Part shown: in pieces, positions 1 to 64,000 of the stretch
How the letters are laid out: the number at the start of each line of letters is the position of its first letter
How positions within the stretch are numbered: the first letter of the stretch is position 1
Program-made: the position numbers and the translations under genes
Notes under the pieces: generated by a model
The model's input: only the letters and a program-made list of their open reading frames with translations
What the model was told of the DNA's origin: nothing
Database searches by the model: none
Assembly (NCBI RefSeq): GCF_018555685.1
Contig: NZ_JAFLWW010000006.1
Span: 62,001 to 126,000, forward strand
From: Aminobacter anthyllidis
GTDB taxonomy: Bacteria > Pseudomonadota > Alphaproteobacteria > Rhizobiales > Rhizobiaceae
Direction of reading: 5' to 3'
Length of the DNA: 64,000 nt

Positions 1-2339
1 GCTTCAAGCTTCGTCAGGTCGATGCGCCGGCGTTCACCGCCTTCGTGCACGACCAGGAACCCACCCTGCAGCAATTGCAGCGATGCCTCGTTTGAGACAT
101 TGGCGTAGCGCAGGACCGTGTCGCGCAGCGCCCTTGCCGCCTTTTCCGCCGCCTTCCCCGACACATAAGTCTGGCGTGAGGCCGAGGTCTTGCCGGCGTC
201 AGGCGTGATCGACGTGTCGGCGCCTTTCAGCACGAAGTCGCCGAGCGGCAGGCCGAGCGCGTCGGCGGCGATCTGGGCGATGACGGTGTTCGATCCCTGG
301 CCGATGTCGACAGCGCCCTGGTGCAGCACGACCTTGCCGTCGGGCGAGATGCCGAGCTTGATTGTCGAGGGGTTGGGCAGCGAGGTGTTGCCGCAGCCAT
401 ACCAGCACGAGGCGATGCCGACGCCGCGCTTGGTTGTGCTGTTGGTCGCGTTGAAGGCATCAGCTTCGGAAAGCGCGCGTGTCCAACGCGAGGCTAGCAC
501 CTCGAGGCATTCACCGATGCCGACGCCCGCTTCCAGTCGCTGTCCGGTAACCGTTTCGGAGCCGTTGCGAAGCGCATTCTTCAGGCGAAATTGCAGCCGG
601 TCGATGCCAAGCGTGTCTGCCAGCTCGTCATAGAGCGTCTCCTGCATCAATGTCGCCTGGGGCACGCCGAAACCACGGAACGCGCCCGATACCGGGCCGT
701 TCGTATGGATCGCGCGGGCGACGGCGCGATAATTCGGCGTGGCATAGGGTCCCGATGCGTGCACCGGTACCCGGTTGGCGACGGTCGGGCCGAAGCTGGC
801 ATAGGCGCCGGTGTTGAACGTGCCGTCAAAGACCATTCCACTGATCATGCCGTCGGCATCCGTACCGATCGTCGCCCGCATCGAGGCCGGATGACGCTTG
901 GTGGTCGAGGCCATCGATTCCTGGCGCGTATAGGCCAGCGCGGCCGCCCTGCCGGTCTTGAGCGCCACCAGCCCGATCAGCGGCTGCAGCGAGATGTCGA
1001 TCTTCGAACCGAACCCGCCGCCAGTCGCCGTCGGCATGATGCGCACCTTGTCCGGCGCGAGGCCCAGGATACGAGCGGTATCGTCGCGGTCCATGTGAGG
1101 TGCCTGGGTGCAGGCAACGATGGTCAGCGTGTCGTCGTCGAGGAATGCATAGCCGGCTTCCGGTTCGATATAGGCATGCTCTACATAGGACGTCTGCATG
1201 CTGCCCGAGACCACGCATGCCGCCTGTGCCAGAGCATTTTCCGGCTCGCCGCGCTCGACCAATCCGCGCACAAGCAGATTGTCGGGGCGGTTGGCGTGGA
1301 CGAGCGCGGCCCCTTCCGCCTGGGCACCCGGCGGTTCCAGCATTGCGGGCAGTTCGCGCCATGTGACGGGAAATGCCGCCATGTCCAGATCGCGCGCCAC
1401 CCAGCCCTCGCAGGCCACCAGCGCCACCGCCTCGCCGCGGAAGCGCGTCTCGCCCTCGGCCAGCGCCGGCTGGTCGGCAAAGGGCGGGATGACGCCAAAA
1501 CTGTTGATGCCCGGGATATCCCGGGCAGTGAATACAGCCGCAACGCCGGCATTGTCGGCGATATAGGCACCGAGATCGCCGAAGGAGAAGCTGGCCCGGT
1601 GATGCGGCGAGCGGACGACCAGAACCGACAAGGCGACAGCGGGAAATGAATCGCCGCCGAAAAGCTCGGCTCCTGTCACCTTGGGAATGCCGTCGAGCCT
1701 GACGGGCGAGTTGCCTACGGCGGCACCTGAGGGGGGCAGCGCGAATTGCCCGTCACCCTTGCCCTCTCCCCATAAACGGGGCGAGGGGAGCGTCAACGTC
1801 GCGACCATCTCCCTTCCCCCCGCCGGCGGGGAGAGGCTGCCGGCAGGCGGATGAGGGGCGGCACTGTCGTCGTTCCAGCGCCACGCCCCCATAACGGCCT
1901 CGACGATCTTGCGGTAGCCGGTGCAGCGGCACAAAACCCCGCCGAGTGCGTCCTGCACCTGCTGCTCGCTCGGCTGGGCGATGCGCTCCAGCAACGCGCT
2001 CGCCGTCACCAGCAGGGCGGGCGTGCAGATGCCGCATTGTGCCGCGCCATGCGCCAGGAACGAAGCCTGCAGCGCCGACAGGCTGCCATTGCCCAGTCCC
2101 TCGACGGTGCGGATCGAGGTGCCTTCCACCGACGCCATCGGCAGCAGGCAGGCGCAGACCGGCTCGCCGTCCATGAGCACGGTGCAGGCGCCGCAGTCGC
2201 CGGCATCGCAGCCCACCTTGGTGCCGGTCAGCCTGAGGTCGTCGCGCAGCACCGACGACAGCCGCCGCATCGGCGCGGCGGTTACCGACATGAGGGCGCC
2301 GTTGACTGTGAAGTTGATCGGCGCCCGGTCGCTTTTCAT
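1..2339 (-). CDS. Fused 2Fe-2S / molybdopterin-binding subunit of a molybdenum hydroxylase (partial, C-terminus outside window)
   Basis: The product is the iron-sulfur and catalytic parts of a xanthine dehydrogenase/CO-dehydrogenase-family hydroxylase in one chain; 779 residues lie in the window and the frame is open at base 1. Residues 1-155 are a CoxS-type domain: C44, C49, C52 and C64 bind the plant-type cluster, and CGIC (102-105) with CRC (137-139) bind the second. From about residue 209 a CoxL/XdhB-type domain begins, with GGGFGSK and GAFRGFGVPQ as Mo-cofactor loops. In most relatives these are two genes. The linker (about 160-205) is encoded by a palindromic intergenic repeat read in frame, giving Pro/Gly-rich text. 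ATG 2339 overlaps the stop of the FAD subunit (ATGA), so translation is probably coupled. An internal ATG at residue 178 preceded by GGAAGGGAG could allow some separate large subunit. The substrate cannot be told from sequence. Confidence 0.88.
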   Translation of the reverse strand, partial: MKSDRAPINFTVNGALMSVTAAPMRRLSSVLRDDLRLTGTKVGCDAGDCGACTVLMDGEPVCACLLPMASVEGTSIRTVEGLGNGSLSALQASFLAHGAAQCGICTPALLVTASALLERIAQPSEQQVQDALGGVLCRCTGYRKIVEAVMGAWRWNDDSAAPHPPAGSLSPPAGGREMVATLTLPSPRLWGEGKGDGQFALPPSGAAVGNSPVRLDGIPKVTGAELFGGDSFPAVALSVLVVRSPHHRASFSFGDLGAYIADNAGVAAVFTARDIPGINSFGVIPPFADQPALAEGETRFRGEAVALVACEGWVARDLDMAAFPVTWRELPAMLEPPGAQAEGAALVHANRPDNLLVRGLVERGEPENALAQAACVVSGSMQTSYVEHAYIEPEAGYAFLDDDTLTIVACTQAPHMDRDDTARILGLAPDKVRIMPTATGGGFGSKIDISLQPLIGLVALKTGRAAALAYTRQESMASTTKRHPASMRATIGTDADGMISGMVFDGTFNTGAYASFGPTVANRVPVHASGPYATPNYRAVARAIHTNGPVSGAFRGFGVPQATLMQETLYDELADTLGIDRLQFRLKNALRNGSETVTGQRLEAGVGIGECLEVLASRWTRALSEADAFNATNSTTKRGVGIASCWYGCGNTSLPNPSTIKLGISPDGKVVLHQGAVDIGQGSNTVIAQIAADALGLPLGDFVLKGADTSITPDAGKTSASRQTYVSGKAAEKAARALRDTVLRYANVSNEASLQLLQGGFLVVHEGGERRRIDLTKLE
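1753..1863. repeat. Palindromic intergenic-type repeat located inside a coding region
   Basis: Two adjacent hairpin units lie here. The first is CCCTCTCCCC-ATAAA-CGGGGCGAGGG near 1762-1788. The second contains CCGCCGGCGGGG and CTGCCGGCAG followed by CGGATGAGGGG near 1816-1858. I recognise this composition as the rhizobial dispersed palindromic repeat that normally lies between genes. Here it is read through without a stop and forms the linker between the 2Fe-2S and Mo domains of the surrounding gene. Confidence 0.75.
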
Positions 2340-3193
2340 GCCGCTGCCCGTTTCTGCGAGCCATGTGTCGCCAGCAAAATTGCACGCGCCACGATCTCGC
2401 GCGCCGCACTTCGCCTGTACCCGGCGCTGCCGCGCACGTCGTCGATCGGCGATAATTCATCCAGCCCTGCGGCTTGGACGCTCGCTTCAATGGCTTCCGG
2501 CCCTTGCCCGGCAAGCGAAGCTTCCAGGGGGTACAGGCGCTGCGCCACCGCGGAGCAGGAACCCACTGAAATCGCCGCGCTGGCGATCCGTCCTTGGCCG
2601 TCGAGCACGACCCTTGCCGCCGCCATGGCGATCGAGATGACGAGATAGCGCCGCGCCCCCAGTTTGACGAAGGCCGAACGACCGGCAACGCTGGCCTTGG
2701 GAATGCGCAGCGCCGTCACCAGTTCGTCCTCGCGCAGTCTCGTTTGGCGGTTGCCGACGATGAATTCGCCAAGCGGCAGGATGCGCAGCTCGTGACGCGA
2801 CCGCAGCTCGACCTCGGCGTCGAGTATCATCAGGGCCGGAACCCCATCCGCTGCCGGCGAGGCGTTGCATATGTTGCCGGCTACCGACGCGACGTTCTGG
2901 ATCTGGATCGAGCCGACCTCGCGCGCCGCCTGCTTCAGTGCCTCGAAGGCCGGCGGCAGCGGCGTCTTGTCGACCTCGGCCCAGCTTGTGCGCGCCCCGA
3001 TGACAAAATGGCTGTCGCTTTCGACGATGCCACGCAGCGCGTCGATACCATTGATATCGATTACATCGTACTGAAGCGGGCGGTTGCCCAAGGCGGGATA
3101 GAAGTCCGTTGCGCCCGCCAGAATTCGCCACGAACCTTCGCTGAGCAGCGCCAGCGCTTCGTCGAGCGTCTTGGGTTTCGCGTAACGGGTCAC
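2336..3193 (-). CDS. FAD-binding subunit of a molybdenum hydroxylase (CoxM/XdhA-like)
   Basis: This 285-residue protein carries electrons from the iron-sulfur clusters to FAD and an acceptor in a three-domain molybdenum hydroxylase. The family is shown by the N-terminal FAD-loop AGATDFYP (family form AGGTDL-P) near residue 27 and by SVAGNICNASPAAD (family form TIGGN-A-ASP--D) near residue 100; length is normal for CoxM-type subunits. The start is GTG 3193, with GGGAGG six bases upstream. Its stop overlaps the ATG of the fused 2Fe-2S/Mo gene, giving the order FAD subunit then fused subunit. No cofactor-insertion gene (XdhC or CoxF) is visible, but the operon continues beyond the left edge. Confidence 0.9.
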   Translation of the reverse strand: MTRYAKPKTLDEALALLSEGSWRILAGATDFYPALGNRPLQYDVIDINGIDALRGIVESDSHFVIGARTSWAEVDKTPLPPAFEALKQAAREVGSIQIQNVASVAGNICNASPAADGVPALMILDAEVELRSRHELRILPLGEFIVGNRQTRLREDELVTALRIPKASVAGRSAFVKLGARRYLVISIAMAAARVVLDGQGRIASAAISVGSCSAVAQRLYPLEASLAGQGPEAIEASVQAAGLDELSPIDDVRGSAGYRRSAAREIVARAILLATHGSQKRAAA

Positions 3194-3404
3194 GCAATGC
3201 CTCCCGGCAGTTGCCGGACATTTTCATTCGTACACAAGTGATAACCTGCCGGGACCTTTTGTCAAAGCCTGGCTTTACTTCGCCGGATCACTTCCCGGCG
3301 CGGATTGCGCCTCGCCAAGTTGGTGGTTGACGCAAGGCGCCTTCTGGACGAATTTCGGCGGCCCGCCACCGAGGCGGTACCGATTGAGTCACAATGGAGG
3401 CCGT

Positions 3405-4004
3405 ATGGCCACGGACGCGCTTATCGTCGTCGATCTGCAAAACGACTTCTGCCCCGGCGGCGCGCTTGCCGTTAATGGCGGCGACGAGATCATTCCGCTG
3501 GTCAACGACCTCATCCGCAACGCCGAGCACGTCATGCTGACCCAGGACTGGCATCCGGCCAGCCATTCGAGCTTTGCTTCCAGCCATCCGGGCAAGCATC
3601 CGTTCGAAAGCGTTCGCATGTCGTACGGGCCGCAGACCCTGTGGCCAGATCACTGCATCCAGGGCAGCCGTGGCGCCGATTTCCACCCCGGGCTCGCTTG
3701 CGCCAAGGCCGAAATCGTCATCCGCAAGGGCTTTCGCCCAGGCATCGACAGCTACTCGGCATTTTTCGAAAACGACCGCTTCACCCCGACCGGTCTTGCG
3801 GGATATCTCCGCGAGCGTGACGTCGCCTCCATAACCCTCGTCGGCCTCGCCACCGATTTTTGCGTCGCCTATTCGGCGCTCGACGCGGTCAAGCATGGCT
3901 TCGCCACCACGGTGCGCCTCGATGCGTGCCGGGCGATCGACCTCAATGGTTCGCTGGAGACGATGATCGGCAAGATGCGCGACGCCGGCGTAAAGCTGGT
4001 CTAG
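3405..4004 (+). CDS. pncA: Nicotinamidase / pyrazinamidase
   Basis: PncA hydrolyses nicotinamide to nicotinate and ammonia in the NAD salvage pathway in the cytoplasm. The 199-residue protein has the isochorismatase-fold triad D10 (VVDLQNDFCPGGAL), K108 (VIRKGF) and C153 (TDFCVAYSA), and the metal-binding QDWHPASHSSF loop. Length matches family members. I chose ATG 3405 because GGAGG ends six bases upstream; the frame is open from 3327 but the extra residues look like leader sequence. It is divergent from the molybdenum hydroxylase and precedes the antiporter by 90 bases. PncB, the next salvage enzyme, is at 12.2-13.5 kb on the other strand, so the pathway is split within the window. Confidence 0.93.
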   Translation: MATDALIVVDLQNDFCPGGALAVNGGDEIIPLVNDLIRNAEHVMLTQDWHPASHSSFASSHPGKHPFESVRMSYGPQTLWPDHCIQGSRGADFHPGLACAKAEIVIRKGFRPGIDSYSAFFENDRFTPTGLAGYLRERDVASITLVGLATDFCVAYSALDAVKHGFATTVRLDACRAIDLNGSLETMIGKMRDAGVKLV

Positions 4005-4094
4005 TTATCCGGCGCTGGCAGCGCCCGGCTGCGCCGCCGACACGACGAATTTGAAAAGAATGTCCGGCGCATACGCCGGCACCGAGGGGACAGC

Positions 4095-5522
4095 ATGAAG
4101 AGTTCGCGTCTTGCGGCAGCGTCATTGGCGCTGGCCTGCTTGCTTGTGAGCGCGGAATCGGCGCTGGCAGCCGAGCAAGGGTTGCCTGGCGCGTCGATGT
4201 CGCTGTGGTGGGCGTTGCCCTTCGCGGGGTTGCTACTCTCCATTGCCACCGGGCCGCTGCTTTGCCCGCATGTCTGGGAACATCATTATGGCAAGATCAC
4301 TGCAGGCTGGGCCGCCCTGGTCGTGGCGCCGCTCGCGCTGTTTTTCGGTTTCGACGTCTCAGCCGGGGCGGTGCTGCACACGCTGCTGCTCGAATACATG
4401 TCCTTCATCATCCTGCTGTTTGCATTGTTCACCATCTCGGGCGGCATCCTGGTGGCGGGCAACATCCAGGGCACGCCGCTGGTCAATGCCGGGCTTTTGC
4501 TGATCGGCGCGCTGCTCGCCTCGGTCGTCGGCACCACCGGCGCGTCGATGATCATGATCCGCCCCGTCATCCGCGCCAACGACAACCGGCCGTTCAACGC
4601 TCATGTCGTCGTCTTTTTCATCTTCCTGGTGTCCAACATCGGCGGTTCGCTGACCCCGTTGGGCGATCCGCCATTGTTCGTCGGTTTCCTGCGCGGCGTC
4701 GATTTCTTCTGGACCACCGCCAACCTCTGGTGCGAGACGCTTTTTGTCGGCGGCATCGTGCTTGCCGCCTTCCTTGCGGTCGACTGGTTTTTTCATAGGC
4801 GCGAGTTCGGCCGGCCCAAGATCAAGGACCCGACGCCGCATTCAAAGGTTCGCATCCGCGGCCTCGCCAATATCGTGCTCTTGGCCGGCGTCATCGGCGC
4901 CATCTTGCTGTCGGCGTCGTGGAAGCCCGGCGTCGCCTTCACCATCCAGGGGGTGGCGGTCGAACTGCAGAACCTCGTTCGCGACGCCATCATTATCGTT
5001 CTGGCCGTCGTCTCGCTTGCCGTCACCCGTAAGGAGTATCGCGCGGCCAATGGTTTTTCCTGGGGGCCGATCCTTGAGGTGGCGAAGCTGTTTGCCGGCA
5101 TCTTCATCTGCATCGTGCCAGTCATCGCCATCCTGCGCGCCGGACTCGACGGCGCCTTCGCACCGCTGGTGGCACTGGTCACCGGGCCGGGCGGCGCGCC
5201 CAACGATCTCGCCTATTTCTGGCTCACCGGCGCGCTGTCGTCGTTCCTCGACAATGCGCCGACCTATCTGGTGTTTTTCGAACTGGCCGGAGGCGATCCG
5301 CAGGCGCTGATGACGACCTTCGCCACGACGCTGGTCGCGATCTCGGCCGGCGCGGTGTTCATGGGCGCCAACACCTATATCGGCAATGCGCCCAACTTCA
5401 TGGTCTATGCCATCGCCAGGGAGAGGGGGGTCAGGATGCCCGGCTTCTTCGGCTACATGCTCTGGTCGGGCGCGGTGTTGATCCCGACGTTTCTGATTGC
5501 CGGTTTCGTGTTCTTCGGCTAG
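4095..5522 (+). CDS. Sodium:proton antiporter of the NhaD/ArsB ion-transporter superfamily
   Basis: This 475-residue inner-membrane protein has an N-terminal signal-like segment (residues 1-25) followed by about a dozen hydrophobic segments. The repeated core motifs are typical of the ion-transporter superfamily: VGTTGASMIMIRP near residue 150, NIGGSLTPLGDPP near residue 188, and the mirrored SSFLDNAPTYLVF and GANTYIGNAPNFM in the second half. I infer Na+/H+ exchange from resemblance to proteins annotated this way in rhizobia; a dicarboxylate or anion substrate cannot be excluded. ATG 4095 follows GAGGGGA. It shares strand with pncA upstream and converges on the Liv-type ABC genes, whose last stop overlaps its own by four bases. 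Confidence 0.85.
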   Translation: MKSSRLAAASLALACLLVSAESALAAEQGLPGASMSLWWALPFAGLLLSIATGPLLCPHVWEHHYGKITAGWAALVVAPLALFFGFDVSAGAVLHTLLLEYMSFIILLFALFTISGGILVAGNIQGTPLVNAGLLLIGALLASVVGTTGASMIMIRPVIRANDNRPFNAHVVVFFIFLVSNIGGSLTPLGDPPLFVGFLRGVDFFWTTANLWCETLFVGGIVLAAFLAVDWFFHRREFGRPKIKDPTPHSKVRIRGLANIVLLAGVIGAILLSASWKPGVAFTIQGVAVELQNLVRDAIIIVLAVVSLAVTRKEYRAANGFSWGPILEVAKLFAGIFICIVPVIAILRAGLDGAFAPLVALVTGPGGAPNDLAYFWLTGALSSFLDNAPTYLVFFELAGGDPQALMTTFATTLVAISAGAVFMGANTYIGNAPNFMVYAIARERGVRMPGFFGYMLWSGAVLIPTFLIAGFVFFG

Positions 5523-6226
5523 CCGACGCCGACATAGCGCCTGACCATTTCAGGATCGTTGCGCAGCCGCGCGACATCGACGGTTTCGCGGTTGCGGCCG
5601 TTTTCGATGAAGGCGACCCGGTCGGCCACCGACAGCACCGCATCGACGCGCTGCTCGACAAGAATGGTCGAAACGCCGCGGTCGCGCAGCGCGGCCACGG
5701 TCTCGCGGATTTTGGCGATCATCGATGGCATCAGGCCCTCGGTCGGTTCGTCGAGCAGCAGCACCTCTGGTTCGAGGCACAACGAGCGCGCCATCGCCAG
5801 CATCTGCTGCTCGCCGCCCGATAGCGTGCCGGAGCGTTGCCTTAGCCGCTCGCGCAGGACCGGGAACAGGTCGAGCACCGCCTCGCGGGTTGCAGCGCCC
5901 TTGCGGCGTGCCATCAGCCCGATCTCGATGTTTTCGGCAACCGTCAACTCTGCAAACAGCCGCCGTCCCTGCGGCACATAGGCGATGCCTGCCCTTGGCA
6001 CCTCATGCGCGGGCAGTTCGGTCAGTTCCCGCGCGCCGAGCCTGATCGAACCGGCGCGTGCCGGCACCAGCCCCATGATCGCCTTCAGCGTCGTCGTCTT
6101 GCCGGCGCCATTGCGACCGAGCAGGCACAGCACCTCGCCCTTGCGCAGTTCGAGGTCGAGGCCGTGCAGCACCTGCACTTCGCCATAGAAGCAGTCGAGT
6201 CCGGATATCGTCAGCGCCGCAGTCAT
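5519..6226 (-). CDS. ABC transporter ATP-binding protein, LivF type
   Basis: This is one of two ATPases of a hydrophobic-amino-acid-type (HAAT) importer. The 235-residue protein has Walker A GRNGAGKTT near residue 38, the signature LSGGEQQMLAMAR, Walker B VLLLDEPTEGL and a switch histidine region (STILVEQRVD). The short length and EPTEGL wording place it with LivF/UrtE. It is the last gene of a five-gene minus-strand operon ordered binding protein, LivH, LivM, LivG, LivF. Its start overlaps the stop of the LivG-type gene (ATGA). The substrate is unknown; HAAT systems take up branched-chain amino acids, urea, amides and aromatic compounds. Confidence 0.93.
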   Translation of the reverse strand: MTAALTISGLDCFYGEVQVLHGLDLELRKGEVLCLLGRNGAGKTTTLKAIMGLVPARAGSIRLGARELTELPAHEVPRAGIAYVPQGRRLFAELTVAENIEIGLMARRKGAATREAVLDLFPVLRERLRQRSGTLSGGEQQMLAMARSLCLEPEVLLLDEPTEGLMPSMIAKIRETVAALRDRGVSTILVEQRVDAVLSVADRVAFIENGRNRETVDVARLRNDPEMVRRYVGVG

Positions 6227-6960
6227 GTGCCTGCTTCCTGCGCGGTGCCGAGATAGGCTTCCTGCACGGCGGTGTTGGCACGGATTTCGGCTGGGCTGCC
6301 TTCAGCCAGTATCTTGCCGGCGTTGAACACGGTGATGCGCCGGGCCAGTTCCATCACGACCTGCATGTTGTGCTCGATCAGCAGCACTGTCGCGTCGCTG
6401 GCGATCTCGCGCACCAGCGCGATGAAGTTTTCGATCTCGCCGTCCGACAGGCCCTGCGTCGGTTCGTCGAGGATCAGCAGTCGCGGCTTGAGCGCCAGCC
6501 CCATCGCCACCTCGAGCAACCGCTGGTGGCCGTAGGCCAGGGCGCCCGCCGGCTCATGCGCCCGGCCGGCGAGCCCGACGCGTTCCAGCGCTTGCATTGC
6601 GCCCTGCCGCACCGCGCCGCGCGAACGCCCGTCGGTCAGCGTGCGCTGCACCGGCAGGGCGACGTTGTCGTAGGCGCTGAGATTGGCGAACACGCTGGTG
6701 ATCTGGAACGTATAGGCGATGCCACGCCTGACGCGGAGATGCGCCGGCATGTCGGTAATGTCTTCGCCGTCGAAGGTGATGCGGCCCGAGCTTGGCGCGT
6801 AGCGTCCGCAGACGAGGCTGACGAAAGTCGTCTTGCCCGCACCGTTCGGTCCGATGACGGCGCGGATTTCGCCGGTTTCGAGCGAGAAATCGACATCGTC
6901 GACGGCGCGCAGGCCGCCGAAATGGCGCGACAATCCCTTGGTGGTCAAAAGCGCCGTCAT
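6223..6960 (-). CDS. ABC transporter ATP-binding protein, LivG type
   Basis: This is the second ATPase of the HAAT-type importer. Walker A is GPNGAGKTT, Walker B is [11 protein letters not shown], and the signature region is the degenerate [16 protein letters not shown] form usual for LivG rather than a textbook LSGGQ. I prefer ATG 6960, giving 245 residues, because it overlaps the LivM stop as ATGA like the other junctions; a GTG at 6969 would add three residues. It lies between the LivM-type and LivF-type genes with four-base overlaps on both sides, so the three are probably translationally coupled. Confidence 0.93.
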
Positions 6961-7922
6961 GGCAGCCACCTGACCCAGCGCTCGCGCATCGTGCCGAGCA
7001 CGCCTTTGCGGAAATAGAGCACCAGAAGGATCAGCACGAGGCCGACGACCAGCATGTAGGCCGAGGTGTAGCCGCTGGTGATGTCGATGACATAATACAT
7101 GAACAGCGTGCCGAGCAGTGGGCCGAGCGTGGTGGCGGCACCGCCGAGCAGGACCCAGAGCAGCGGGAGGATCGAGTATTGCACCGAGGCGAAGGTCGAG
7201 CCGACATAACCGAACAGCAGGGCATAGGCAGCACCGGCGGCGGCGCAGATGACGCCCGAGGTGACGACTGCCGCCAGCTTGTTGGCGAAGGTGTCGTAGC
7301 CGAGCATCTTCGTCCGCTCCTCGTTCTCGCGGATCGCTACGAGCACCCGGCCATGGCGCGAGCGGACGATGGCGAGCGTGGCGAATAACGCCGCGGCAAA
7401 CAGCGCCACCGCCAGCAGATAGCGCGTCGCCGGGTTGGTCAGGTCGAGCGTCCCGCTGCCGAGCGCGACCTGCCGCGTCTGCTGTTGCAGCACCAGCCCT
7501 TCGTCACCACGTGTCCATTCGCCGAAATAGAGCGTGGTCAGGTAAAACACCTGCGCGAACATCATCGTCACGATCATGAAGGCGACGCCCGACGTGCGCA
7601 GTGCCAGCAGGCCGATGACCAGCGCCACCACGAAGCCCGCGCCAAGTCCGCCGGCAAATGCCGCCGGCACGCCCCAGCCGAGATGGTAGAGCGGCAGGCC
7701 AGCACCATAGAGCCCGGCGGCGAAGAACATCGCGTGACCAAGGCTGAGCAGGCCGACATAGCCGAACAGCAGATTGTAGCCCATCGCAAAGACGGCGAGC
7801 ACCAGCACCCGCGCCAGCACGCCATGATGATATTCGGGCAGGATGAAATTCAGCGCGACGAGCAGGGCGATGACAGCCGCATGCAACGCATAGACTTTGG
7901 CTGTCGTCCCGTCGCCGCTCAT
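6957..7922 (-). CDS. ABC transporter permease, LivM type
   Basis: This 321-residue inner-membrane permease of the HAAT-type importer has about nine hydrophobic segments. It carries the family landmark [19 protein letters not shown] near residue 57 and the cytoplasmic coupling loop around [15 protein letters not shown] near residue 196, which contacts the ATPases. The ATG at 7922 overlaps the stop of the LivH-type gene upstream and its own stop overlaps the LivG-type start, both as ATGA. Confidence 0.93.
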
Positions 7923-8800
7923 TTCGTCGCCGTTCCGAACAGGCCTTGCGGGCGGAACACCAGCACCATGGCAACGACGAGCGTGGCGATGATCTTGGCC
8001 AATGTCGGCGAGAAGAACACCGAGATGATGCCGTCGGAGACGCCGATCAGCAGGGCGGCGATGACGGTGCCGCGCAACGAGCCGAGCCCGCCGATGATGA
8101 CGACGATGAACGACAGCAGCAGTGGGTCGAGGCCCATCAGATAATGCGCCTGCTGGATCGGCACGATCAGCACGGCGGCGATCGCCGCGAGCATGGCGCC
8201 GAGCGCGAAGACAGCGCCATAGACGCGCCCGACCGGGATGCCGAAGGCAAGGGCTGTCTCGCGGTCATATTGCGTCGCCCGCATGATCAGGCCGATGCGG
8301 GTGCGGGTCAGCACGAACCAGGTGGCGAGCAGCAAAAGCGCGGAGGCCGCGATGATCGACAGCTTGTAGCCGGAGTAGCCGAACCACGGCAGCTGGATGC
8401 GGTAGTTGAAAGGCGGCGTCACCGGCCGCGCCTCGGGGCCATAGAAGGTCAGCGCCAGCTGCTGGATGATGTAGAGCAGGCCGATGGTGGCTACGATTGT
8501 CGCTTCCGGGTTGTATTCGATGCGGCGCAGCACCAGCCGCTCGGCGATCCAGGCGATGGCGCCGACGATCAGCGGCGACAGCACCAATGCGAGTGCAAAG
8601 CCGAGTGCTGGATTTCCGCTGATGGCGGACGTGATCGCCCAGGCAAGCACCGCACCCAGCATGAAGAACTCGCCATGCGCGACATTGACGATGCGCATCA
8701 CCCCGAACACCAGCGACAGCCCGAGCGCCGTCAGCGCCAGCACCGCCGAGGTGACCAGTCCTTCAAGCGTGGCGAGCAGGAGATGCGGGAAGAAGGCCAT
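7919..8800 (-). CDS. ABC transporter permease, LivH type
   Basis: This 293-residue inner-membrane permease pairs with the LivM-type protein. The family landmark GVMRIVNVAHGEFFMLGA appears near residue 33, and the coupling loop MRATQYDRETALAFGIP lies near residue 182, followed by GGLGSLRGTVIAALLIGV. About eight membrane segments are visible. It is separated from the upstream binding-protein gene by a 150-base gap filled by an inverted-repeat element (8818-8939), which could lower expression of the membrane genes relative to the binding protein. Confidence 0.93.
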   Translation of the reverse strand: MAFFPHLLLATLEGLVTSAVLALTALGLSLVFGVMRIVNVAHGEFFMLGAVLAWAITSAISGNPALGFALALVLSPLIVGAIAWIAERLVLRRIEYNPEATIVATIGLLYIIQQLALTFYGPEARPVTPPFNYRIQLPWFGYSGYKLSIIAASALLLLATWFVLTRTRIGLIMRATQYDRETALAFGIPVGRVYGAVFALGAMLAAIAAVLIVPIQQAHYLMGLDPLLLSFIVVIIGGLGSLRGTVIAALLIGVSDGIISVFFSPTLAKIIATLVVAMVLVFRPQGLFGTATK

Positions 8801-8817
8801 TCAGGGGCGGCGTCCTT

Positions 8818-8939
8818 ACCCTCCCCCTTGTGGGGAGGGTGACCGTGCAGCGGTCGGGTGGGGGTATCGGGCTAGGGCTGTTCTAGACGACCCCCACCCC
8901 GGCGCGTTCCGCGCCGACCCTCCCCACAAGGGGGAGGGT
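8818..8939. repeat. GC-rich inverted-repeat element between ABC binding-protein and permease genes
   Basis: Outer arms ACCCTCCCCCTTGTGGGG (from 8818) and its mirror CCCCACAAGGGGGAGGGT (to 8939) bracket inner text GGTCGGGTGGGGGT and ACCCCCACCCC. The complete element can fold as one long hairpin and each arm is itself a small palindrome. A clearly related copy lies at 19293-19409. It is the kind of dispersed palindromic element seen across rhizobial genomes. Confidence 0.85.
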
Positions 8940-8952
8940 GGAGGTCGCACCC

Positions 8953-10251
8953 TCACAGCGGCTGCGTCGTGTAGTCCGCTTCCGGCTCGTACAGGCCGTC
9001 CTCGATCGAGGTCCGGTGCACCACGTTGAGCTTGCCGCCTTCGACCTTGGAGATGTTCTGGTGGCCGAAGACCTGGTGGAGCTTGCCGTTGAACTTCTTG
9101 TCGCCCTGGGGATGCTCGGGGCCTTCCTTGAACTTGGTCAGCGCCTCGGTCGCCTCGACGAGCTTGGCGCGGTCCTCGGGGCCCTTGTAGCCCGAATCCT
9201 CCATCGCCTTCTTGATGACGTAGAGCGTTTCCCAGCAGCCGAACATGTGGGCCGCGGTCGAGACGTCCTTGGCGTCCGTCGTCGAGGCGCCATTGTCATC
9301 GATGCCGACGGCGGCGCGATAGGCTTTCTGCGCCTCGCTGTCATTGGCCTGGGCGTAGCGCGGCGAGCCTTCCCAGAAATGGCTGCCATCGAGAAATTCG
9401 AGGCCGGGGCTGTTGATGTCGACGGCTTCGAGCGAGTCGATGAAGCCGAACAGCTGCGGCTTGTTCGAGCCGTAGAACTCGCCGAGTTCCTTGACGAAGG
9501 TCAGGACGCCGGGGCCGACCATGACGTGGTACAGCACCTCGGTGTCGGCCGGGATCTGCGGCAGGTATTTGGTGAACGAGCTTTCGGTCGGCGGGATCGG
9601 AATCTGGGCCACGACCTCGCCGCCCTGCGCCTTGATGGCGGGCGCGAAGTAGTCGCGGTGATCGTAGCCGAAGGCATAGTCCGGATAGATCATCGTCACC
9701 TTCTTGCCGAGGTTGGCCGCGACCCAGGGCGCGACCGAAGTGACCTGCGAACGCACGTCGGTGATGCCGGGCTGGAACACCCAGCGGTTCAGCTTGCCCG
9801 AGGCGACGTGGTAGCCCTCGCTGACGACGTAATAGGGGATCTTGAGCTCGCCGGCGGTGGGCGCCGAGCCGACGACGACATGGCTAAACAGCGTGCCGAA
9901 GACGATGTCGGTCTTGTGCTGGCTGGCGAATTTCGCCACCACCTCGGCGCCACGCTTGGGATCAGTGCCGTCATCCTCGACGATGATCTCGACTGGCCGT
10001 CCATTGATGCCGCCGGCATCGTTGATCAGCTTGACCGCGGCATTGGTGGTCTTTTCGTACCAGCGGCCATAGGCAGCACCGATGCCGGTGCGGTGGGCCT
10101 GGAAGCCGATCTTGATCGGCGCCGACGACTGCGCCTGCGAATAGCGCACGAAGCCGGGTGCCGCCATCAGGCCGGCACCTGCGGCGATGCCCTTGAGCGC
10201 CGTGCGGCGGCTGAGACCGGTCTTGCCGATGTCGAAGAAGCGTTTAGTCAT
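8953..10251 (-). CDS. ABC transporter substrate-binding protein, HAAT type
   Basis: This 432-residue periplasmic protein is the first gene of the HAAT-type operon. The N-terminus has a twin-arginine motif (SRRTALKG) and a hydrophobic stretch ending near YSQAQSS, so Tat export is likely. The mature part begins IKIGFQAHRTGIGAAYG and continues with LINDAGGINGRPVEIIVEDDGTDP, the standard Leu/Ile/Val-binding fold opening. The chain is longer than LivJ/K (about 340 residues) and resembles amide- or urea-type HAAT binding proteins in size. ATG 10251 follows AAGGGGACAGGGC. The ligand cannot be named from sequence; the nearby molybdenum hydroxylase could act on it, but the two operons are about 2.3 kb apart with opposite-strand genes between. 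Confidence 0.92.
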   Translation of the reverse strand: MTKRFFDIGKTGLSRRTALKGIAAGAGLMAAPGFVRYSQAQSSAPIKIGFQAHRTGIGAAYGRWYEKTTNAAVKLINDAGGINGRPVEIIVEDDGTDPKRGAEVVAKFASQHKTDIVFGTLFSHVVVGSAPTAGELKIPYYVVSEGYHVASGKLNRWVFQPGITDVRSQVTSVAPWVAANLGKKVTMIYPDYAFGYDHRDYFAPAIKAQGGEVVAQIPIPPTESSFTKYLPQIPADTEVLYHVMVGPGVLTFVKELGEFYGSNKPQLFGFIDSLEAVDINSPGLEFLDGSHFWEGSPRYAQANDSEAQKAYRAAVGIDDNGASTTDAKDVSTAAHMFGCWETLYVIKKAMEDSGYKGPEDRAKLVEATEALTKFKEGPEHPQGDKKFNGKLHQVFGHQNISKVEGGKLNVVHRTSIEDGLYEPEADYTTQPL

Positions 10252-10340
10252 GCCCTGTCCCCTTGCCGTGCCTTTTGACCAGCTGTGGTGCGGATTGGCG
10301 GCTGTTCCGCCCGGAACTCAAGAAATGGCGAAAAATTGCA

Positions 10341-10348
10341 TGTATACA
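10341..10348. promoter_or_regulatory. TGTATACA palindrome upstream of the HAAT operon, candidate GntR-type operator
   Basis: A perfect eight-base palindrome (context TTGCATGTATACAAAC) lies 90 bases upstream of the binding-protein start. GTATAC cores are known for FadR/FCD-type GntR regulators. The same octamer occurs at 60978-60985 in front of the symporter gene. No GntR gene lies in the window, so the binding factor is inferred only. Confidence 0.35.
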
Positions 10349-10416
10349 AACTAGATCACCAATCCCCAGGCGTGGCAATAGTTGCTTCCGCAGGGTCAAA
10401 ACCATCTGCATTTGCA

Positions 10417-11865
10417 CTATCCCGCCGTGGCTGTCGAGAGCAGCCAGAGGCCGAAAACGGTATAGCCGATCATCAGCACTGTGAGTGGCAGCTGGCTGAG
10501 CGAGGCGCTGGCTGGGGAGGGGTGAAGCCGCCAGGCGAGCAGGTGGGCGACAAGCACCGCCAGCACGTGCCCGGCGACGATGGCAGCCGCCTGCAGGTTC
10601 CAGATCAGCCAGGCGGATTCCGAGCCCATTGCGATGCCGGCCTCGACCGGCATATGGGCTGTGCCGAACAGGTTCCAGCCCAGCGCGAACGGGTCCGACA
10701 GCGCGACAAGTGCGTATTGGCCGTTGACCAGCAATGCCGTCAGGTAGTGCGAGAAATGATAGGCGAGCGCGATCGGCACGATCGACCAGACAAGCAGGCC
10801 GGCGGCATTCGACAGCGGCACGGTGCTGCGGACCAGCCTTTGGCCGGCGACGACCGCGAATAGCCCAAAGGCGGCGAGCGCCACGAAAACCGCCACCAGG
10901 CCGACGCTGTTGATGGCAATGAGCGCGCTGCGGCCTGGCAGTTCGAGCGGATTGATGCCGTTGAGCCCGAGCCAGACGAAGGTTTTGGCGAAGCCGTCGA
11001 AGGACACCGAAGCGAGTGTCGAGAGCAGGAACAGCGCGCCCGATGGCGGCAGCGGCTCGACGTCGTTGAGTTTCGCGCCGGGCCAGCACACGGCTAAGCG
11101 CAGGCGGGCCCCGTCCCGCTTGCCATCGACGATGCCGAAGCGGCCGATCATGGCTGAGAAGGCCGACAGGAATTCGCCTTGCCGGCTCCAGCGCTCGAAG
11201 CCGAAGGCCAGCATCGCAACGAACGAAAACAGCCAGTAGGTGCCGGCCGCGATGGCAAGGCGCGCCGGATCGTCGGGAGCCGGGTCGATCAGCTCGAACC
11301 AGGCGAAGGCAAGGAACAGGATGAAGGCCGGCCAGTAGCCGACCCAAGCGGGCAGGCGCAGCGGGCTGTCGCCATCCGCCTTCGAGCCCAGTGCCCGCCT
11401 GACCAGGCGATACGGCCCGTACCATGGGTTGAGCCGTGCCCAGAGATTGCCAACCAGGCCCTGGGCGAGGGTCAGGCCGACCCAGAGCAGTGTCCAGATC
11501 GTCAGCGGCAGTGGGTTGGACAGCGGGTCGCGTGAGCCGATGAACCCGGCGAGGATCAGTGCTGCGAAGGCGGCAAATGAGAGCAGGCTAACCGGCAGCC
11601 GCAGATTCGGGATCGAGCCGAGCGGAAAGCGTGTGCGCCAGAAGGAGACCAGCCGTTCAGGAGGCAGGATCGCAAGCACGAGGAAACTCGCGGCTACGGC
11701 CAAAGCTGCACCGGCTATGTAGTGTCCGGTTGGCAACAGCAGGACATGGCCGCGCTCGGAGGCGTGGGCGAAAGCGGGCGAGGTTTGCCATGCGGTCGCG
11801 CTGCATGCGGCAAGCACTGTCGCCGCACTTCGCCGGATGGCTCTGGTTGTGTTGGTTCCCCGCAT
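10417..11865 (-). CDS. Polytopic membrane protein of unknown function
   Basis: I do not recognise a characterised family with confidence. The 482-residue protein has an apparent signal peptide (cleavage near PAFAHASERGH) followed by roughly eleven hydrophobic segments. Polar loops contain NPWYGPYRL near residue 165 and AYHFSHYLTALLVNGQYA near residue 375, the latter with two membrane-embedded histidines. It faintly recalls large actinobacterial membrane proteins labelled fenitrothion hydrolase, but I would not transfer that name. ATG 11865 follows GGGAGCGTG; the open frame continues 52 codons further upstream but there it crosses a palindromic repeat. It is co-directional with the HAAT operon 165 bases downstream, with a likely separate promoter between. 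Confidence 0.75.
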   Translation of the reverse strand: MRGTNTTRAIRRSAATVLAACSATAWQTSPAFAHASERGHVLLLPTGHYIAGAALAVAASFLVLAILPPERLVSFWRTRFPLGSIPNLRLPVSLLSFAAFAALILAGFIGSRDPLSNPLPLTIWTLLWVGLTLAQGLVGNLWARLNPWYGPYRLVRRALGSKADGDSPLRLPAWVGYWPAFILFLAFAWFELIDPAPDDPARLAIAAGTYWLFSFVAMLAFGFERWSRQGEFLSAFSAMIGRFGIVDGKRDGARLRLAVCWPGAKLNDVEPLPPSGALFLLSTLASVSFDGFAKTFVWLGLNGINPLELPGRSALIAINSVGLVAVFVALAAFGLFAVVAGQRLVRSTVPLSNAAGLLVWSIVPIALAYHFSHYLTALLVNGQYALVALSDPFALGWNLFGTAHMPVEAGIAMGSESAWLIWNLQAAAIVAGHVLAVLVAHLLAWRLHPSPASASLSQLPLTVLMIGYTVFGLWLLSTATAG

Positions 11866-11979
11866 CACGCTCCCGATGTGCCATATGGCTTGGGTCGCGG
11901 AAAGGGGGCGACTATCTACGGCGGATGGCGACAGGTGGTGACGCTCGCGCTTTGCGAGGCAGCCCTTTTGCCGCGCGAT

Positions 11980-12174
11980 CCTTCGCACCCCCCTCTGGCC
12001 TGCCGGCCATCTCCCCCACAAGGAGGGAGATCACGCCTTCATCAGCCGCCCGGCCAACTACCAACGTTGCAAAGGCTCATCCATACGACGTTGTAGAATG
12101 AGCGCCGCCGGCAACGAGACTAATCTCCCTCCTTGTGGGGGAGATGCCCGGCAGGGCAGAGGGGGGTGCGAAGG
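11980..12174. repeat. 50-base near-perfect inverted repeat with palindromic arms
   Basis: Arm one is 11980-12029 and arm two is 12125-12174. They are reverse complements except for two positions, and those two differences fall within a TGGCCGGCAGGCCA / TGCCCGGCAGGGCA core that stays palindromic in both arms. Each arm therefore keeps its own hairpin. The element fills most of the 353-base gap between the pncB stop and the membrane-protein start; I see no gene in that gap. Confidence 0.85.
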
Positions 12175-12218
12175 AATGAGAGGTTGAAGGAAACCCAAAT
12201 CCAGGCCCCAAGCCGCCC

Positions 12219-13523
12219 CTAAACCTTCACCAGCTGCTCGACCCGGTCCTTTTCGCCGAAGATGCGGAGGTAGCGGGCGATTTCTTTTTTGTCGCCGGTG
12301 GCCTTGGCCGGGTTGTCGGACAATTTGACTGCCGGGCGGCCATTGGTCTCGGTGACCTTGCAGACCAGCGAGATGGCGTTGAGCCTGTCGGTCTCGACCG
12401 GCGCGCAGCCTTCGAAGTCGTTGGTGAGGTTGGTGCCCCAGCCGAAGGACATGCGCACCTTGCCTTCGAAGTGGCGGTAGGTCTCGATGATGGTGTCGAC
12501 GTCGAGGCCGTCGGAGAAGATCAGCAGCTTGGACCTGGGGTCCTGGCCCTTCTTGCGCCACCACTCGATGATGCGTTCGCCGCCTTCGATCGGCGGGGCG
12601 CTGTCGGGGCGGAAGCCGGTCCAGTCGGCGACCCAGTCGGGTGCGTCGCGCAGGAAGGCCGCCGTGCCGAAGGCGTCGGGCAGGACGATCAAGAGGTTGC
12701 CGCCGTAATAGCGCTGCCAGTCGCGCAGCACCTTGTAGGGCGACTGCTTGAGCTCGTCCTCGTTATTGGCAAGGGCGGCATAGACCATCGGCAGCTCGTG
12801 CGCGTTGGTGCCGAGCGCCTCAAGGTCGGTGTCCATGGCGAGCAGCACGTTGGAGGTGCCGGTAAAGGCTTCGCCGATGCCTTCCTTGAGCGCTTCGACG
12901 CACCAGCGCTGCCACAAGAAGGAGTGGCGGCGGCGAGTGCCGAAATCGGAGATCTTGATCTCGGGCAGCATCTTCAGCCGCTCGGTCTTGTCCCACATCT
13001 TGGCCTTGGCGCGGGCGTAGAGCACGTCGAGCGCAAAGGGGCCGAAGGCCTTCATCGCCGAGCGCGAGCGCAACTCGTTGATAATGGCGAGCGCCGGGAT
13101 TTCCCACATCGAGGTCAGGACCCAGGGGCCAGCGAAAGTCAGCTCGTACTGGCCGTCGCGCTTTTCGAGATGATAGGGCGGCAGCTGGAAATTCTCGAGC
13201 CAGGCCAGGAATTCAGGTTCGAAGATCTGCTTGCGGCCGTAGAAATTGTTACCGCCGAGCCAGATCATCTCCTTCTTGGAGAAGCGCAGCGTTCGCGCAT
13301 GGTCGAGCTGCTCGCGCAGTTCGCCCTCGTCAATCTCCTCGGCGAGCTTGACTGAAGTGGCCCGGTTGATAAGCGAGAAGGTGGCGTCGACCTTGGGGTG
13401 CATGCCCCAGATCATCTGCAGCATCAACAGCTTGTAGAAGTCCGTGTCGAGCAGCGAGCGCACGATCGGATCGAGCTTCCAGGTGTGGTTGTACACCCTG
13501 CGTGCAATGTCGGTCCTGGCCAT
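12219..13523 (-). CDS. pncB: Nicotinate phosphoribosyltransferase
   Basis: PncB joins nicotinate to PRPP to give nicotinate mononucleotide in NAD salvage, following PncA. The 434-residue length is normal. Family text is clear: [17 protein letters not shown] near residue 23, [18 protein letters not shown] near residue 195, [25 protein letters not shown] near residue 221 (with the histidine that is phosphorylated in PncB proteins), and the phosphate-binding [16 protein letters not shown] near residue 341. ATG 13523 is preceded by GGAGG (CAGGGAGGAATGAAGCGGC). It stands alone on the minus strand, with a 151-base gap to the LysR gene upstream. Confidence 0.95.
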
Positions 13524-13674
13524 GCCGCTTCATTCCTCCCTGGCGCGCCACTACCGGACGCACCTACGTTGACAGCATTGGGATATAGCGCCCGGGCGAT
13601 CAAGCTTAAGACCAGAAAAAAGCAACCCTGGCCCTATGGTTGCATCGGCTGAACAAGGTAGGCGCCGGCGAAGA

Positions 13675-14637
13675 CTAGCCGGCGGTCGCCGCCTTCTGGC
13701 CGCGCCGCTTGCGGATGCTGATCTGGCCGGTGACGGCCTGTTCGGTGCGGGCGGGAAGCTCTTCGCGCTCGGCGAACAGCCAGTCGATGAAGACCTGGGC
13801 AATGGGCGCCGATTTCACCTCGTTGCGGCAGACGATGTAGAAGGCATCGACCGCCGGAACCGACAGGTTGAACGGCGTGACCAGCTGGCCCTTGGCGAGC
13901 ATGCCCGACGCGGTGACGCTGTCGCCGAGCGCCAGCCCGTGGCCATGGACGGCCGCTTCGGTGGTCAGGCTCGCCCCCGACATGCGGTGCTGCTGCACCG
14001 GCCTGACGTCGAGCGCGTCGGCGGCGGCAAGCCAGGTGTGCCATTCGCGGCCGTCATCGGCGTGCAAAAGGATGTGGTCGGACAGGTCGCGCACGCTGCG
14101 GATAGGCCGATTGTTGATCAGCGTCGGGCTGACCACCGGAAACAGCTCCAGCGTCGACCACTTCTTCAGCCAGCAATCGGTCCAGCTGCCGTCGCCATAG
14201 AGCATGCAGACATCGACGTCGGGCGCGTGGATGTCGCGCGGGTCGTTGGAGGCGTTGAGGCTGAGGCTGATGCCAGGATATTGCGCGGTGAAGCCGCCGA
14301 TGCGCGGCACAAGCCACAACGACAGCAGCGCCGGAACGCAGCTGACGGTGAGCTTGCCCGAACTGGTCGGCCGGGTCATGCGGGCGGTAGCCGCCGCGAT
14401 GCTTTCGAAGGCGCCTGTCACTGCAGGCAGAAGCTCGGCGCCTTGCGGGGTGAGCTTGAGGCGTGAGCCGGCACGCTCCAAAAGCTTGACCTTCAACGTG
14501 GCTTCAAGCGCCCGGATCTGGTGGCTGATGGCGCCGTGGGTGACGTTGAGCTCGCCTGCCGCCTTGGTCAGCGAGCCATGGCGGGCGGTCGCCTCGAAGG
14601 CGCGCAGCGGGTTGAGCGGGGGCAGGCGCCGGGACAT
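13675..14637 (-). CDS. LysR-family transcriptional regulator (GcvA-like)
   Basis: This 320-residue regulator has the LysR winged-helix at residues 7-66 (PLNPLRAFEATARHGSLTKA, AAGELNVTHGAISHQIRALE) followed by a periplasmic-binding-protein-like effector domain. The wording is GcvA/AmpR-like. It is divergent from the ureohydrolase gene with a 211-base gap holding a 19-base palindrome, so it very probably controls that catabolic/uptake cluster, with a guanidino compound or amino acid as inducer. The C-terminus ends in a basic tail (SIRKRRGQKAATAG). Confidence 0.92.
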   Translation of the reverse strand: MSRRLPPLNPLRAFEATARHGSLTKAAGELNVTHGAISHQIRALEATLKVKLLERAGSRLKLTPQGAELLPAVTGAFESIAAATARMTRPTSSGKLTVSCVPALLSLWLVPRIGGFTAQYPGISLSLNASNDPRDIHAPDVDVCMLYGDGSWTDCWLKKWSTLELFPVVSPTLINNRPIRSVRDLSDHILLHADDGREWHTWLAAADALDVRPVQQHRMSGASLTTEAAVHGHGLALGDSVTASGMLAKGQLVTPFNLSVPAVDAFYIVCRNEVKSAPIAQVFIDWLFAEREELPARTEQAVTGQISIRKRRGQKAATAG

Positions 14638-14664
14638 GGAAACTCCGCCTGGGAGAGGTATGGA

Positions 14665-14683
14665 CTGTGAGAAATTCTCACAG
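14665..14683. promoter_or_regulatory. Perfect 19-base palindrome, candidate LysR operator
   Basis: CTGTGAGAAATTCTCACAG is an inverted repeat of nine bases around a single central base. It contains T-N11-A (TGAGAAATTCTCA), the LysR box form. It lies 28 bases from the LysR start and 166 bases from the ureohydrolase start, in the shared divergent promoter region. Confidence 0.7.
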
Positions 14684-14848
14684 CACAGACCTTAACATTA
14701 TCAATTGCTATTTCAACGGCGCTGCCGGAAACTTGCCCCATAACAACCAAAAAGCATGCGGGGAACACGAGGTATCAGGCTGACCGCCGGGAGCGGACGG
14801 CCGCAGGCGATCATCCCGCATTGCCGTCTCGGACCACAGGAGGACATC

Positions 14849-15910
14849 ATGGGTTTCGACGTCAAGAAACTTGACGAGCTGCGCAAGAAATATGGCGAAG
14901 GCCATGGCGGCGACCTGTTCGACCCGAAGTTTCGCCGTGTCGCCGACAAGATCTTCAACAAGGCCGGCACGCGGCTTGCGCCCTATTCGGGCATCCCGAC
15001 CTTCCTCACCGCACCTTACCGTGAGGTCGACAACGACAACCCCGATTTCGGCGACCTGCAGGTGGCGATGATCGGCGTGCCGATGGATCTCGGCGTCACC
15101 AACCGTCCGGGCTCGCGTTTCGGCCCGCGCGCGCTGCGCACCATCGAGCGCATCGGACCCTACAACCATGTGCTCGACTGCGCCCCGGTGCAGGAATTGC
15201 GCGTGGCCGATATCGGCGACGTGCCGTTCCGCAGCCGCTACCGGCTCGAACTCAGCCATGAGGACATCGAGCGCCGCATCGGCCAGATCGTCGATGCCGG
15301 CGTTGTGCCGCTGTCGGTTGGCGGCGACCATTCGATCACCCATCCGATCCTCAAGGCGGTCGGCAAGAACCGCCCTGTCGGCATGATCCATATCGACGCC
15401 CATTGCGACACTGGCGGCGCCTACGACCTGACCAAGTTCCACCATGGCGGTCCGTTCCGCAACGCGGTGCTCGACGGCGTGCTCGACCCGAGCCGCGTCA
15501 TCCAGATCGGCATCCGCGGCTCGGCCGAATATCTGTGGGAATTCTCCTACGAATCCGGCATGACCATCATCCACGCCGAAGAGGTCAGTGGCATGGGCAT
15601 CCCGGCCGTCATCGAGAAGGCCAAGAAGATCGTCGGCGACGGCCCGACCTACCTGTCCTTCGACATCGACAGCCTCGACCCGGCCTTCGCGCCCGGCACC
15701 GGCACGCCCGAGGTGGGCGGCCTGACGACGCGCGAGGTGCTGGAGATCGTTCGTGGCCTCAAGGGCCTCAACCTTGTCGGCGGCGACGTCGTCGAGGTGG
15801 CGCCGCAATATGATTCGACAACCAACACGGCACATGCCGGCGCCCAGGTGCTGTTCGAAATCCTGAGCCTGATGCTGTTCAGTCCCTTCGTCACCAACAA
15901 GGGCGCGTAA
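14849..15910 (+). CDS. Ureohydrolase (agmatinase / guanidinobutyrase family)
   Basis: The enzyme should hydrolyse a guanidino compound to an amine and urea using two Mn ions. The 353-residue protein has the family metal motifs: GGDHSIT near residue 157, HIDAHCDTGG near residue 180 and SFDIDSLDPAFAPGTGTPEVGG near residue 271. It is longer than E. coli SpeB (306) through an N-terminal extension of about 40 residues, a form I associate with guanidinobutyrase-like and other non-agmatine members; the HCDT in place of the usual HTDT is noted. ATG 14849 follows CAGGAGG. It heads a cluster of two ABC importers on the same strand. Agmatine, guanidinobutyrate, guanidinopropionate or guanidine are all possible substrates. 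Confidence 0.88.
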   Translation: MGFDVKKLDELRKKYGEGHGGDLFDPKFRRVADKIFNKAGTRLAPYSGIPTFLTAPYREVDNDNPDFGDLQVAMIGVPMDLGVTNRPGSRFGPRALRTIERIGPYNHVLDCAPVQELRVADIGDVPFRSRYRLELSHEDIERRIGQIVDAGVVPLSVGGDHSITHPILKAVGKNRPVGMIHIDAHCDTGGAYDLTKFHHGGPFRNAVLDGVLDPSRVIQIGIRGSAEYLWEFSYESGMTIIHAEEVSGMGIPAVIEKAKKIVGDGPTYLSFDIDSLDPAFAPGTGTPEVGGLTTREVLEIVRGLKGLNLVGGDVVEVAPQYDSTTNTAHAGAQVLFEILSLMLFSPFVTNKGA

Positions 15911-16003
15911 CCAACAGCAATTTCGACTGGCCGCTGTATGGGAAGCGGCGGCCAGGTGCTAACGCGACACTTCAACAACAAACATCCCAGAGGGAAGCAC
16001 GAC

Positions 16004-16807
16004 ATGAACATCAAGACGCTCCTGCAAACGACGGCAGCGGCCCTGCTTGTCGCAGGCACCGCCATCTTCGCCGTGCAGCCGGCAAATGCCGACGCGCTCG
16101 AGGACATTGCCAAGGCCGGCCAGATCAATGTCGGCGTCTTCGCCGATTTCCCGCCCTTCTCCTCGGCCAGCGCCGACATGAGCCTCAAGGGTTATGACAT
16201 GGACGTGGCGCAGGCGATCGCCGATGCGCTCAAGGTCAAGCTCAACCCGGTGCCGGTGACCGGACAGAACCGCATCCCCTACCTGACCGACAAGCGCGTC
16301 GACCTGCTGATGAGCGTCGGCTACTCCAAGGAGCGCGAGCAGGTCATCGACTTCGCCGCGGCCTATGCGCCCTACTACATCGCCGTGATCGGCCCCGCCG
16401 AACTCAAGGTATCAGGCAAGGAAGACCTCGCCGACAAGTCGATCGCCGTCAATCGCGGCACGCTGGAAGACACCTCGCTGACCGAGGCGGCACCTGCCGG
16501 CGCCGACATCAAGCGCTTCGACAACTACAACGCCGTCATCCAGGCCTTCATTTCCGGCCAGACCCAGCTGATGGTCGTCGGCAATGACGTCGGCGCCCAG
16601 GTGCTGGCACGCCAGGAGGCGCTGAAGCCGGAGCAGAAGTTCCAGCTTCTGACCTCGCCGTCGCATATCGGCCTCAACAAGAGCGAGGACGGCCTCAAGA
16701 AGGTCATCAACGACACGGTGGCGGCGATGCTCGCCGATGGCCGTCTCTCGAAGTCATCGGAAGAATGGCTCAAGGTTCCGCTCAACCCCGAAAACCTCAA
16801 GGATTGA
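16004..16807 (+). CDS. Polar-amino-acid-type ABC transporter substrate-binding protein
   Basis: This 267-residue periplasmic protein has a Sec signal peptide cleaved near QPANADA and a SBP_bac_3 fold. Evidence is the opening INVGVFADFPPFSSASADMS, the domain-I phrase KGYDMDVAQAIADAL and DLLMSVGYSKEREQVIDFA, the usual -T-R-E---V-F- position. ATG 16004 follows AGAGGGAAG. It lies 93 bases after the ureohydrolase and three bases before the first permease, so substrate import and hydrolysis are probably co-expressed. The ligand is likely the ureohydrolase substrate or a related basic amino acid, by context only. Confidence 0.9.
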   Translation: MNIKTLLQTTAAALLVAGTAIFAVQPANADALEDIAKAGQINVGVFADFPPFSSASADMSLKGYDMDVAQAIADALKVKLNPVPVTGQNRIPYLTDKRVDLLMSVGYSKEREQVIDFAAAYAPYYIAVIGPAELKVSGKEDLADKSIAVNRGTLEDTSLTEAAPAGADIKRFDNYNAVIQAFISGQTQLMVVGNDVGAQVLARQEALKPEQKFQLLTSPSHIGLNKSEDGLKKVINDTVAAMLADGRLSKSSEEWLKVPLNPENLKD

Positions 16808-16810
16808 TCG

Positions 16811-17479
16811 GTGAGCTACAGCCTCGACTTCGGCTGGCTTGAGGGGGCCGTGGGCGCGATCGCCCGCGGTGCCGCCATGACGGTCCTGCTGATCGTGGTG
16901 ACGACGATTGCCGGCACGCTGATCAGCGTGCTGGCAGCCGCCGGCCGGCGCAGCGGGCCGAAATGGCTCCGGCGCGCCATCACGGTCTATGTCGAGGTGA
17001 TCAGGAACACGCCGTTCCTGGTGCAGCTGTTCTTCATCTTCTTCGGCCTGCCGAGCATCGGCATCCGGCTCGATCCGATTGTCGCCGCCATGCTGGCGAT
17101 GACGCTCAACATGGCCGCCTACACCACCGAGATCGTCGGCGCCGGCCTCGACGCGGTGCCGAAGGGCCAGCGCGAGGCGGCCTTTGCTTTGGGCTTGCGG
17201 CCGCGCCAGGTCTTCGTCAAGATCGTCTTGCCGCAGGCGCTGAAGGTCATCTTCCCGGCGCTGACCAGCCAGATCGTGATCATGATGCTCGAGTCTTCAG
17301 TCGTGTCGCAGATCGCAGTGAGTGAACTCACCTACGAAGCCGATATGCTGCAGGCGCGGACCTTCCGTCCGTTCGAGACCTATTTCGTCGTGGCGATGAT
17401 CTATCTCGGCCTGTCGATCATCCTGCGCCGTGTCCTCGTCGGTGTCGGCCGCCGCACGCTTTCGGCGGGTGTGTCATGA
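16811..17479 (+). CDS. Polar-amino-acid-type ABC transporter permease (first)
   Basis: This 222-residue inner-membrane permease of the HisM/GlnP class has four to five hydrophobic segments. It carries the class motifs YVEVIRNTPFLVQLFFIFF near residue 58 and the cytoplasmic coupling loop AVPKGQREAAFALGLRPRQV near residue 115. The start is GTG 16811, three bases after the binding-protein stop; its own stop overlaps the next permease start as ATGA. Confidence 0.93.
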   Translation: MSYSLDFGWLEGAVGAIARGAAMTVLLIVVTTIAGTLISVLAAAGRRSGPKWLRRAITVYVEVIRNTPFLVQLFFIFFGLPSIGIRLDPIVAAMLAMTLNMAAYTTEIVGAGLDAVPKGQREAAFALGLRPRQVFVKIVLPQALKVIFPALTSQIVIMMLESSVVSQIAVSELTYEADMLQARTFRPFETYFVVAMIYLGLSIILRRVLVGVGRRTLSAGVS

Positions 17480-18123
17480 TCGAGTTCACCTTCTGGGACA
17501 TCCTGCGCAACCTGATCTTCGCGACGCGCTGGACCGTGCTCCTGTCGATCGCGGCCTTCGTCGGCGGCGGCATCGTTGGCATCGCCATCCTGTTTTTGCG
17601 CATCTCCAAGGCCAAGTGGGCACGGCGCTTTGCCAGCGGCTACATCGCGCTGTTTCAGGGTACGCCGTTGCTGATGCAGCTTTTCCTGATGTTCTTCGGC
17701 CTGCCGATGCTCGGTTTCCGCATCGAGCCGTGGACGGCCGCTGTTCTCGGGCTGACCTTCTTTGCCAGCGCCTATCTTGCCGAGATCTGGCGCAGCGGCG
17801 TCGATGCCTTGCCGCGTGGCCAGTGGGATGCCGGCGCCAGCCTCGGCCTGCACTATATCCAGGAGCTGCGCCTGATCATCCTGCCGCAGGCCTTCGCCAT
17901 CACGCGTGCGCCGGTCGTCGGCTTCCTCGTCCAGCTGATCAAGGCAACCGCACTGACCTCGATCATCGGCTTCGAGGAGCTGCTCAGGACCTCGAACGCC
18001 ATCAACAACGCGACCTTCGAACCGTTCACCGTCTACGGGCTGGTGGCACTGATCTTCTTCGTGCTCTGCTACCCGCTGACCCAGTATGCACGTTCATTGG
18101 AGGCCCGCGCCGCAGCACGCTGA
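17476..18123 (+). CDS. Polar-amino-acid-type ABC transporter permease (second)
   Basis: This 215-residue partner permease shows YIALFQGTPLLMQLFLMFFG near residue 56 and the coupling loop ALPRGQWDAGASLGLHYIQE near residue 113, again of the HisQ/GlnP class. ATG 17476 overlaps the upstream stop. No HisP/GlnQ-type ATPase follows; the next gene, 72 bases on, is the binding protein of a different (PotD-type) system. The importer must borrow an ATPase from elsewhere or from the PotA-type gene at 19.5 kb. Confidence 0.93.
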   Translation: MIEFTFWDILRNLIFATRWTVLLSIAAFVGGGIVGIAILFLRISKAKWARRFASGYIALFQGTPLLMQLFLMFFGLPMLGFRIEPWTAAVLGLTFFASAYLAEIWRSGVDALPRGQWDAGASLGLHYIQELRLIILPQAFAITRAPVVGFLVQLIKATALTSIIGFEELLRTSNAINNATFEPFTVYGLVALIFFVLCYPLTQYARSLEARAAAR

Positions 18124-18195
18124 ACGACACTCCATCATCATAAGAACCCGTGGGAACAGCCGGCACAAAGCCGGCAATAAATGAGGAGAACTAGC

Positions 18196-19284
18196 ATGAG
18201 CAAGATTCTGAACCACCCGATCAGCCGGCGCGCCGTGCTCGGTGCCGGCGTCGCATCGGCGAGCCTGCTGGCGATGCCGTCGATCCTCAGAGCGCAGGAC
18301 AAGTCGATCAAGATCGGCGTCTATGGCGGCTACTTCAAGAAGTCGTTCGACGAGCACATCTTCCCCGAATTCACCAAGGCGACCGGTATCGCTGTGGAAT
18401 CCGTCGCCGAGCCGACCGGCGAGGCCTGGCTGGTGCAGCTCGAGCAGGCGGCCAAGGCAGGCCAGGCACCGGCCGACCTGTCGATGATGTCGCAAGTATC
18501 AACGTTGAAGGGGCAGGCGACCGATCTGTGGGCGCCGATCGACCTCACCAAGATCAAGAACAGCTCGAACCTGATCGACCACTTCGTCAACAAATACCCC
18601 GATGGCCGCGTCGCCGGCATCGGTGCGGTGGCCTGGTACATCACGCTTGTCACCAACACCAACGTCTTCCCGACAGCGCCCGACAGCTGGGCCGCGTTCT
18701 GGGACCCGGCCAACGCCGACAAGCTCGGCCTGCTGGCGCTCGCCTCCAACTCGTTCCTGCTCGAAGTGACAGCCACGACCTTCATGGGCGGAACCAAGGC
18801 GCTCGACACCGAGGAGGGTATCCAGAAGGCGCTGGAAAAGCTCGCCGAGGTCAAGCCGAACGTCAGGTTGTGGTATCGTGACGAGGCACAGTTCGAACAG
18901 GCGCTGAAGTCGGGCGAAATCCCGATGGGGCAGTATTACCATGACGTCACCGGCCTTGCCGCTGCCGATGGCCAGCCCGTTCGCTCCACATTCCCGAAGG
19001 AAGGCGGCATCCAGGATTCCGGCAACTGGGTCATCTCGCGCGCCTCGAAGAAGACCGAGGAGGCGCATGCCTTCATCGACCACATGTGCCAGCCCGCCGT
19101 GCAGTCGCTGATGTCGCGCAAGGTCGGCACCGCACCGACGGTCAAGCGCGAGCTGCTTGATCTCACGCCGGAACAGTTCGCCGCGGTGTCGTCCGACATC
19201 CCGCCGATCATCCCGCGCTACGACCTCTACACCACCAAGGCCGACTGGATTAACCAGAAGTGGACCGAGCTGATCGTCGGCTGA
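18196..19284 (+). CDS. PotD-type ABC transporter substrate-binding protein
   Basis: This 362-residue binding protein of the spermidine/putrescine/Fe3+ (SBP_bac_8-like) class has a twin-arginine leader (SRRAVLGAG) with probable cleavage near LRAQDKS. The mature protein starts IKIGVYGGYFKKSFDEHIFP and contains GIGAVAWYITLVTNTNVFP, AYxNPASA-type text (SWAAFWDPANADKLGLLALA) and SGNW near the C-terminal hinge. ATG 18196 follows TGAGGAGAA. It begins a second importer (binding protein, ATPase, two permeases). An inverted-repeat element lies between it and the ATPase gene. Confidence 0.9.
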   Translation: MSKILNHPISRRAVLGAGVASASLLAMPSILRAQDKSIKIGVYGGYFKKSFDEHIFPEFTKATGIAVESVAEPTGEAWLVQLEQAAKAGQAPADLSMMSQVSTLKGQATDLWAPIDLTKIKNSSNLIDHFVNKYPDGRVAGIGAVAWYITLVTNTNVFPTAPDSWAAFWDPANADKLGLLALASNSFLLEVTATTFMGGTKALDTEEGIQKALEKLAEVKPNVRLWYRDEAQFEQALKSGEIPMGQYYHDVTGLAAADGQPVRSTFPKEGGIQDSGNWVISRASKKTEEAHAFIDHMCQPAVQSLMSRKVGTAPTVKRELLDLTPEQFAAVSSDIPPIIPRYDLYTTKADWINQKWTELIVG

Positions 19285-19292
19285 TCTGGTTT

Positions 19293-19409
19293 ACCCTCCC
19301 CCTTGTGGGGAGGGTGGCCCGCAGGGCCGGGTGGGGGTACTCGCCAAACTTCGTGCTTGCCGACCCCCACCCCGTCGCTACGCGCCGACCTCCCCACAAG
19401 GGGGAGGGT
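19293..19409. repeat. GC-rich inverted-repeat element between PotD-type and PotA-type genes
   Basis: Arms ACCCTCCCCCTTGTGGGG (from 19293) and CCCCACAAGGGGGAGGGT (to 19409) match the outer arms of the element at 8818-8939. The interior again has a GGGTGGGGGTA and GACCCCCACCCCG pair. The right arm lacks one C compared with the left. The element begins nine bases after the binding-protein stop, as in the HAAT operon. Confidence 0.85.
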
Positions 19410-19486
19410 AACGCCAGCCGTCGACGCGGCGTTTCCGACCGACGCGAGGCGCAAGGGCATTCTCAAAATCTCAGATGGGGCAATGC

Positions 19487-20524
19487 ATGTCAGGCCTGTC
19501 ACTGCAGAACATCACCAAGTCATTCGGCAACTTCACGGCTGTCGACACGGCCAATCTGTCGGTGCCGCATGGCAAGTTCGTCTGCCTGCTCGGCCCGTCG
19601 GGCTGCGGCAAGACCACGCTGTTGCGCATGATCGCCGGGCTGGAGGATCCGACAAGCGGCCAGATCCTGCTCGACGGAACCGACATCACGCCGGTGCCGA
19701 CGCACAAGCGCAACCTCGGCATGGTGTTCCAGTCGCTGGCCTTGTTTCCGCATCTGTCGGTCGGCGACAACATCGCCTATCCCCTGCGCATCCGCGGCGC
19801 ATCGCGCGAGGACCAGAAGAAGCGCTCGGACGAATTGCTCAAGCTGATCCATCTGCAGGGCTTCTCCGACCGCCCCGTGGCCAAGCTTTCCGGCGGCCAG
19901 CGCCAGCGCGTCGCCATTGCCCGCGCGCTCGCTTTGTCGCCGAAACTGTTTTTGCTCGACGAGCCGCTGTCGGCGCTCGACGCCAAGCTGCGCGAGGCGA
20001 TGCAGGTCGAGCTGCGCCAGCTGCAGCAGCGGCTTGGCATCACCACCTTCGTCGTCACCCACGACCAGCGCGAGGCGATGACCATGGCCGATCTCGTCGT
20101 CGTCATGGGCAACGGCAAGATCCTGCAGGCAGCACCGCCGATCGAGATCTACCGCAAGCCGGCCGATGCCTTCGTCGCCGATTTCATCGGCATGACCAAC
20201 CTGCTCGATGCGACCGCCGACAGGCTTGGCCGTGTCTCGGTGCTGGGCCAGGCCATCCCCAACCTGACGATGCCCGAAGGCATGACCAAGGCGTCCGTTT
20301 CGATCCGCCCCGAGGACGTGCATCTCGGCCCGGTTGGCGGCGACGCGATCGCTGGCACGGTGACCTTCGTGCGCGATCTCGGCGGCACCATCGAAACCTT
20401 CGTCGAGGCCGGCGGCAAGACCATCGTTGCGGTGGCGACGCCGCGCGAGCGACCCGAGGTCGTGGCCGGCCAGCAGGTCGGCCTGATCCTGCCGGCGGAC
20501 GCCTGCGTGGTGCTCAAGTCATGA
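19487..20524 (+). CDS. PotA-type ABC transporter ATP-binding protein
   Basis: This ATPase of the polyamine/opine-type (POPT) importer has 345 residues from ATG 19487; ATG 19475 is an alternative adding four residues. I prefer 19487 because GGGG precedes it by six bases. Walker A GPSGCGKTT, Q-loop FQSLALFPHLSV, signature LSGGQRQRVAIARAL, Walker B LFLLDEPLSALDAK and the switch HDQREAMTMAD are all intact. The last 100 residues form a TOBE-like C-terminal domain (SIRPEDVHLG). It is the only ATPase in the 14.8-22.2 kb cluster, which holds two importers. Confidence 0.93.
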   Translation: MSGLSLQNITKSFGNFTAVDTANLSVPHGKFVCLLGPSGCGKTTLLRMIAGLEDPTSGQILLDGTDITPVPTHKRNLGMVFQSLALFPHLSVGDNIAYPLRIRGASREDQKKRSDELLKLIHLQGFSDRPVAKLSGGQRQRVAIARALALSPKLFLLDEPLSALDAKLREAMQVELRQLQQRLGITTFVVTHDQREAMTMADLVVVMGNGKILQAAPPIEIYRKPADAFVADFIGMTNLLDATADRLGRVSVLGQAIPNLTMPEGMTKASVSIRPEDVHLGPVGGDAIAGTVTFVRDLGGTIETFVEAGGKTIVAVATPRERPEVVAGQQVGLILPADACVVLKS

Positions 20525-21375
20525 AACGCGAGGCGCCGAAATCGCTTGCCGATTACAGCCCGCTGTTCTTTCCCGGGCTGATGCTGATCGTCTTCTTCGT
20601 CGTGCCGTTCTCGACGATGATCGCCGTCAGCTTCTTCCAGCGCGATCCCTCGGGCTTCTACACGCCCGACTTCGTCTTCGACAATTACGCCCGCTTCCTC
20701 AGCCTGTTTTTCGCCAAGGTTCTCGGCTTTTCGCTGATGCTGGCGGTGATGGTGGCGATCTGCTGCGTCGTCATCGCCTTTCCCTTCACCTATCTTTTGA
20801 CCAAGCGGCCACGCAAGGTGCAGACGATCTGGCTGGTCTGCCTGTTGTCGGTGCTGTCGCTGTCGGAGGTCATCATCGGCTTTGCCTGGTCGACGCTGTT
20901 TTCGCGCACCGCCGGCATCACCAATTTGTTCGTCGCCATCGGCCTGATGAAGGAACCGGTGGCGCTTTTGCCGAGCTTCTGGGCGGTGCTGACCGGCATG
21001 GTCTACCAGGCGTTGCCCTACACCATCCTGGTGCTCTACCCCGCCCTGGTGCGGCTCGACCCGACCTTGCTTGAAGCTGCGCGCACGCTCGGCGCCTCGC
21101 CGGTTCGGGCGTTCATGAACGTCGTCGTGCCGGCGCTGCGCAACACCATCGTCGCGACGCTGATCATGGTCTTCGTCTTCGCGCTCGGCTCCTACCTGCT
21201 GCCGCAGATCCTTGGCCGGCCGTCGCACTGGACGCTGTCGGTGCTGATCACCGACCAGGCCATCTACCAGTCCAACATGCCGTTTGCCGCTGCGATGGCG
21301 GTGTTCCTGGTTCTGATGTCTCTGGCGCTGGTGGGGCTTACGTTGCTTGTCGGACGCAGGGAGAACGCGCTGTGA
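20521..21375 (+). CDS. PotB-type ABC transporter permease
   Basis: This 284-residue permease begins MKREAPKSLADYSPLFFPGL. It has six hydrophobic segments and the coupling loop ALVRLDPTLLEAARTLGASP near residue 176 with the conserved EAA-x3-G pattern. ATG 20521 overlaps the ATPase stop as ATGA. The frame is open much further upstream, but that part is the out-of-frame shadow of the ATPase gene and is not expected to be translated. Confidence 0.92.
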   Translation: MKREAPKSLADYSPLFFPGLMLIVFFVVPFSTMIAVSFFQRDPSGFYTPDFVFDNYARFLSLFFAKVLGFSLMLAVMVAICCVVIAFPFTYLLTKRPRKVQTIWLVCLLSVLSLSEVIIGFAWSTLFSRTAGITNLFVAIGLMKEPVALLPSFWAVLTGMVYQALPYTILVLYPALVRLDPTLLEAARTLGASPVRAFMNVVVPALRNTIVATLIMVFVFALGSYLLPQILGRPSHWTLSVLITDQAIYQSNMPFAAAMAVFLVLMSLALVGLTLLVGRRENAL

Positions 21376-22172
21376 AACAGACCTTCCTTCGCCGGCTCTA
21401 TTTCGCAGCCGTTGCCCTGTTCCTCGCCGCACCACTGATTGTCGTTGCCGGCGTTTCGGTCAACGAAAAGCAGGACCTGGCCTTCCCGCCGAAAGGCTTC
21501 TCCCTGGCCTGGTACGCGCAGATCTTCGCCGATCCGGAATGGCGCAAGGCGCTGATCGCCTCGCTGTCGCTGGCCGTCACCGCCGCCGCCCTTGCGGTCG
21601 CCATCGCCTTGCCGCTGGCCTGGTTCCTGTGGCGGCGCATCGCGCCCTGGGCCAACGTGTTCCAGATCCTCGGCCTGGCGCCGTTCATCCTGCCGCCTGT
21701 CATCACCGCGCTCGGCATGCTGACCTTCTGGGCGACGACCGGTTTCTATGGCCAGCCCTGGACGGCCGTCATCAGCCACGCGATCTTCTTTGTTACCTTG
21801 CCACTGGTGACGCTGTCGCTCGGCTTCGCCTCCATCGACCGCTCGCTGGTCGAGGCGGCGGCGACGATGGGCGCCGACGACCGCACGGTGCTGAAGACGG
21901 TGGTGCTGCCGCTGATCCGGCCCTATCTCGTCTCGGGCTACGCGTTCGCCTTCGTCTTGTCGCTAAACGAATACATCGTCGCCTACATGACGATCGGCTT
22001 CACGATGGAGACGCTGCCGATCAAGATCTTCAACGCCCTGCGCTACGGCTACACGCCAACGATGGCCTCGGTGTCGGTGTTCTTCGTCGCGGTGGCGGCA
22101 TTGGTGTTCGGCCTGATCGCCAGGTTCGGCGATATCAGGCGGTTGCTCGGGGCGATGTCCTCGGAGAGCTGA
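21372..22172 (+). CDS. PotC-type ABC transporter permease
   Basis: This 266-residue partner permease shows six membrane segments and the coupling loop SIDRSLVEAAATMGADDRTV near residue 153 with the EAA-x3-G pattern. The start GTG 21372 overlaps the PotB-type stop by four bases. It is the last gene of the cluster and is followed within five bases by a strong terminator hairpin. Confidence 0.92.
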   Translation: MKQTFLRRLYFAAVALFLAAPLIVVAGVSVNEKQDLAFPPKGFSLAWYAQIFADPEWRKALIASLSLAVTAAALAVAIALPLAWFLWRRIAPWANVFQILGLAPFILPPVITALGMLTFWATTGFYGQPWTAVISHAIFFVTLPLVTLSLGFASIDRSLVEAAATMGADDRTVLKTVVLPLIRPYLVSGYAFAFVLSLNEYIVAYMTIGFTMETLPIKIFNALRYGYTPTMASVSVFFVAVAALVFGLIARFGDIRRLLGAMSSES

Positions 22173-22176
22173 ATCG

Positions 22177-22204
22177 AAAAGGGCCGCAGAAACGCGGCCC
22201 TTTT
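22177..22204. terminator. Bidirectional rho-independent terminator
   Basis: AAAA-GGGCCGC-AGAAAC-GCGGCCC-TTTT forms a seven-base GC stem with a six-base loop flanked by an A tract and a T tract. It therefore works in both directions. It lies between the convergent PotC-type (+) and MATE (-) genes. Confidence 0.9.
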
Positions 22205-22206
22205 CA

Positions 22207-23610
22207 TCACATCACCGGCTTGTCCATCAGGCCGAGCCTGTCGCGCCTCAGCCAGCGCCACAAGAGCAGCACCGACACCACGGCGAGGCCGGAGAACAGG
22301 CCGATCCAGATGCCGCGGCCCTCGAAGCCGAAGTGGAAGGCGAGCACGACGCCGAGCGGCAGGCCGATGCCCCAATAGCCGATCGCCGCGAGGATCATCG
22401 GCACCTTCGTATCCTGCAGCCCGCGCAGCTGGCCGGCCGACACCGCCTGGGCGCCGTCGACGACCTGGAAAAGTGCGGCGAAGACCAGGAAGCTGACCGC
22501 GAGGCCGATCACCTGGGCGTTGGCCGGGTCGCTTGTGTCGATGAACGCCGAGATCAGCAGATGCGGCCAGAACACCATCACCAGCGCCATCAGCGCCATG
22601 AAGCCGACGCCGAGCGCATAAGCCGTCCATCCGGCACGAGTAATGCCGTCGCGGTCCTTGGCGCCGTAGGCCAGGCCGACGCGCACCGTGACCGCCTGGC
22701 CGAGACCGAGCGGGATCATGAAGGTCACCGAGCAGATCTGGAGTGCGATGGCGTGCGCGGCGAGCGAGGACGAGCTGATCAGCCCCATCAGGAATGCGGC
22801 GGCGTTGAAGATCGTCACCTCGAAGGCGAGGATGCCGGAGATCGGCAAGCCGAGCTTGAGCAGTGTCTTGAAGCGCGGCCAGTCGGCGCGCCAGAAACGG
22901 CCGAACAGGCGGTAGCGGCGGAACTTCTTTTCCATCATCACGACGGCCGCCATGCCGACGAACATCATGCCGCTGGCGATGCTGGTGGCAAGGCCGGAGC
23001 CGGCGATGCCCATTTCGGGGAAGCCCCATTTGCCGAACACCAGGAGCCAGTTGCCGAACGCGTTGGCCGCTACAGCGATGGCCATGATGACCAGCGCCCA
23101 GCCGGGGCGCTCCAGCGCCGAGATGAACGAGCGCAGGACGATGTAGCCGAAGAACGGCAACGCCGCCCACTGCAGGTGATGGACATAGATGCCGGCCTGC
23201 TCGGCGAGCTTGGGCTCCTGGCCCATGGCGAGCAGGATCGCCTCGGCGTACCACAACAGGGCCCAGATCGGGATCGAGATGAGGACGGCGAGCCACAGGC
23301 CCTGGCGCACGGTGCGGCGGACGTCGCGCACCGAATGGCGCTTGCGGCCAAGCTCGGCCGCCATCATCGGCGAGGTCGCATACATCAGGCCGAGGCCGAA
23401 GATCAGCGGCGCGAAATAGAGGTTGGAGCCGAGCGCGCCGGCGGCCAGCGCATCGGGACCCAGCCGGCCGAGCATCATCACGTCGGTGGCGGTCATCGCT
23501 GTCTGCGCCAGGTTGGTGAGTATCATCGGCCAGGCAAGCGCCAGCATCGCCCGAATTTCGTGACGCCAAGGCGTTGCCGGTGATTGCGCGCCGGTTGCGA
23601 TCGCAGACAT
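22207..23610 (-). CDS. MATE-family multidrug/toxin efflux protein (NorM-like)
   Basis: This 467-residue inner-membrane antiporter has about twelve hydrophobic segments in two matching halves. Family text includes AWPMILTNLAQTAMTATDVMMLGRLG near residues 26-51, GYIVLRSFISALERPGWA, and GLPISGILAFEVTIFNAAAF at the start of the second half. It presumably exports cationic compounds using Na+ or H+. The start is ATG 23610. It ends against the bidirectional terminator. The LysR gene upstream is on the same strand 185 bases away and may or may not regulate it; that gap has a cluster of GATATCG repeats (about 23630-23665) but no gene. Confidence 0.92.
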   Translation of the reverse strand: MSAIATGAQSPATPWRHEIRAMLALAWPMILTNLAQTAMTATDVMMLGRLGPDALAAGALGSNLYFAPLIFGLGLMYATSPMMAAELGRKRHSVRDVRRTVRQGLWLAVLISIPIWALLWYAEAILLAMGQEPKLAEQAGIYVHHLQWAALPFFGYIVLRSFISALERPGWALVIMAIAVAANAFGNWLLVFGKWGFPEMGIAGSGLATSIASGMMFVGMAAVVMMEKKFRRYRLFGRFWRADWPRFKTLLKLGLPISGILAFEVTIFNAAAFLMGLISSSSLAAHAIALQICSVTFMIPLGLGQAVTVRVGLAYGAKDRDGITRAGWTAYALGVGFMALMALVMVFWPHLLISAFIDTSDPANAQVIGLAVSFLVFAALFQVVDGAQAVSAGQLRGLQDTKVPMILAAIGYWGIGLPLGVVLAFHFGFEGRGIWIGLFSGLAVVSVLLLWRWLRRDRLGLMDKPVM

Positions 23611-23795
23611 TTCTTTTCGTCTTTCGTGCCGATATCGCGAGATATGCCGCCGATATCGATCGATTCGGCCTCAAAACACCTGGTTTTGCCTCGCCGTGGA
23701 GCGGTTTTGAAGCAAACGGGCTGGCCTGGCAAGGCGTCAGGGTGGCCAAGCATTGAGCCAGCGCGGTGTTGACCTGGCGGCAACGGCGCTCGCGC

Positions 23796-24689
23796 TCACT
23801 CGGCGAAGTCGGCGATCTCTGGCAGGATCCAATCGCGGAAGGCGCGGATCTTGGGCAGGTTGCGGCGCGCCTCGGGATAGACCAGCCAGTAGGCGTGGCC
23901 GTCGTCGCCAAGCAGGTCGAAGGGCTGGATCAGCCGACCCTCGGCGAGTTCGCTGGTGAAGAATTTCTGGGTCAGGATTGCTACGCCCTGGCCGGCCATG
24001 GCGGCATTGGCCTCATAGGCCTGCGAGCCCATCGAGGTGTCGGGGCGCCCCTCCAGGCTGTCGGTCGGCACACCCGCCAGCTCGAACCAGCGTTTCCACC
24101 AGACGTCGCTGGGATCGAGGATGCGCAGCTTCAGGAGATCGGCGGGCTCCTTGATGCCGCCGACGCTCTCGGCGAGGCGCGGGCTGAGCATCGGGGCGTA
24201 CTGGGCGCGAAACAGCAGGTGCTTGGCAAGACCCGGCCAATTGCCGTCGCCGGAGCGGATGCCGATGTCGACCGCCTCGCGCGAAAAATCGACCATGTGG
24301 CTCGAGGTGTCGAGGCGCACGGCAATGGCGGGATGGCGCAGCTGGAACGAGCCGATGTGGCGCGCCAGCCAGTTGGAGGCGAAGGTCAGCACCGTCGAGA
24401 TGCATAGCGTACCGCCTGACCCGGCGCGCGCTTCGGCATAGGCCTCGCTCAGGATGTTGAAGGCGGCGCTGACGGCCGGCGCCAGGCGCGCGCCGGCTTC
24501 GGTCAGCATCACCTGCCGGGGTTTGCGCAGAAACAACGGCGCGCCGACCCGCTCCTCGAGCAGCTTGATCTGGTAGCTGACCGCCGCCTGGGTCATGCCG
24601 AGCTCGTTCGCCGCCTTGGTGAAGCTGGCGTGGCGGGCCGCGGCCTCAAACACCCTGACGGCGGCAAGCGGCGGGAGTTGCTCGGCCAT
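23796..24689 (-). CDS. LysR-family transcriptional regulator (GcvA-like)
   Basis: This 297-residue regulator has an N-terminal winged helix (PPLAAVRVFEAAARHASFTK, ELGMTQAAVSYQIKLLEERV) and a LysR effector domain (SSHMVDFSREAVDIGIRSGDGNWPGL, common in GcvA-like proteins). It is upstream of and co-directional with the MATE gene and divergent from the DUF1127 gene. Its target is unknown. There is no palindrome in the 118-base divergent gap as clear as that at 14.67 kb. Confidence 0.92.
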   Translation of the reverse strand: MAEQLPPLAAVRVFEAAARHASFTKAANELGMTQAAVSYQIKLLEERVGAPLFLRKPRQVMLTEAGARLAPAVSAAFNILSEAYAEARAGSGGTLCISTVLTFASNWLARHIGSFQLRHPAIAVRLDTSSHMVDFSREAVDIGIRSGDGNWPGLAKHLLFRAQYAPMLSPRLAESVGGIKEPADLLKLRILDPSDVWWKRWFELAGVPTDSLEGRPDTSMGSQAYEANAAMAGQGVAILTQKFFTSELAEGRLIQPFDLLGDDGHAYWLVYPEARRNLPKIRAFRDWILPEIADFAE

Positions 24690-24807
24690 TATACATAAGC
24701 CCTGTTAATGGGTTCAGATCGACGTTCGATTGGAAATAAAGGGTTTCACAGCGCTATATCAAGGTCAACCCATCAACTGATGACGGGTATTAGAGGAGTT
24801 GAATGTC

Positions 24808-24987
24808 ATGAACACGGTACAGGCAAGTCTCATCCATTGCGAACCGGTTTCCCTGACTTCACGGTTGGCGGCGGTGTTCGGCTGGCGTGCGCGCAAGCGC
24901 CTCCTTGATGTCCGCGACCTGCCGGATCACCTCAAGCGCGACATGGGCTTTCTTGACGGCAACGACCCTTGCGGCCGCCGCGTCTGA
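24808..24987 (+). CDS. DUF1127 small protein (YjiS-like)
   Basis: This 59-residue protein has the DUF1127 C-terminal signature as RLLDVRDLPDHLKRDMGFLD (family form -L-LDDR-LRDIGL). Small DUF1127 proteins of alphaproteobacteria are often highly expressed and some affect phosphate, RNA or stress physiology; this one is uncharacterised. ATG 24808 has GAGGAG nine bases upstream; an in-frame TTG at 24799 is less likely. It stands alone between divergent LysR and the HAD gene. Confidence 0.8.
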   Translation: MNTVQASLIHCEPVSLTSRLAAVFGWRARKRLLDVRDLPDHLKRDMGFLDGNDPCGRRV

Positions 24988-25086
24988 TGGCCGGACGCAC
25001 GCGCATGTGTTCCGCACTGTCACATCAACGGTTCATTTCCGCCGCCAAAGCTCCTATGAGCAATGGGGTGAACAAGGACCAGTCAT

Positions 25087-25722
25087 ATGACGCCGAAGGC
25101 AGTGTATTGGGACATGGACGGCACGCTGATCGACAGCGAGCCGCTGCACGAAGAAGCGCTGGTGTCGGCGCTGCGCGGCGTCGGCATCGAGCCGCCCGCT
25201 GACCTGCACGCCCGCGTCGTCGGCCAGGCGGCGCGGCCGGTCTATGAGGTGCTGCGCGACCAGTTCGGCCTCGCCCTCGAATTCGACGACTGGATTGCCC
25301 TCAAATACGATCACTACATGAGCCGCGCGCCCAACCTTCTGCCACGTGAGGGCGCAATGGAGATCTTCCGCGACCTGAAGGCGAACGGTGTCGTCCAGGC
25401 GATCGTTTCCAATTCGGATCGCATGGTGGTCGAGGCCAATCTGCAGGCTGTCGGCGTGCACGAACCGACGATGAAGACGATCAGCCGCAACGACGTGCGC
25501 AACGGCAAGCCCGATCCCGAGCCCTATCTGCGCGCCGCCTATCTCACCGGCATCGCGCCTGCCGACACCGTGGTCATGGAAGACAGCGTGCCCGGCGCCA
25601 TGGCCGGCGTCGCAGCGGGGATGCGCACCATCTTCTGGCCGCAGGACAAGATCGATGGTCCGACGGGTGCGCTGGTGGCGCACAGCGTGGAAGAAGTGCG
25701 GGCGCTGCTCGGGCTGGATTGA
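25087..25722 (+). CDS. HAD-superfamily hydrolase (phosphoglycolate-phosphatase/beta-phosphoglucomutase-like)
   Basis: This 211-residue phosphatase-like protein has HAD motif I WDMDGTLIDSEP at residues 8-19 (nucleophile D9 or D10), motif II around IVSNSDR near residue 107, lysine motif III GKPDPEPYL near residue 139 and motif IV VVMEDSVPGAMAG near residue 161. A helical cap lies between motifs I and II (subclass IA). The substrate is unspecified. ATG 25087 is preceded by AAGGACCAGTCAT. It is a monocistron followed by a long inverted repeat. Confidence 0.9.
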   Translation: MTPKAVYWDMDGTLIDSEPLHEEALVSALRGVGIEPPADLHARVVGQAARPVYEVLRDQFGLALEFDDWIALKYDHYMSRAPNLLPREGAMEIFRDLKANGVVQAIVSNSDRMVVEANLQAVGVHEPTMKTISRNDVRNGKPDPEPYLRAAYLTGIAPADTVVMEDSVPGAMAGVAAGMRTIFWPQDKIDGPTGALVAHSVEEVRALLGLD

Positions 25723-25763
25723 GCAGGTTCAGGCCTGGCTGGAACCGTTGGCGTGGTGGAGAT

Positions 25764-25951
25764 GTCACGGCATGGATCCCCGGGTCTGCGCAGTTCGCTG
25801 CGCTCCTGCTCCGCCCGAGGATGACGAAGGCTTTGATACCCCGGCCAACCTTCAACCGCCAAGTGGTATTAAGTGCGCCAAGGAAGGCTCGTCATCCTCG
25901 GGCGGAGCAGGAGCGCAGCGACTGCGGAGACCCGGGGATCCATGCCGTGAC
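25764..25951. repeat. Long inverted-repeat element (about 63-base arms)
   Basis: The left arm 25764-25827 (starting GTCACGGCATGGATCCCC) and the right arm 25889-25951 (ending CATGCCGTGAC) are near reverse complements; the right arm has ACTGCGGAGACCC where the left has GGGTCTGCGCAGT, one base different in length. The loop is about 60 bases. This is a dispersed rhizobial intergenic palindrome. It occupies the gap between the HAD and aldolase genes, which converge on it, so its transcript could act as terminator for either. Confidence 0.85.
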
Positions 25952-25989
25952 GCTGCCGATTGATACGCTGACGAGCTAAATCCCGCCTT

Positions 25990-26748
25990 CTAATTCCGGT
26001 ACACCGGCTCCTGCTCGTCGAGGATCGCCTTGAGCTCGGCGAGGTGGCGTTCGGCCTGGCCGGGATAGTCTTCCTGCTCGAGCGCTGCCTTTTCGGCGAT
26101 TTCGTCCGACAGCGTGCGCAGTGGCCGGCCGGTCCATAGCGCCTTGATGTAGGTCTCGCAGGCGCGCTCGAAATAATAGAGCCGGTTGAAGGTGTCGGCG
26201 ACGCTGTCGCCGATGACCAGCACGCCGTGATTGCCCATGATCATCACCTTGACCTTGGGATCGGCGAGCAGGCTTGAACAGCGTTCGCCCTCTTCCTCGA
26301 AGGCGAGCCCGCCATAATGGGCGTCGACGACGTGGCGGCGGAAGAAGATCGCCGTGTTCTGGTCGATCGGCGGCAGCGTGGAATCGGCCAGCGACGCCAG
26401 CACGGTGGCGTGGATCGAATGCACATGCATGACGCAGCGCGCATGGGCGCAGTTGCGGTGGACTGCGCCGTGCAGGCCCCAGGCGGTGGGGTCGGGCGCG
26501 TTCGGGCCGGTCATCGTTTCTGGATCGTTGGCATCGATCAGAAGCAGGTCGCTCGCCTTGATGCGCGAGAAATGCACCTGGTTGGGGTTCATCAGGAACT
26601 TCGAGCCGTCGTCGTTGACGGCGAGCGAGAAGTGGTTGGCCACCGCCTCATGCATGTTGAGCCTGGCTGTCCAGCGGAAGGCGCAGGCGAGGTCGACGCG
26701 CTCCTCGTAGAACGGCAGGTTGGTCTGCTTGAGCTGGGTGACGGCCAT
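25990..26748 (-). CDS. Class II aldolase/adducin-family protein
   Basis: This 252-residue protein belongs to the metal-dependent class II aldolase/adducin family. Zinc-ligand positions are seen as HARCVMHVHSIHAT near residue 102 and the later MGNHGVLVIGDSVADTFNRLYYFERAC near residue 176. The N-terminal AVANHFSLAV is a variant of the usual NIS-R phrase (here N-FSLAVNDDGSKFLMNP), as in the adducin-like members of unknown substrate. It is not obviously a fuculose- or ribulose-phosphate aldolase. The start is ATG 26748. It follows the urease genes on the same strand, 113 bases after ureG, but appears unrelated in function. Confidence 0.88.
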   Translation of the reverse strand: MAVTQLKQTNLPFYEERVDLACAFRWTARLNMHEAVANHFSLAVNDDGSKFLMNPNQVHFSRIKASDLLLIDANDPETMTGPNAPDPTAWGLHGAVHRNCAHARCVMHVHSIHATVLASLADSTLPPIDQNTAIFFRRHVVDAHYGGLAFEEEGERCSSLLADPKVKVMIMGNHGVLVIGDSVADTFNRLYYFERACETYIKALWTGRPLRTLSDEIAEKAALEQEDYPGQAERHLAELKAILDEQEPVYRN

Positions 26749-26861
26749 CTGTTCTTCCCTCTCGATTTCATCGCATCATACTTTCCGGAAGCCGCAACCG
26801 GCTTCGGGTCGATGCGCTGAGAGGAAGAATGCCGCGTCAGGTCAGGCGCGGCAACCGCCGG

Positions 26862-27497
26862 TCAGGCTGAAATCTGCTGGTCCAGCCTGAGCCCGCCATT
26901 TTCGACGATGAAGTCGATGACCGCTTCCAGGCCCTTGCCGCGCGAAAGATCGGTGAAGCCGAACGGGCGCTTGCCGCGCTGGCGGGCGGCGTCGCCTTCC
27001 ATGACCTCGAGATTGACGTTCACATAAGGTGCCAGGTCGCTCTTGTTGATGACCAGGAAGTCGGAGCGGGTGATGCCGGGGCCGCCCTTGCGCGGGATCT
27101 CCTCGCCCTGGCAGACCGAGATGACGTAGAGCGTGATGTCGGCGAGGTCGGGCGAGAAGGTTGCCGCCAGGTTGTCTCCGCCCGACTCGATGAAGACGAT
27201 GTCGAGGTCGGGGAATTTCCTGTTCATCTCGGCGATGGCCTGGAGATTGATCGAGGCGTCCTCGCGGATGGCAGTGTGCGGGCAGCCGCCCGTCTCCACG
27301 CCCATGATGCGCTCTTCCGGTAGCGCCTGCAGGCGCGCCAGCATCATCGCGTCTTCCTTGGTGTAGATGTCGTTGGTGACAACCGCGATGGAGAACTCGT
27401 CGCGCAGCGCCTTGCACAGCTTTTCGGTCAGCGTCGTCTTGCCCGAGCCGACGGGGCCGCCGATGCCGATGCGAAGCGGGCCGTTTTTCGAGGTCAT
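26862..27497 (-). CDS. ureG: Urease accessory GTPase UreG
   Basis: UreG is the GTPase that drives nickel delivery to apo-urease with UreD, UreF and UreE. The 211-residue protein has the P-loop [13 protein letters not shown] near residue 10, METGGCPHT-type text ([17 protein letters not shown]) and the metal/Walker B region [15 protein letters not shown]. Guanine specificity is given by [11 protein letters not shown] (NKSD). I chose ATG 27497, which overlaps the stop of the membrane-protein gene as ATGA; the frame stays open upstream without family similarity. It is the last urease gene in the set. Confidence 0.97.
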
Positions 27498-27934
27498 GAC
27501 TGGAATCCTGATATGGCGAGGACGACGAAGCCCGTGCCGATGAGCAGGCACAGCGGCGAAAAGTAATTCCTGTCGAGCCGCGCGAAGGGCATCTCCGGCG
27601 TCAGCCTGCGCCATGCCGGCGTGAAGCCGGCAATGCCTCGGCCGAGAAACACCAGTGCGATCATCAGCGCCGAGGCGGCGAGGCCCGCTTTAGGGAAAGG
27701 CGTGGCGAAGACACCGACAAGCGCCAGCGGCCACAGCGTCGCCAGCACGAGACAGGCGGTGACGGCGAAGCTGGCAAAGGCGTCGGGCATGGTTTCGATG
27801 CCGCGGAAACCGGCAACGGTGCGGGCGCATGACCTCTGGTCGGTGCCCGGCCAGACGCCGCCAAGACCCCAATAGGCATGGATCGAGGCCAGCAGGTACA
27901 GGACGATTGCGAGGGCGAAGGCGAGCACGGTCAT
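27494..27934 (-). CDS. DUF3995-like small membrane protein in the urease operon
   Basis: This 146-residue protein has four hydrophobic segments and the N-terminal phrase [19 protein letters not shown], which I recognise from DUF3995. It sits exactly between ureF and ureG with four-base overlaps on both sides, so it is translated with the urease accessory genes. Whether it helps urease (for example metal or urea passage) is unknown; it lacks the histidine motifs of NiCoT or HupE/UreJ nickel carriers. Confidence 0.8.
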
Positions 27935-28599
27935 GAGCGGAACAGTCTCGAATGTTGGGTCTCGTGGCGCATCGCCATGATGTAGGAGGTTATGGCGGCG
28001 GACCCCAGATCGTCGAGCGTCGATACTGCCGCACGCGCAGCGACCGAAAGTGCCGTCGGTTCAAACGCCGCAACGATGCCGGTGGCGGCGGTCTGGCCGA
28101 TGACGCTAAGCCGGATCGCTGCCTGGATCAGGTTGCTGGCGAAGGCCTGCAGGTAAGCCGCAAGCGCATCTTCAAGGGTAATGCCATGCGCGCCGGCGAC
28201 AGCACCAACGGCGACACAATAGGGGCAGTCGGCGGGCAGCCGCGCCAGCACAGGATGCGGCCAGGCCGTCGCGGCGGCGAGGAAGGCCTGTCCCTGCAGC
28301 ATCGTTTCCATGTGGCGCTCGCGCGAGCCGGCCAGCGCTTCGGCGAGTTCCGCCACCTCGCTCAGGTCGCCCTCCGTCGCGGCGCGGCGCCAGCTTTCGG
28401 CGAACAGCACCACGTCGTTCCAGCCCGAGCCGATCTCGGCGAGTGCGGTGAGCCATGCGGTGAGGTCGTCGCGGCTGGCAATCAGCCCGTCATGCACGGC
28501 GCGTTCGAGGCCGTGGCTGTAGGAGAAGCCGCCGACAGGGAACGCCGGCGACAGCCACGCCATCAGGCGCAGTAGTGCCGTGTTGCCGCGCTCAGTCAT
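27931..28599 (-). CDS. ureF: Urease accessory protein UreF
   Basis: UreF bridges UreD and UreG in the nickel-insertion complex. The 222-residue protein shows [21 protein letters not shown] near residue 10, the diagnostic UreF opening, and the C-terminal [13 protein letters not shown], the conserved tail. ATG 28599 overlaps the ureE stop by eight bases. The open frame upstream of this ATG reads the histidine-rich tail of ureE out of frame. Confidence 0.95.
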
Positions 28600-29143
28600 G
28601 ATGGTGACGATGGTGGCCGCCATGGTCGTGGTGGTGGTGCCCATGGTCATGCCCATCGTCATGATCGTGTCCATGTCCATGGTCGTGCGAAGGGCCGTGA
28701 TCGTGGCCGTGGCCGGAATAGGCGCCGCGCACCGGCTCGAAAGGTGCCAGGATGTCGGTGACGGTGGCGCCCAGTCCTTCCAGCATCGCCTTGATGACAT
28801 GGTCGCGCAGGATGAGGATGCGCTCGGCCGATATGGCCGCGGCGAGATGGCGGTTGCCGATGTGCCAGGCGAACTGCGTCAGGTGGACGGCGTCGCGGGC
28901 GCGGATGTCGTAGAGCTCTTCTTCGGCGGCGACGATGCCGGCGGTGCGATCGTCTTCAAGCAGCAGGAGGTCGCCGGTTTCGAGCACCACAGGCTCGGGC
29001 AGGTCGACCAGGACGCGTTCGCCTTGCGACAGCGCGATGGCGCGGCGCCTGATGTGGCGCTCGTCATGGGCGAGCACGGCGACGTCGAAGGGCTGCGCGC
29101 CTGTTGTGGCGTCGGCACGGATGATCTTGGTAGCGCGCAGCAT
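28592..29143 (-). CDS. ureE: Urease accessory nickel chaperone UreE
   Basis: UreE carries Ni2+ to the UreDFG-apourease complex. The 183-residue chain has an N-terminal peptide-binding domain and a C-terminal metal domain ([16 protein letters not shown] near residue 97, with the interface histidine). From about residue 145 it becomes extremely His/Asp/Gly-rich, with over twenty histidines in the last 40 residues, so it should bind several nickel ions as in K. aerogenes UreE. The ureF start lies within its last codons. Confidence 0.95.
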
Positions 29144-29185
29144 GGGGTGTTGTTCCTGTGGCGTGATGGCGGAGCGGGCGGCGGT

Positions 29186-29776
29186 TCAGACGATGGTGTC
29201 GAACAGCCGCCAGATCCACGATATCTGATACAGCAAAGTAGCTGTCACGAATGCCAGATGATATCGCCTGCTCGCGGTGGCGATGGCGATGAGGCAAAGT
29301 GCCACCAGGATCGGCGTGCGGATCAGGTACTCGCCGCCGAAATGGGCGAAATGCACCTCGCCCTTGATCAATGTGTCGACGATGTCGAGCAGGTAGGTCA
29401 TGGCCAGGAGCCCGAAGAACCAGGCGCGGCGCGAGTAGAAGAAGTCCTCGTAGCTTTTGTAGTCCTGCATCGAGTCGGGGAAGAGCAGGGCGCACAGCAA
29501 AAACAGCGCGATCGCGTAGCCGAGGATGAACAGGTAGGTGCCGAAGGTCCAGCCTTGGACGCCGTACAGCCCGAATTCCCACCACCAGAAATGCACCAGC
29601 GTCAAAAGCAGCGACGCCACCCAGGCGAGGTGCACCGGGTAGAGCCGGTACTGGTCCGGATGCTGGACGATGCGGGCCACGCCCGACAAAAGCCGCGCCA
29701 TGCCGAGGCCGATGATCATGCCCATGACGATGCGGATATGCGGAAAGATTTCGGCTACCGCCGGTTCGGGCGTCAT
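29186..29776 (-). CDS. Hypothetical polytopic membrane protein
   Basis: I do not recognise a named family. The 196-residue protein has six hydrophobic segments with an aromatic cluster HFWWWEFGLYGVQGW near residue 60 and a DxFFYSRRAWFF patch near residue 107. ATG 29776 is chosen because the frame further upstream reads antisense across the peroxiredoxin terminator. It lies 42 bases upstream of ureE on the same strand and may be co-transcribed with it. It is probably an inner-membrane protein with no visible catalytic motif. Confidence 0.7.
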   Translation of the reverse strand: MTPEPAVAEIFPHIRIVMGMIIGLGMARLLSGVARIVQHPDQYRLYPVHLAWVASLLLTLVHFWWWEFGLYGVQGWTFGTYLFILGYAIALFLLCALLFPDSMQDYKSYEDFFYSRRAWFFGLLAMTYLLDIVDTLIKGEVHFAHFGGEYLIRTPILVALCLIAIATASRRYHLAFVTATLLYQISWIWRLFDTIV

Positions 29777-29923
29777 CTGGCGCCCCTGGTATCGAATGCG
29801 GGCATGGTCGGCACTTGTTCCGGGAGAAATTCGAGATGGAGGATGCTTGGTGGGCATCCTGCGCCGAAACGGATTTCGAGCCAATAGACGTTGCCGTGAG
29901 CAGGCAGTGTATGGCCTTCGGTA

Positions 29924-29958
29924 CAAAAAGCCCCAGCGCGCTGATGCGGCCGGGGCTT
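29924..29958 (-). terminator. Rho-independent terminator for the peroxiredoxin gene
   Basis: On the minus strand AAGCCCCGGC and GCTGGGGCTT pair around an eleven-base loop, with one mismatch, followed by TTTTTG. It lies 24 bases after the peroxiredoxin stop and separates that gene from the membrane-protein/ureE genes. Confidence 0.8.
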
Positions 29959-29981
29959 CGATTTTGCGAACGTGCTGAAGC

Positions 29982-30527
29982 TTATGCGGCTTCGGCGACG
30001 GCGTCGTTCTTGAGCGCCTCGAGAATGTTCTGCGGCGAGGAGACGCCGTAGGGATCGCTGTCGCAATTGTCGGCGAAGCCCTCTTCCTCGAACCACTTTT
30101 CGATGCGGCCGTTGTTGATGACGGCGGCGTAGCGCCACGAGCGCATGCCGAAGCCGACATTGTCCTTGGCAACCAGCATGCCCATCTTGCGGGTGAATTC
30201 ACCCGAACCATCCGGGATCAGCTTGACCTTGTCGAGGTTCTGCGACTTGCCCCAGGCGTTCATGACGAAGGCGTCGTTGACCGAGACGCAGTAGATCTCG
30301 TCGATGCCTTCGGCTTGGAACTCGCCGAACAGCTTCTCGAAGTCGGGCAGCTGGTAGGTCGAGCAGGTCGGCGTGAAGGCGCCCGGCAGCGAAAACAGCA
30401 CGACGCGCTTGCCGTCGAAATAGTCGGCCGAGGTCTTGTCTTCCCAGCGGAAGGGGTTCGGGCCGCCAACGGCCTCGTCGCGCACGCGCGTGCGGAAGGT
30501 GACAGCAGGAACTTTCTTGCCGATCAT
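29982..30527 (-). CDS. Peroxiredoxin (Prx5/AhpE-like, atypical)
   Basis: The protein reduces peroxides through the peroxidatic cysteine in PGAFTPTCS (about residue 55). The 181-residue length and phrases VVLFSLPGAFTPTCS and VNDAFVMNAWGK are Prx5-type. A second cysteine at about residue 161 (FADNCDSDP) could be the resolving cysteine; YCVSVND also holds one. ATG 30527 follows GGAG with six-base spacing. A terminator follows the gene, and no regulator such as OxyR is next to it. It lies inside the urease region but is likely an independent unit. Confidence 0.92.
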   Translation of the reverse strand: MIGKKVPAVTFRTRVRDEAVGGPNPFRWEDKTSADYFDGKRVVLFSLPGAFTPTCSTYQLPDFEKLFGEFQAEGIDEIYCVSVNDAFVMNAWGKSQNLDKVKLIPDGSGEFTRKMGMLVAKDNVGFGMRSWRYAAVINNGRIEKWFEEEGFADNCDSDPYGVSSPQNILEALKNDAVAEAA

Positions 30528-30681
30528 TTGAAACTCCATTTCCAAGAAAGCAGGGCGCCCTGGTCTTGGGGCCAGGGAATCCTGCCGAATTTTTAGCTAG
30601 CGGGGGCTAGATAACAACTCGCCGGAAGCCGTTCCAGCATTGCCGGCGTGGCATCAGGTCGCGCCTCGACTGCAGGGGCGG

Positions 30682-31470
30682 TCAGGGAAGGTGGATCGTC
30701 GCATCCATGTAGATCACGGCCTGGCCGGTCAGATAGACCCGGTCGGCTGCTACTTCGCAGCCGAGCACACCACCCCGGGCCGACAGCTGGCGCGCCGAAA
30801 GTGTGGTCTTGCCGAGTTTTTCCGCCCAGTAGGGTGCGAGCGTTGCGTGGGTCGAACCGGTGACCGGATCCTCCGGTATGCCGGCGCCGGGCGCGAAATA
30901 GCGCGAGACGAAATCGCAGTCGCTGCCCCGCGCGGTGATGCACAGGCCAAACGAGCCGAGCTCGGCGATGCGTGGCAGGTCGGGCTGGTAGGCGCGCAGC
31001 TCAGCCTCGGACGTCAGCTCGACGAAAAAGTTCTCGCGGTTGCGGAACAACTGCACCCAGCCGTCGTCACGCAGGCCGTTGACCAGCGCATCCCCTGATA
31101 TCGCGAAGTCGGGATCGAAGCGCGGGATGTCCATGCGGTAACGGCCATCCTGCGGCGTGACCTTGAGGTCGCCGACCTCGCGGGTGGAGAAGCGCATGGT
31201 GCGCTCGACGCCCTTGCGCAAATGGAGCGCGCAGGCCGAGGCCAGCGTGGCATGACCGCAGAACGGCACCTCGTCGGTGGGCGTGAACCAGCGGATGTCC
31301 CACCCATCATCCGCGGGCTTCAGGAACGCCGTCTCGGCGAGGTTGTTCTCCAGCGCGATGCCCTGGAGCACCAGGTCGGGCAGCCAGTCATCGAGGAACA
31401 CGACCGCCGCCGAATTGCCTGTGAAGACCGTGTCGGTGAAGGCATCCACCTGGATCATTTCGAGCTGCAT
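30682..31470 (-). CDS. PhzF-family isomerase-like protein
   Basis: This 262-residue protein has the PhzF/diaminopimelate-epimerase-like fold. Family text is VDAFTDTVFTGNSAAVVFLDD near residue 8, NNLAETAFL with the catalytic glutamate (about E46), WFTPTDEVPFCGHATLASA near residue 61, and EDPVTGSTHATLAPYWAEKL near residue 205. Most PhzF homologues outside phenazine clusters have unknown substrates. It lies 28 bases downstream of ureC on the same strand, so it is probably read through from the urease structural genes. No phenazine biosynthesis genes are nearby. Confidence 0.92.
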   Translation of the reverse strand: MQLEMIQVDAFTDTVFTGNSAAVVFLDDWLPDLVLQGIALENNLAETAFLKPADDGWDIRWFTPTDEVPFCGHATLASACALHLRKGVERTMRFSTREVGDLKVTPQDGRYRMDIPRFDPDFAISGDALVNGLRDDGWVQLFRNRENFFVELTSEAELRAYQPDLPRIAELGSFGLCITARGSDCDFVSRYFAPGAGIPEDPVTGSTHATLAPYWAEKLGKTTLSARQLSARGGVLGCEVAADRVYLTGQAVIYMDATIHLP

Positions 31471-31497
31471 TGCGACCTCCCATGCACGGCACGGAGG

Positions 31498-33209
<1,712 letters not shown>

Positions 33210-33210
<1 letters not shown>

Positions 33211-33515
33211 CAGAGCTTTCCCATCACCTTCTTCTGGAAGCCATAGACCTCGCGCTTGCCGCCATAGGGCACCAGCGTGACGTCGCGCTCCTGGCCGGGC
33301 TCGAAGCGCACGGCGGTACCGGCGGCGATGTCGAGCCGCATGCCGCGCGCCCGCTCGCGGTCGAATTTCAGCCCGTTATTGGTCTCGTAGAAATGATAGT
33401 GGCTGCCGACCTGGATCGGGCGGTCGCCCGTGTTGGCGACCTTGAGCGTGACCGTCGGCTGGCCCTTGTTGAGCTCGATCGAGCCTTGGGCGGTGATGAT
33501 TTCGCCTGGGATCAT
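33210..33515 (-). CDS. ureB: Urease beta subunit UreB
   Basis: This 101-residue structural subunit opens [20 protein letters not shown], shows [18 protein letters not shown] near residue 29, and ends [11 protein letters not shown] chose ATG 33515 by matching the family length. The stop shares one base with the ureC start (TGATG). It is separate from ureA rather than fused, with a DUF1272 gene in between. Confidence 0.97.
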
Positions 33516-33526
33516 GCTCGTGCTCC

Positions 33527-33781
33527 TCAGGCCGCGGACTTGGGCGCGCAGCCTTCGGCTTTCAGCACGCGCCTGGTCGAAGCAGGATATTTCAGGAGCA
33601 TGGCGGCCGGCCGGATAGGCCGGGCGGAAAAATTGCCACCGCAATTGGGGCAGGTGCCGCTGAGCACGCCTGTCGCGCAGTCGGTGCAGAAGGTGCACTC
33701 GAAGGTGCAGATCACCGCATTGGCCGCCTCGGGCGGCAGGTCGCGGTCGCAGCATTCGCAATTGGGGCGCAGTTCGAGCAT
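33527..33781 (-). CDS. DUF1272 small cysteine-rich protein
   Basis: This 84-residue protein begins [20 protein letters not shown] and has eight cysteines in CxxC-like pairs ([19 protein letters not shown]), which suggests one or two zinc sites. DUF1272 proteins are small zinc-ribbon-like proteins of unknown function. It is set between ureA and ureB, seven bases after the ureA stop and eleven bases before ureB, so it is part of the urease transcript; a metal-related role is only a guess. Confidence 0.88.
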
Positions 33782-33788
33782 GGCGGCC

Positions 33789-34091
33789 TCAGCGGATGGG
33801 TTCGTGGACGGTGACGAGCTTGGTGCCGTCGGGAAAGGTGGCTTCGACCTGGACGTCGTGGATCATCTCGGCAATGCCGTCCATGACCTGGGCGCGGGTG
33901 ATGACATGGGCGCCCGCCTCCATCAGTTCGGCGACGGGGCGGCCGTCGCGGGCGCCCTCGACGATGAAATCGGAGATCAGCGCCACCGCTTCGGGATGGT
34001 TGAGCTTGACGCCGCGCTCAAGCCGCTTGCGCGCCACCATTGCCGCCATGGCGATCAAAAGCTTGTCTTTTTCCCTCGGCGTCAGGTTCAT
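33789..34091 (-). CDS. ureA: Urease gamma subunit UreA
   Basis: This 100-residue structural subunit opens [20 protein letters not shown] and shows [22 protein letters not shown] near residue 31 and [15 protein letters not shown] at the end, standard for UreA. ATG 34091 fixes the family N-terminus. It lies 16 bases downstream of ureD. Confidence 0.98.
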
Positions 34092-34107
34092 GCCGGTACC
34101 AAAAATC

Positions 34108-34962
34108 CTAGAGTGACCAAAGTCTGGGCAGGCCTGCCTGCCCGTTGAGCAGTTCGACAAGCGGTACGAGCCGTTTGCGCAACGTATAGCCGTCCTCGGC
34201 GTAGAGCCTCGCAAGAAGCTTGCCACTTCCGCCAACTGTCCACAGGCTGGCGCCGCCATCGTCGCCGATGATCTGGCGCGCCGGTTCCAGCAGGGCCTCG
34301 GCGCGCTCGGAGACCAGCAGCAGCGTCGCCATGGCGATCCGTCCACCCGCCGATGCCGGTCTGGCGAGCATTGCTTCGATGTCTGGCCCGACGAAAAAAT
34401 CCTCGGCGTGGATGAGTCGGTTGCCCTGCCTGACGCGCCAGCGGTCGCGGAACGTGCCACCTTCCACGCGTTCGCCCATGGCGGAGCGGCCGAAGACGGT
34501 GGCTTCGACGATAAGTGCTTCGGCACCCGCCGCGAGGTCGGCGTCGAGCGTGCGTGAAAAGGCCGAGCGATCATAAGCGATCGTTTCCTGCGGCAGCCAG
34601 CCGAGGAAGCCGCCGGCCCCGACCGACAGGCGAACATCGACTTCGGCGCGGCCGGCAAGCGCGCGATAGACCTTCTCGCAGGCTTGGGTTGTGATGACCG
34701 CGCGTGCGCCCTCGCCGACGGAAACCTCCCAGCCAAGCCTGTCGCCGCCCGTCAGCCCGCCGGCCATGTTGATCAGCACGGCTTCCAGCGGATCCGCGCC
34801 GGTATCGGGCAGCCTGATCTTGGCCGCACCGTCCTGGTAGAGGCGGGCGAGACGACTGCGGCCGGCACGATGCTCGACTTCGATGCGGGCGCGCGCCGCC
34901 ACGCGCTGTGAGGAAATCGCCGCTGCGTCCGTCTGGGCGGACAATGATGTGCCTGATGTCAT
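34108..34962 (-). CDS. ureD: Urease accessory protein UreD
   Basis: UreD binds apo-urease and channels nickel from UreG. The 284-residue protein has the family text [32 protein letters not shown] near residue 64 and [14 protein letters not shown] near residue 90. I prefer ATG 34962; a TTG at 34971 adds three residues. It is the first urease gene, divergent from the NodF-like gene across about 200 bases. Confidence 0.95.
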
Positions 34963-35159
34963 GATGCCCAAAGGTTAGCCGCACCGGCGGAATTGTCGAT
35001 ATACAAGCTTGTTGCCTCCTTGCGTTTCGGTTTCTATACAGGGATGCCTTTTTGGCTCAATTCGGGGGCGATATCGTCTAAAAGGTCTGGCTCGGGCCCG
35101 GCGCAGGAGCTGCGCGGCACGGGGCATGACAAATTTGAAAGTTCTGGGGAAGGGTACTT

Positions 35160-35414
35160 ATGGCCGACCAGTTGGCAACGGACATCATCGCCAAGATCAA
35201 GGCGCATGCTGAGGAAGGTGGCGAAGAGATCACGCTCGACACCGAGCTGACCGCGCTCGGCATCCACTCGCTCGAACTCACCGAGATCATCTTCGATCTC
35301 GAGGAAGAGTATGACATCGAGATCGAGATGAACACCGTCGATGCCTGGAGCAGCCTCAAGAATGTCGGCGACATGGTCGAAGCCGTTCGCGTCCTGATTG
35401 CAAAATCGGCCTGA
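35160..35414 (+). CDS. NodF-like acyl carrier protein
   Basis: This 84-residue acyl carrier protein carries its phosphopantetheine on the serine in [10 protein letters not shown] (about residue 39); the residue before it is His rather than the usual Asp. The start MADQL and the tail [20 protein letters not shown] strongly recall rhizobial NodF as I remember it. It is followed one base after its stop by a NodE-like ketosynthase, the same pair arrangement as nodFE. ATG 35160 follows GGGGAAGGGTACTT. The charge is acidic as expected. It probably makes a special fatty acyl chain; no nodABC or nod box is in the window, so a nodulation role is not implied. Confidence 0.85.
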
Positions 35415-35415
35415 G

Positions 35416-36627
35416 ATGAAGCGTCCCCGCATCGTCATTACCGGTATCGGCGGGCTGTGCGGGCTCGGCACCGACGCTCCGGCCATCTGGGATGCCATGC
35501 GCGCCGGCCGCCCGGCCATCGGGCCGCTGACCAATGGCGAATTGTACGATCTCAAGATTCGCATTGGCGCCGAGATCAAGCAGCTTCCCGAACACGGCAT
35601 CGAACGCAAGCAGCTCGTTTCGATGGATCGCTTCAGCCTTCTGGCCGTCATTGCGGCCAAGGAAGCGATGCGGCAGTCGGGCCTGGTCGTGGACGAAAGC
35701 AACACCCACCGCGTTGGCACCATTGTCGGCGTCGGCGTCTGCGGCTGGGAAGCGATCGAAGAGAACTATCGCGCCATCCTGCTCGGCGGCAAGAACCGCG
35801 CCGGCATCTTCACCGTGCCGAAGGTCATGCCGGGTGCCGCCGCTGGCCAGGTCAGCATGAGCCTTGGCCTGCGCGGACCGGTGTTCGGCGTCACCTCCGC
35901 CTGTTCCTCGTCCAACCACGCCTTCGCCACAGCGATGGACCAGCTGCTGCTCGGCCGCGCCGACGCGATCGTTGCCGGCGGCACCGACGCGCCGCTGGTG
36001 TGGGGCGTGATCAAGGGCTGGGAAGCACTGCGCGTGGTTGCGCCCGACACCTGCCGGCCGTTCTCCGCCGACAGGCAAGGGCTGGTTCTCGGCGAGGGTG
36101 CTGGCATGGTCGTGCTCGAAACCTATGACCACGCGGTTGCCCGTGGCGCGACGATCCTGGCCGAGCTGGCCGGAACCGGCATGTCCGGCGATGCATCCGA
36201 CATCGTCGCGCCGACAGTCGAAGGCCCGACGGCCGCTATGCGTGCCTGCCTGCTCGATGCCGGGCTTGCGCCTGAAGAGGTCGACTACATCAACGCCCAT
36301 GGTACCGGCACCAAGGCCAACGACCAGATCGAAACGGCCGCCATCCGCCGCGTCTTCGGCGGCCATGCCGACAAGCTGTCGGTGTCGTCGACAAAGTCGA
36401 TGCACGCGCATTGCCTCGGCGCGTCGGGTGCACTGGAGATGATCGCCTGCGTCAACGCCGTGCGCGAAGGCATCGTGCCGCCGACCGCCAACTATCGCGA
36501 GGCCGACGCCGATTGCGATCTCGACGTGACGCCCAATGTCGCCAGGCAGCGCCCGGTGCGCGTGGCGATCAGCAACGGCTTTGCCTTTGGTGGCACCAAT
36601 GCCGTTATTGCGGTGAAGGCGGTCTGA
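35416..36627 (+). CDS. Beta-ketoacyl-ACP synthase, NodE/FabF-like
   Basis: This 403-residue condensing enzyme extends an acyl chain on an acyl carrier protein. The catalytic triad is C163 (SACSSSNHA), H295 ([12 protein letters not shown]) and H332 ([12 protein letters not shown]), and the C-terminal [10 protein letters not shown] is the family end. ATG 35416 starts one base after the ACP stop, so the two are co-translated and probably work together. NodE-like members set the length or unsaturation of the fatty acid made on NodF. No dehydratase or reductase follows, so the general FAS enzymes would complete the cycle. Confidence 0.9.
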
Positions 36628-36770
36628 CCGCGCCGTTGCCGGCCTAATCTGTCATCTGGATAAAACAGACGCGCTGCATATTGATGCGGCGCGTTCGCAT
36701 GCCTAACTCTTGCGTGCCCCCACCATTTTGGCCAGCGCTTCACGCCGGGCCACCCCACGAGGAACCGACG

Positions 36771-37475
36771 ATGAGCGATCTCACTCCATTTCCGATTGCC
36801 GCCCGCTGGCCGGCACAGTACCCCGACCGCATCCAGCTCTATTCCTTCCCGACGCCGAACGGCGTGAAGGTATCGATCGCGCTTGAAGAGCTCGACCTGC
36901 CTTACGAGGCACATGCCATCAACATCGGCAAGAACGAGAGCTGGACGCCGGAATTCTTGGCGCTGAACCCGAACGGCAAGATCCCGGCAATCATCGATCC
37001 CAACGGCCCGGGCGGCAAGCCGCTGGCGCTGTCCGAGTCGGGCGCCATCCTGATCTATCTTGCCGAAAAGACCGGTCGCCTGATCCCTTCGGACCGCGCC
37101 CGTCACTACGAGACCATTCAGTGGGTGTTCTTCCAGATGGCGTCGGTCGGCCCGATGTTCGGCCAGCTCGGCTTCTTCCACAAGTTTGCCGGCCGCGAGA
37201 TCGCAGACAAGCGTCCGCTCGAGCGCTACCGCGACGAGTCGCGCCGCCTGCTCGGCGTGCTCGACAAGCGGCTCGAAGGCCGCAAATGGATCATGGACGA
37301 CGACTACACCATCGCCGACATCTCGCTGCTCGGTTGGGTGCGCAACCTGATCGGCTTCTACGATGCAGGCGACCTGGTCGGCTTCAAGAGCTTCGAGAAT
37401 GTCGCGGCATGGCTGGAGCGCGGCCTGGCGCGGCCGGCGGTGCAGGCCGGGCTGAACATTCCGGCGCGTTCGTAA
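36771..37475 (+). CDS. Glutathione S-transferase family protein (YfcG/Ure2p-like)
   Basis: This 234-residue protein has an N-terminal thioredoxin-like domain (IQLYSFPTPNGVKVSIALEE; NPNGKIPAIID; LSESGAILIYLAEKTG) and a C-terminal helical domain with DDDYTIADISLLGWVRNL, the GST N-capping motif. The TPNG-KV start and NPNGKIPAI are those of bacterial YfcG/YghU disulfide-bond reductases, where Thr/Asn replaces a catalytic Cys or Ser. ATG 36771 follows CGAGGAACC. It stands alone 143 bases after the ketosynthase; that gap has a ten-base hairpin at 36670-36693 but no T run. Confidence 0.9.
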   Translation: MSDLTPFPIAARWPAQYPDRIQLYSFPTPNGVKVSIALEELDLPYEAHAINIGKNESWTPEFLALNPNGKIPAIIDPNGPGGKPLALSESGAILIYLAEKTGRLIPSDRARHYETIQWVFFQMASVGPMFGQLGFFHKFAGREIADKRPLERYRDESRRLLGVLDKRLEGRKWIMDDDYTIADISLLGWVRNLIGFYDAGDLVGFKSFENVAAWLERGLARPAVQAGLNIPARS

Positions 37476-37500
37476 CGACCGACGTCAAGCCAGCGCCAGG

Positions 37501-37824
37501 TTACTTGGTGCTGGCCTTGGCTTTCGCCTTGGCGCCGTCGCGCGTCACGACGGAGGCGGCAAAGCCGGCGACGCCGGTTGCCACACCCTTGACCTTGCGC
37601 ATCATGCGAGTGGCCACCGATGGCCGCTTTTCGGCCGCGGCCTTCTTCGGGCTTGCGGCTTTGGCCGGTTTTTCAGCGGCAGGCGTCACCTTCTTTGGCG
37701 CGCTCTTGCCGAATGCCGGCTTGGCTGCATCCTTGGACCGCTGGGCCAGCGCTGGGCCGGCACCCGCCTTCGATTGAAGTGCCTTGCCCATCTTCGGGGC
37801 AGCTTTCTTCGCCGTGGTCGCCAT
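37501..37824 (-). CDS. Histone-H1-like Lys/Ala-rich basic protein
   Basis: This 107-residue protein is dominated by Lys, Ala and Pro (TTAKKAAPKMGKAL, SAPKKVTPAAEKPAKAASPKK, AKAKAKASTK). It has only a short hydrophobic patch near residue 80 (GVATGVAGFAASVV). The composition is that of bacterial H1-like (Hc1/AlgP-like) DNA-associated proteins; no fold can be assigned. The patch could instead be a membrane contact. It is convergent with the GST gene (26 bases apart). Low-complexity composition makes homology calls weak. Confidence 0.7.
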   Translation of the reverse strand: MATTAKKAAPKMGKALQSKAGAGPALAQRSKDAAKPAFGKSAPKKVTPAAEKPAKAASPKKAAAEKRPSVATRMMRKVKGVATGVAGFAASVVTRDGAKAKAKASTK

Positions 37825-37920
37825 GGCTGTCGCCTCGCTGTTTCATGAATTTCTGGACGCGCATTTGCGAATCGTCCGCTGCGAGACAACGGGTAGGCTG
37901 CGGTTCGGTTCCGCTTGAGG

Positions 37921-38529
37921 TCAGATCACCAGATCGGCCTTGCGCCGCGCGGCGAGCACGCGGTCGATATTGGGCATGTCGTTGCTGTCGATCCAGTTGC
38001 GCGCGTCGGCGTCGGAGCGGCCATGCTCGCGCCAGCGCTCGACCAGCCGCCGCTCCAGTTCCTCGCGCGGTACGTCGACGAAGATGGTGAAGTCGAACAG
38101 CGGCTCAAGCCGCTGCCAGGGCTCTTCATCGAGCAGCAGGTAGTTGCCTTCGACGAGGATGAACTTGACGTCGGCGGTAACGATTTCCGCCGCCGCCCGC
38201 GACAGCTCGATGCTGCGGTCGAAGACCGGGATGGCGATGTCGGGTTCGGCGGCGCGCAGGCGCTTGAGCAGCACCTCGAAGCCGGCAAAGTCGAAGGTTT
38301 CTGGCGCGCCCTTGCGCGATCTCAGCCCCCTCTTTTCCAGCACGGCGTCGTCGAAGTGGAAGCCGTCCATCGGCACCACCGCGGCCGAACCTTCGGGCAG
38401 AACGTCGTGCAAGGCGGCGGACAGCGTCGACTTGCCCGATCCGGGCGGTCCGGCGATGCCGATCACGAAGCGCTCGGCATGGTGGGCGCGCTTGAACAGG
38501 GTTGCAGCGATGTGGGCGATTTCGGACAT
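37921..38529 (-). CDS. P-loop sugar/nucleoside kinase family protein (FrcK/uridine-kinase-like)
   Basis: This 202-residue protein has Walker A GIAGPPGSGKST near residue 24, a substrate-binding MDGFHFDD near residue 54 typical of the uridine kinase/pantothenate kinase-like group, VEGNYLLLDEEPW near residue 127 (Walker B-like), and the lid RREELERRLVERWREHG-type text. This group includes FrcK beside the fructose ABC transporter of Sinorhizobium, but here no sugar transporter is adjacent. ATG 38529 follows GGGGAGATCC. Substrate is unknown. Confidence 0.85.
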   Translation of the reverse strand: MSEIAHIAATLFKRAHHAERFVIGIAGPPGSGKSTLSAALHDVLPEGSAAVVPMDGFHFDDAVLEKRGLRSRKGAPETFDFAGFEVLLKRLRAAEPDIAIPVFDRSIELSRAAAEIVTADVKFILVEGNYLLLDEEPWQRLEPLFDFTIFVDVPREELERRLVERWREHGRSDADARNWIDSNDMPNIDRVLAARRKADLVI

Positions 38530-38595
38530 GGATCTCCCCGATGGTTTCGATGACATTCTGCCGCCGCACCCGTCAAAAATGAGGCGGCGGCTGCA

Positions 38596-39687
38596 TCACT
38601 TCAAGATCGGCTCGCCGATCCGCAGGAAGGTTTCGTCGAACGGCACCTCGCGGTGGCTGCCATCGGCGAAGGTGAGGCGCAGCCGGCCCGGCAGGGCTTC
38701 GACCTGCGATGGCGGGTCGCCGCCGTCCAGCGGCATCGCGCCGACCACCTGCCGGAAGGCGATGCGGCCACCGAGCGCAAAGGCTGTCTCGACACCTTCC
38801 TGCTTCAGCCAGTTGTCGCCGAGCGACGCGGCATGGCCGATCGCCGCGCGCCCGTCCTCGATGCCGAGCACGCCGTGCCGGCCGTTCCACGGCGCGTAAA
38901 AACGGCCGCCATTGCTGATCCACAGCATCGTGACGGGCAGCTCGGCCGGGTTTTTCAGCACCAGAACGACATCGGCCTCGGCCTTGCGCGCCACTGCCGT
39001 CCAACCCATGCTGCCATGATCGGCCTCGACGAGCGTGACGAAATCCTCGTGCCGGCGCACGGCGCTGTAGTCGGTGAGGTCTGTTTGCCCGCCGTCGGCG
39101 GCGGGGAAACGGGTGAGGTCGCTGCTGCGCGCGGGGTAGGCGAGCAGATGGGCGCCGCGCGCCGGGTCCGGCTCGGTGACATCGGGCGGGGTAGCGGCGA
39201 GCCGCTTCGGCGAAAAGGCCAGCCGCCCGCCATCGGCCATCTCGGTCATCGGGTGGTGGGCGACCGAGATCGCGCCCGACCCGCCGGTGAACGAATGCTC
39301 CTGGTACAGGAACGGGTGGCCGTCGCGCAGGATGAGCGTCTTTTCGACGACGGCGCCCATGATCTGGCGCTCGAGGCGAAAGCTTGCCCGACGCCCGCCC
39401 GCAACGGCATCGTCGGAAACCACCTGCCATTCGCTGTTGGCGCTCCAGCCATGCAGCGGTGCTGCTTCGACGTCGCTGCGCGAAAACGGCGCGCACAAGA
39501 AATCGCCCGACAGCCTGACCACGCCCTGCGGCAGCCCCTCGGGCAGGTCGTCCCGGCCGATCCACGGCGCACGGTGCAGCGGCTTGAGCGTACGTCCGTC
39601 GCCTTCAATGGCGAACTCGGTGAGGTGGCCGACGGCAAGATCGAGTGCGGCTGAAATTCCCTCGGCTTGGAATTTATGCTGGTTCAT
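38596..39687 (-). CDS. Hypothetical protein, possible galactose-mutarotase-like fold
   Basis: I do not recognise this 363-residue protein firmly. It is soluble, with no signal peptide, and rich in beta-type alternating text. Phrases such as LHGWSANSEWQV, FLYQEHSFTGGSGAISVAHHPMTEM and RFYAPWNGRHGVLGIEDG resemble aldose-epimerase-like carbohydrate-active proteins, which is a weak inference. It precedes the P-loop kinase on the same strand by 66 bases, which would fit a small carbohydrate module. ATG 39687 is chosen because the frame upstream runs antisense to the carboxypeptidase gene. Confidence 0.65.
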   Translation of the reverse strand: MNQHKFQAEGISAALDLAVGHLTEFAIEGDGRTLKPLHRAPWIGRDDLPEGLPQGVVRLSGDFLCAPFSRSDVEAAPLHGWSANSEWQVVSDDAVAGGRRASFRLERQIMGAVVEKTLILRDGHPFLYQEHSFTGGSGAISVAHHPMTEMADGGRLAFSPKRLAATPPDVTEPDPARGAHLLAYPARSSDLTRFPAADGGQTDLTDYSAVRRHEDFVTLVEADHGSMGWTAVARKAEADVVLVLKNPAELPVTMLWISNGGRFYAPWNGRHGVLGIEDGRAAIGHAASLGDNWLKQEGVETAFALGGRIAFRQVVGAMPLDGGDPPSQVEALPGRLRLTFADGSHREVPFDETFLRIGEPILK

Positions 39688-39963
39688 CGCCAAATCACCC
39701 CGCTGCATGGCGCAACAGAGCCGATTTGGCATCCCTCGCGCAAGCCGGCGGGTGTAACCAATATTCAACACCGCCGGCGCAACATGCATTTGCAGTGGCT
39801 GGCCAAATGGACGGAACGGCGTGCGTTCTGTAGTTTTCCGGCTGTTGCTGCCGGCCGGCATGTGACAAAGCCAGACTTTTGGCGACCACCGACAGGTTTT
39901 TCCTTGCAAGCCCAGATCCAACGCCTGCCTTTCAGATTTCCCCGGTTGCGGCAGTTCGGGCTG

Positions 39964-40944
39964 ATGCGCAATCTCGTGGCGCTGTTTGCGGTGGCTGCCT
40001 TGCTTGCCGGCTGTGCCACGACGGAGACGCTGAATGTCGCGCCGCAGCCGGCGCCGGACAAGTTTGCCGCGATCGTCGTCGACGCTTCCAATGGGCGCAC
40101 GCTCTACCAAGCCTATTCGACGGCACCGCGCTATCCCGCCTCGCTGACCAAGATGATGACGCTGTATCTGACCTTCGAGGCGATGCAGCAGGGGCGCGTT
40201 GCCAAGACCACGCTCATCCCTGTGTCGGAGAACGCCCGCTCGCAGCCGCCTTCCAAGCTCGGCTTCAAGCGTGGCGAGCAGATCGAGCTCGAATCGGCGA
40301 TCCGGGCGCTGGCGACCAAGTCGGCCAATGACGTCGCCGTGGCCGTCGGTGAATATCTTGGCGGCTCGGAAGAGGGTTTTGCCCGCCAGATGACGGCAAA
40401 GGCGCGCCAGCTCGGCATGACCAGCACCGTCTTCCGCAACGCCTCGGGCCTGCCCGACCCTGAGCAGCGCACCACGGCGCGCGACATGGCCGTACTCGGC
40501 ATGGCGCTGCGCAAGCATTTCCCGCAGCACTATTCCTACTTCTCGGCGACCGACTTCAATTTCCGCGGCAAGCGGGTGCGTGGCCACAACGACCTGCTCG
40601 GCCGGGTCAACGGCGTCGACGGCATCAAGACCGGCTACATCAGGGCCTCGGGCTTCAACATCGTCACCTCCGTCCAGGCCGACGGCCGCAAGCTGGTGAT
40701 CGTCGTCATGGGCGGTGATACGGCGCGCAAGCGTAACGCCCAGGTCGAGGAGATGATCGTGCGCTACATGCCGCAGGCGGCAGGCGGCAGCCTGGCGTCG
40801 TCGCTGTTCACCCCGGCACCGGCGGCCACCGCATTGGCAGCACCCTTGCCGGCACCCGCTAACCCCGGCATGCCCATACCGGTCGACACGTCCGCGACTA
40901 TCCAGCAGGGAGACGCACCTGTGCCGATGGGCGAGATCCAGTAG
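39964..40944 (+). CDS. D-alanyl-D-alanine carboxypeptidase (PBP5/6-like), lipoprotein
   Basis: The enzyme trims the terminal D-Ala from peptidoglycan stem peptides. The 326-residue protein has the three penicillin-binding motifs: S60-L-T-K63, S120-A-N122 and K222-T-G. The N-terminus MRNLVALFAVAALLAGCATT ends in a lipobox (LAGC), so it is a predicted lipoprotein anchored in an envelope membrane. The C-terminal 50 residues are a Pro/Ala-rich tail instead of the PBP5 beta domain with amphipathic anchor. An upstream in-frame start is possible, but then the lipobox would lie too deep. Confidence 0.92.
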   Translation: MRNLVALFAVAALLAGCATTETLNVAPQPAPDKFAAIVVDASNGRTLYQAYSTAPRYPASLTKMMTLYLTFEAMQQGRVAKTTLIPVSENARSQPPSKLGFKRGEQIELESAIRALATKSANDVAVAVGEYLGGSEEGFARQMTAKARQLGMTSTVFRNASGLPDPEQRTTARDMAVLGMALRKHFPQHYSYFSATDFNFRGKRVRGHNDLLGRVNGVDGIKTGYIRASGFNIVTSVQADGRKLVIVVMGGDTARKRNAQVEEMIVRYMPQAAGGSLASSLFTPAPAATALAAPLPAPANPGMPIPVDTSATIQQGDAPVPMGEIQ

Positions 40945-40966
40945 CGCCCTGCAGACGGCGCCAGGC

Positions 40967-41368
40967 TTAGGCCGGTGCGGTGTACTGATCGTCAGCGACG
41001 TGCTCGAGCCAGTCGACGGCGCGGCCGTCCAGCGCTTCCTGCAGCGCGATATGGGTCATGGCTGTTGTCGCCGCAGCGCCATGCCAGTGCTTTTCGCCCG
41101 GTGCGAACCACACCACGTCGCCGGTCCTGATCTCCTCGACCTTGCCGCCCCAGACCTGGGCCCAGCCGAGGCCGGAGGTGACAATCAGCGTCTGGCCGAG
41201 CGGGTGGGTGTGCCAGGCCGTGCGTGCGCCCGGCTCGAAGGTGACGGTGACGGCGCGCAGCCGGGCCGGTGCCGGGGCCTCGAAGATTGGATCCTGGCGC
41301 ACCGCGCCGGTGAAATAGTCAGGCGAGGGCGTTGCCGAAGGCCGCGAACCGCTGCGTTTGATGTCCAT
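40967..41368 (-). CDS. Cupin-domain protein
   Basis: This 133-residue single-domain cupin has motif 1 as [20 protein letters not shown] (two His and a Gln where Glu is usual) and motif 2 as [17 protein letters not shown]. It resembles YhhW/carboxymuconolactone-associated quercetinase-like cupins that bind a divalent metal. Function is unknown. ATG 41368 follows AGAGGAGACAAAA. It is convergent with the carboxypeptidase. The 242-base gap upstream of it (41369-41610) holds no gene I can support. Confidence 0.9.
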
Positions 41369-41610
41369 TTTTGTCTCCTCTGGTCGCCTTGTGGCCGCTC
41401 TCGTCGGATCGCGGAGCCCTTGCCGTTGCTACGCTATTCCGGACGGAAAGCCACTGCACGCTTTTCTTGGAACGTTGTTCCAGCGAGCGGGAATGCCTTT
41501 GTTGGTGGCCGTCATCCCGCTGGGTCGCGCACCGCTTTACAAGCCGCAGCAATGCCTTTTGGCGGCCGACAAGTCGAGCCAAGCTCCATCGATTGAGTAT
41601 CGTCGCTGCG

Positions 41611-42198
41611 TCAGTCCGGCAGTGCGACGATCGCTCGCCCGCTGGTCAGGTCGGTTATCATCCGCACGATCCCAGCCGTGTCGGCCACGGGCAGCGCCAC
41701 CACAAGCTCGGCGCCGGTCGCGGTGAAGGTCTCGGCTGTCATGCGCACGCCCGGCTGGGCCGCGAGCCGCGCCTGGACGATCGCCAGATCGGCGAAGCCG
41801 CAGGTGATTTTCGCTTCCACCGAGACGACGATTTCGGTCTTGGCCGCGGCGCGCAGGCAAGCCGCGGCCGTCCCGCCATAGGCGCGCACCAGCCCGCCGC
41901 TGCCCAACAGGATGCCGCCGAACCAGCGCGTGACGACGACGGCGATCTGATCGAGCGACTGGCCGTCGAGCGCCTGCAGGATCGGCTTGCCGGCAGTGCC
42001 GCTCGGCTCGCCGTCGTCGCTGAAGCGGTAGCCCGGGCCGATGCGCCAGGCCCAGCAATTGTGATTGGCACTGGCATCTGAATAGGCCGCGATGAACGCC
42101 TTCGCCGCAGCTTCGTCGGCAACCGGCCCGGCAACGGCCAGGAACCGGCTCTTCTTGATGTCCTGGGCGAAGGTTTCGGGCTGGGCGAGCGTGAACAT
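41611..42198 (-). CDS. YigZ/IMPACT family protein
   Basis: This 195-residue protein is of the UPF0029 (YigZ/IMPACT) family. Evidence is KKSRFLAVAGPV near residue 15, NCWAWRIG, the signature DDGEPSGTAGKPIL near residue 61 and VVVTRWFGGILLGSGGLVRAYG near residue 85. The C-terminal part is the ferredoxin-like domain. In eukaryotes IMPACT regulates GCN2; bacterial roles are unsettled. It is monocistronic, and its upstream gap leads to tRNA-Arg on the other strand. Confidence 0.93.
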   Translation of the reverse strand: MFTLAQPETFAQDIKKSRFLAVAGPVADEAAAKAFIAAYSDASANHNCWAWRIGPGYRFSDDGEPSGTAGKPILQALDGQSLDQIAVVVTRWFGGILLGSGGLVRAYGGTAAACLRAAAKTEIVVSVEAKITCGFADLAIVQARLAAQPGVRMTAETFTATGAELVVALPVADTAGIVRMITDLTSGRAIVALPD

Positions 42199-42394
42199 GT
42201 CTGGGCGTTAGACAATGCGGGGCGGGTCGTCGTCAATCGCGCCTCGGCGGGGATTATGCCACGACCGACAGCCGTGACATCCGATCGTTCGGCCTTGCGA
42301 TTTGCGACTTCCCCCGTTGAAGCTTGCCGCCGCATCGGTTATGAACGCGCGTCGTCCGGTGCGCCGGGCGTGTTCGGCGCGAATTCGCCGACGA

Positions 42395-42471
<77 letters not shown>

Positions 42472-42507
42472 GCCGTTTCGGCTCCTTCCGTCTTTGCCTT
42501 CCTCTGG

Positions 42508-42983
42508 CTAGAGGGGCACTTTCGCCACGCTGTCCTTGTAGTCCTGCTTCGGGTCACCCAGGCCCAGGAACATCTTGGCGCCGGCAACGAGGCTGGAAGC
42601 GTCCAGCCAGATCTGGGCTTCTGCCGGGTCGAACCGCAGCAGCCGAGCTTCGGATCATCCTTGCCCTTCTCGAACCACGCGGCCACGAAGCGGTTCCACA
42701 GCCGGTCGATCGTGGCGCGGTCGCTGTCGATCCTAAGCGTGCCATGGACGGTGGCAAACATGTCATGTTTCTTCGACGCGTAGACGAGCGTGGCTTTCCT
42801 GGCGCGTGTAAGCTTGCCTGCAAGCTCCGTGTCGCTTGCCGTGAAGAAGTAGATGGTCTTGCGGTCGCCGTCGAACTGCGCGGTCATCGGGCGCGGGTCG
42901 ATGCCGGAGACACTCACCATCACGGTCATGTCTGAACGTATCGACTTCCAGAACTTCGCTTCGAACTCTCTCTTGTCGGCCAT
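42508..42983 (-). pseudogene. Pyridoxamine-5'-phosphate-oxidase-like (general stress protein 26) gene with a frameshift
   Basis: The N-terminal 112 residues (EFEAKFWKSIRSDMTVMVSV, RPMTAQFDGDRKTIYFFTAS, WNRFVAAWFEKGKDDPKL) are those of the GSP26-type flavin-binding stress proteins. At about 42643-42646 one base is missing (CTCGGC where CTCCGGC is expected). Restoring it continues the family frame as RLLRFDPAEAQIWLDASSLV and ends [11 protein letters not shown] at TAG 42508-42510, a normal length of 158 residues. Without it the frame runs on into the antisense of tRNA-Arg. It is either a recent pseudogene or a sequencing error; the rest looks under selection. ATG 42983 follows AAGGAGACATTCACC. 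Confidence 0.82.
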
Positions 42984-43159
42984 GGTGAATGTCTCCTTGA
43001 AGCAGGTTCAACCCCTGGCGTCACGCGAGGTTCCATCTGGGCCGGCATTGGAATCGCCGCCGCAAAGCGCTAGCCGCGCGCCTTAGTACATCACCATGGA
43101 TGTTGAGAACGATCCGGATCTTGATCCCTCAGGAACATTGATCGGAGCACCGGCAATCA

Positions 43160-43181
43160 GGGGCGGCGTCTCCGCCGCCCC
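43160..43181 (-). terminator. Strong hairpin just after the autotransporter stop
   Basis: GGGGCGGCG-TCTC-CGCCGCCCC is a perfect nine-base-pair stem starting five bases after the autotransporter stop. There is no T tract after it on the minus strand, so it may be a Rho-dependent end or an mRNA-stabilising hairpin rather than a classic intrinsic terminator. Confidence 0.5.
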
Positions 43182-43186
43182 GATGA

Positions 43187-46100
43187 TCAAAAACTCACGC
43201 CGAGATTGGCCCTGAAGCTCTGGTCGACCGCACCACTGCCGAACTGGCCGGCATAAGTGACGCCGAGTGTGGCATCGGGCGTCAGCGTAAGATCCAACCC
43301 CGCTTCGACGATGGCCGTGTCCTTGGCGATCGGCGCGCCGGCGACGGTGAAGGCGCCACCGCTCTTGAAGGCCACGGAGGCCAGCGGCGTGACGTCGCCG
43401 AATGTGTGGCGCCAGCCGACCATGCCGTGCAGCTTGGCGTCCATGCCGCGGATGGCGATTTCGGTGCTGGCCCTGACGCCGAGCGTCGCAAACGTCGTCT
43501 CGGTGGTCGAGGTGGACGCGGTCAGCGCCGCCTGGCCGCCCTTTTCGGTGAAGCCGTCGGTCTTGACGTTGATATAGGCAAGCGCTGCGAAGGGCTCGAC
43601 GATCGCGTCGCCCTGCTGCAGCCGGTAGCTCGCCTCGCCGAAGACCTGGGTGGTGCCGGCATCGTAGCTGGCGGTCAGCTTGTCGTTGAAGTTGGCAAAA
43701 GCGACGGTGCGGCTGGTCTCGATGTCGGTCCAGCTGTAGGCGGCGCCGGCGCGCAGGCTGAACGCCTCCCACTGGCCGCCGGCGAAAACGCCGGCATGGT
43801 AGGCGCTGCTGTCGCCCGAGGAGGCGCGGTCGTGGGCATTGAAGCTGCCATTGCTGTAGCCGGCGAAGGCGCCGATGCGGACACTGTCGCCGATGCCGGC
43901 GTCGAGGCCGCCGATGAAGCCGCCGGTGGTGCGGCTGAAGGCGGCGGCGTTGCCGTCGCTGCCGGTCTTGCCCCAGGAGCCATAGGCCTGGCCCCAGAAC
44001 GCCATGCGCTCTGTCGTTGCTTCGGCAATGACAGGCCCGTCGGGACCATAGGCCATGACGGGCAGGGCGGCGGCCGTGCCGATGTCGCCGAAGGCGGCGC
44101 GGATACGGTCGTTGGCGGCACTGGCGAGGAAGCGGCTGTCCTCGACGAGCATGCCGCCGACGGAGGCGTGGACCTCGCCTGACAGCGCGTCGAAGGCCTT
44201 GCGTGCCGCGTCCTTGTCGAGATTGACGATCGCCTTGTAGATCGCGTGCTTGTTGCCCAGCCTGTCGGCCGCCCCGCCGGCGGCGAACTGGTTGCGGGTC
44301 GCGGCGATGTCGGTGAACTTGATGTCGTTGCGGTCGAGCGACAGGCCGACGGCGTTGCTGGTGTAGGTCAGCGTCGGCGTCAGGAAGGCTAGGTTGCTGG
44401 TAACCGAGGCGAACTGGCCGAGCACGCCGGTTGCCGCGGTCAGGATGGTGTATTGCGTCGACGGCGCGTAGTTGCCGCTGCCGGCCAGCACCTGGACGGT
44501 GCCGCCCGAGAGCGTCGCCTTGCCGGCGACGGAGAGCCTGTCCGACTTGGTCGTGTCGACATCGACCTGGAAGGTCGACCCAGTGGCGAAGCTGGCGTCA
44601 CCAGTCACGCTGAGCGTGCCGATCGAGCTGCCCGCGTTGACGGTCGAACCGGATTGCGCCGTGAGCTTGCCGATGATTCCGGTGCCGCCGAGGACAGCAC
44701 CCGAGGCGACCGTCACTGCCGACTTGGCGAGCGAGCCGTTCACCGAGAGCTTGCCGGCGCTGACTGTGGTGTCACCCGAGAGCAGGCTGGTGGCGGTCAA
44801 AGTGAGCGCGCCGGCGCCCGACTTGGTGAAGCTGCCGGTGCCGTTGATGGCGTTGGCGAAGCTGGCGTCGGTCGCCTGGTCGATGATGAAGGCGGCGTCG
44901 TTGAGGATCGCGCCGCTGCCGAAGCTGGTGGCCGAACCGGAGAGCGTGCCGGCGGAGATGGTCGTGCCGCCGGTGTAGCTATTGGTGCCGGTGAGTACGG
45001 TTTTCCCCGACCCGATCTGCTTGACCGCGCCGCTGCCGGAGATCGCGCCGGCGAATGTCAACAGGTCGGAGCGATTGAAGGCAAGCACGGCATTGTTCTC
45101 GACGTTGCCGATGATGGAGCCAGCCGTGCCGCCGATGCCGATCTGCAGCGTGCCGGCGCTGATCTTAGTGCCGCCGGCATAGCTGTTGGTACCGGTCAGC
45201 GTCAGCGTCTCCGAACCGGTCTTGGTCAGCTTGCCCTGGCCGGAGATCGTGCCAGATGCGGTGAGGTCGGCCCGGGTGTCGAACGTGCCGCCGGCCAGGC
45301 GCAGCTCGATGTCGCGTGCGGTGGTCATGGCTGCGGTGTTGGTCAGGATGCCGCCAACGAAGGTGAGCCCGCCCGAGGCGGCGCCGAGATTGCCGTCGGA
45401 CGAGATCGACAGCGTGCCGCCCTTGATGACAGTGCCGCCGGTGTAGCTGTTGGCGGCGCTGAGCACGAGCGTGCCGTAGTCGTCCTTGACCAGCCCGCCG
45501 GAGCCGGTGAGCTCGGATTCGATCGTGGCAATGGTGCCGGCACTCGAAGCCGTGCCGTCGCCGACGCGGATGGTGGTGGCGGCGTCATGAAGGCCGATCG
45601 CGTCACCCTTGATGACGTAGCCGCTGGCGAACTGCATGCCGGTAACCGATATGGCGCCCTGGCTGCCGTCGACGGTCACCGTGCCGGCGGTGCCCTGGAA
45701 GATGGCGTAGCCCGGTTGCGGCGCCATCGGCGCGTTGAAGGCACCGTCCTGCCGGGTCCAGTTGCCGCTTGCCGCGCTCCATGTGCCGTCGCCGCCGTCG
45801 ACGGTGCCGTTGTTGAGGTTGCCGCTGGCGCCGCCGTCCCAGAAGGCGAGTGCCGTGCCGCCGGTGTTGATCAGGTTGATCTGCTTGGCAACCTGCGTCT
45901 GGATGGTGAGGTCGCTGGCCTGGAAGGCGCCGGGCACGGTACCGATCACCAGCCCGTTGTCGGTCAGCGTGCCGCCATAATTGATCAGGCGATAGACGCC
46001 GGCGCCGAAATCGTTGCCGCCGCTGACATTGAGCTTGCCGTCGAGGATGAGGTCGCCGTCGACGTCGATGCGGTCGCTCTGGGCGCCGAGTTCGAAGTCG

Positions 46101-49100
46101 AGATTGGCGTCGTCGGACAGGCTGAGCGAACCAACTGTCAGCGTTCCCTTGCCAGCACCGGGCGCGATATGGCCGCCGTCGGAGACGGTTACGCTGCCTG
46201 CGATCGTGCCCGAGCCGGACAGGGTCGCATCGCTGTCCACGGTGACGGCGGTGTCGCCGAGCTTGCCGTTGACCTGGAGCTCGCCTGCCTTGACCGAGGT
46301 CGCGCCGGTATGGGTGTTGTCGCCTGACATGGTCAGCTTGCCGGTGCCCTGCTTGTTGAGGCCGCCGGTTCCCGACATGATGCCCGAGAATTCGGTGTCG
46401 TTGCCGTCGCCCGACGTCAGCGTGCCGGCGCCGAGCTTGACGTTGCCGGCACCAGCCAGCGAGGCGATGGTCTGGTTGTGGCCGTCGAGGTCGAAGGTGG
46501 CGCCCGAGCCAACGCTGACCGCGCTGGCAGCGGCGATCGTGTTCGCGGCTCCCGCCTTCAGCGTGCCGGCATCGATCCTGGTGGCGCCTGAGTAGGTGTT
46601 CGCGCCGGAGAGGGTGAACGTGCCAGAGCCCTTCTTGGTCAGGCCGCCGGTGCCGTTGATGATGCCGGAGAAGTCGGTCCAATCGTTGTTGCCGCCTGTG
46701 GTCAGGGTGCCGGCGCCGAGGGCAACCGTGCCCGCACCGGCGAGAGATCCGATGACCTGGTCGAAGCCGTCGAGATCGAGTTCCGTGCCGCTGGCGACTT
46801 CAACTGCGCTGGCCGAGGAGAAGCTGTTGGTGGCTCCGGCCTTGAGTGTGCCGCCATCGAGCCAGGTCTTGCCGGTGTAGCTGTTGGTGCCGCTCAGGGT
46901 GAAGATGCCGCTGCCGACCTTGGACAGGTTGCCGGCGCCGGAAATCGAGCCGGAGAAAATGGTCGAGGCGTCGTTTCCGCCCGTCGTCAGCGTGACTTCC
47001 TGTGGCGAGCCCCAGAGCGGCCTGGCCACGCCCAGCGTGACCGAACCCGCGCCTGCCAGCGAACCGATCTGCTGGTCGTAGCCGTCGAGGTCGAGCGTGG
47101 CGTCGGCCTTGACGGTCATCGCGCCAGTCATGTCGAATGCATTCGCATTGCCCGCCTTGAGCGTGCCTTCGCTGACTGTGGTCGGGCCACCGTGCTGCAT
47201 GGCCTTGACGACCAGCGTGCCGTCGCCGGTCTTTTCCACGGCGCGTGGCACGCCCCCGCCCGACAGGATGAAACCCGAATGTGTGGCGGTGCCCGACGCG
47301 ACCGACAGCACGGTGTTGTCCTGCTGCAGGGTCATGATGTTGGCGAGGTCGACATCGGCGCCGTAGTCGAGGGCGCCGCCGAACATCATGATGTAGCCGG
47401 TGCCGGCGGCGAGGCTGTTTTCAAGCCGCAACGTTCCGGCAAGCGAATAGACGATGCCGTCATAACCGCTGCTGTCGCCCGACAGGGTGAGCTTGCCGGC
47501 GCCGTACTTCTTGAAGTCGCCCGAGCCTGAGATGTCGCCGTCGAAGGAGCTGTCGTCGGACCTGTCGAAAGCAAGCGTGCCGGAATTGCTAACGTTGCCT
47601 GACAGCGTGCCTGTCGTCTCGGATTTGCCGATCTGCAGGACGCTGCCGCTGTCTATGGTCGTGCCGCCGGAGTGGCTGATGTCGCCGCTCATCAGGACGA
47701 CGCTGTTGCCGGTGAGGGTCACCGTTCCGGTGCCGGTGATGTCGCCGGCATATTCGCCATTGGCCTCGGTGTTGTTGAAGACCAGCTTGCTGTTGTTGAG
47801 CACGTCGCCCTTGATCGAGCCGCCATTGCCGATCTGCAGCGTGCCGGCGTTGATCGTTGTGCCGCCGGTGTAATAGTTGGCGCCGGTCAGGGTGGTGGTG
47901 CCGCTGCCGTTCTGCTCGAGGCGCCCGGTGCCGCCGATGTAGCCGCTGATGACGAGCGCGTCGTCGGAGCGGTTGAAGGCCAGAACGCTGTTGTTGATGA
48001 TGTCGCCGGCAACAGAGCCTGAGGTCCCCCCATCGCCGAGTTGCAGGGTGCCTGCGGAAATGGTGGTCTTGCCGGTGAAGGTGTTGTCGCCGGTCAGGAT
48101 CAGCGTGCCGAGGCCGAGCTTGTCGAGTTCGGTCATGTTGCCATCGGCGATGATGGACGCAATCGTCGCCGTCACGCCGCTGTCGGTGTTGATGAAGCTC
48201 GCCTTTTCGTTGCCGAAGGGATTGCCCGACAGGGCGAGGATGCCGCCGGTGAGCTGGTAGCCGTCGGTCGTGAACTGCAGCCCCTGGAAGGCCAGCGTGC
48301 CGTCGACGGTGACCGTTCCGGCCGTGCCGGCGAACACGCCGACCTCGCCGCGCCAGCCGTCGTTGATGGTGGCTTCGCCGGGCGCGCCGGTCCAGTTGCC
48401 GTTGGAAGCACTCCAGGTGCCGCTGCCGCCATCGACAGTGCCGTTGCCGGCGAGATCCGAGCCGTCCCAGAACTGCAGCAGCTGGTCGTTGTTGCGCAGG
48501 ATCAGATTGACCTGGTTGGCGACCGACGTGCTGATGAAGGCGTCGGTGGGCAGCGTGTGGAACGATCCGGTGACGCTGCCCGAGACGTTGAACAGGCGGT
48601 AGTAGCCGGTCACCGCGTCGGGTGTCTCCAGCGTGCCGCCGAGCGTCAGGTCGCCGTTGACGATGACGAGGTCGTTGGTCGGACCGCCGACGACGCCTGA
48701 TGTGCCCAGCTCGAAGATGCTGGTCGAGCCACTGTTGAGGGTGAGGTTGCCATCGACGGTCAGCGTGCCCGGGCTGTTGCCTGCCGACAGCGTGCCATTG
48801 ACGACAGTGGTCGCGATGGTGCCGCTGCCGCCGATGGTCGCGCCGGCATCGACCGTGACGCTGGAGGACGCCGCGATCGAGCCGTTGACGAGCAGCTTGC
48901 CGGCGGAAACTGTCGTTGCCCCGGTGTAGCTGCTGGTGCCTGTGAGGATGGTGGTGCCGGTGCCGGCCTGCTCGAACGTTCCGGTGCCCGAGATGGCGTT
49001 GTCGACGGTGACGAGGTCGGAGCGGTTGAAGGTAAGCGTGCCGCCGTTTTCGACGCTGCCCGAGCCCAGCTTGCCTGATGTTGCGCCGTCGCCGACCTGC

Positions 49101-52100
49101 AGCTTGCCCGCAGTGATCTTGGTGGTGCCGGCGTAGCTGTTTTCGCCCGACAGCACCGTGGTGCCGCTGCCTTTCTGGGTGAGCCCGCCGGTACCGGACA
49201 GGACGCCACCGAAGGTCACCTGGTTCGACCTGTTGAAGGCAAGCGTGCTGTCGTTCAGGGCGATGACCGAGCTGCTGCCGATGCCGCCGCCTGCAGTGCC
49301 GTCGCCGATCTGCAACGTTCCGCCGAAAAGCGACGTGGTGCCGGACATGGTGTTGGCGCCGCTCAGCGTCAACGTGCCGTAGCCTTGCTTCTCCATGGTG
49401 CCCGTGCCGGAGAAGCTGTTGGCGAGGGTGTAGTCGCCGTCCCGGTTGAGGACCAGCATCGCGTTGTTGATGACCGCGCCGCTGCCGAGCGTAGCGGGGT
49501 CGCCATTGCCAAGGGTAAGCCTGCCCGCCGAGATGGTGGTTCCGCCGGAGTAGCTGTTGACGCCGTTGAGGACCAGATCGCCCGACCCGGTCTTGACCAG
49601 GCTGCCCGAGCCGCTGATCGCACCGTTAAGGACCATGGAGTTGTCGGTCTCAAGCGTGGCGGCGGCGTCGAGATCGAAGGCATTGTCGAGCCAGGCGTTG
49701 GTGCCGCGCAGTGTTGCCGCGCCGCCGAAGGCGACAGTGCCGGAGCCGAGCCCTCCGGCCCCGTCGACCTCGACTGTGCCGCCACCGATGTAGGTGCCGC
49801 CGGTATAGGTGCTTGGCCCGCGCAGCAGGAGCTTGCCGGAGCCGGCTTTCACAAGTTCGGTGCCGGCACCGCTCAGCCCCGTGATGCCGGTCTGGCCGCT
49901 GCCGTCGATGGTCAGCCGGTGACCGTCGCCGTCCACGCCGCCGAGGAACTCGAAGCCGGTGCCCGCTTCCGTCAGCACCAGCGCGGTGCCGCTCAGGACA
50001 GCCTGGGCCATGGCACTGCTTTCGCCGGAGACCGTGTGCAGGGCGCCCTTGCCGTTGGCGCCGGTGCCATTGAGTCTCAGCGCGCGTGTGTCGATCGACA
50101 TTTCACCGTCGATCTCGAGCGTGGCGTTGGCCGCGACATCGATGGCGCTCGAACCGTTGCCGAGCGCACCAGCATTGCGGACACTGAGCGTGCCGGCATT
50201 GACGGAGATGCCACCTGAGAAGGTGTTGGCGCCGGTCAGGATCGTCTTGCCCGTGCCACGCTGGCTGAAGCCGCCATTGCCGTTGATGTTGTTGGCAAGC
50301 GTGTAGGTATCGGAACGGTTGACGGCGACCGTGCCGTTATAGTTGTTGATCGTGCCGAGGACGGAACCGCTGGTGCCGCCATTGCCGAGTTGGAGCGTGC
50401 CTGCGTAGATTTCGGTGCCGTTGGTATAGGTGTTGTCGGCGGTGAGCGTCGTGGTGCCACCGCCCAGCATGGTCACGGTGCCGCCACCGGAGATGACGCC
50501 GCCGAAGGTCAGTGCGCCCGTGCGGTTGAAGGACAGCGTCGTGCCGCTGGCCAACGCGACGTTGCCGTCGAGCGAGCCTGATGTGCCGCCATCGCCGATC
50601 TGCAATTGGCCGCCGCTCACCGTGGTGCCGCCGCTGTGCGTATTGGACCCTGTGAGCGTGAGCATGCCGCTGCCGACCTTGGTCAGCGAGCCGGTACCCG
50701 ACGTCCCGCCGGCGAAGGTCGAGGAGACGTCGCCCTGGCCGATGGTCAGGGCGCCGGCGCCGAGCGCGACCGTGCCGGTGCCGGTCAGCCTGCCGATGGT
50801 CTGGGCCTTGCCGTTGAGGTCGAAGGTGGCGTTGCCGGCGACGGAGAGATCCTTGCCGAACAGCAGGCTGCCGCCGGCGCCGAGCCTGAGCGTACCGGCG
50901 TTGACCGCGGTGCCGCCGGCATAGGTGTTGGCGGCGCCGAGCACCACCGTGCCGGCACCGGATGTGCTCAGCGCGCCAGCGCCGCTGAGCAGGCCGTTAT
51001 AGGTCAGCGTCATGCCGGCATCAGCCGAAAGCCCGCCGCCGCTGGCGCCAAGGGTCGCGTCGCGGCCGGTGGCGAAGGACGCGGTGGCATTCAGCGTACC
51101 GCCGCTGAAGCTCAGCGCGCCGTTGCCGAGGCTGGCGTCGGACGCCACCGACAGCATGCCGCCCGAGAGATTGGTGCCGCCGGTGTAGGTGTTGGTACCG
51201 GTCAGGGTGACCGTGCCGGAACCGATCTTGTTGAGCACTGCCGTGCCGGTGAGTTTCGTCGCGTAGGACCCGGCATTGAAGTTGAAGGCAGTCGACGCCT
51301 CGATCGTGCCGGCGCCCGTGGCGCTGCCGCCGGTCGAGGTCAGGGTGGCGAGCGAAAGCGTGCGCCCCGCGCCGATGTCGATGGAACCGCCCGTGCCGTT
51401 GGTCAGTTCGCCGATGCCGGTCAGGTTGCCGCCCGTCAGCGACAGCGTGCCGTTGTTGTTGAAGGTGACGTTGCTGGCGGTGACGTCGCCGTTCTTCACA
51501 TTGACGGTGCCGCGATTGACGAACTGGCCCCAGCCGCCCGACAGCGTGCCGCGGCCGTTGAAGTTCAGTGTCGCGCCGGTTTCGTTCGTCCATCCACCGG
51601 CAGCGGAGACTGTGCCGGTGTCCGCGACATTGACGGTGCCGTTGTTGACGAAGCCGCCATTTGTCGTTTCGAGCGTCGCACCCGAGGCAACGTTCATCGT
51701 CGCGAAGTTGGTGCCCATGTCCAGGCTGAGCGACCTGCCCGTGTCGACAGTGACGAGGCCATAGTTCTTCAGGTCGTAGATGGACCTGGCATTGTTGGCG
51801 GCGCTGGCGCCTTGCACCTTCATTTCGGCGCCGCCGTCGATCAGGACCCAGGTCGGCCTGGTGCCGTAGGAATAGGTGCCCGAGATCGTCGTGACGCCGG
51901 CGCCGAGATGGATCGCGCCCTGCACCGTGCCCTGGTTTGGGGCGGAGCCCAGGCTGTTGATGCTGTTGGTGCCGCCGGTGATGTAGATCGCGTCCTGCCC
52001 GCTGAGCGTGCGCCTGATCGCGCCTGCGGTGCCGATTGTGATGTTCAGGTTCTGGCCGCGAATACCGACACCGCTGGCGCCGCTCGCTGCCCTGTTGCCA

Positions 52101-52915
52101 TTCCAGCCGCCGCCGCCGGCGCCTTCGACACCTGTGACATCGCCATTGACGATGATCGTTGCGCCATTCGGGTCGGTGACCGAGATGCCATGGCCACCAC
52201 TGCCGCCGACGCCGTGATCGCGTGGGTACAGTGTTCCACCTGGCCCGCCATTGGAGTTTCCGGCTTCCCCCGCTCCTCCCAGGCCACCACGCACGAACAC
52301 GCCGGCGCCAACCGTTACGGTTGTCGAGCCGCTGGTGCCGCCGATCACAATGCCGCTGCCGCCGCCGCCGCCACCGCCGCCGCCGGCGATCGAGGTGCCG
52401 CCAATCTGGACGCCGCCGTAGCCACCCTTGCCGCCTTTGCCGCCAGTCGAGTCCTGGCTGACGGTAACGTTGCCCGAGTTGATCACCAGCCCCGCGCCAC
52501 CGCCGCCACCGCCGCCGCCGCCGCCAGCGCCGTTATTGCCTGCGCCACCGCCAGCGCCGCTGTCGGCAGCACCACCACCGCCGCCACCGAAGCCGTTGGT
52601 GCCGCCGTTGCCGCCGTTGGTGCCGGAAGGCTGGCCGTTGCCCGACTGGCCGCCGCCACCGCCGTTGCCGCCCGCCGCAAGCACGGCACCCATGCCGGTA
52701 CCACCGGCCCGGGTGCCGGAACCGTTGCCGCCATTGCCGCCGTCTGCGCCAGTGGTCTGTGCAACAGCCGGGCCCGCGGCGGCGGTCATCACCAGCGGCG
52801 CCACGAGTGCTGTGCAGGTCAAAAGCGCGGCGCGGTAGAGGCCATGGCGGGACGGCGCGGAGCGATCCCTGGTTGCATGCTGCGCTGCTTCATTTCGACT
52901 GCGGGTGCTGCTCAC
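43187..52915 (-). CDS. Giant autotransporter (type Va) with repetitive beta-helix passenger
   Basis: This 3,242-residue secreted/outer-membrane protein has a long signal peptide (hydrophobic LLTCTALVAPLVMTAAAG, cleavage near PAVAQT), a Gly-rich low-complexity stretch at about residues 45-165, then some 2,700 residues of repeats of the form LTGxNxYxGGTxIxxGTLxxG, which are passenger-associated transport repeats. Two copies of a module starting FWDG-x-GTVDGG-x-GTWS-x-GNWT occur near residues 1480 and 2357. The last 280 residues are the autotransporter beta-barrel (MAFWGQAYGSWGK, GAFAGYSNGSF, ending RANLGVSF with the terminal Phe). I chose GTG 52915 (after GGGGAATATCAC); TTG 52942 is possible. 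It probably acts in adhesion or aggregation. No protease triad was noticed. Confidence 0.9.
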   Translation of the reverse strand: MSSTRSRNEAAQHATRDRSAPSRHGLYRAALLTCTALVAPLVMTAAAGPAVAQTTGADGGNGGNGSGTRAGGTGMGAVLAAGGNGGGGGQSGNGQPSGTNGGNGGTNGFGGGGGGAADSGAGGGAGNNGAGGGGGGGGGGAGLVINSGNVTVSQDSTGGKGGKGGYGGVQIGGTSIAGGGGGGGGGSGIVIGGTSGSTTVTVGAGVFVRGGLGGAGEAGNSNGGPGGTLYPRDHGVGGSGGHGISVTDPNGATIIVNGDVTGVEGAGGGGWNGNRAASGASGVGIRGQNLNITIGTAGAIRRTLSGQDAIYITGGTNSINSLGSAPNQGTVQGAIHLGAGVTTISGTYSYGTRPTWVLIDGGAEMKVQGASAANNARSIYDLKNYGLVTVDTGRSLSLDMGTNFATMNVASGATLETTNGGFVNNGTVNVADTGTVSAAGGWTNETGATLNFNGRGTLSGGWGQFVNRGTVNVKNGDVTASNVTFNNNGTLSLTGGNLTGIGELTNGTGGSIDIGAGRTLSLATLTSTGGSATGAGTIEASTAFNFNAGSYATKLTGTAVLNKIGSGTVTLTGTNTYTGGTNLSGGMLSVASDASLGNGALSFSGGTLNATASFATGRDATLGASGGGLSADAGMTLTYNGLLSGAGALSTSGAGTVVLGAANTYAGGTAVNAGTLRLGAGGSLLFGKDLSVAGNATFDLNGKAQTIGRLTGTGTVALGAGALTIGQGDVSSTFAGGTSGTGSLTKVGSGMLTLTGSNTHSGGTTVSGGQLQIGDGGTSGSLDGNVALASGTTLSFNRTGALTFGGVISGGGTVTMLGGGTTTLTADNTYTNGTEIYAGTLQLGNGGTSGSVLGTINNYNGTVAVNRSDTYTLANNINGNGGFSQRGTGKTILTGANTFSGGISVNAGTLSVRNAGALGNGSSAIDVAANATLEIDGEMSIDTRALRLNGTGANGKGALHTVSGESSAMAQAVLSGTALVLTEAGTGFEFLGGVDGDGHRLTIDGSGQTGITGLSGAGTELVKAGSGKLLLRGPSTYTGGTYIGGGTVEVDGAGGLGSGTVAFGGAATLRGTNAWLDNAFDLDAAATLETDNSMVLNGAISGSGSLVKTGSGDLVLNGVNSYSGGTTISAGRLTLGNGDPATLGSGAVINNAMLVLNRDGDYTLANSFSGTGTMEKQGYGTLTLSGANTMSGTTSLFGGTLQIGDGTAGGGIGSSSVIALNDSTLAFNRSNQVTFGGVLSGTGGLTQKGSGTTVLSGENSYAGTTKITAGKLQVGDGATSGKLGSGSVENGGTLTFNRSDLVTVDNAISGTGTFEQAGTGTTILTGTSSYTGATTVSAGKLLVNGSIAASSSVTVDAGATIGGSGTIATTVVNGTLSAGNSPGTLTVDGNLTLNSGSTSIFELGTSGVVGGPTNDLVIVNGDLTLGGTLETPDAVTGYYRLFNVSGSVTGSFHTLPTDAFISTSVANQVNLILRNNDQLLQFWDGSDLAGNGTVDGGSGTWSASNGNWTGAPGEATINDGWRGEVGVFAGTAGTVTVDGTLAFQGLQFTTDGYQLTGGILALSGNPFGNEKASFINTDSGVTATIASIIADGNMTELDKLGLGTLILTGDNTFTGKTTISAGTLQLGDGGTSGSVAGDIINNSVLAFNRSDDALVISGYIGGTGRLEQNGSGTTTLTGANYYTGGTTINAGTLQIGNGGSIKGDVLNNSKLVFNNTEANGEYAGDITGTGTVTLTGNSVVLMSGDISHSGGTTIDSGSVLQIGKSETTGTLSGNVSNSGTLAFDRSDDSSFDGDISGSGDFKKYGAGKLTLSGDSSGYDGIVYSLAGTLRLENSLAAGTGYIMMFGGALDYGADVDLANIMTLQQDNTVLSVASGTATHSGFILSGGGVPRAVEKTGDGTLVVKAMQHGGPTTVSEGTLKAGNANAFDMTGAMTVKADATLDLDGYDQQIGSLAGAGSVTLGVARPLWGSPQEVTLTTGGNDASTIFSGSISGAGNLSKVGSGIFTLSGTNSYTGKTWLDGGTLKAGATNSFSSASAVEVASGTELDLDGFDQVIGSLAGAGTVALGAGTLTTGGNNDWTDFSGIINGTGGLTKKGSGTFTLSGANTYSGATRIDAGTLKAGAANTIAAASAVSVGSGATFDLDGHNQTIASLAGAGNVKLGAGTLTSGDGNDTEFSGIMSGTGGLNKQGTGKLTMSGDNTHTGATSVKAGELQVNGKLGDTAVTVDSDATLSGSGTIAGSVTVSDGGHIAPGAGKGTLTVGSLSLSDDANLDFELGAQSDRIDVDGDLILDGKLNVSGGNDFGAGVYRLINYGGTLTDNGLVIGTVPGAFQASDLTIQTQVAKQINLINTGGTALAFWDGGASGNLNNGTVDGGDGTWSAASGNWTRQDGAFNAPMAPQPGYAIFQGTAGTVTVDGSQGAISVTGMQFASGYVIKGDAIGLHDAATTIRVGDGTASSAGTIATIESELTGSGGLVKDDYGTLVLSAANSYTGGTVIKGGTLSISSDGNLGAASGGLTFVGGILTNTAAMTTARDIELRLAGGTFDTRADLTASGTISGQGKLTKTGSETLTLTGTNSYAGGTKISAGTLQIGIGGTAGSIIGNVENNAVLAFNRSDLLTFAGAISGSGAVKQIGSGKTVLTGTNSYTGGTTISAGTLSGSATSFGSGAILNDAAFIIDQATDASFANAINGTGSFTKSGAGALTLTATSLLSGDTTVSAGKLSVNGSLAKSAVTVASGAVLGGTGIIGKLTAQSGSTVNAGSSIGTLSVTGDASFATGSTFQVDVDTTKSDRLSVAGKATLSGGTVQVLAGSGNYAPSTQYTILTAATGVLGQFASVTSNLAFLTPTLTYTSNAVGLSLDRNDIKFTDIAATRNQFAAGGAADRLGNKHAIYKAIVNLDKDAARKAFDALSGEVHASVGGMLVEDSRFLASAANDRIRAAFGDIGTAAALPVMAYGPDGPVIAEATTERMAFWGQAYGSWGKTGSDGNAAAFSRTTGGFIGGLDAGIGDSVRIGAFAGYSNGSFNAHDRASSGDSSAYHAGVFAGGQWEAFSLRAGAAYSWTDIETSRTVAFANFNDKLTASYDAGTTQVFGEASYRLQQGDAIVEPFAALAYINVKTDGFTEKGGQAALTASTSTTETTFATLGVRASTEIAIRGMDAKLHGMVGWRHTFGDVTPLASVAFKSGGAFTVAGAPIAKDTAIVEAGLDLTLTPDATLGVTYAGQFGSGAVDQSFRANLGVSF

Positions 52916-53148
52916 GTGATATTCCCCGGATCGCGGACGCAAACCGGCGGCCGGCGGCGCGCAAGGCTCCGCCGGCGCCGCGACAAGTGCTGTCGGCGCA
53001 GTTCACATCGGCTGCTAAGTTCAGCTCCGGCGCCCGCCCAAAAACCCCAAGCGCCGGGATGAGCGGGACCCTATGCCCGCCGCAAAAAGGGGTCAATTGT
53101 TAGAAACTGACTATTATTGGGGGGAATTTCGGCCGTTATTGCAGGTGG

Positions 53149-54066
53149 TTAGCCGATTTCGCGGGCGAGCGAGGCGTCGTACGCCGAGTCGATGACGGCG
53201 AGCTTGGCCGCCTGCGCGGCGGCGATTTCGCCGAGGAAACCCCTGGATACCCACATCACCGAACTGCCGCGCTTGCCGCGCCAGCCGATGCTGCCCAGGC
53301 TCTCGGCCTCGCGCAACTTGCGGGCGAGATGCGAGCGCGACAATTGCAGCCATAGGCCCATTTCGGCGATCGAGGTGATGCTCGTCGACAGCTGCTCGGC
53401 ATCGGTGGTGGCTTCCTCCAGCCCGGCGATCAGCCGTTCCATGATGATGCCGCCATTGTTGAGCCAGGTGAACAGCGAAAACGTGTTGGCCGGCTCGCGG
53501 ATGGCATGCGAGGACAACAGCCCGTCGCAGATCAGCGGTTCGATGCGGGCCAGGCCGTCTGGTGTCGCCAGGTAAGTGGCCAGGCGCTGGCCACCATCGA
53601 GGCCGTCGAGCGTCGCCAGATGCACCATCACCCAGCCGTGTATGGCATCGATCGTCGATTGCGACGGACGCACCGGCCGTGCCCGGCGGTCGTCGGTCTC
53701 GGGGCAATACTCGATGTAGCCGTAGTTGAGCAGCTCCTTGAGGAAGGCGTCGGCGGTGTTGCGGCTCGCCACCGCATGGGCCTGGGTCATGTCGAGGAAG
53801 CGCGACGTCAGGAGCCCAGGCTCGCCGGCTTCGCGCTTGAAGTACAGGGCGAAGCCGATATGGCCCATCAGCCAGCGCTGCTGGGTGGCGAAGACGGAGG
53901 ACTGCCGGGGATTGGCCTCGTAGGCCATCAGCAATGCTTGCGACTGCCGCCGGATGAACTCCTGCAGCGCGGGGTGGCTGGCGATTTCGTCCGCAGTCAT
54001 TGCCAAGAATCGGCCCTCGAACTGTTCGCTATATCCACGCTTCGACGGCGTTCTGTCTAGCCCCAT
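53149..54066 (-). CDS. Putative winged-helix (MarR-like) transcriptional regulator
   Basis: This 305-residue protein is not firmly recognised. The central part TADAFLKELLNYGYIEYCPE, with DDRRARPVRPS after it, reads as a winged-helix recognition helix and wing of MarR type, and a second helix-turn-helix-like stretch (AEMGLWLQLSRSHLARKLRE) lies near residue 250. No membrane segment is seen. Starts are uncertain: ATG 54066, ATG 54000 (MTADEIASHPAL) or TTG 54123. It is divergent from the RND efflux genes, a usual place for their regulator, and upstream of the autotransporter on the same strand with 233 bases between. Confidence 0.65.
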   Translation of the reverse strand: MGLDRTPSKRGYSEQFEGRFLAMTADEIASHPALQEFIRRQSQALLMAYEANPRQSSVFATQQRWLMGHIGFALYFKREAGEPGLLTSRFLDMTQAHAVASRNTADAFLKELLNYGYIEYCPETDDRRARPVRPSQSTIDAIHGWVMVHLATLDGLDGGQRLATYLATPDGLARIEPLICDGLLSSHAIREPANTFSLFTWLNNGGIIMERLIAGLEEATTDAEQLSTSITSIAEMGLWLQLSRSHLARKLREAESLGSIGWRGKRGSSVMWVSRGFLGEIAAAQAAKLAVIDSAYDASLAREIG

Positions 54067-54274
54067 CGAAGTAGTCGAACTGGATCGCTCATGAAGTAAT
54101 GGGAATGGCACGTGGTCGGGCAAATCTATCGCGGCAAATGACCTTCGGCCGGTCTTGTGGCAGGAAATTCAAGCTGCGGATGCAAAAGCTGCGCCCGGCC
54201 GGCGTCACGACAGACTGCCGCAATGGTCCCCTGTCATTTGGCAGATCATGAAAGCTGCTCTGGACCAAATATTA

Positions 54275-54286
54275 GATTGATCAATC
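54275..54286. promoter_or_regulatory. GATTGATCAATC palindrome in the divergent regulator/RND gap
   Basis: A perfect twelve-base palindrome in an AT-rich stretch (54268-54295) lies 79 bases upstream of the RND membrane-fusion gene. It is a candidate operator for the divergently encoded regulator. Otherwise the 298-base gap contains nothing I can name. Confidence 0.45.
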
Positions 54287-54364
54287 GAATAATGATGCGC
54301 TGGCTTGGAGGATGCCGGCGGCGGCCATTCTTCGGAGACATCTGACTGTGGAAAGTTTGTACAA

Positions 54365-55528
54365 ATGACGCACTACCTTCACCGCCGGGCGGGGATTGCG
54401 GCAGCTGCCGTCGCCCTGCTGGCAAGCGCGGTCATGCCTGCCGTGGCCGACGGCGCCAATGCCGCGGTGCAGGCCGAAACCGCGAAACGTTTGGTGTCGA
54501 CCTTTGTCGTTGCCAGCGACATGACCGAATGGACGCTGTCGTTTACCGGCATCCTCGCGGCTCGCGAGGAGGTGGCCGTCGGCGCGCCGTTCCAGGAGCA
54601 GCGCATATCAAGCGTCGAGGTCGAGGTCGGCGATCGCGTCACGGCGGGGCAGATTCTCGTGCGGCTCGACACGGCGATGCGCGACAACCAGCTGCGCGAG
54701 AGCGAAGGCCGCCTGGCGCGGGCCAATGCAGCACTCGCCCAGCAGCAGGCAAAGGCGGCGCAAGCCCTGGCCGCGCTGCAGCGTGCGGCACCGCTCAAGC
54801 AGTCGGGCGCCCTGTCGACGCAAGCCTTCGCCGACCGAGCATCCACCGAGGCTGTCGAGCGCCAGGGCGTCGCGCTGGCACAGGCCGAGGTCGACCAGGC
54901 CGTGGCCCAGCTCACCGAGTCCCGCCGGCTGGTCGAACGCAACGTCATCGTCGCGCCTGTCGCCGGTGTCGTTTCCGAACGCAATGCCAATGCCGGCGCG
55001 CTGACCGGCGCGGATCCGCTGATCCGCCTGATCCGCGACGGTGAGGTCGAGCTGGCGGCGGAGATCCCGGAACGCGAGCTGCCGCGCCTGGCCGTCGGCC
55101 AGGCTGCCTCGGTCAGCCTGCCGGGAGTGGACGGGAAGATCCCGGGCAAGGTCAGGCTGATCTCGCCGAAGATCGACCGCGACACCCGTCTCGGCGTGGC
55201 ACGCATCGCTTTCGAGACGGATACCGCCCTGTTCCCGGGCGCCTTCGCCCGCGCCGTGGTCGTGGTGGCGAATCGCCAGGCGATCGTCATCGCCGATTCG
55301 GCGCTTGTCTATGGCGGCAAGGACAAGACCGCCGTCTTCGTTGTCGAGGACGGCAAGGTCGACCTGCGGCCGGTCCAGACCGGCATGCGCAACAATGGCA
55401 GGCTGGAAATCCGCGCCGGCCTGAAGGAAGGCGACGTCGTCGTCGCCAAGGCCGGTGCCTCGCTGCGCGACGGCGACGTGGTCGCCACCACCGACATCGG
55501 CGCCAAGACCGGAAGCGTCAGGCCATGA
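54365..55528 (+). CDS. RND efflux membrane-fusion (periplasmic adaptor) protein
   Basis: This 387-residue adaptor links an inner-membrane RND pump to an outer-membrane channel. It has a signal peptide (cleavage near PAVADG), a biotinyl-lipoyl half (SSVEVEVGDRVTAGQILVRLD near residue 79), a long coiled-coil hairpin (ARANAALAQQQAKAAQALAA) and the second lipoyl half (VIVAPVAGVVSERNANAGAL near residue 197). No lipobox is present. Its stop overlaps the pump start by four bases. No TolC-type gene follows, so an outer-membrane partner must come from elsewhere. Confidence 0.93.
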   Translation: MTHYLHRRAGIAAAAVALLASAVMPAVADGANAAVQAETAKRLVSTFVVASDMTEWTLSFTGILAAREEVAVGAPFQEQRISSVEVEVGDRVTAGQILVRLDTAMRDNQLRESEGRLARANAALAQQQAKAAQALAALQRAAPLKQSGALSTQAFADRASTEAVERQGVALAQAEVDQAVAQLTESRRLVERNVIVAPVAGVVSERNANAGALTGADPLIRLIRDGEVELAAEIPERELPRLAVGQAASVSLPGVDGKIPGKVRLISPKIDRDTRLGVARIAFETDTALFPGAFARAVVVVANRQAIVIADSALVYGGKDKTAVFVVEDGKVDLRPVQTGMRNNGRLEIRAGLKEGDVVVAKAGASLRDGDVVATTDIGAKTGSVRP

Positions 55529-58500
55529 TCAGCAACATATCCGCCTGGGCGATCCGCAAGCCGGTGCCCACCATCGTCCTGTTCGTCGTGGCGACGCTGG
55601 CCGGCAGCGCCGCTTTCATGCGCCTGCCGGTCAATGCCAATCCCAGCCTGTCGTTTCCGATTGTCACCGTCGCGGTGACGCAGCCAAGCGCTGCACCCGC
55701 CGAGATGGAAAGCCAGATAACCCGCAAGGTCGAGGGGTCGATCTCCGGGCTCGCCGGGGTCAAGAACATCCGCTCGACGATCAAGGACGGCGTCTCGACC
55801 ACGACGGTCGAGTTCAAGATCGGCGTCAATCCGGACCGCGCGACCAACGACGTCCGTGAGTCGGTCGGCCAGATCAGGTCCGACCTGCCGCAGTCTGTCC
55901 AGGAGCCGATCATCTCGCGTGTCGACGTCGAAGGCGGGGCGATCCTCTATTTCACCATGCAGGCGCCCAACATGTCGGGGCTCGATGCGTCATGGTTCGT
56001 CGAAGACATGATCAGCCGCGAGCTTCTTGCCGTGCCGGGCGTCCAGAAGGTCGAGCGGTTCGGCGGCGTCAACCGCGAGATTACCGTTTCCCTCGATCCC
56101 GACAGGCTGCTTGCGCTCGGCGTCACCGCCGACCAGGTCAACACCGCACTGCGCGGCATCAACGTCAACGTTCCCGGCGGACGCGGCGAGATCGGCGACA
56201 GGGAACAGTCGATCCGCACGCTGGGCAGCGTCACCTCGTTCGACCAGTTGCTCAACCTTTCGGTGTCACTGCCGGGCAAGCGCTGGGTGCAGCTCAGCGA
56301 CATCGCCACGATCACCGACGGGCCGACAGAGGCCCGCGGCTTTGCCCGTTACAATGGCGAAGCTGTCGTCGGCTTTTCGGTCTATCGCGCCAAGGGCTAC
56401 AGTGACACCGCTGTCGCCGACGCGGTGACCAAGCGGCTCGGCGAAGTTTCCGCACGCACGCCCGACGTGTCGTTCAACGAGGTGATCTCCAACGTCGAAT
56501 ACACGCTGGAGAGCTACAACGCCGCGGTGACCGCGCTGGTCGAAGGCGCTGGCCTGACCGTGCTTGTGGTGTTCCTGTTCCTGCGCAACTGGCGCGCCAC
56601 GCTGATCGCCGCGGTTGCCATGCCGCTGTCGATCCTGCCCACCTTCGCGGTCATGGATTTGCTCGGCTATACGCTGAACGGCGTCAGCCTGCTGGCGCTG
56701 ACGCTGGTGATCGGCATCCTCGTCGACGACGCCATCGTCGAGATCGAAAACATCGAGCGTCATGTCGACATGGGCAAAAGGCCGTATCTCGCCTCGATCG
56801 AGGCGGCCGACGCCATCGGCCTGGCGGTCGTTGCAACGACCTTGACCATCGTTGCGGTGTTTGCGCCGGTCAGCTTCATCGGCGGCGCCGTCGGCCAGTA
56901 TTTCCGCCAGTTCGGCATCACCGTTGCGGTTGCCGTGATGATCTCGCTGGTCGTGGCGCGCCTGCTGACGCCGCTGATGGCGGCCTATCTGCTGCAGCCG
57001 AAACCTGCCGGCCATCACGCCGCCGAACCGTCACGCATGTCGCGCCGCTATCTCGCCGTGCTCGGCTGGACGCTCGACCACCGCAAGACGACCTTCGCGC
57101 TGGTTGCCGCATTCTTTGCCGGCTCGGTCTTCCTGCTGACCCAGCTTTCGACCGGCTTCGTGCCGGGGACCGACAGCAATATTTCGGAGGCCAACGTGAC
57201 GCTGCCCCCGGGCACCCGGCTCGATGAGACCGCACGCGTTGCCGACGAGATCGTCAGGCAGCTGAAAGAGCGCAAGGAAGTGGCGAGCGTCCTGGCTCTC
57301 ACCAGCGATGCCACCAAGGTGACTCTGGTCATCCGGCTCGTGCCGCGAAGCGAGCGCGAACTCAACCGCAAGGAGTTCGAGCTGTCGGCGCTGCCGATCC
57401 TGGCGGGCATTCCCGACATCCAGTTCAGCTTCGCCTCTGACAGCGGCGGCAAGGAGCTGTCGATCTTCCTGGCCGGCAACAACCCGGAAGAGCTGAACAT
57501 GGCCGCGCGCCAGCTCGAAGAAGAGATGCGCAAGCTGCGGCAGCTGGCGAACGTGCTGTCCAACCAGGCTCCGCTGGCGCCCGAACTGCTGGTCAAGCCG
57601 CGCATGGACGAGGCGGCGCGGCTCGGGGTTTCGGTGGTATCGCTCGGCACCGTGGCCCGCATTGCGACGCTCGGCGAGAGCGACGCCAATTCGGCGCAGT
57701 TCAATCTCGGCGACAGGCTGGTGCCGATCCGCGTGCTGCTCGACAAGTCGGCGCGCGGCGACCTCGAGACGTTGCGCAATCTCAGGGTCGGCACCGATAG
57801 TGGTACGGTGGTGCCGCTGACGTCGGTTGCCGACATCGACTTCGGTGCCGAGGAAGGCAAGGTCGAACGGCTCGACCGCAAGCGCATGGTGGCTGTCGAA
57901 GCAAACCTGAACGGCGTGACGATCGGCGACGCGATGAAGGCCGTCGAGGCGCTGCCCTTGCTGAAGAACCTTCCCGCCAGCGTCACGAACGTCAAATATG
58001 GCGCCTCGGAGGAAATGGGCGAGATGTTCCGCGGCTTCGCGCTGGCGCTGGTGGCGGGCATCCTGATGGTCATGGCAGTGCTGGTGCTGCTGTTCAGGAA
58101 CTTCCTGCAGCCGATCACCATCCTGATCGCCCTGCCGCTGTCGCTGGGCGGTGCTGCCCTGGCCTTGCTGCTCTACGGGGCCGCGCTCGACCTGTCGTCG
58201 ACGATCGGCATCCTTATGCTGATGGGCATCGTCTGCAAGAACTCGATCCTGCTCGTCGACTACGCCATCGATTGCCGCGCCCAGGGCATGGAGCGCCGCG
58301 AGGCGCTGATGCAGGCCGGCGTCACCCGCGCGCGGCCGATCATCATGACCACGATCGCCATGGTCGCCGGCATGGTGCCGGCAGCGATAGGCATCGGCGC
58401 CGACGCCAGCTTCCGCGCGCCGATGGCGGTGGCGGTGATCGGCGGCCTGATCACCTCGACGCTGCTCAGCCTTGTCGTGGTGCCGGTCATGTTCACCTCG

Positions 58501-58608
58501 ATGGACGACCTCAACGCCTGGTTCGCCCGCCACCTCAAGCGACTGACGTCGGTCACCGAGGCGGACCGCGCCGAAGGCGAGCTGATCGCCGAACGGGCGA
58601 GGGGCTGA
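55525..58608 (+). CDS. RND-family efflux pump (HAE1-type inner-membrane transporter)
   Basis: This 1,027-residue proton-driven exporter has twelve membrane segments and two large periplasmic loops. It opens MISNISAWAIRKPVPTIVLF. The proton-relay aspartates lie in LVIGILVDDAIVEIENIERH (about D400 and D401), and the matching lysine in MGIVCKNSILLVDYAID (about K904). The wording around AIRKP and the efflux context suggest drug or small-molecule export rather than heavy metal. It is translationally coupled to the adaptor gene (ATGA). Substrate is unknown. Confidence 0.95.
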   Translation: MISNISAWAIRKPVPTIVLFVVATLAGSAAFMRLPVNANPSLSFPIVTVAVTQPSAAPAEMESQITRKVEGSISGLAGVKNIRSTIKDGVSTTTVEFKIGVNPDRATNDVRESVGQIRSDLPQSVQEPIISRVDVEGGAILYFTMQAPNMSGLDASWFVEDMISRELLAVPGVQKVERFGGVNREITVSLDPDRLLALGVTADQVNTALRGINVNVPGGRGEIGDREQSIRTLGSVTSFDQLLNLSVSLPGKRWVQLSDIATITDGPTEARGFARYNGEAVVGFSVYRAKGYSDTAVADAVTKRLGEVSARTPDVSFNEVISNVEYTLESYNAAVTALVEGAGLTVLVVFLFLRNWRATLIAAVAMPLSILPTFAVMDLLGYTLNGVSLLALTLVIGILVDDAIVEIENIERHVDMGKRPYLASIEAADAIGLAVVATTLTIVAVFAPVSFIGGAVGQYFRQFGITVAVAVMISLVVARLLTPLMAAYLLQPKPAGHHAAEPSRMSRRYLAVLGWTLDHRKTTFALVAAFFAGSVFLLTQLSTGFVPGTDSNISEANVTLPPGTRLDETARVADEIVRQLKERKEVASVLALTSDATKVTLVIRLVPRSERELNRKEFELSALPILAGIPDIQFSFASDSGGKELSIFLAGNNPEELNMAARQLEEEMRKLRQLANVLSNQAPLAPELLVKPRMDEAARLGVSVVSLGTVARIATLGESDANSAQFNLGDRLVPIRVLLDKSARGDLETLRNLRVGTDSGTVVPLTSVADIDFGAEEGKVERLDRKRMVAVEANLNGVTIGDAMKAVEALPLLKNLPASVTNVKYGASEEMGEMFRGFALALVAGILMVMAVLVLLFRNFLQPITILIALPLSLGGAALALLLYGAALDLSSTIGILMLMGIVCKNSILLVDYAIDCRAQGMERREALMQAGVTRARPIIMTTIAMVAGMVPAAIGIGADASFRAPMAVAVIGGLITSTLLSLVVVPVMFTSMDDLNAWFARHLKRLTSVTEADRAEGELIAERARG

Positions 58609-58775
58609 AGGGCGACCTGGCAGGCGGAAATTCCGGCCACCCCCTGGCGCCTCGCATCTTTTGCGGGGCGGCGGAACCAAAACCGATTCCGAATCCCGCG
58701 CTCATGCACTAAGAAACTGTTTGCATCGGTCTGCCACATTTTTTGGCACCGGACATCAGGCGGAGTTGGCACAGC

Positions 58776-59906
58776 ATGGATCTCTCTTTCGATCTCGGGC
58801 GCGGTCCTGCGTCCTTCGGACACCGGTTCCTCATCGGTCTCCAGCCAGGGCATGTGCTCGGCGACAAGGACAAGCGGCTGCTGTCGTTGCTGAAGCCGGC
58901 TGGCGTCGTTCTGTTCCGCGCCAATTTCTTGCCCGACGCGCCTTACGAGGACTGGCTCGACAACCATGCCCGGCTGCTGTCCGACGTGCGCGAATACATC
59001 GAGCGCGACGAAGTCATCATCTCGATCGACCATGAGGGCGGCGGCGTGTTGCGGCCGCCGGCGCCGATCACGCCTTTCGCCTATGCGCGCGAATGGCCCA
59101 AGCAGGCCGCCGATGTCGGCAAGGCGATGGGCATCGAGCTGCGTTCGCTCGGCTTCAACGTCAATTTCGCCCCCGTCGTCGACGTCAATTCCAATCCGGC
59201 AAATCCCGTCATCGGCCAGCGTTCGTTTGGCACGACGCCTGATGACGTGGTGCCGGCGGCGCGCGAGTTTCTCGACGCGATGCAGGCCGAAGGCGTTTTG
59301 GGCTGTCCCAAGCATTTCCCCGGCCATGGCGACACGGCGGTGGATTCGCACTATTCGCTGCCGGTCATCGACGTCGACCCCAGGACGTTCCGCAGCCGCG
59401 AGCTCGAAGCCTTCCGCCATTTCAACGATGCGCAGACGCGCATGATCATGACGGCGCATATCGTCATCTCGCAGATCGATCCGGGCATTCCGGCGACGAT
59501 GTCGAAGGTGATCCTGCAGGACATCCTGCGCAAGGAGCTCGGCTATGAGGGCGTCGTCGTCAGCGACGATCTCGGCATGAAGGCGATCTCCGACCGGCTC
59601 GACAAGCCCGAGACGACGATCCGGATCATCAATGCCGGCTGCGACCTGCTGTGCATGTGCGCCTACTGGGCCGACACCGAGGTCATCCTGCGCATGATCG
59701 ACTACATGTCGGCCGGCCTGAAGGCCGGACAGATCAAGGAGCGGGAACTCGAGCAGTCCTTCACAAGGGTCGCGGGCCTGTTGTCGGACCTGCCCAATCA
59801 CAAGGTCGAAGTGCTTGAAGAAGAGACCTTCCAGCGCCACGCCTCGGTCGCCCCGCTTCGCTCGCGCGCAATACCTGCCAATCACGGTGGCGCCACCAAG
59901 ATCTGA
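58776..59906 (+). CDS. Glycoside hydrolase family 3 protein (NagZ-like)
   Basis: This 376-residue protein has the GH3 N-terminal domain with the NagZ-type catalytic loop KHFPGHGDTAVDSHYSLP near residue 182 (His-Asp acid/base dyad) and the nucleophile aspartate in GVVVSDDLGMKAIS near residue 265. The family form of the first motif is KHFPGHG-T--DSH, which fits beta-N-acetylhexosaminidases in peptidoglycan recycling. It lacks a signal peptide and so is cytoplasmic, as NagZ is. ATG 58776 has GGAG eleven bases upstream. The DHEGGGVLRPP phrase replaces the usual DQEGGRVxR. Confidence 0.87.
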   Translation: MDLSFDLGRGPASFGHRFLIGLQPGHVLGDKDKRLLSLLKPAGVVLFRANFLPDAPYEDWLDNHARLLSDVREYIERDEVIISIDHEGGGVLRPPAPITPFAYAREWPKQAADVGKAMGIELRSLGFNVNFAPVVDVNSNPANPVIGQRSFGTTPDDVVPAAREFLDAMQAEGVLGCPKHFPGHGDTAVDSHYSLPVIDVDPRTFRSRELEAFRHFNDAQTRMIMTAHIVISQIDPGIPATMSKVILQDILRKELGYEGVVVSDDLGMKAISDRLDKPETTIRIINAGCDLLCMCAYWADTEVILRMIDYMSAGLKAGQIKERELEQSFTRVAGLLSDLPNHKVEVLEEETFQRHASVAPLRSRAIPANHGGATKI

Positions 59907-59942
59907 CGTATCGCAAAGCCGAGCGCCTTTGCGCCGGCGCGG

Positions 59943-60947
59943 CTACTGTGCCGCGCCTTGCGGTTCGGTGACGAGCGCGCGTTCGGCGGCGGTGCGCTCG
60001 GCGTAGCGCCGCGCCATCCAGGCGCACACCATCAGCTGCATCTGGTGATAGAGCATCAGTGGTAGCACGATCGCGCCGATCTCCTGGCCGGCGAAGATGA
60101 CGTTGGCCATCGGCACGCCCGAGGCCAGGCTCTTGTGCGAGCCGCAGAAGGCGACGGTGATCTCGTCCTGCCGGGAAAAGCCAAGGAAGCGGCTGGCGAA
60201 GATGGTGATCGCCAGCACTGTCGACAACAGGAAGGCGGCGATCAGCAACAGCACGACAAGCGATTGCAGCGGCAATTGCTGCCACAGGCCGGCGACCATC
60301 GCCTTGGAGAAGGCGAGATAGATCACCATCAGGATCGAACCGCGGTCGACGACCGTCACCAGCCATTTGTGCCGGCCGAGCCAGCCGGCGAGCCAGGGCT
60401 GGACGAGTTGGCCTGCGATGAATGGCGCCAGAAGCTGCAGCATGATGCCCTCGATCGCCGACAGCGACACACCGCCGCCGCCCGTCCTGGCAAACAGCAG
60501 CCCGACCAGCAGCGGCGTCAGGAACATGCCGATGATGTTGGAAGCCGAGGCCGAGCACACGGCGGCGGGAACGTTGCCGCCGGCAAGGGCGGTGAAGGCG
60601 ATGGACGACTGCACGGTCGACGGCAGCACGCACAAAAACAGCACGCCGGCATAAAGTGCTGTCGGCAGCACTGTCGGCACCAGCAGGCCAAGCGCCAGCC
60701 CTATGATCGGGAACAGCACGAAGGTGGTCGAAAACACCAGCAGGTGCAGCCGCCAGTGCGTCATGCCTGCAATCACTGTCGCCCGCGACAGCCGTGCGCC
60801 GTGCAGGAAAAACAAAAGCGCTATCGCGATGTTGGTCGCGGTGCCGAAATGGCCGGCGAAACTGCCTTGCGCCGGCAGCAGCGAAGCCAGCGCGATGCAG
60901 GCGATCATCAGCATGATGAAGGTGTCTGGACGAAAACGTGCGAACAA
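59943..60947 (-). CDS. Bile-acid:sodium-symporter-family carrier (YfeH-like)
   Basis: This inner-membrane protein has about ten hydrophobic segments and family text LLFFLHGARLSRATVIAGMTHWRLH near residue 49, LCVLPSTVQSSIAFTALAGGN near residue 105 and AFCGSHKSLASGVPMANVIF near residue 267. I place the start at TTG 60947 (AAGGGA eight bases upstream), which gives 334 residues, close to E. coli YfeH (about 332); ATG 61007 would extend it across the TGTATACA palindrome. Its substrate is unknown. It is divergent from a LysR gene that probably controls it. Confidence 0.85.
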   Translation of the reverse strand: MFARFRPDTFIMLMIACIALASLLPAQGSFAGHFGTATNIAIALLFFLHGARLSRATVIAGMTHWRLHLLVFSTTFVLFPIIGLALGLLVPTVLPTALYAGVLFLCVLPSTVQSSIAFTALAGGNVPAAVCSASASNIIGMFLTPLLVGLLFARTGGGGVSLSAIEGIMLQLLAPFIAGQLVQPWLAGWLGRHKWLVTVVDRGSILMVIYLAFSKAMVAGLWQQLPLQSLVVLLLIAAFLLSTVLAITIFASRFLGFSRQDEITVAFCGSHKSLASGVPMANVIFAGQEIGAIVLPLMLYHQMQLMVCAWMARRYAERTAAERALVTEPQGAAQ

Positions 60948-60977
60948 ACGCGTGATCCCTTGGCAGCGAGCTAAATT

Positions 60978-60985
60978 TGTATACA
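60978..60985. promoter_or_regulatory. TGTATACA palindrome upstream of the symporter gene
   Basis: A perfect eight-base palindrome lies 31 bases upstream of the preferred TTG start, identical to the one at 10341-10348. It may be a GntR-type operator. If the ATG at 61007 were used instead, it would fall inside the coding region. Confidence 0.35.
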
Positions 60986-61065
60986 GTATGCCAAATGCCG
61001 GTTGCATTGTGAATGGCGCATACAAAAATGATGATCATTGCGTTTCGTGAACACTAGGAGGGATC

Positions 61066-61962
61066 ATGTTCGATCCGATACTCCTCCAGACCTTCGTGGC
61101 CGTCGCCGGCTCGCGCAGCTTCACCGGGGCCGCCGTGCATCTCAGGCTCGGTCAGTCGACGGTGAGCCAGCACATCCGCCGGCTCGAGGTTAGCGTCGGC
61201 AGGCGCCTTCTGGTGCGCGACACCCATTCGGTGATGCTGACGCCCGACGGCGAGGCGATGCTGGGTTTTGCCCGCTCGATCCTCGACGCCAATGAACGCG
61301 CCCGCAGCTATCTCCAGGGCGCCAGGCTCAGCGGCCGCATCCGCTTCGGCGCATCGGAGGATTTCGTCACCACCAGGCTCGCCGACGTTCTGCACAAGTT
61401 CACCGAGCGCCACCCTTCCGTCGAGCTCGAACTGACGGTGGCGCTGTCGAGCACCTTGTTCGACCTGCTCGACGAAGGTGCGCTCGACCTCGTCATCGCC
61501 AAGCGGCGCGTCGGGCTCAACCAGCAGCGCGAGGCGCGCAGCGGCGTTGCCGTGCGCACCGAACGGCTGGTCTGGGCCGCGCGCGACCCCTCCGTGGTCG
61601 AGGCCGGCAAGCCGTTGCCATTGATCCTGTTCTCGCGCCCCGGCATCACCCGCGTCGCGGCAATCGAGGCGCTCGACCGCAAGGGCATCGCCTGGCGCAT
61701 CGTCTGCACCAGCGGCAGCCTGAGCGGGCTGCAGGCAGCAGCCCGCGCCGGCCTGGGCGTCATGGTGCAGCCGCGCGGCATGGTGTCATCGGGCCTGATG
61801 GTGCTGCCGACGAGCCCGCAGCTGCCGCAACTCGAGGAGGTCGAGTTCATCCTGACCAGCGCCGCCAACGAGCCGACGGGCGTGGCGGCGGCGCTCGCCA
61901 AGGAAATTCTCGACCGCAATGCCCGCCAGGAGTTCGAACTGCCGTTCCGCGAGGCCGTCTAG
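61066..61962 (+). CDS. LysR-family transcriptional regulator
   Basis: This 298-residue regulator starts MFDPILLQTFVAVAGSRSFT, followed by LRLGQSTVSQHIRRLEVSVG (winged helix) and an effector domain beginning IRFGASEDFVTTRL. It is divergent from the symporter-like gene with a 118-base gap and upstream of the flavin monooxygenase on the same strand (77 bases), so it may control both. ATG 61066 follows GGAGGGATC. Confidence 0.93.
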   Translation: MFDPILLQTFVAVAGSRSFTGAAVHLRLGQSTVSQHIRRLEVSVGRRLLVRDTHSVMLTPDGEAMLGFARSILDANERARSYLQGARLSGRIRFGASEDFVTTRLADVLHKFTERHPSVELELTVALSSTLFDLLDEGALDLVIAKRRVGLNQQREARSGVAVRTERLVWAARDPSVVEAGKPLPLILFSRPGITRVAAIEALDRKGIAWRIVCTSGSLSGLQAAARAGLGVMVQPRGMVSSGLMVLPTSPQLPQLEEVEFILTSAANEPTGVAAALAKEILDRNARQEFELPFREAV

Positions 61963-62007
61963 AGGAGCCCGCGCAGCGTCTTGGGGTCTTTCGAGTCGAA
62001 AAATACT

Positions 62008-62017
62008 CAGTATACTG
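62008..62017. promoter_or_regulatory. CAGTATACTG palindrome upstream of the monooxygenase gene
   Basis: A perfect ten-base palindrome with the same GTATAC core as the sites at 10341 and 60978, lying 23 bases before the monooxygenase start. It may be an operator of the same regulator class. Confidence 0.35.
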
Positions 62018-62039
62018 TCTTTATCTGGTGGAGAGCCAC

Positions 62040-63287
62040 ATGGACGTGATGATCATCGGGGCAGGCATAGGCGGGCTGACACTGGCGCTGATGCTGCACA
62101 AGGCGGGCGTTCGGTTCCGCGTCTACGAAAGCGCGCAGGAGATCAAGCCGGTCGGCGTCGGCATCTCGATCCTGCCGCATGCCAGCCGCCAGCTGACCGA
62201 GCTTGGCCTGCAGGATGCGCTGGCCGAGGTCGCGGTCACGGCGCGCGAATCCTGCTTCTTCAACCGCTTCGGCCAGCTGATCTACAAGGAGCCGGTCGGC
62301 ACCTTTGCCGGCTACGACTACCCGCAGTTCCAGATCCATCGCGGCGACCTGCAGCAGATACTCTACCAGGCGCTGGTCGAGCGGGCCGGCCCCGAATGCG
62401 TTGTCACCGGCTGGAAATGCATCGATGTCGAGCAGTCCGATACCGCCGCCACCGCCCGCTTCGTCGACGGCCGCACTGGCGAGGACCGACCCGTCCAGCA
62501 TGGTGTGGCCGTTGTCGGCTGCGACGGCATCCACTCCGTCGTGCGCCGCAAGCTCGTGCCCGACGATGGCGGCCCGATCTATTCCGGCGTCAACATGTGG
62601 CGCGGCACGACCTGGTGGCAGCCCTTTCTCGGCGGCGCGAGCTATGTCCGCGCCGGCTGGCTGACGCATGGCAAGATGGTCATCTATCCGATCCGCAACA
62701 AGCTCGATGCCGAGGGGCGTCAGCTGATCAACTGGGTCGCCGAGATCGAGACGCCTGACTATCACCAGCAGGACTGGAACCGCCGCGGCCGGCTCGACGA
62801 TTTCATCGGCGCCTTCGCCGACTGGCGCTTCGATTTCCTCGACGTGCCAGGCCTGATCCGCGGCACCGAGGCGATCCTCGAATATCCGATGGTCGACAAG
62901 GACCCGCTCGCCCGCTGGAGCTTTGGCCGCATCACGCTGCTCGGCGATGCGGCGCATCCGATGTATCCGCGCGGTTCCAACGGCGCCGGCCAGGCCATCC
63001 TCGACGCGCGCGCGCTGGCCGACAGCTTTGCATCGGGCGGCGACGTCGCAAGCGTGCTCAAGTCCTACGAGGACAAGCGGCTGGAGGCGACGGCGACTGT
63101 CGTGCGCACCAACCGCACCACCCCGCCCGACGTCATCCTCAAGGAGGTCTACGAGCGCACCGGCGACCGGCCGTTCGCGCGGCTCGACGACGTCATCACC
63201 CAGGATGAGCTGGCGGCGCTTTCGAACAGCTACAAGAAGGTCGCCGGCTACGACAAGGCGACGGTGGCCGAGCGGCGAAGGGCGTGA
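62040..63287 (+). CDS. FAD-dependent monooxygenase, PhzS-like
   Basis: This 415-residue class A flavoprotein has the dinucleotide-binding GAGIGGLTLALMLHKAGV near residue 7, the second FAD motif GRITLLGDAAHPMYPRGSNGAG near residue 302, and a GCDGIHSVVRRKLV (DG-motif) near residue 160. Phrases YPQFQIHRGDLQQILYQALV, NMWRGTTWWQPFL and DWNRRGRLDDFIGAFADW closely recall Pseudomonas PhzS as I remember it, more than salicylate hydroxylase. It should hydroxylate an aromatic or N-heteroaromatic acid. ATG 62040 follows GGTGGAGAG. A phenazine role is not suggested, because no phz core genes are here. Confidence 0.87.
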   Translation: MDVMIIGAGIGGLTLALMLHKAGVRFRVYESAQEIKPVGVGISILPHASRQLTELGLQDALAEVAVTARESCFFNRFGQLIYKEPVGTFAGYDYPQFQIHRGDLQQILYQALVERAGPECVVTGWKCIDVEQSDTAATARFVDGRTGEDRPVQHGVAVVGCDGIHSVVRRKLVPDDGGPIYSGVNMWRGTTWWQPFLGGASYVRAGWLTHGKMVIYPIRNKLDAEGRQLINWVAEIETPDYHQQDWNRRGRLDDFIGAFADWRFDFLDVPGLIRGTEAILEYPMVDKDPLARWSFGRITLLGDAAHPMYPRGSNGAGQAILDARALADSFASGGDVASVLKSYEDKRLEATATVVRTNRTTPPDVILKEVYERTGDRPFARLDDVITQDELAALSNSYKKVAGYDKATVAERRRA

Positions 63288-63343
63288 GGGGAAGGCGTTT
63301 TAGGACCTTGACGAGGCGTCACTGATGCAAGACCGCTATTGAA

Positions 63344-63359
63344 GGGACGCTTCCGTCCC
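63344..63359 (+). terminator. Hairpin after the monooxygenase gene
   Basis: GGGACG-CTTC-CGTCCC forms a six-base stem with a tetraloop 57 bases after the stop, followed by CAAACATCC and GGATGTTTG arms (63359-63367 and 63386-63394). No T run follows. It could stop transcription or act as a structured 3' end. The 288-base gap to the next gene is otherwise unassigned and AT-richer from 63440 to 63510. Confidence 0.4.
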
Positions 63360-63575
63360 AAACATCCGTAGCCGACCGCTCAACGGGATGTTTGCGCTTG
63401 GCCCTCAATCAGCCGGGCCCTGAGCCCGCCGTGCGTCTCTAAATAACCCGTCTTCGCCAAAAGTTAAATTTTCAAAAAATCAGATAATTGTGGAAATATC
63501 GGAACGGATGTTCCTTGCTATCCGTTGTGGTTACGGCGGTGTTTTTGTCGCCCACCAATAACAAGGAATATGAAT

Positions 63576-63953
63576 ATGAAGCGCATTGCATTGGGAATTT
63601 CAGCTGTACTTATGACCGCGGGGATGGGTTTTGCAGCTGAGCCGGCAATGATGGCGAAGACACCGAAGGGTGAAATATACACGAACATGAAGGGCATGAC
63701 GCTCTATACGTTCGACAAGGACAAGGCCGGTGCATCAAGCTGTTACGATGCCTGCGCAACAAGCTGGCCGGCGCTCGAGGCTGACGCCAAGGCAAAGGCC
63801 GATGGCGCATGGACTGTGATTGACCGTACAGACGGCACCAAGATGTGGGCGTATGATGGAAAGCCGCTCTACACCTATGCCAAGGACAAGAAGGCCGGCG
63901 ACATGAACGGCGAAGGCGTTGGCGGTGTCTGGCATATGGCCAAGGCCAGCTAG
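63576..63953 (+). CDS. Small secreted COG4315-type protein
   Basis: This 125-residue protein has a Sec signal peptide (MKRIALGISAVLMTAGMGFA, cleavage near AAEPAM) and two copies of the Yx(FWY)xxD repeat as LYTFDKD and LYTYAKD; each begins after a K/G-rich turn (NMKGMT, AYDGKP). A Cys pair is present (SCYDACATSWP). COG4315 proteins are uncharacterised secreted or lipid-anchored proteins, often linked to stress or metal context. There is no lipobox here, so it is likely periplasmic. ATG 63576 follows AAGGA by eight bases; ATG 63570 is too close to it. Confidence 0.9.
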   Translation: MKRIALGISAVLMTAGMGFAAEPAMMAKTPKGEIYTNMKGMTLYTFDKDKAGASSCYDACATSWPALEADAKAKADGAWTVIDRTDGTKMWAYDGKPLYTYAKDKKAGDMNGEGVGGVWHMAKAS

Positions 63954-63965
63954 TCATTATTGTCG

Positions 63966-64000
63966 GCGGCGTCCAAGGGCGCCGCATCCCTGTGTTTTTT
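63966..64000 (+). terminator. Probable rho-independent terminator at the right edge
   Basis: GCGGCG and CGCCGC pair around TCCAAGGG, with a TTTTTT tract reached nine bases later at the window end. The spacing between stem and T tract is longer than usual, so confidence is moderate. Confidence 0.5.

Follow-up and report, generated by a model that had tools for sequence, protein, structure and literature searches.

Does a dispersed palindromic repeat that lies in frame between the 2Fe-2S and molybdenum (Mo) domains of an enzyme subunit explain why the two domains are one gene, or did it enter a gene that was already fused? The question is raised by the left end of the window, the 64,000-nucleotide stretch of Aminobacter anthyllidis DNA analyzed here (positions 62001-126000 of contig C27 in a 6.71-Mb draft genome of 30 contigs), where one open frame on the minus strand runs from position 2339 past the left window edge and encodes 954 aa in the whole genome (L006:4476-7340). 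A first-pass annotation had read the peptide between the domains as a translated repeat, and this was borne out (Table 1). It had offered two accounts of the arrangement, one in which the repeat merged two separate genes and one in which an old fusion tolerates the repeat as a flexible tether, both of which we evaluated against relatives within the genus and the family.

Table 1. Features at the fused gene, in window coordinates
Feature	Position	Strand	Description
Fused 2Fe-2S/Mo molybdenum-hydroxylase subunit	1..2339	-	954 aa; first 779 aa within the window, remainder further left
2Fe-2S domains	1884..2339	-	residues ~1-152; Fer2 10-59, Fer2_2 78-149
Interdomain linker, predicted disordered	1656..1868	-	residues 158-228, pLDDT <50
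Type A dispersed palindromic repeat	1746..1862	-	~115 bp; translated as residues 160-198
Repeat part folded as RNA	1747..1859	-	one long hairpin; terminal inverted repeats GCCCCTCA / TGACGGGC, consensus TGAGGGGC
Mo (molybdopterin) domains	1..1727	-	from residue ~205, extending outside the window
Separate FAD subunit (xdhB/coxM-like)	2336..3193	-	upstream of the fused gene, 4-bp overlap; NCBIfam scores below cut-offs

Besides the two iron-sulfur families, Pfam recognized MoCoBD_1 (residues 347-589) and MoCoBD_2 in the fused protein, together with an Ald_Xan_dh_C segment (residues 263-311) that scored below its cut-off. The best PDB sequence match was the Desulfovibrio gigas aldehyde oxidoreductase (MOP, PDB 1sij/1vlb; E = 4.9e-90), and the structures nearest to the window protein, those of the D. 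gigas and D. desulfuricans aldehyde oxidoreductases, each consist of one chain. Against NF045668, the family of MOP-type aldehyde oxidoreductases, the protein scored 550.9 bits, with a cut-off of 1100. A single frame codes for the 2Fe-2S and Mo parts, as in the single-chain MOP-type proteins, and would be expected to give one chain here too.

Directly downstream of the fused gene, outside the window, lies a 511-aa protein without Pfam or NCBIfam match (L006:2944-4479, minus strand), followed by a PRK04334-family (UPF0280) protein and an AA_synth (PF06684) protein, and a nicotinamidase-type protein is encoded near the fused gene at window positions 3405-4004. Together, these neighbors may point to a nicotinate or similar N-heterocycle pathway.

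The residues encoded by the repeat read AAPHPPAGSLSPPAGGREMVATLTLPSPRLWGEGKGDGQ. As RNA, the repeat folded with an energy of -70.2 kcal/mol (z = -4.3 versus 200 shuffles), and the type A element that it represents has terminal inverted repeats, GCCCCTCA ... TGAGGGGC, which are a MITE trait and paired in the folds, as well as inner palindromes. An Rfam scan found no family at the repeat. No clear target-site duplication was seen in the genus linker alignment, in which the linkers are too diverged. With 40 of 56 candidates scored, type A gave at least 43 matches in the 6.7-Mb own genome, some of them fragments of a single element. This recurrence is far beyond chance: outside the linker, the best copy is 88% identical over ~114 bp (E = 3.4e-34), and all 10 genomes of the genus had type A matches, with 11-42 per genome. 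In an alignment of 15 near full-length own-genome copies, 37 of 90 reading frames (41%) were open, versus 42-44% in mononucleotide shuffles, and the frame in which the first half of the element is translated differs between the Mo gene and polA. We considered an element selected for an open frame, in the style of the Rickettsia palindromic elements (RPE), and rejected this idea because the share of open frames is at the level of the shuffles.

The relatives speak to the age of the fusion. The same fused frame was present in all nine other Aminobacter genomes compared, and in eight of these the linker segment, measured from CRCTGY to the next conserved motif, lacks the repeat and spans 49-55 aa versus 85 aa in the window protein; the ninth (L016 in genome G007) has a different palindromic repeat, type C, at the same linker position. 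In a family sample of 297 genomes, 93 matched the fused protein at E 1e-150 or better, 86 of them with an open frame of more than 900 aa, while the seven shorter frames comprised five that are fused across the linker and two that are interrupted by a contig end. Counted by linker locus, with some genomes counted twice, 135 of 139 fit the fused pattern, three more read as fused and the last (L199), one of the two interrupted frames, ends at a contig end. Judged from these gene models, fusion is the rule in the family sample, and the premise that 2Fe-2S and Mo domains are normally two genes was too strong, also in view of the one-chain Desulfovibrio enzymes. No split 2Fe-2S/Mo gene pair, such as the coxS-type and coxL-type pair that had been envisaged among orthologues, was found among the 93 matching genomes, a sample in which distant split forms could be missed because its genomes were selected for similarity to the fused protein. 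In one of the five shorter genes that are fused across the linker (L306 in G063, 1089-4006), sequencing error or decay has broken the Mo part into two overlapping frames.

The position of the repeat exactly at the domain border, in an enzyme class some of whose relatives have separate subunits, is consistent with read-through of an intergenic repeat that joined two adjacent or overlapping genes. That the repeat created the fusion in this way is nonetheless highly improbable, and we rejected it: relatives are fused without the repeat, which therefore did not make the fusion, the family sample, although picked by match to the fused protein, held no split pair, and the D. gigas type enzyme is reported to be a single 98-kDa chain. 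By this comparison of genes, the fusion is older than the repeat, which entered a gene already fused. The same relatives argue against a two-chain product, in which the RNA or peptide of the repeat would be cut, or translation would restart inside the repeat, to release a separate Mo subunit. Such a product would fit with related enzymes that act as separate subunits and with an in-frame ATG within the repeat (REMVATL), but relatives that lack the repeat have the fusion too, their linker segments measuring about 42-56 aa, making two chains very unlikely; the gene would be expected to yield a single chain of 100 kDa in the cell.

The window's own insertion looks young, to judge from its closest relatives. 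The repeat is absent from the sister allele (L008 in genome G003, 100% identical to the A. carboxidus protein over 920 aa). Comparison of the core with this allele gave dN = 0.055, dS = 0.454 and dN/dS = 0.12, like the 0.11-0.14 of three other pairs, and the gene is therefore under normal purifying selection. These values also bear on a possible assembly artefact. Repeats are classical misassembly points and the genome is a 30-contig draft, yet a chimera at the repeat is scarcely credible, as the flanks belong to the same orthologous gene with normal divergence and 17 further non-identical alleles have this repeat family at the corresponding position. In a repeat tree of 119 columns and modest support, which holds 13 of these 17 other type A alleles (L110, L141, L186 and L191 left out), the window's copy grouped with an Aminobacter copy elsewhere in its own genome (support 88/83) and was separated from those of other family members (support 84/74). 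The proposed account of an old fusion that tolerates the repeat agrees with these data, except that the insertion itself appears to be recent.

A flexible tether is consistent with the predicted structure. An AlphaFold2 model of 779 aa of the 954-aa protein, built from 48 sequences and mediocre in quality (mean pLDDT 70.7), assigned its linker pLDDT values (Table 1) that point to a disordered surface tether. A fold search with this model returned MOP first (E = 2e-49), with a TM-score of 0.52 and an rmsd of 15.5, at which the modelled arrangement of the domains is unreliable.

We then asked where in the protein insertions occur. Among 115 non-identical family proteins, aligned over a core of 917 positions, 30 carried internal inserts of at least 10 aa, and all 30 inserts were at one linker, after core position 158, with lengths of 18 to 78 aa; outside the linker, the largest internal insert was 4 aa, in two rows. 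The inserts fell into type A (18, the window's own included), type B (6) and others (6), and the remaining 85 proteins had none. Comparison at the DNA level supported type A in 18 of 18 rows and type B in 6 of 6 (L137 over 27 bp only), and it assigned four of the others to type C (L016), type D (L193), type D in part (L198) and type B over 27 bp (L197); the inserts of L134 and L201 had no DNA match to types A-D. The first-pass annotation would have counted it against its reading if orthologues were all fused without repeat-like sequence, and this applies in half. As far as seen they are all fused, and most lack an insert, but 18 of the 115 proteins carry the same repeat family and 12 more carry another insert at this linker.

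Types B to D are dispersed elements as well. Type B gave 52-76 matches each in five genomes (G183, G112, G139, G042 and G227) and was sparse in two hosts (3 matches in G044 and 5 in G078), type C gave 58 matches in G007 and type D 43 in G163; the repeat places are fewer than the matches because palindromes match on both strands. By nucleotide comparison, at least four palindrome families that are distinct in sequence occupy the linker. A remote common origin of families A-D is possible because types A and B (35 bp at 83%, E = 5e-5) and types A and C (40 bp at 75%, E = 6e-4) share short stem similarity. On the family tree, the insert states required 20 changes, of which well supported branches force 17, and type B alone required four, every one of them forced in the same way; these counts include losses.

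Several other repetitive or structured elements were recorded in the window. Two palindromic repeats with CCCTCCCCCTTGTGGGGAGGG arms (8818-8939 and 19291-19411) resemble, by eye, the type C repeat of the G007/L016 linker. Nested inverted repeats at 25764-25951, with perfect 33-nt arms and 31-nt arms at 97%, are perhaps another dispersed hairpin element, and a further inverted repeat at 11964-12190 has 68-nt arms that are 87% complementary and 91 nt apart. At 44906-51253, 17 degenerate copies of a 113-nt unit, 60-73% identical to the reference copy, perhaps encode a large repetitive autotransporter-like protein, and an Rfam match to 5_ureB_sRNA (32769-33058, plus strand, 129.4 bits) perhaps marks a urease region.

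Our main explanation, to which we assign a probability of roughly 0.87, is that a mobile or formerly mobile non-coding palindrome was copied into the linker of an already fused gene, where it found a permissive landing site. The insertion would have happened to add a stop-free, in-frame stretch that the ribosome reads through, so that a Pro/Gly/Ser-rich peptide of ~39 residues, presumably neutral, lengthens a surface linker. Such a linker may accept almost any sequence, allowing the insertion to survive, while an insertion at any other place in the gene would disrupt a folded domain and disappear, and different repeats would in this way have been caught repeatedly across the family.

The alleles of the Mesorhizobium clade provide a point against this explanation. 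In 12 occupied alleles (11 from Mesorhizobium plus L189, which is nested in that clade; the truncated L110 and L141 as well as L186, L187 and L191 were left out), the mean identity of the repeat was 90%, higher than would be expected of an old peptide that is purely neutral. In the same alleles, the flanking linker was 73% and 64% identical, and the core adjoining the linker 89% on the near side and 83% on the far side. Inside the repeat, pN was 0.101 and pS 0.109, versus 0.070 and 0.395 in the core. With a pN/pS of 0.92 the repeat is not conserved as protein, and it has changed far less than nearby silent sites. Either the repeat is younger than the species, through recurrent insertion at the same site and in the same frame and orientation, or it has been homogenized with other copies, or it has been selected as nucleic acid.

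Selection as nucleic acid would mean that the repeat is kept as an mRNA hairpin between the two coding halves, where it could delay the ribosome while domains fold or cofactors are loaded, or change how the mRNA decays; the peptide would then be a by-product. The excess of repeat identity over that of the flanks, the low pS relative to the core and the strong hairpins (z = -4.3 for the window's own copy and -6.1 for L123) are consistent with such a role. Against it, 85 of the 115 family proteins have no insert at all, an equally small divergence results if the repeat was inserted repeatedly in recent times or copied from elsewhere in the genome, and stem changes were mostly one-sided by eye. 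Linker and non-linker copies were, moreover, mixed in the repeat tree, where linker copies formed one clade in 0 of 200 bootstrap trees; this mixture favors recurrent insertion or homogenization, on a weak tree whose starred branches are compatible with one origin. Together, these points make a nucleic-acid role of the repeat unlikely. We consider it quite unlikely that the linker positively favors palindromes because the mRNA hairpin acts, as a pause for folding or cofactor loading or in processing, with the element selected as nucleic acid. If this were true, the peptide would drift freely and different palindromes would be interchangeable, since the hairpin alone would matter.

The type A state is scattered in the Mesorhizobium clade, with at least eight changes and 15 occupied of 55 sequences, yet the linker outside the repeat looks alike, by eye, among occupied alleles. 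Among alleles L099-L141, occupied and empty linkers alternate between sister species, through gain or loss. Local recombination that spreads the insertion within the clade was considered and rejected, as the number of label changes did not drop at the linker (9 in windows containing it versus 9-12 elsewhere; 8 for the whole gene). For L123, with linker places recognized by coordinates, the full-length linker copies of other species were 89-94% identical and full-length non-linker copies of other genomes up to 93%, while full-length copies in its own genome reached at most 88% and half-length own copies 98%. The full-length linker and own-genome copies do not support gene conversion within the genome, whereas the half-length own copies, the non-linker copies of other genomes and the mixing of both kinds in the repeat tree leave it conceivable.

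The fused gene is not the only one affected. In the own genome, in-frame repeats were also found in polA, cobN (two sites) and cobG. Across 76 own-genome loci with 110 merged repeat places (types A-D, with all A matches and part of those to B, C and D; some loci overlap), frames of at least 250 aa with at least 60 aa on either side of the repeat numbered 18, of which 16 were distinct (L045 overlaps L211). Of 15 spanning frames scanned with Pfam, which do not include a cobN antisense frame, four had a family (the fused Mo gene, polA, cobN and cobG), and the 11 without match are probably shadow frames. NCBIfam models for DNA polymerase I (polA), CobN (cobN) and precorrin-3B synthase (cobG) scored above cut-off. 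Most repeat places examined fall outside frames with a known family, which is what a loss of insertions into folded domains would lead one to expect.

The polA repeat sits between the 5'-3' and 3'-5' exonuclease domains, the two cobN sites hold a 49-bp piece of type A and a type B repeat, and cobG has a type B repeat between its first and second parts. The cobN gene adjoins cobG at L211:270-5662 (G000, contig C23), where three in-frame repeats, a piece of A and B twice, occur together. Inspection of the genus by eye showed repeats of more than one type at the second cobN site in 7 of 10 genomes, whereas L069-L071 have none there. Among 38 family polA proteins, repeat-like peptides were seen by eye in three (L052, L059 and L284) and perhaps also in L277. 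The only polA internal inserts of at least 8 aa, seen in 12 rows, were 9-10 aa long and lay at core position 427; this count misses the repeats because these replace a native Ala-rich linker of similar length.

Parts of this picture are known from other systems. The palindromic elements of Rickettsia and Wolbachia (RPE and WPE) are described as dispersed palindromes of ~100-150 bp that lie in frame in conserved genes without breaking them and encode peptides in exposed regions (PMC3767692, PMC2229807, PMC10969869, PMC4224334). Type A is likewise a many-copy dispersed palindrome, in frame in genes that relatives have without it. It differs, compared by description, in its Hyphomicrobiales host, outside those endosymbionts, in lacking both a favored open frame and a conserved peptide, and in that all large inserts of the Mo protein lie in one interdomain linker. 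For such sites, the Rickettsia japonica paper left open whether elements of separate origin have repeatedly entered a hotspot or a single insertion has diverged (PMC3767692). Palindromic repeats of the GTAG/CGTC REP class also occur within genes, DNA polymerase I among them as here, and the recB genes of two Xanthomonas species carry different REPs at about the same site (PMC3733652). Those REPs are 20-40-bp units tagged GTAG or CGTC, whereas the present element as a whole is ~115 bp long and has GCCCC ends, GCCCCTCA/TGAGGGGC.

The enzyme itself resembles D. gigas aldehyde oxidoreductase in the order of 2Fe-2S domains, linker and Mo domains. MOP is described as having no FAD partner (PMC4726530), unlike the present system, in which a FAD subunit is encoded just upstream, with a short overlap, and part of the linker is a translated repeat. 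The window proteins also matched TIGR03311 and TIGR03313, together with their FAD partner TIGR03312 (selenium-dependent XDH/Mo-FeS), models named for a Fe-S/Mo subunit and a FAD partner, but at scores below the curated cut-offs, so that they are not members. TIGR03311 and TIGR03313 are families fused in the same way as the window gene.

Among the matches listed from the open-access literature, with most subscription papers outside its scope, we found no report of in-frame palindromes in Mesorhizobium or Aminobacter. In-frame palindromes as such are already known from Rickettsia, Wolbachia and some REPs; the present case differs in the host group, the lack of a preferred open frame and the focusing of several distinguishable families on one interdomain linker. 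Distinguishable palindrome families at one linker, for all that they may share a remote origin, together with empty sister sites, support the permissive-hotspot model in large-genome bacteria. They also suggest an easy way for non-coding DNA to end up as linker peptide in well-studied enzymes.
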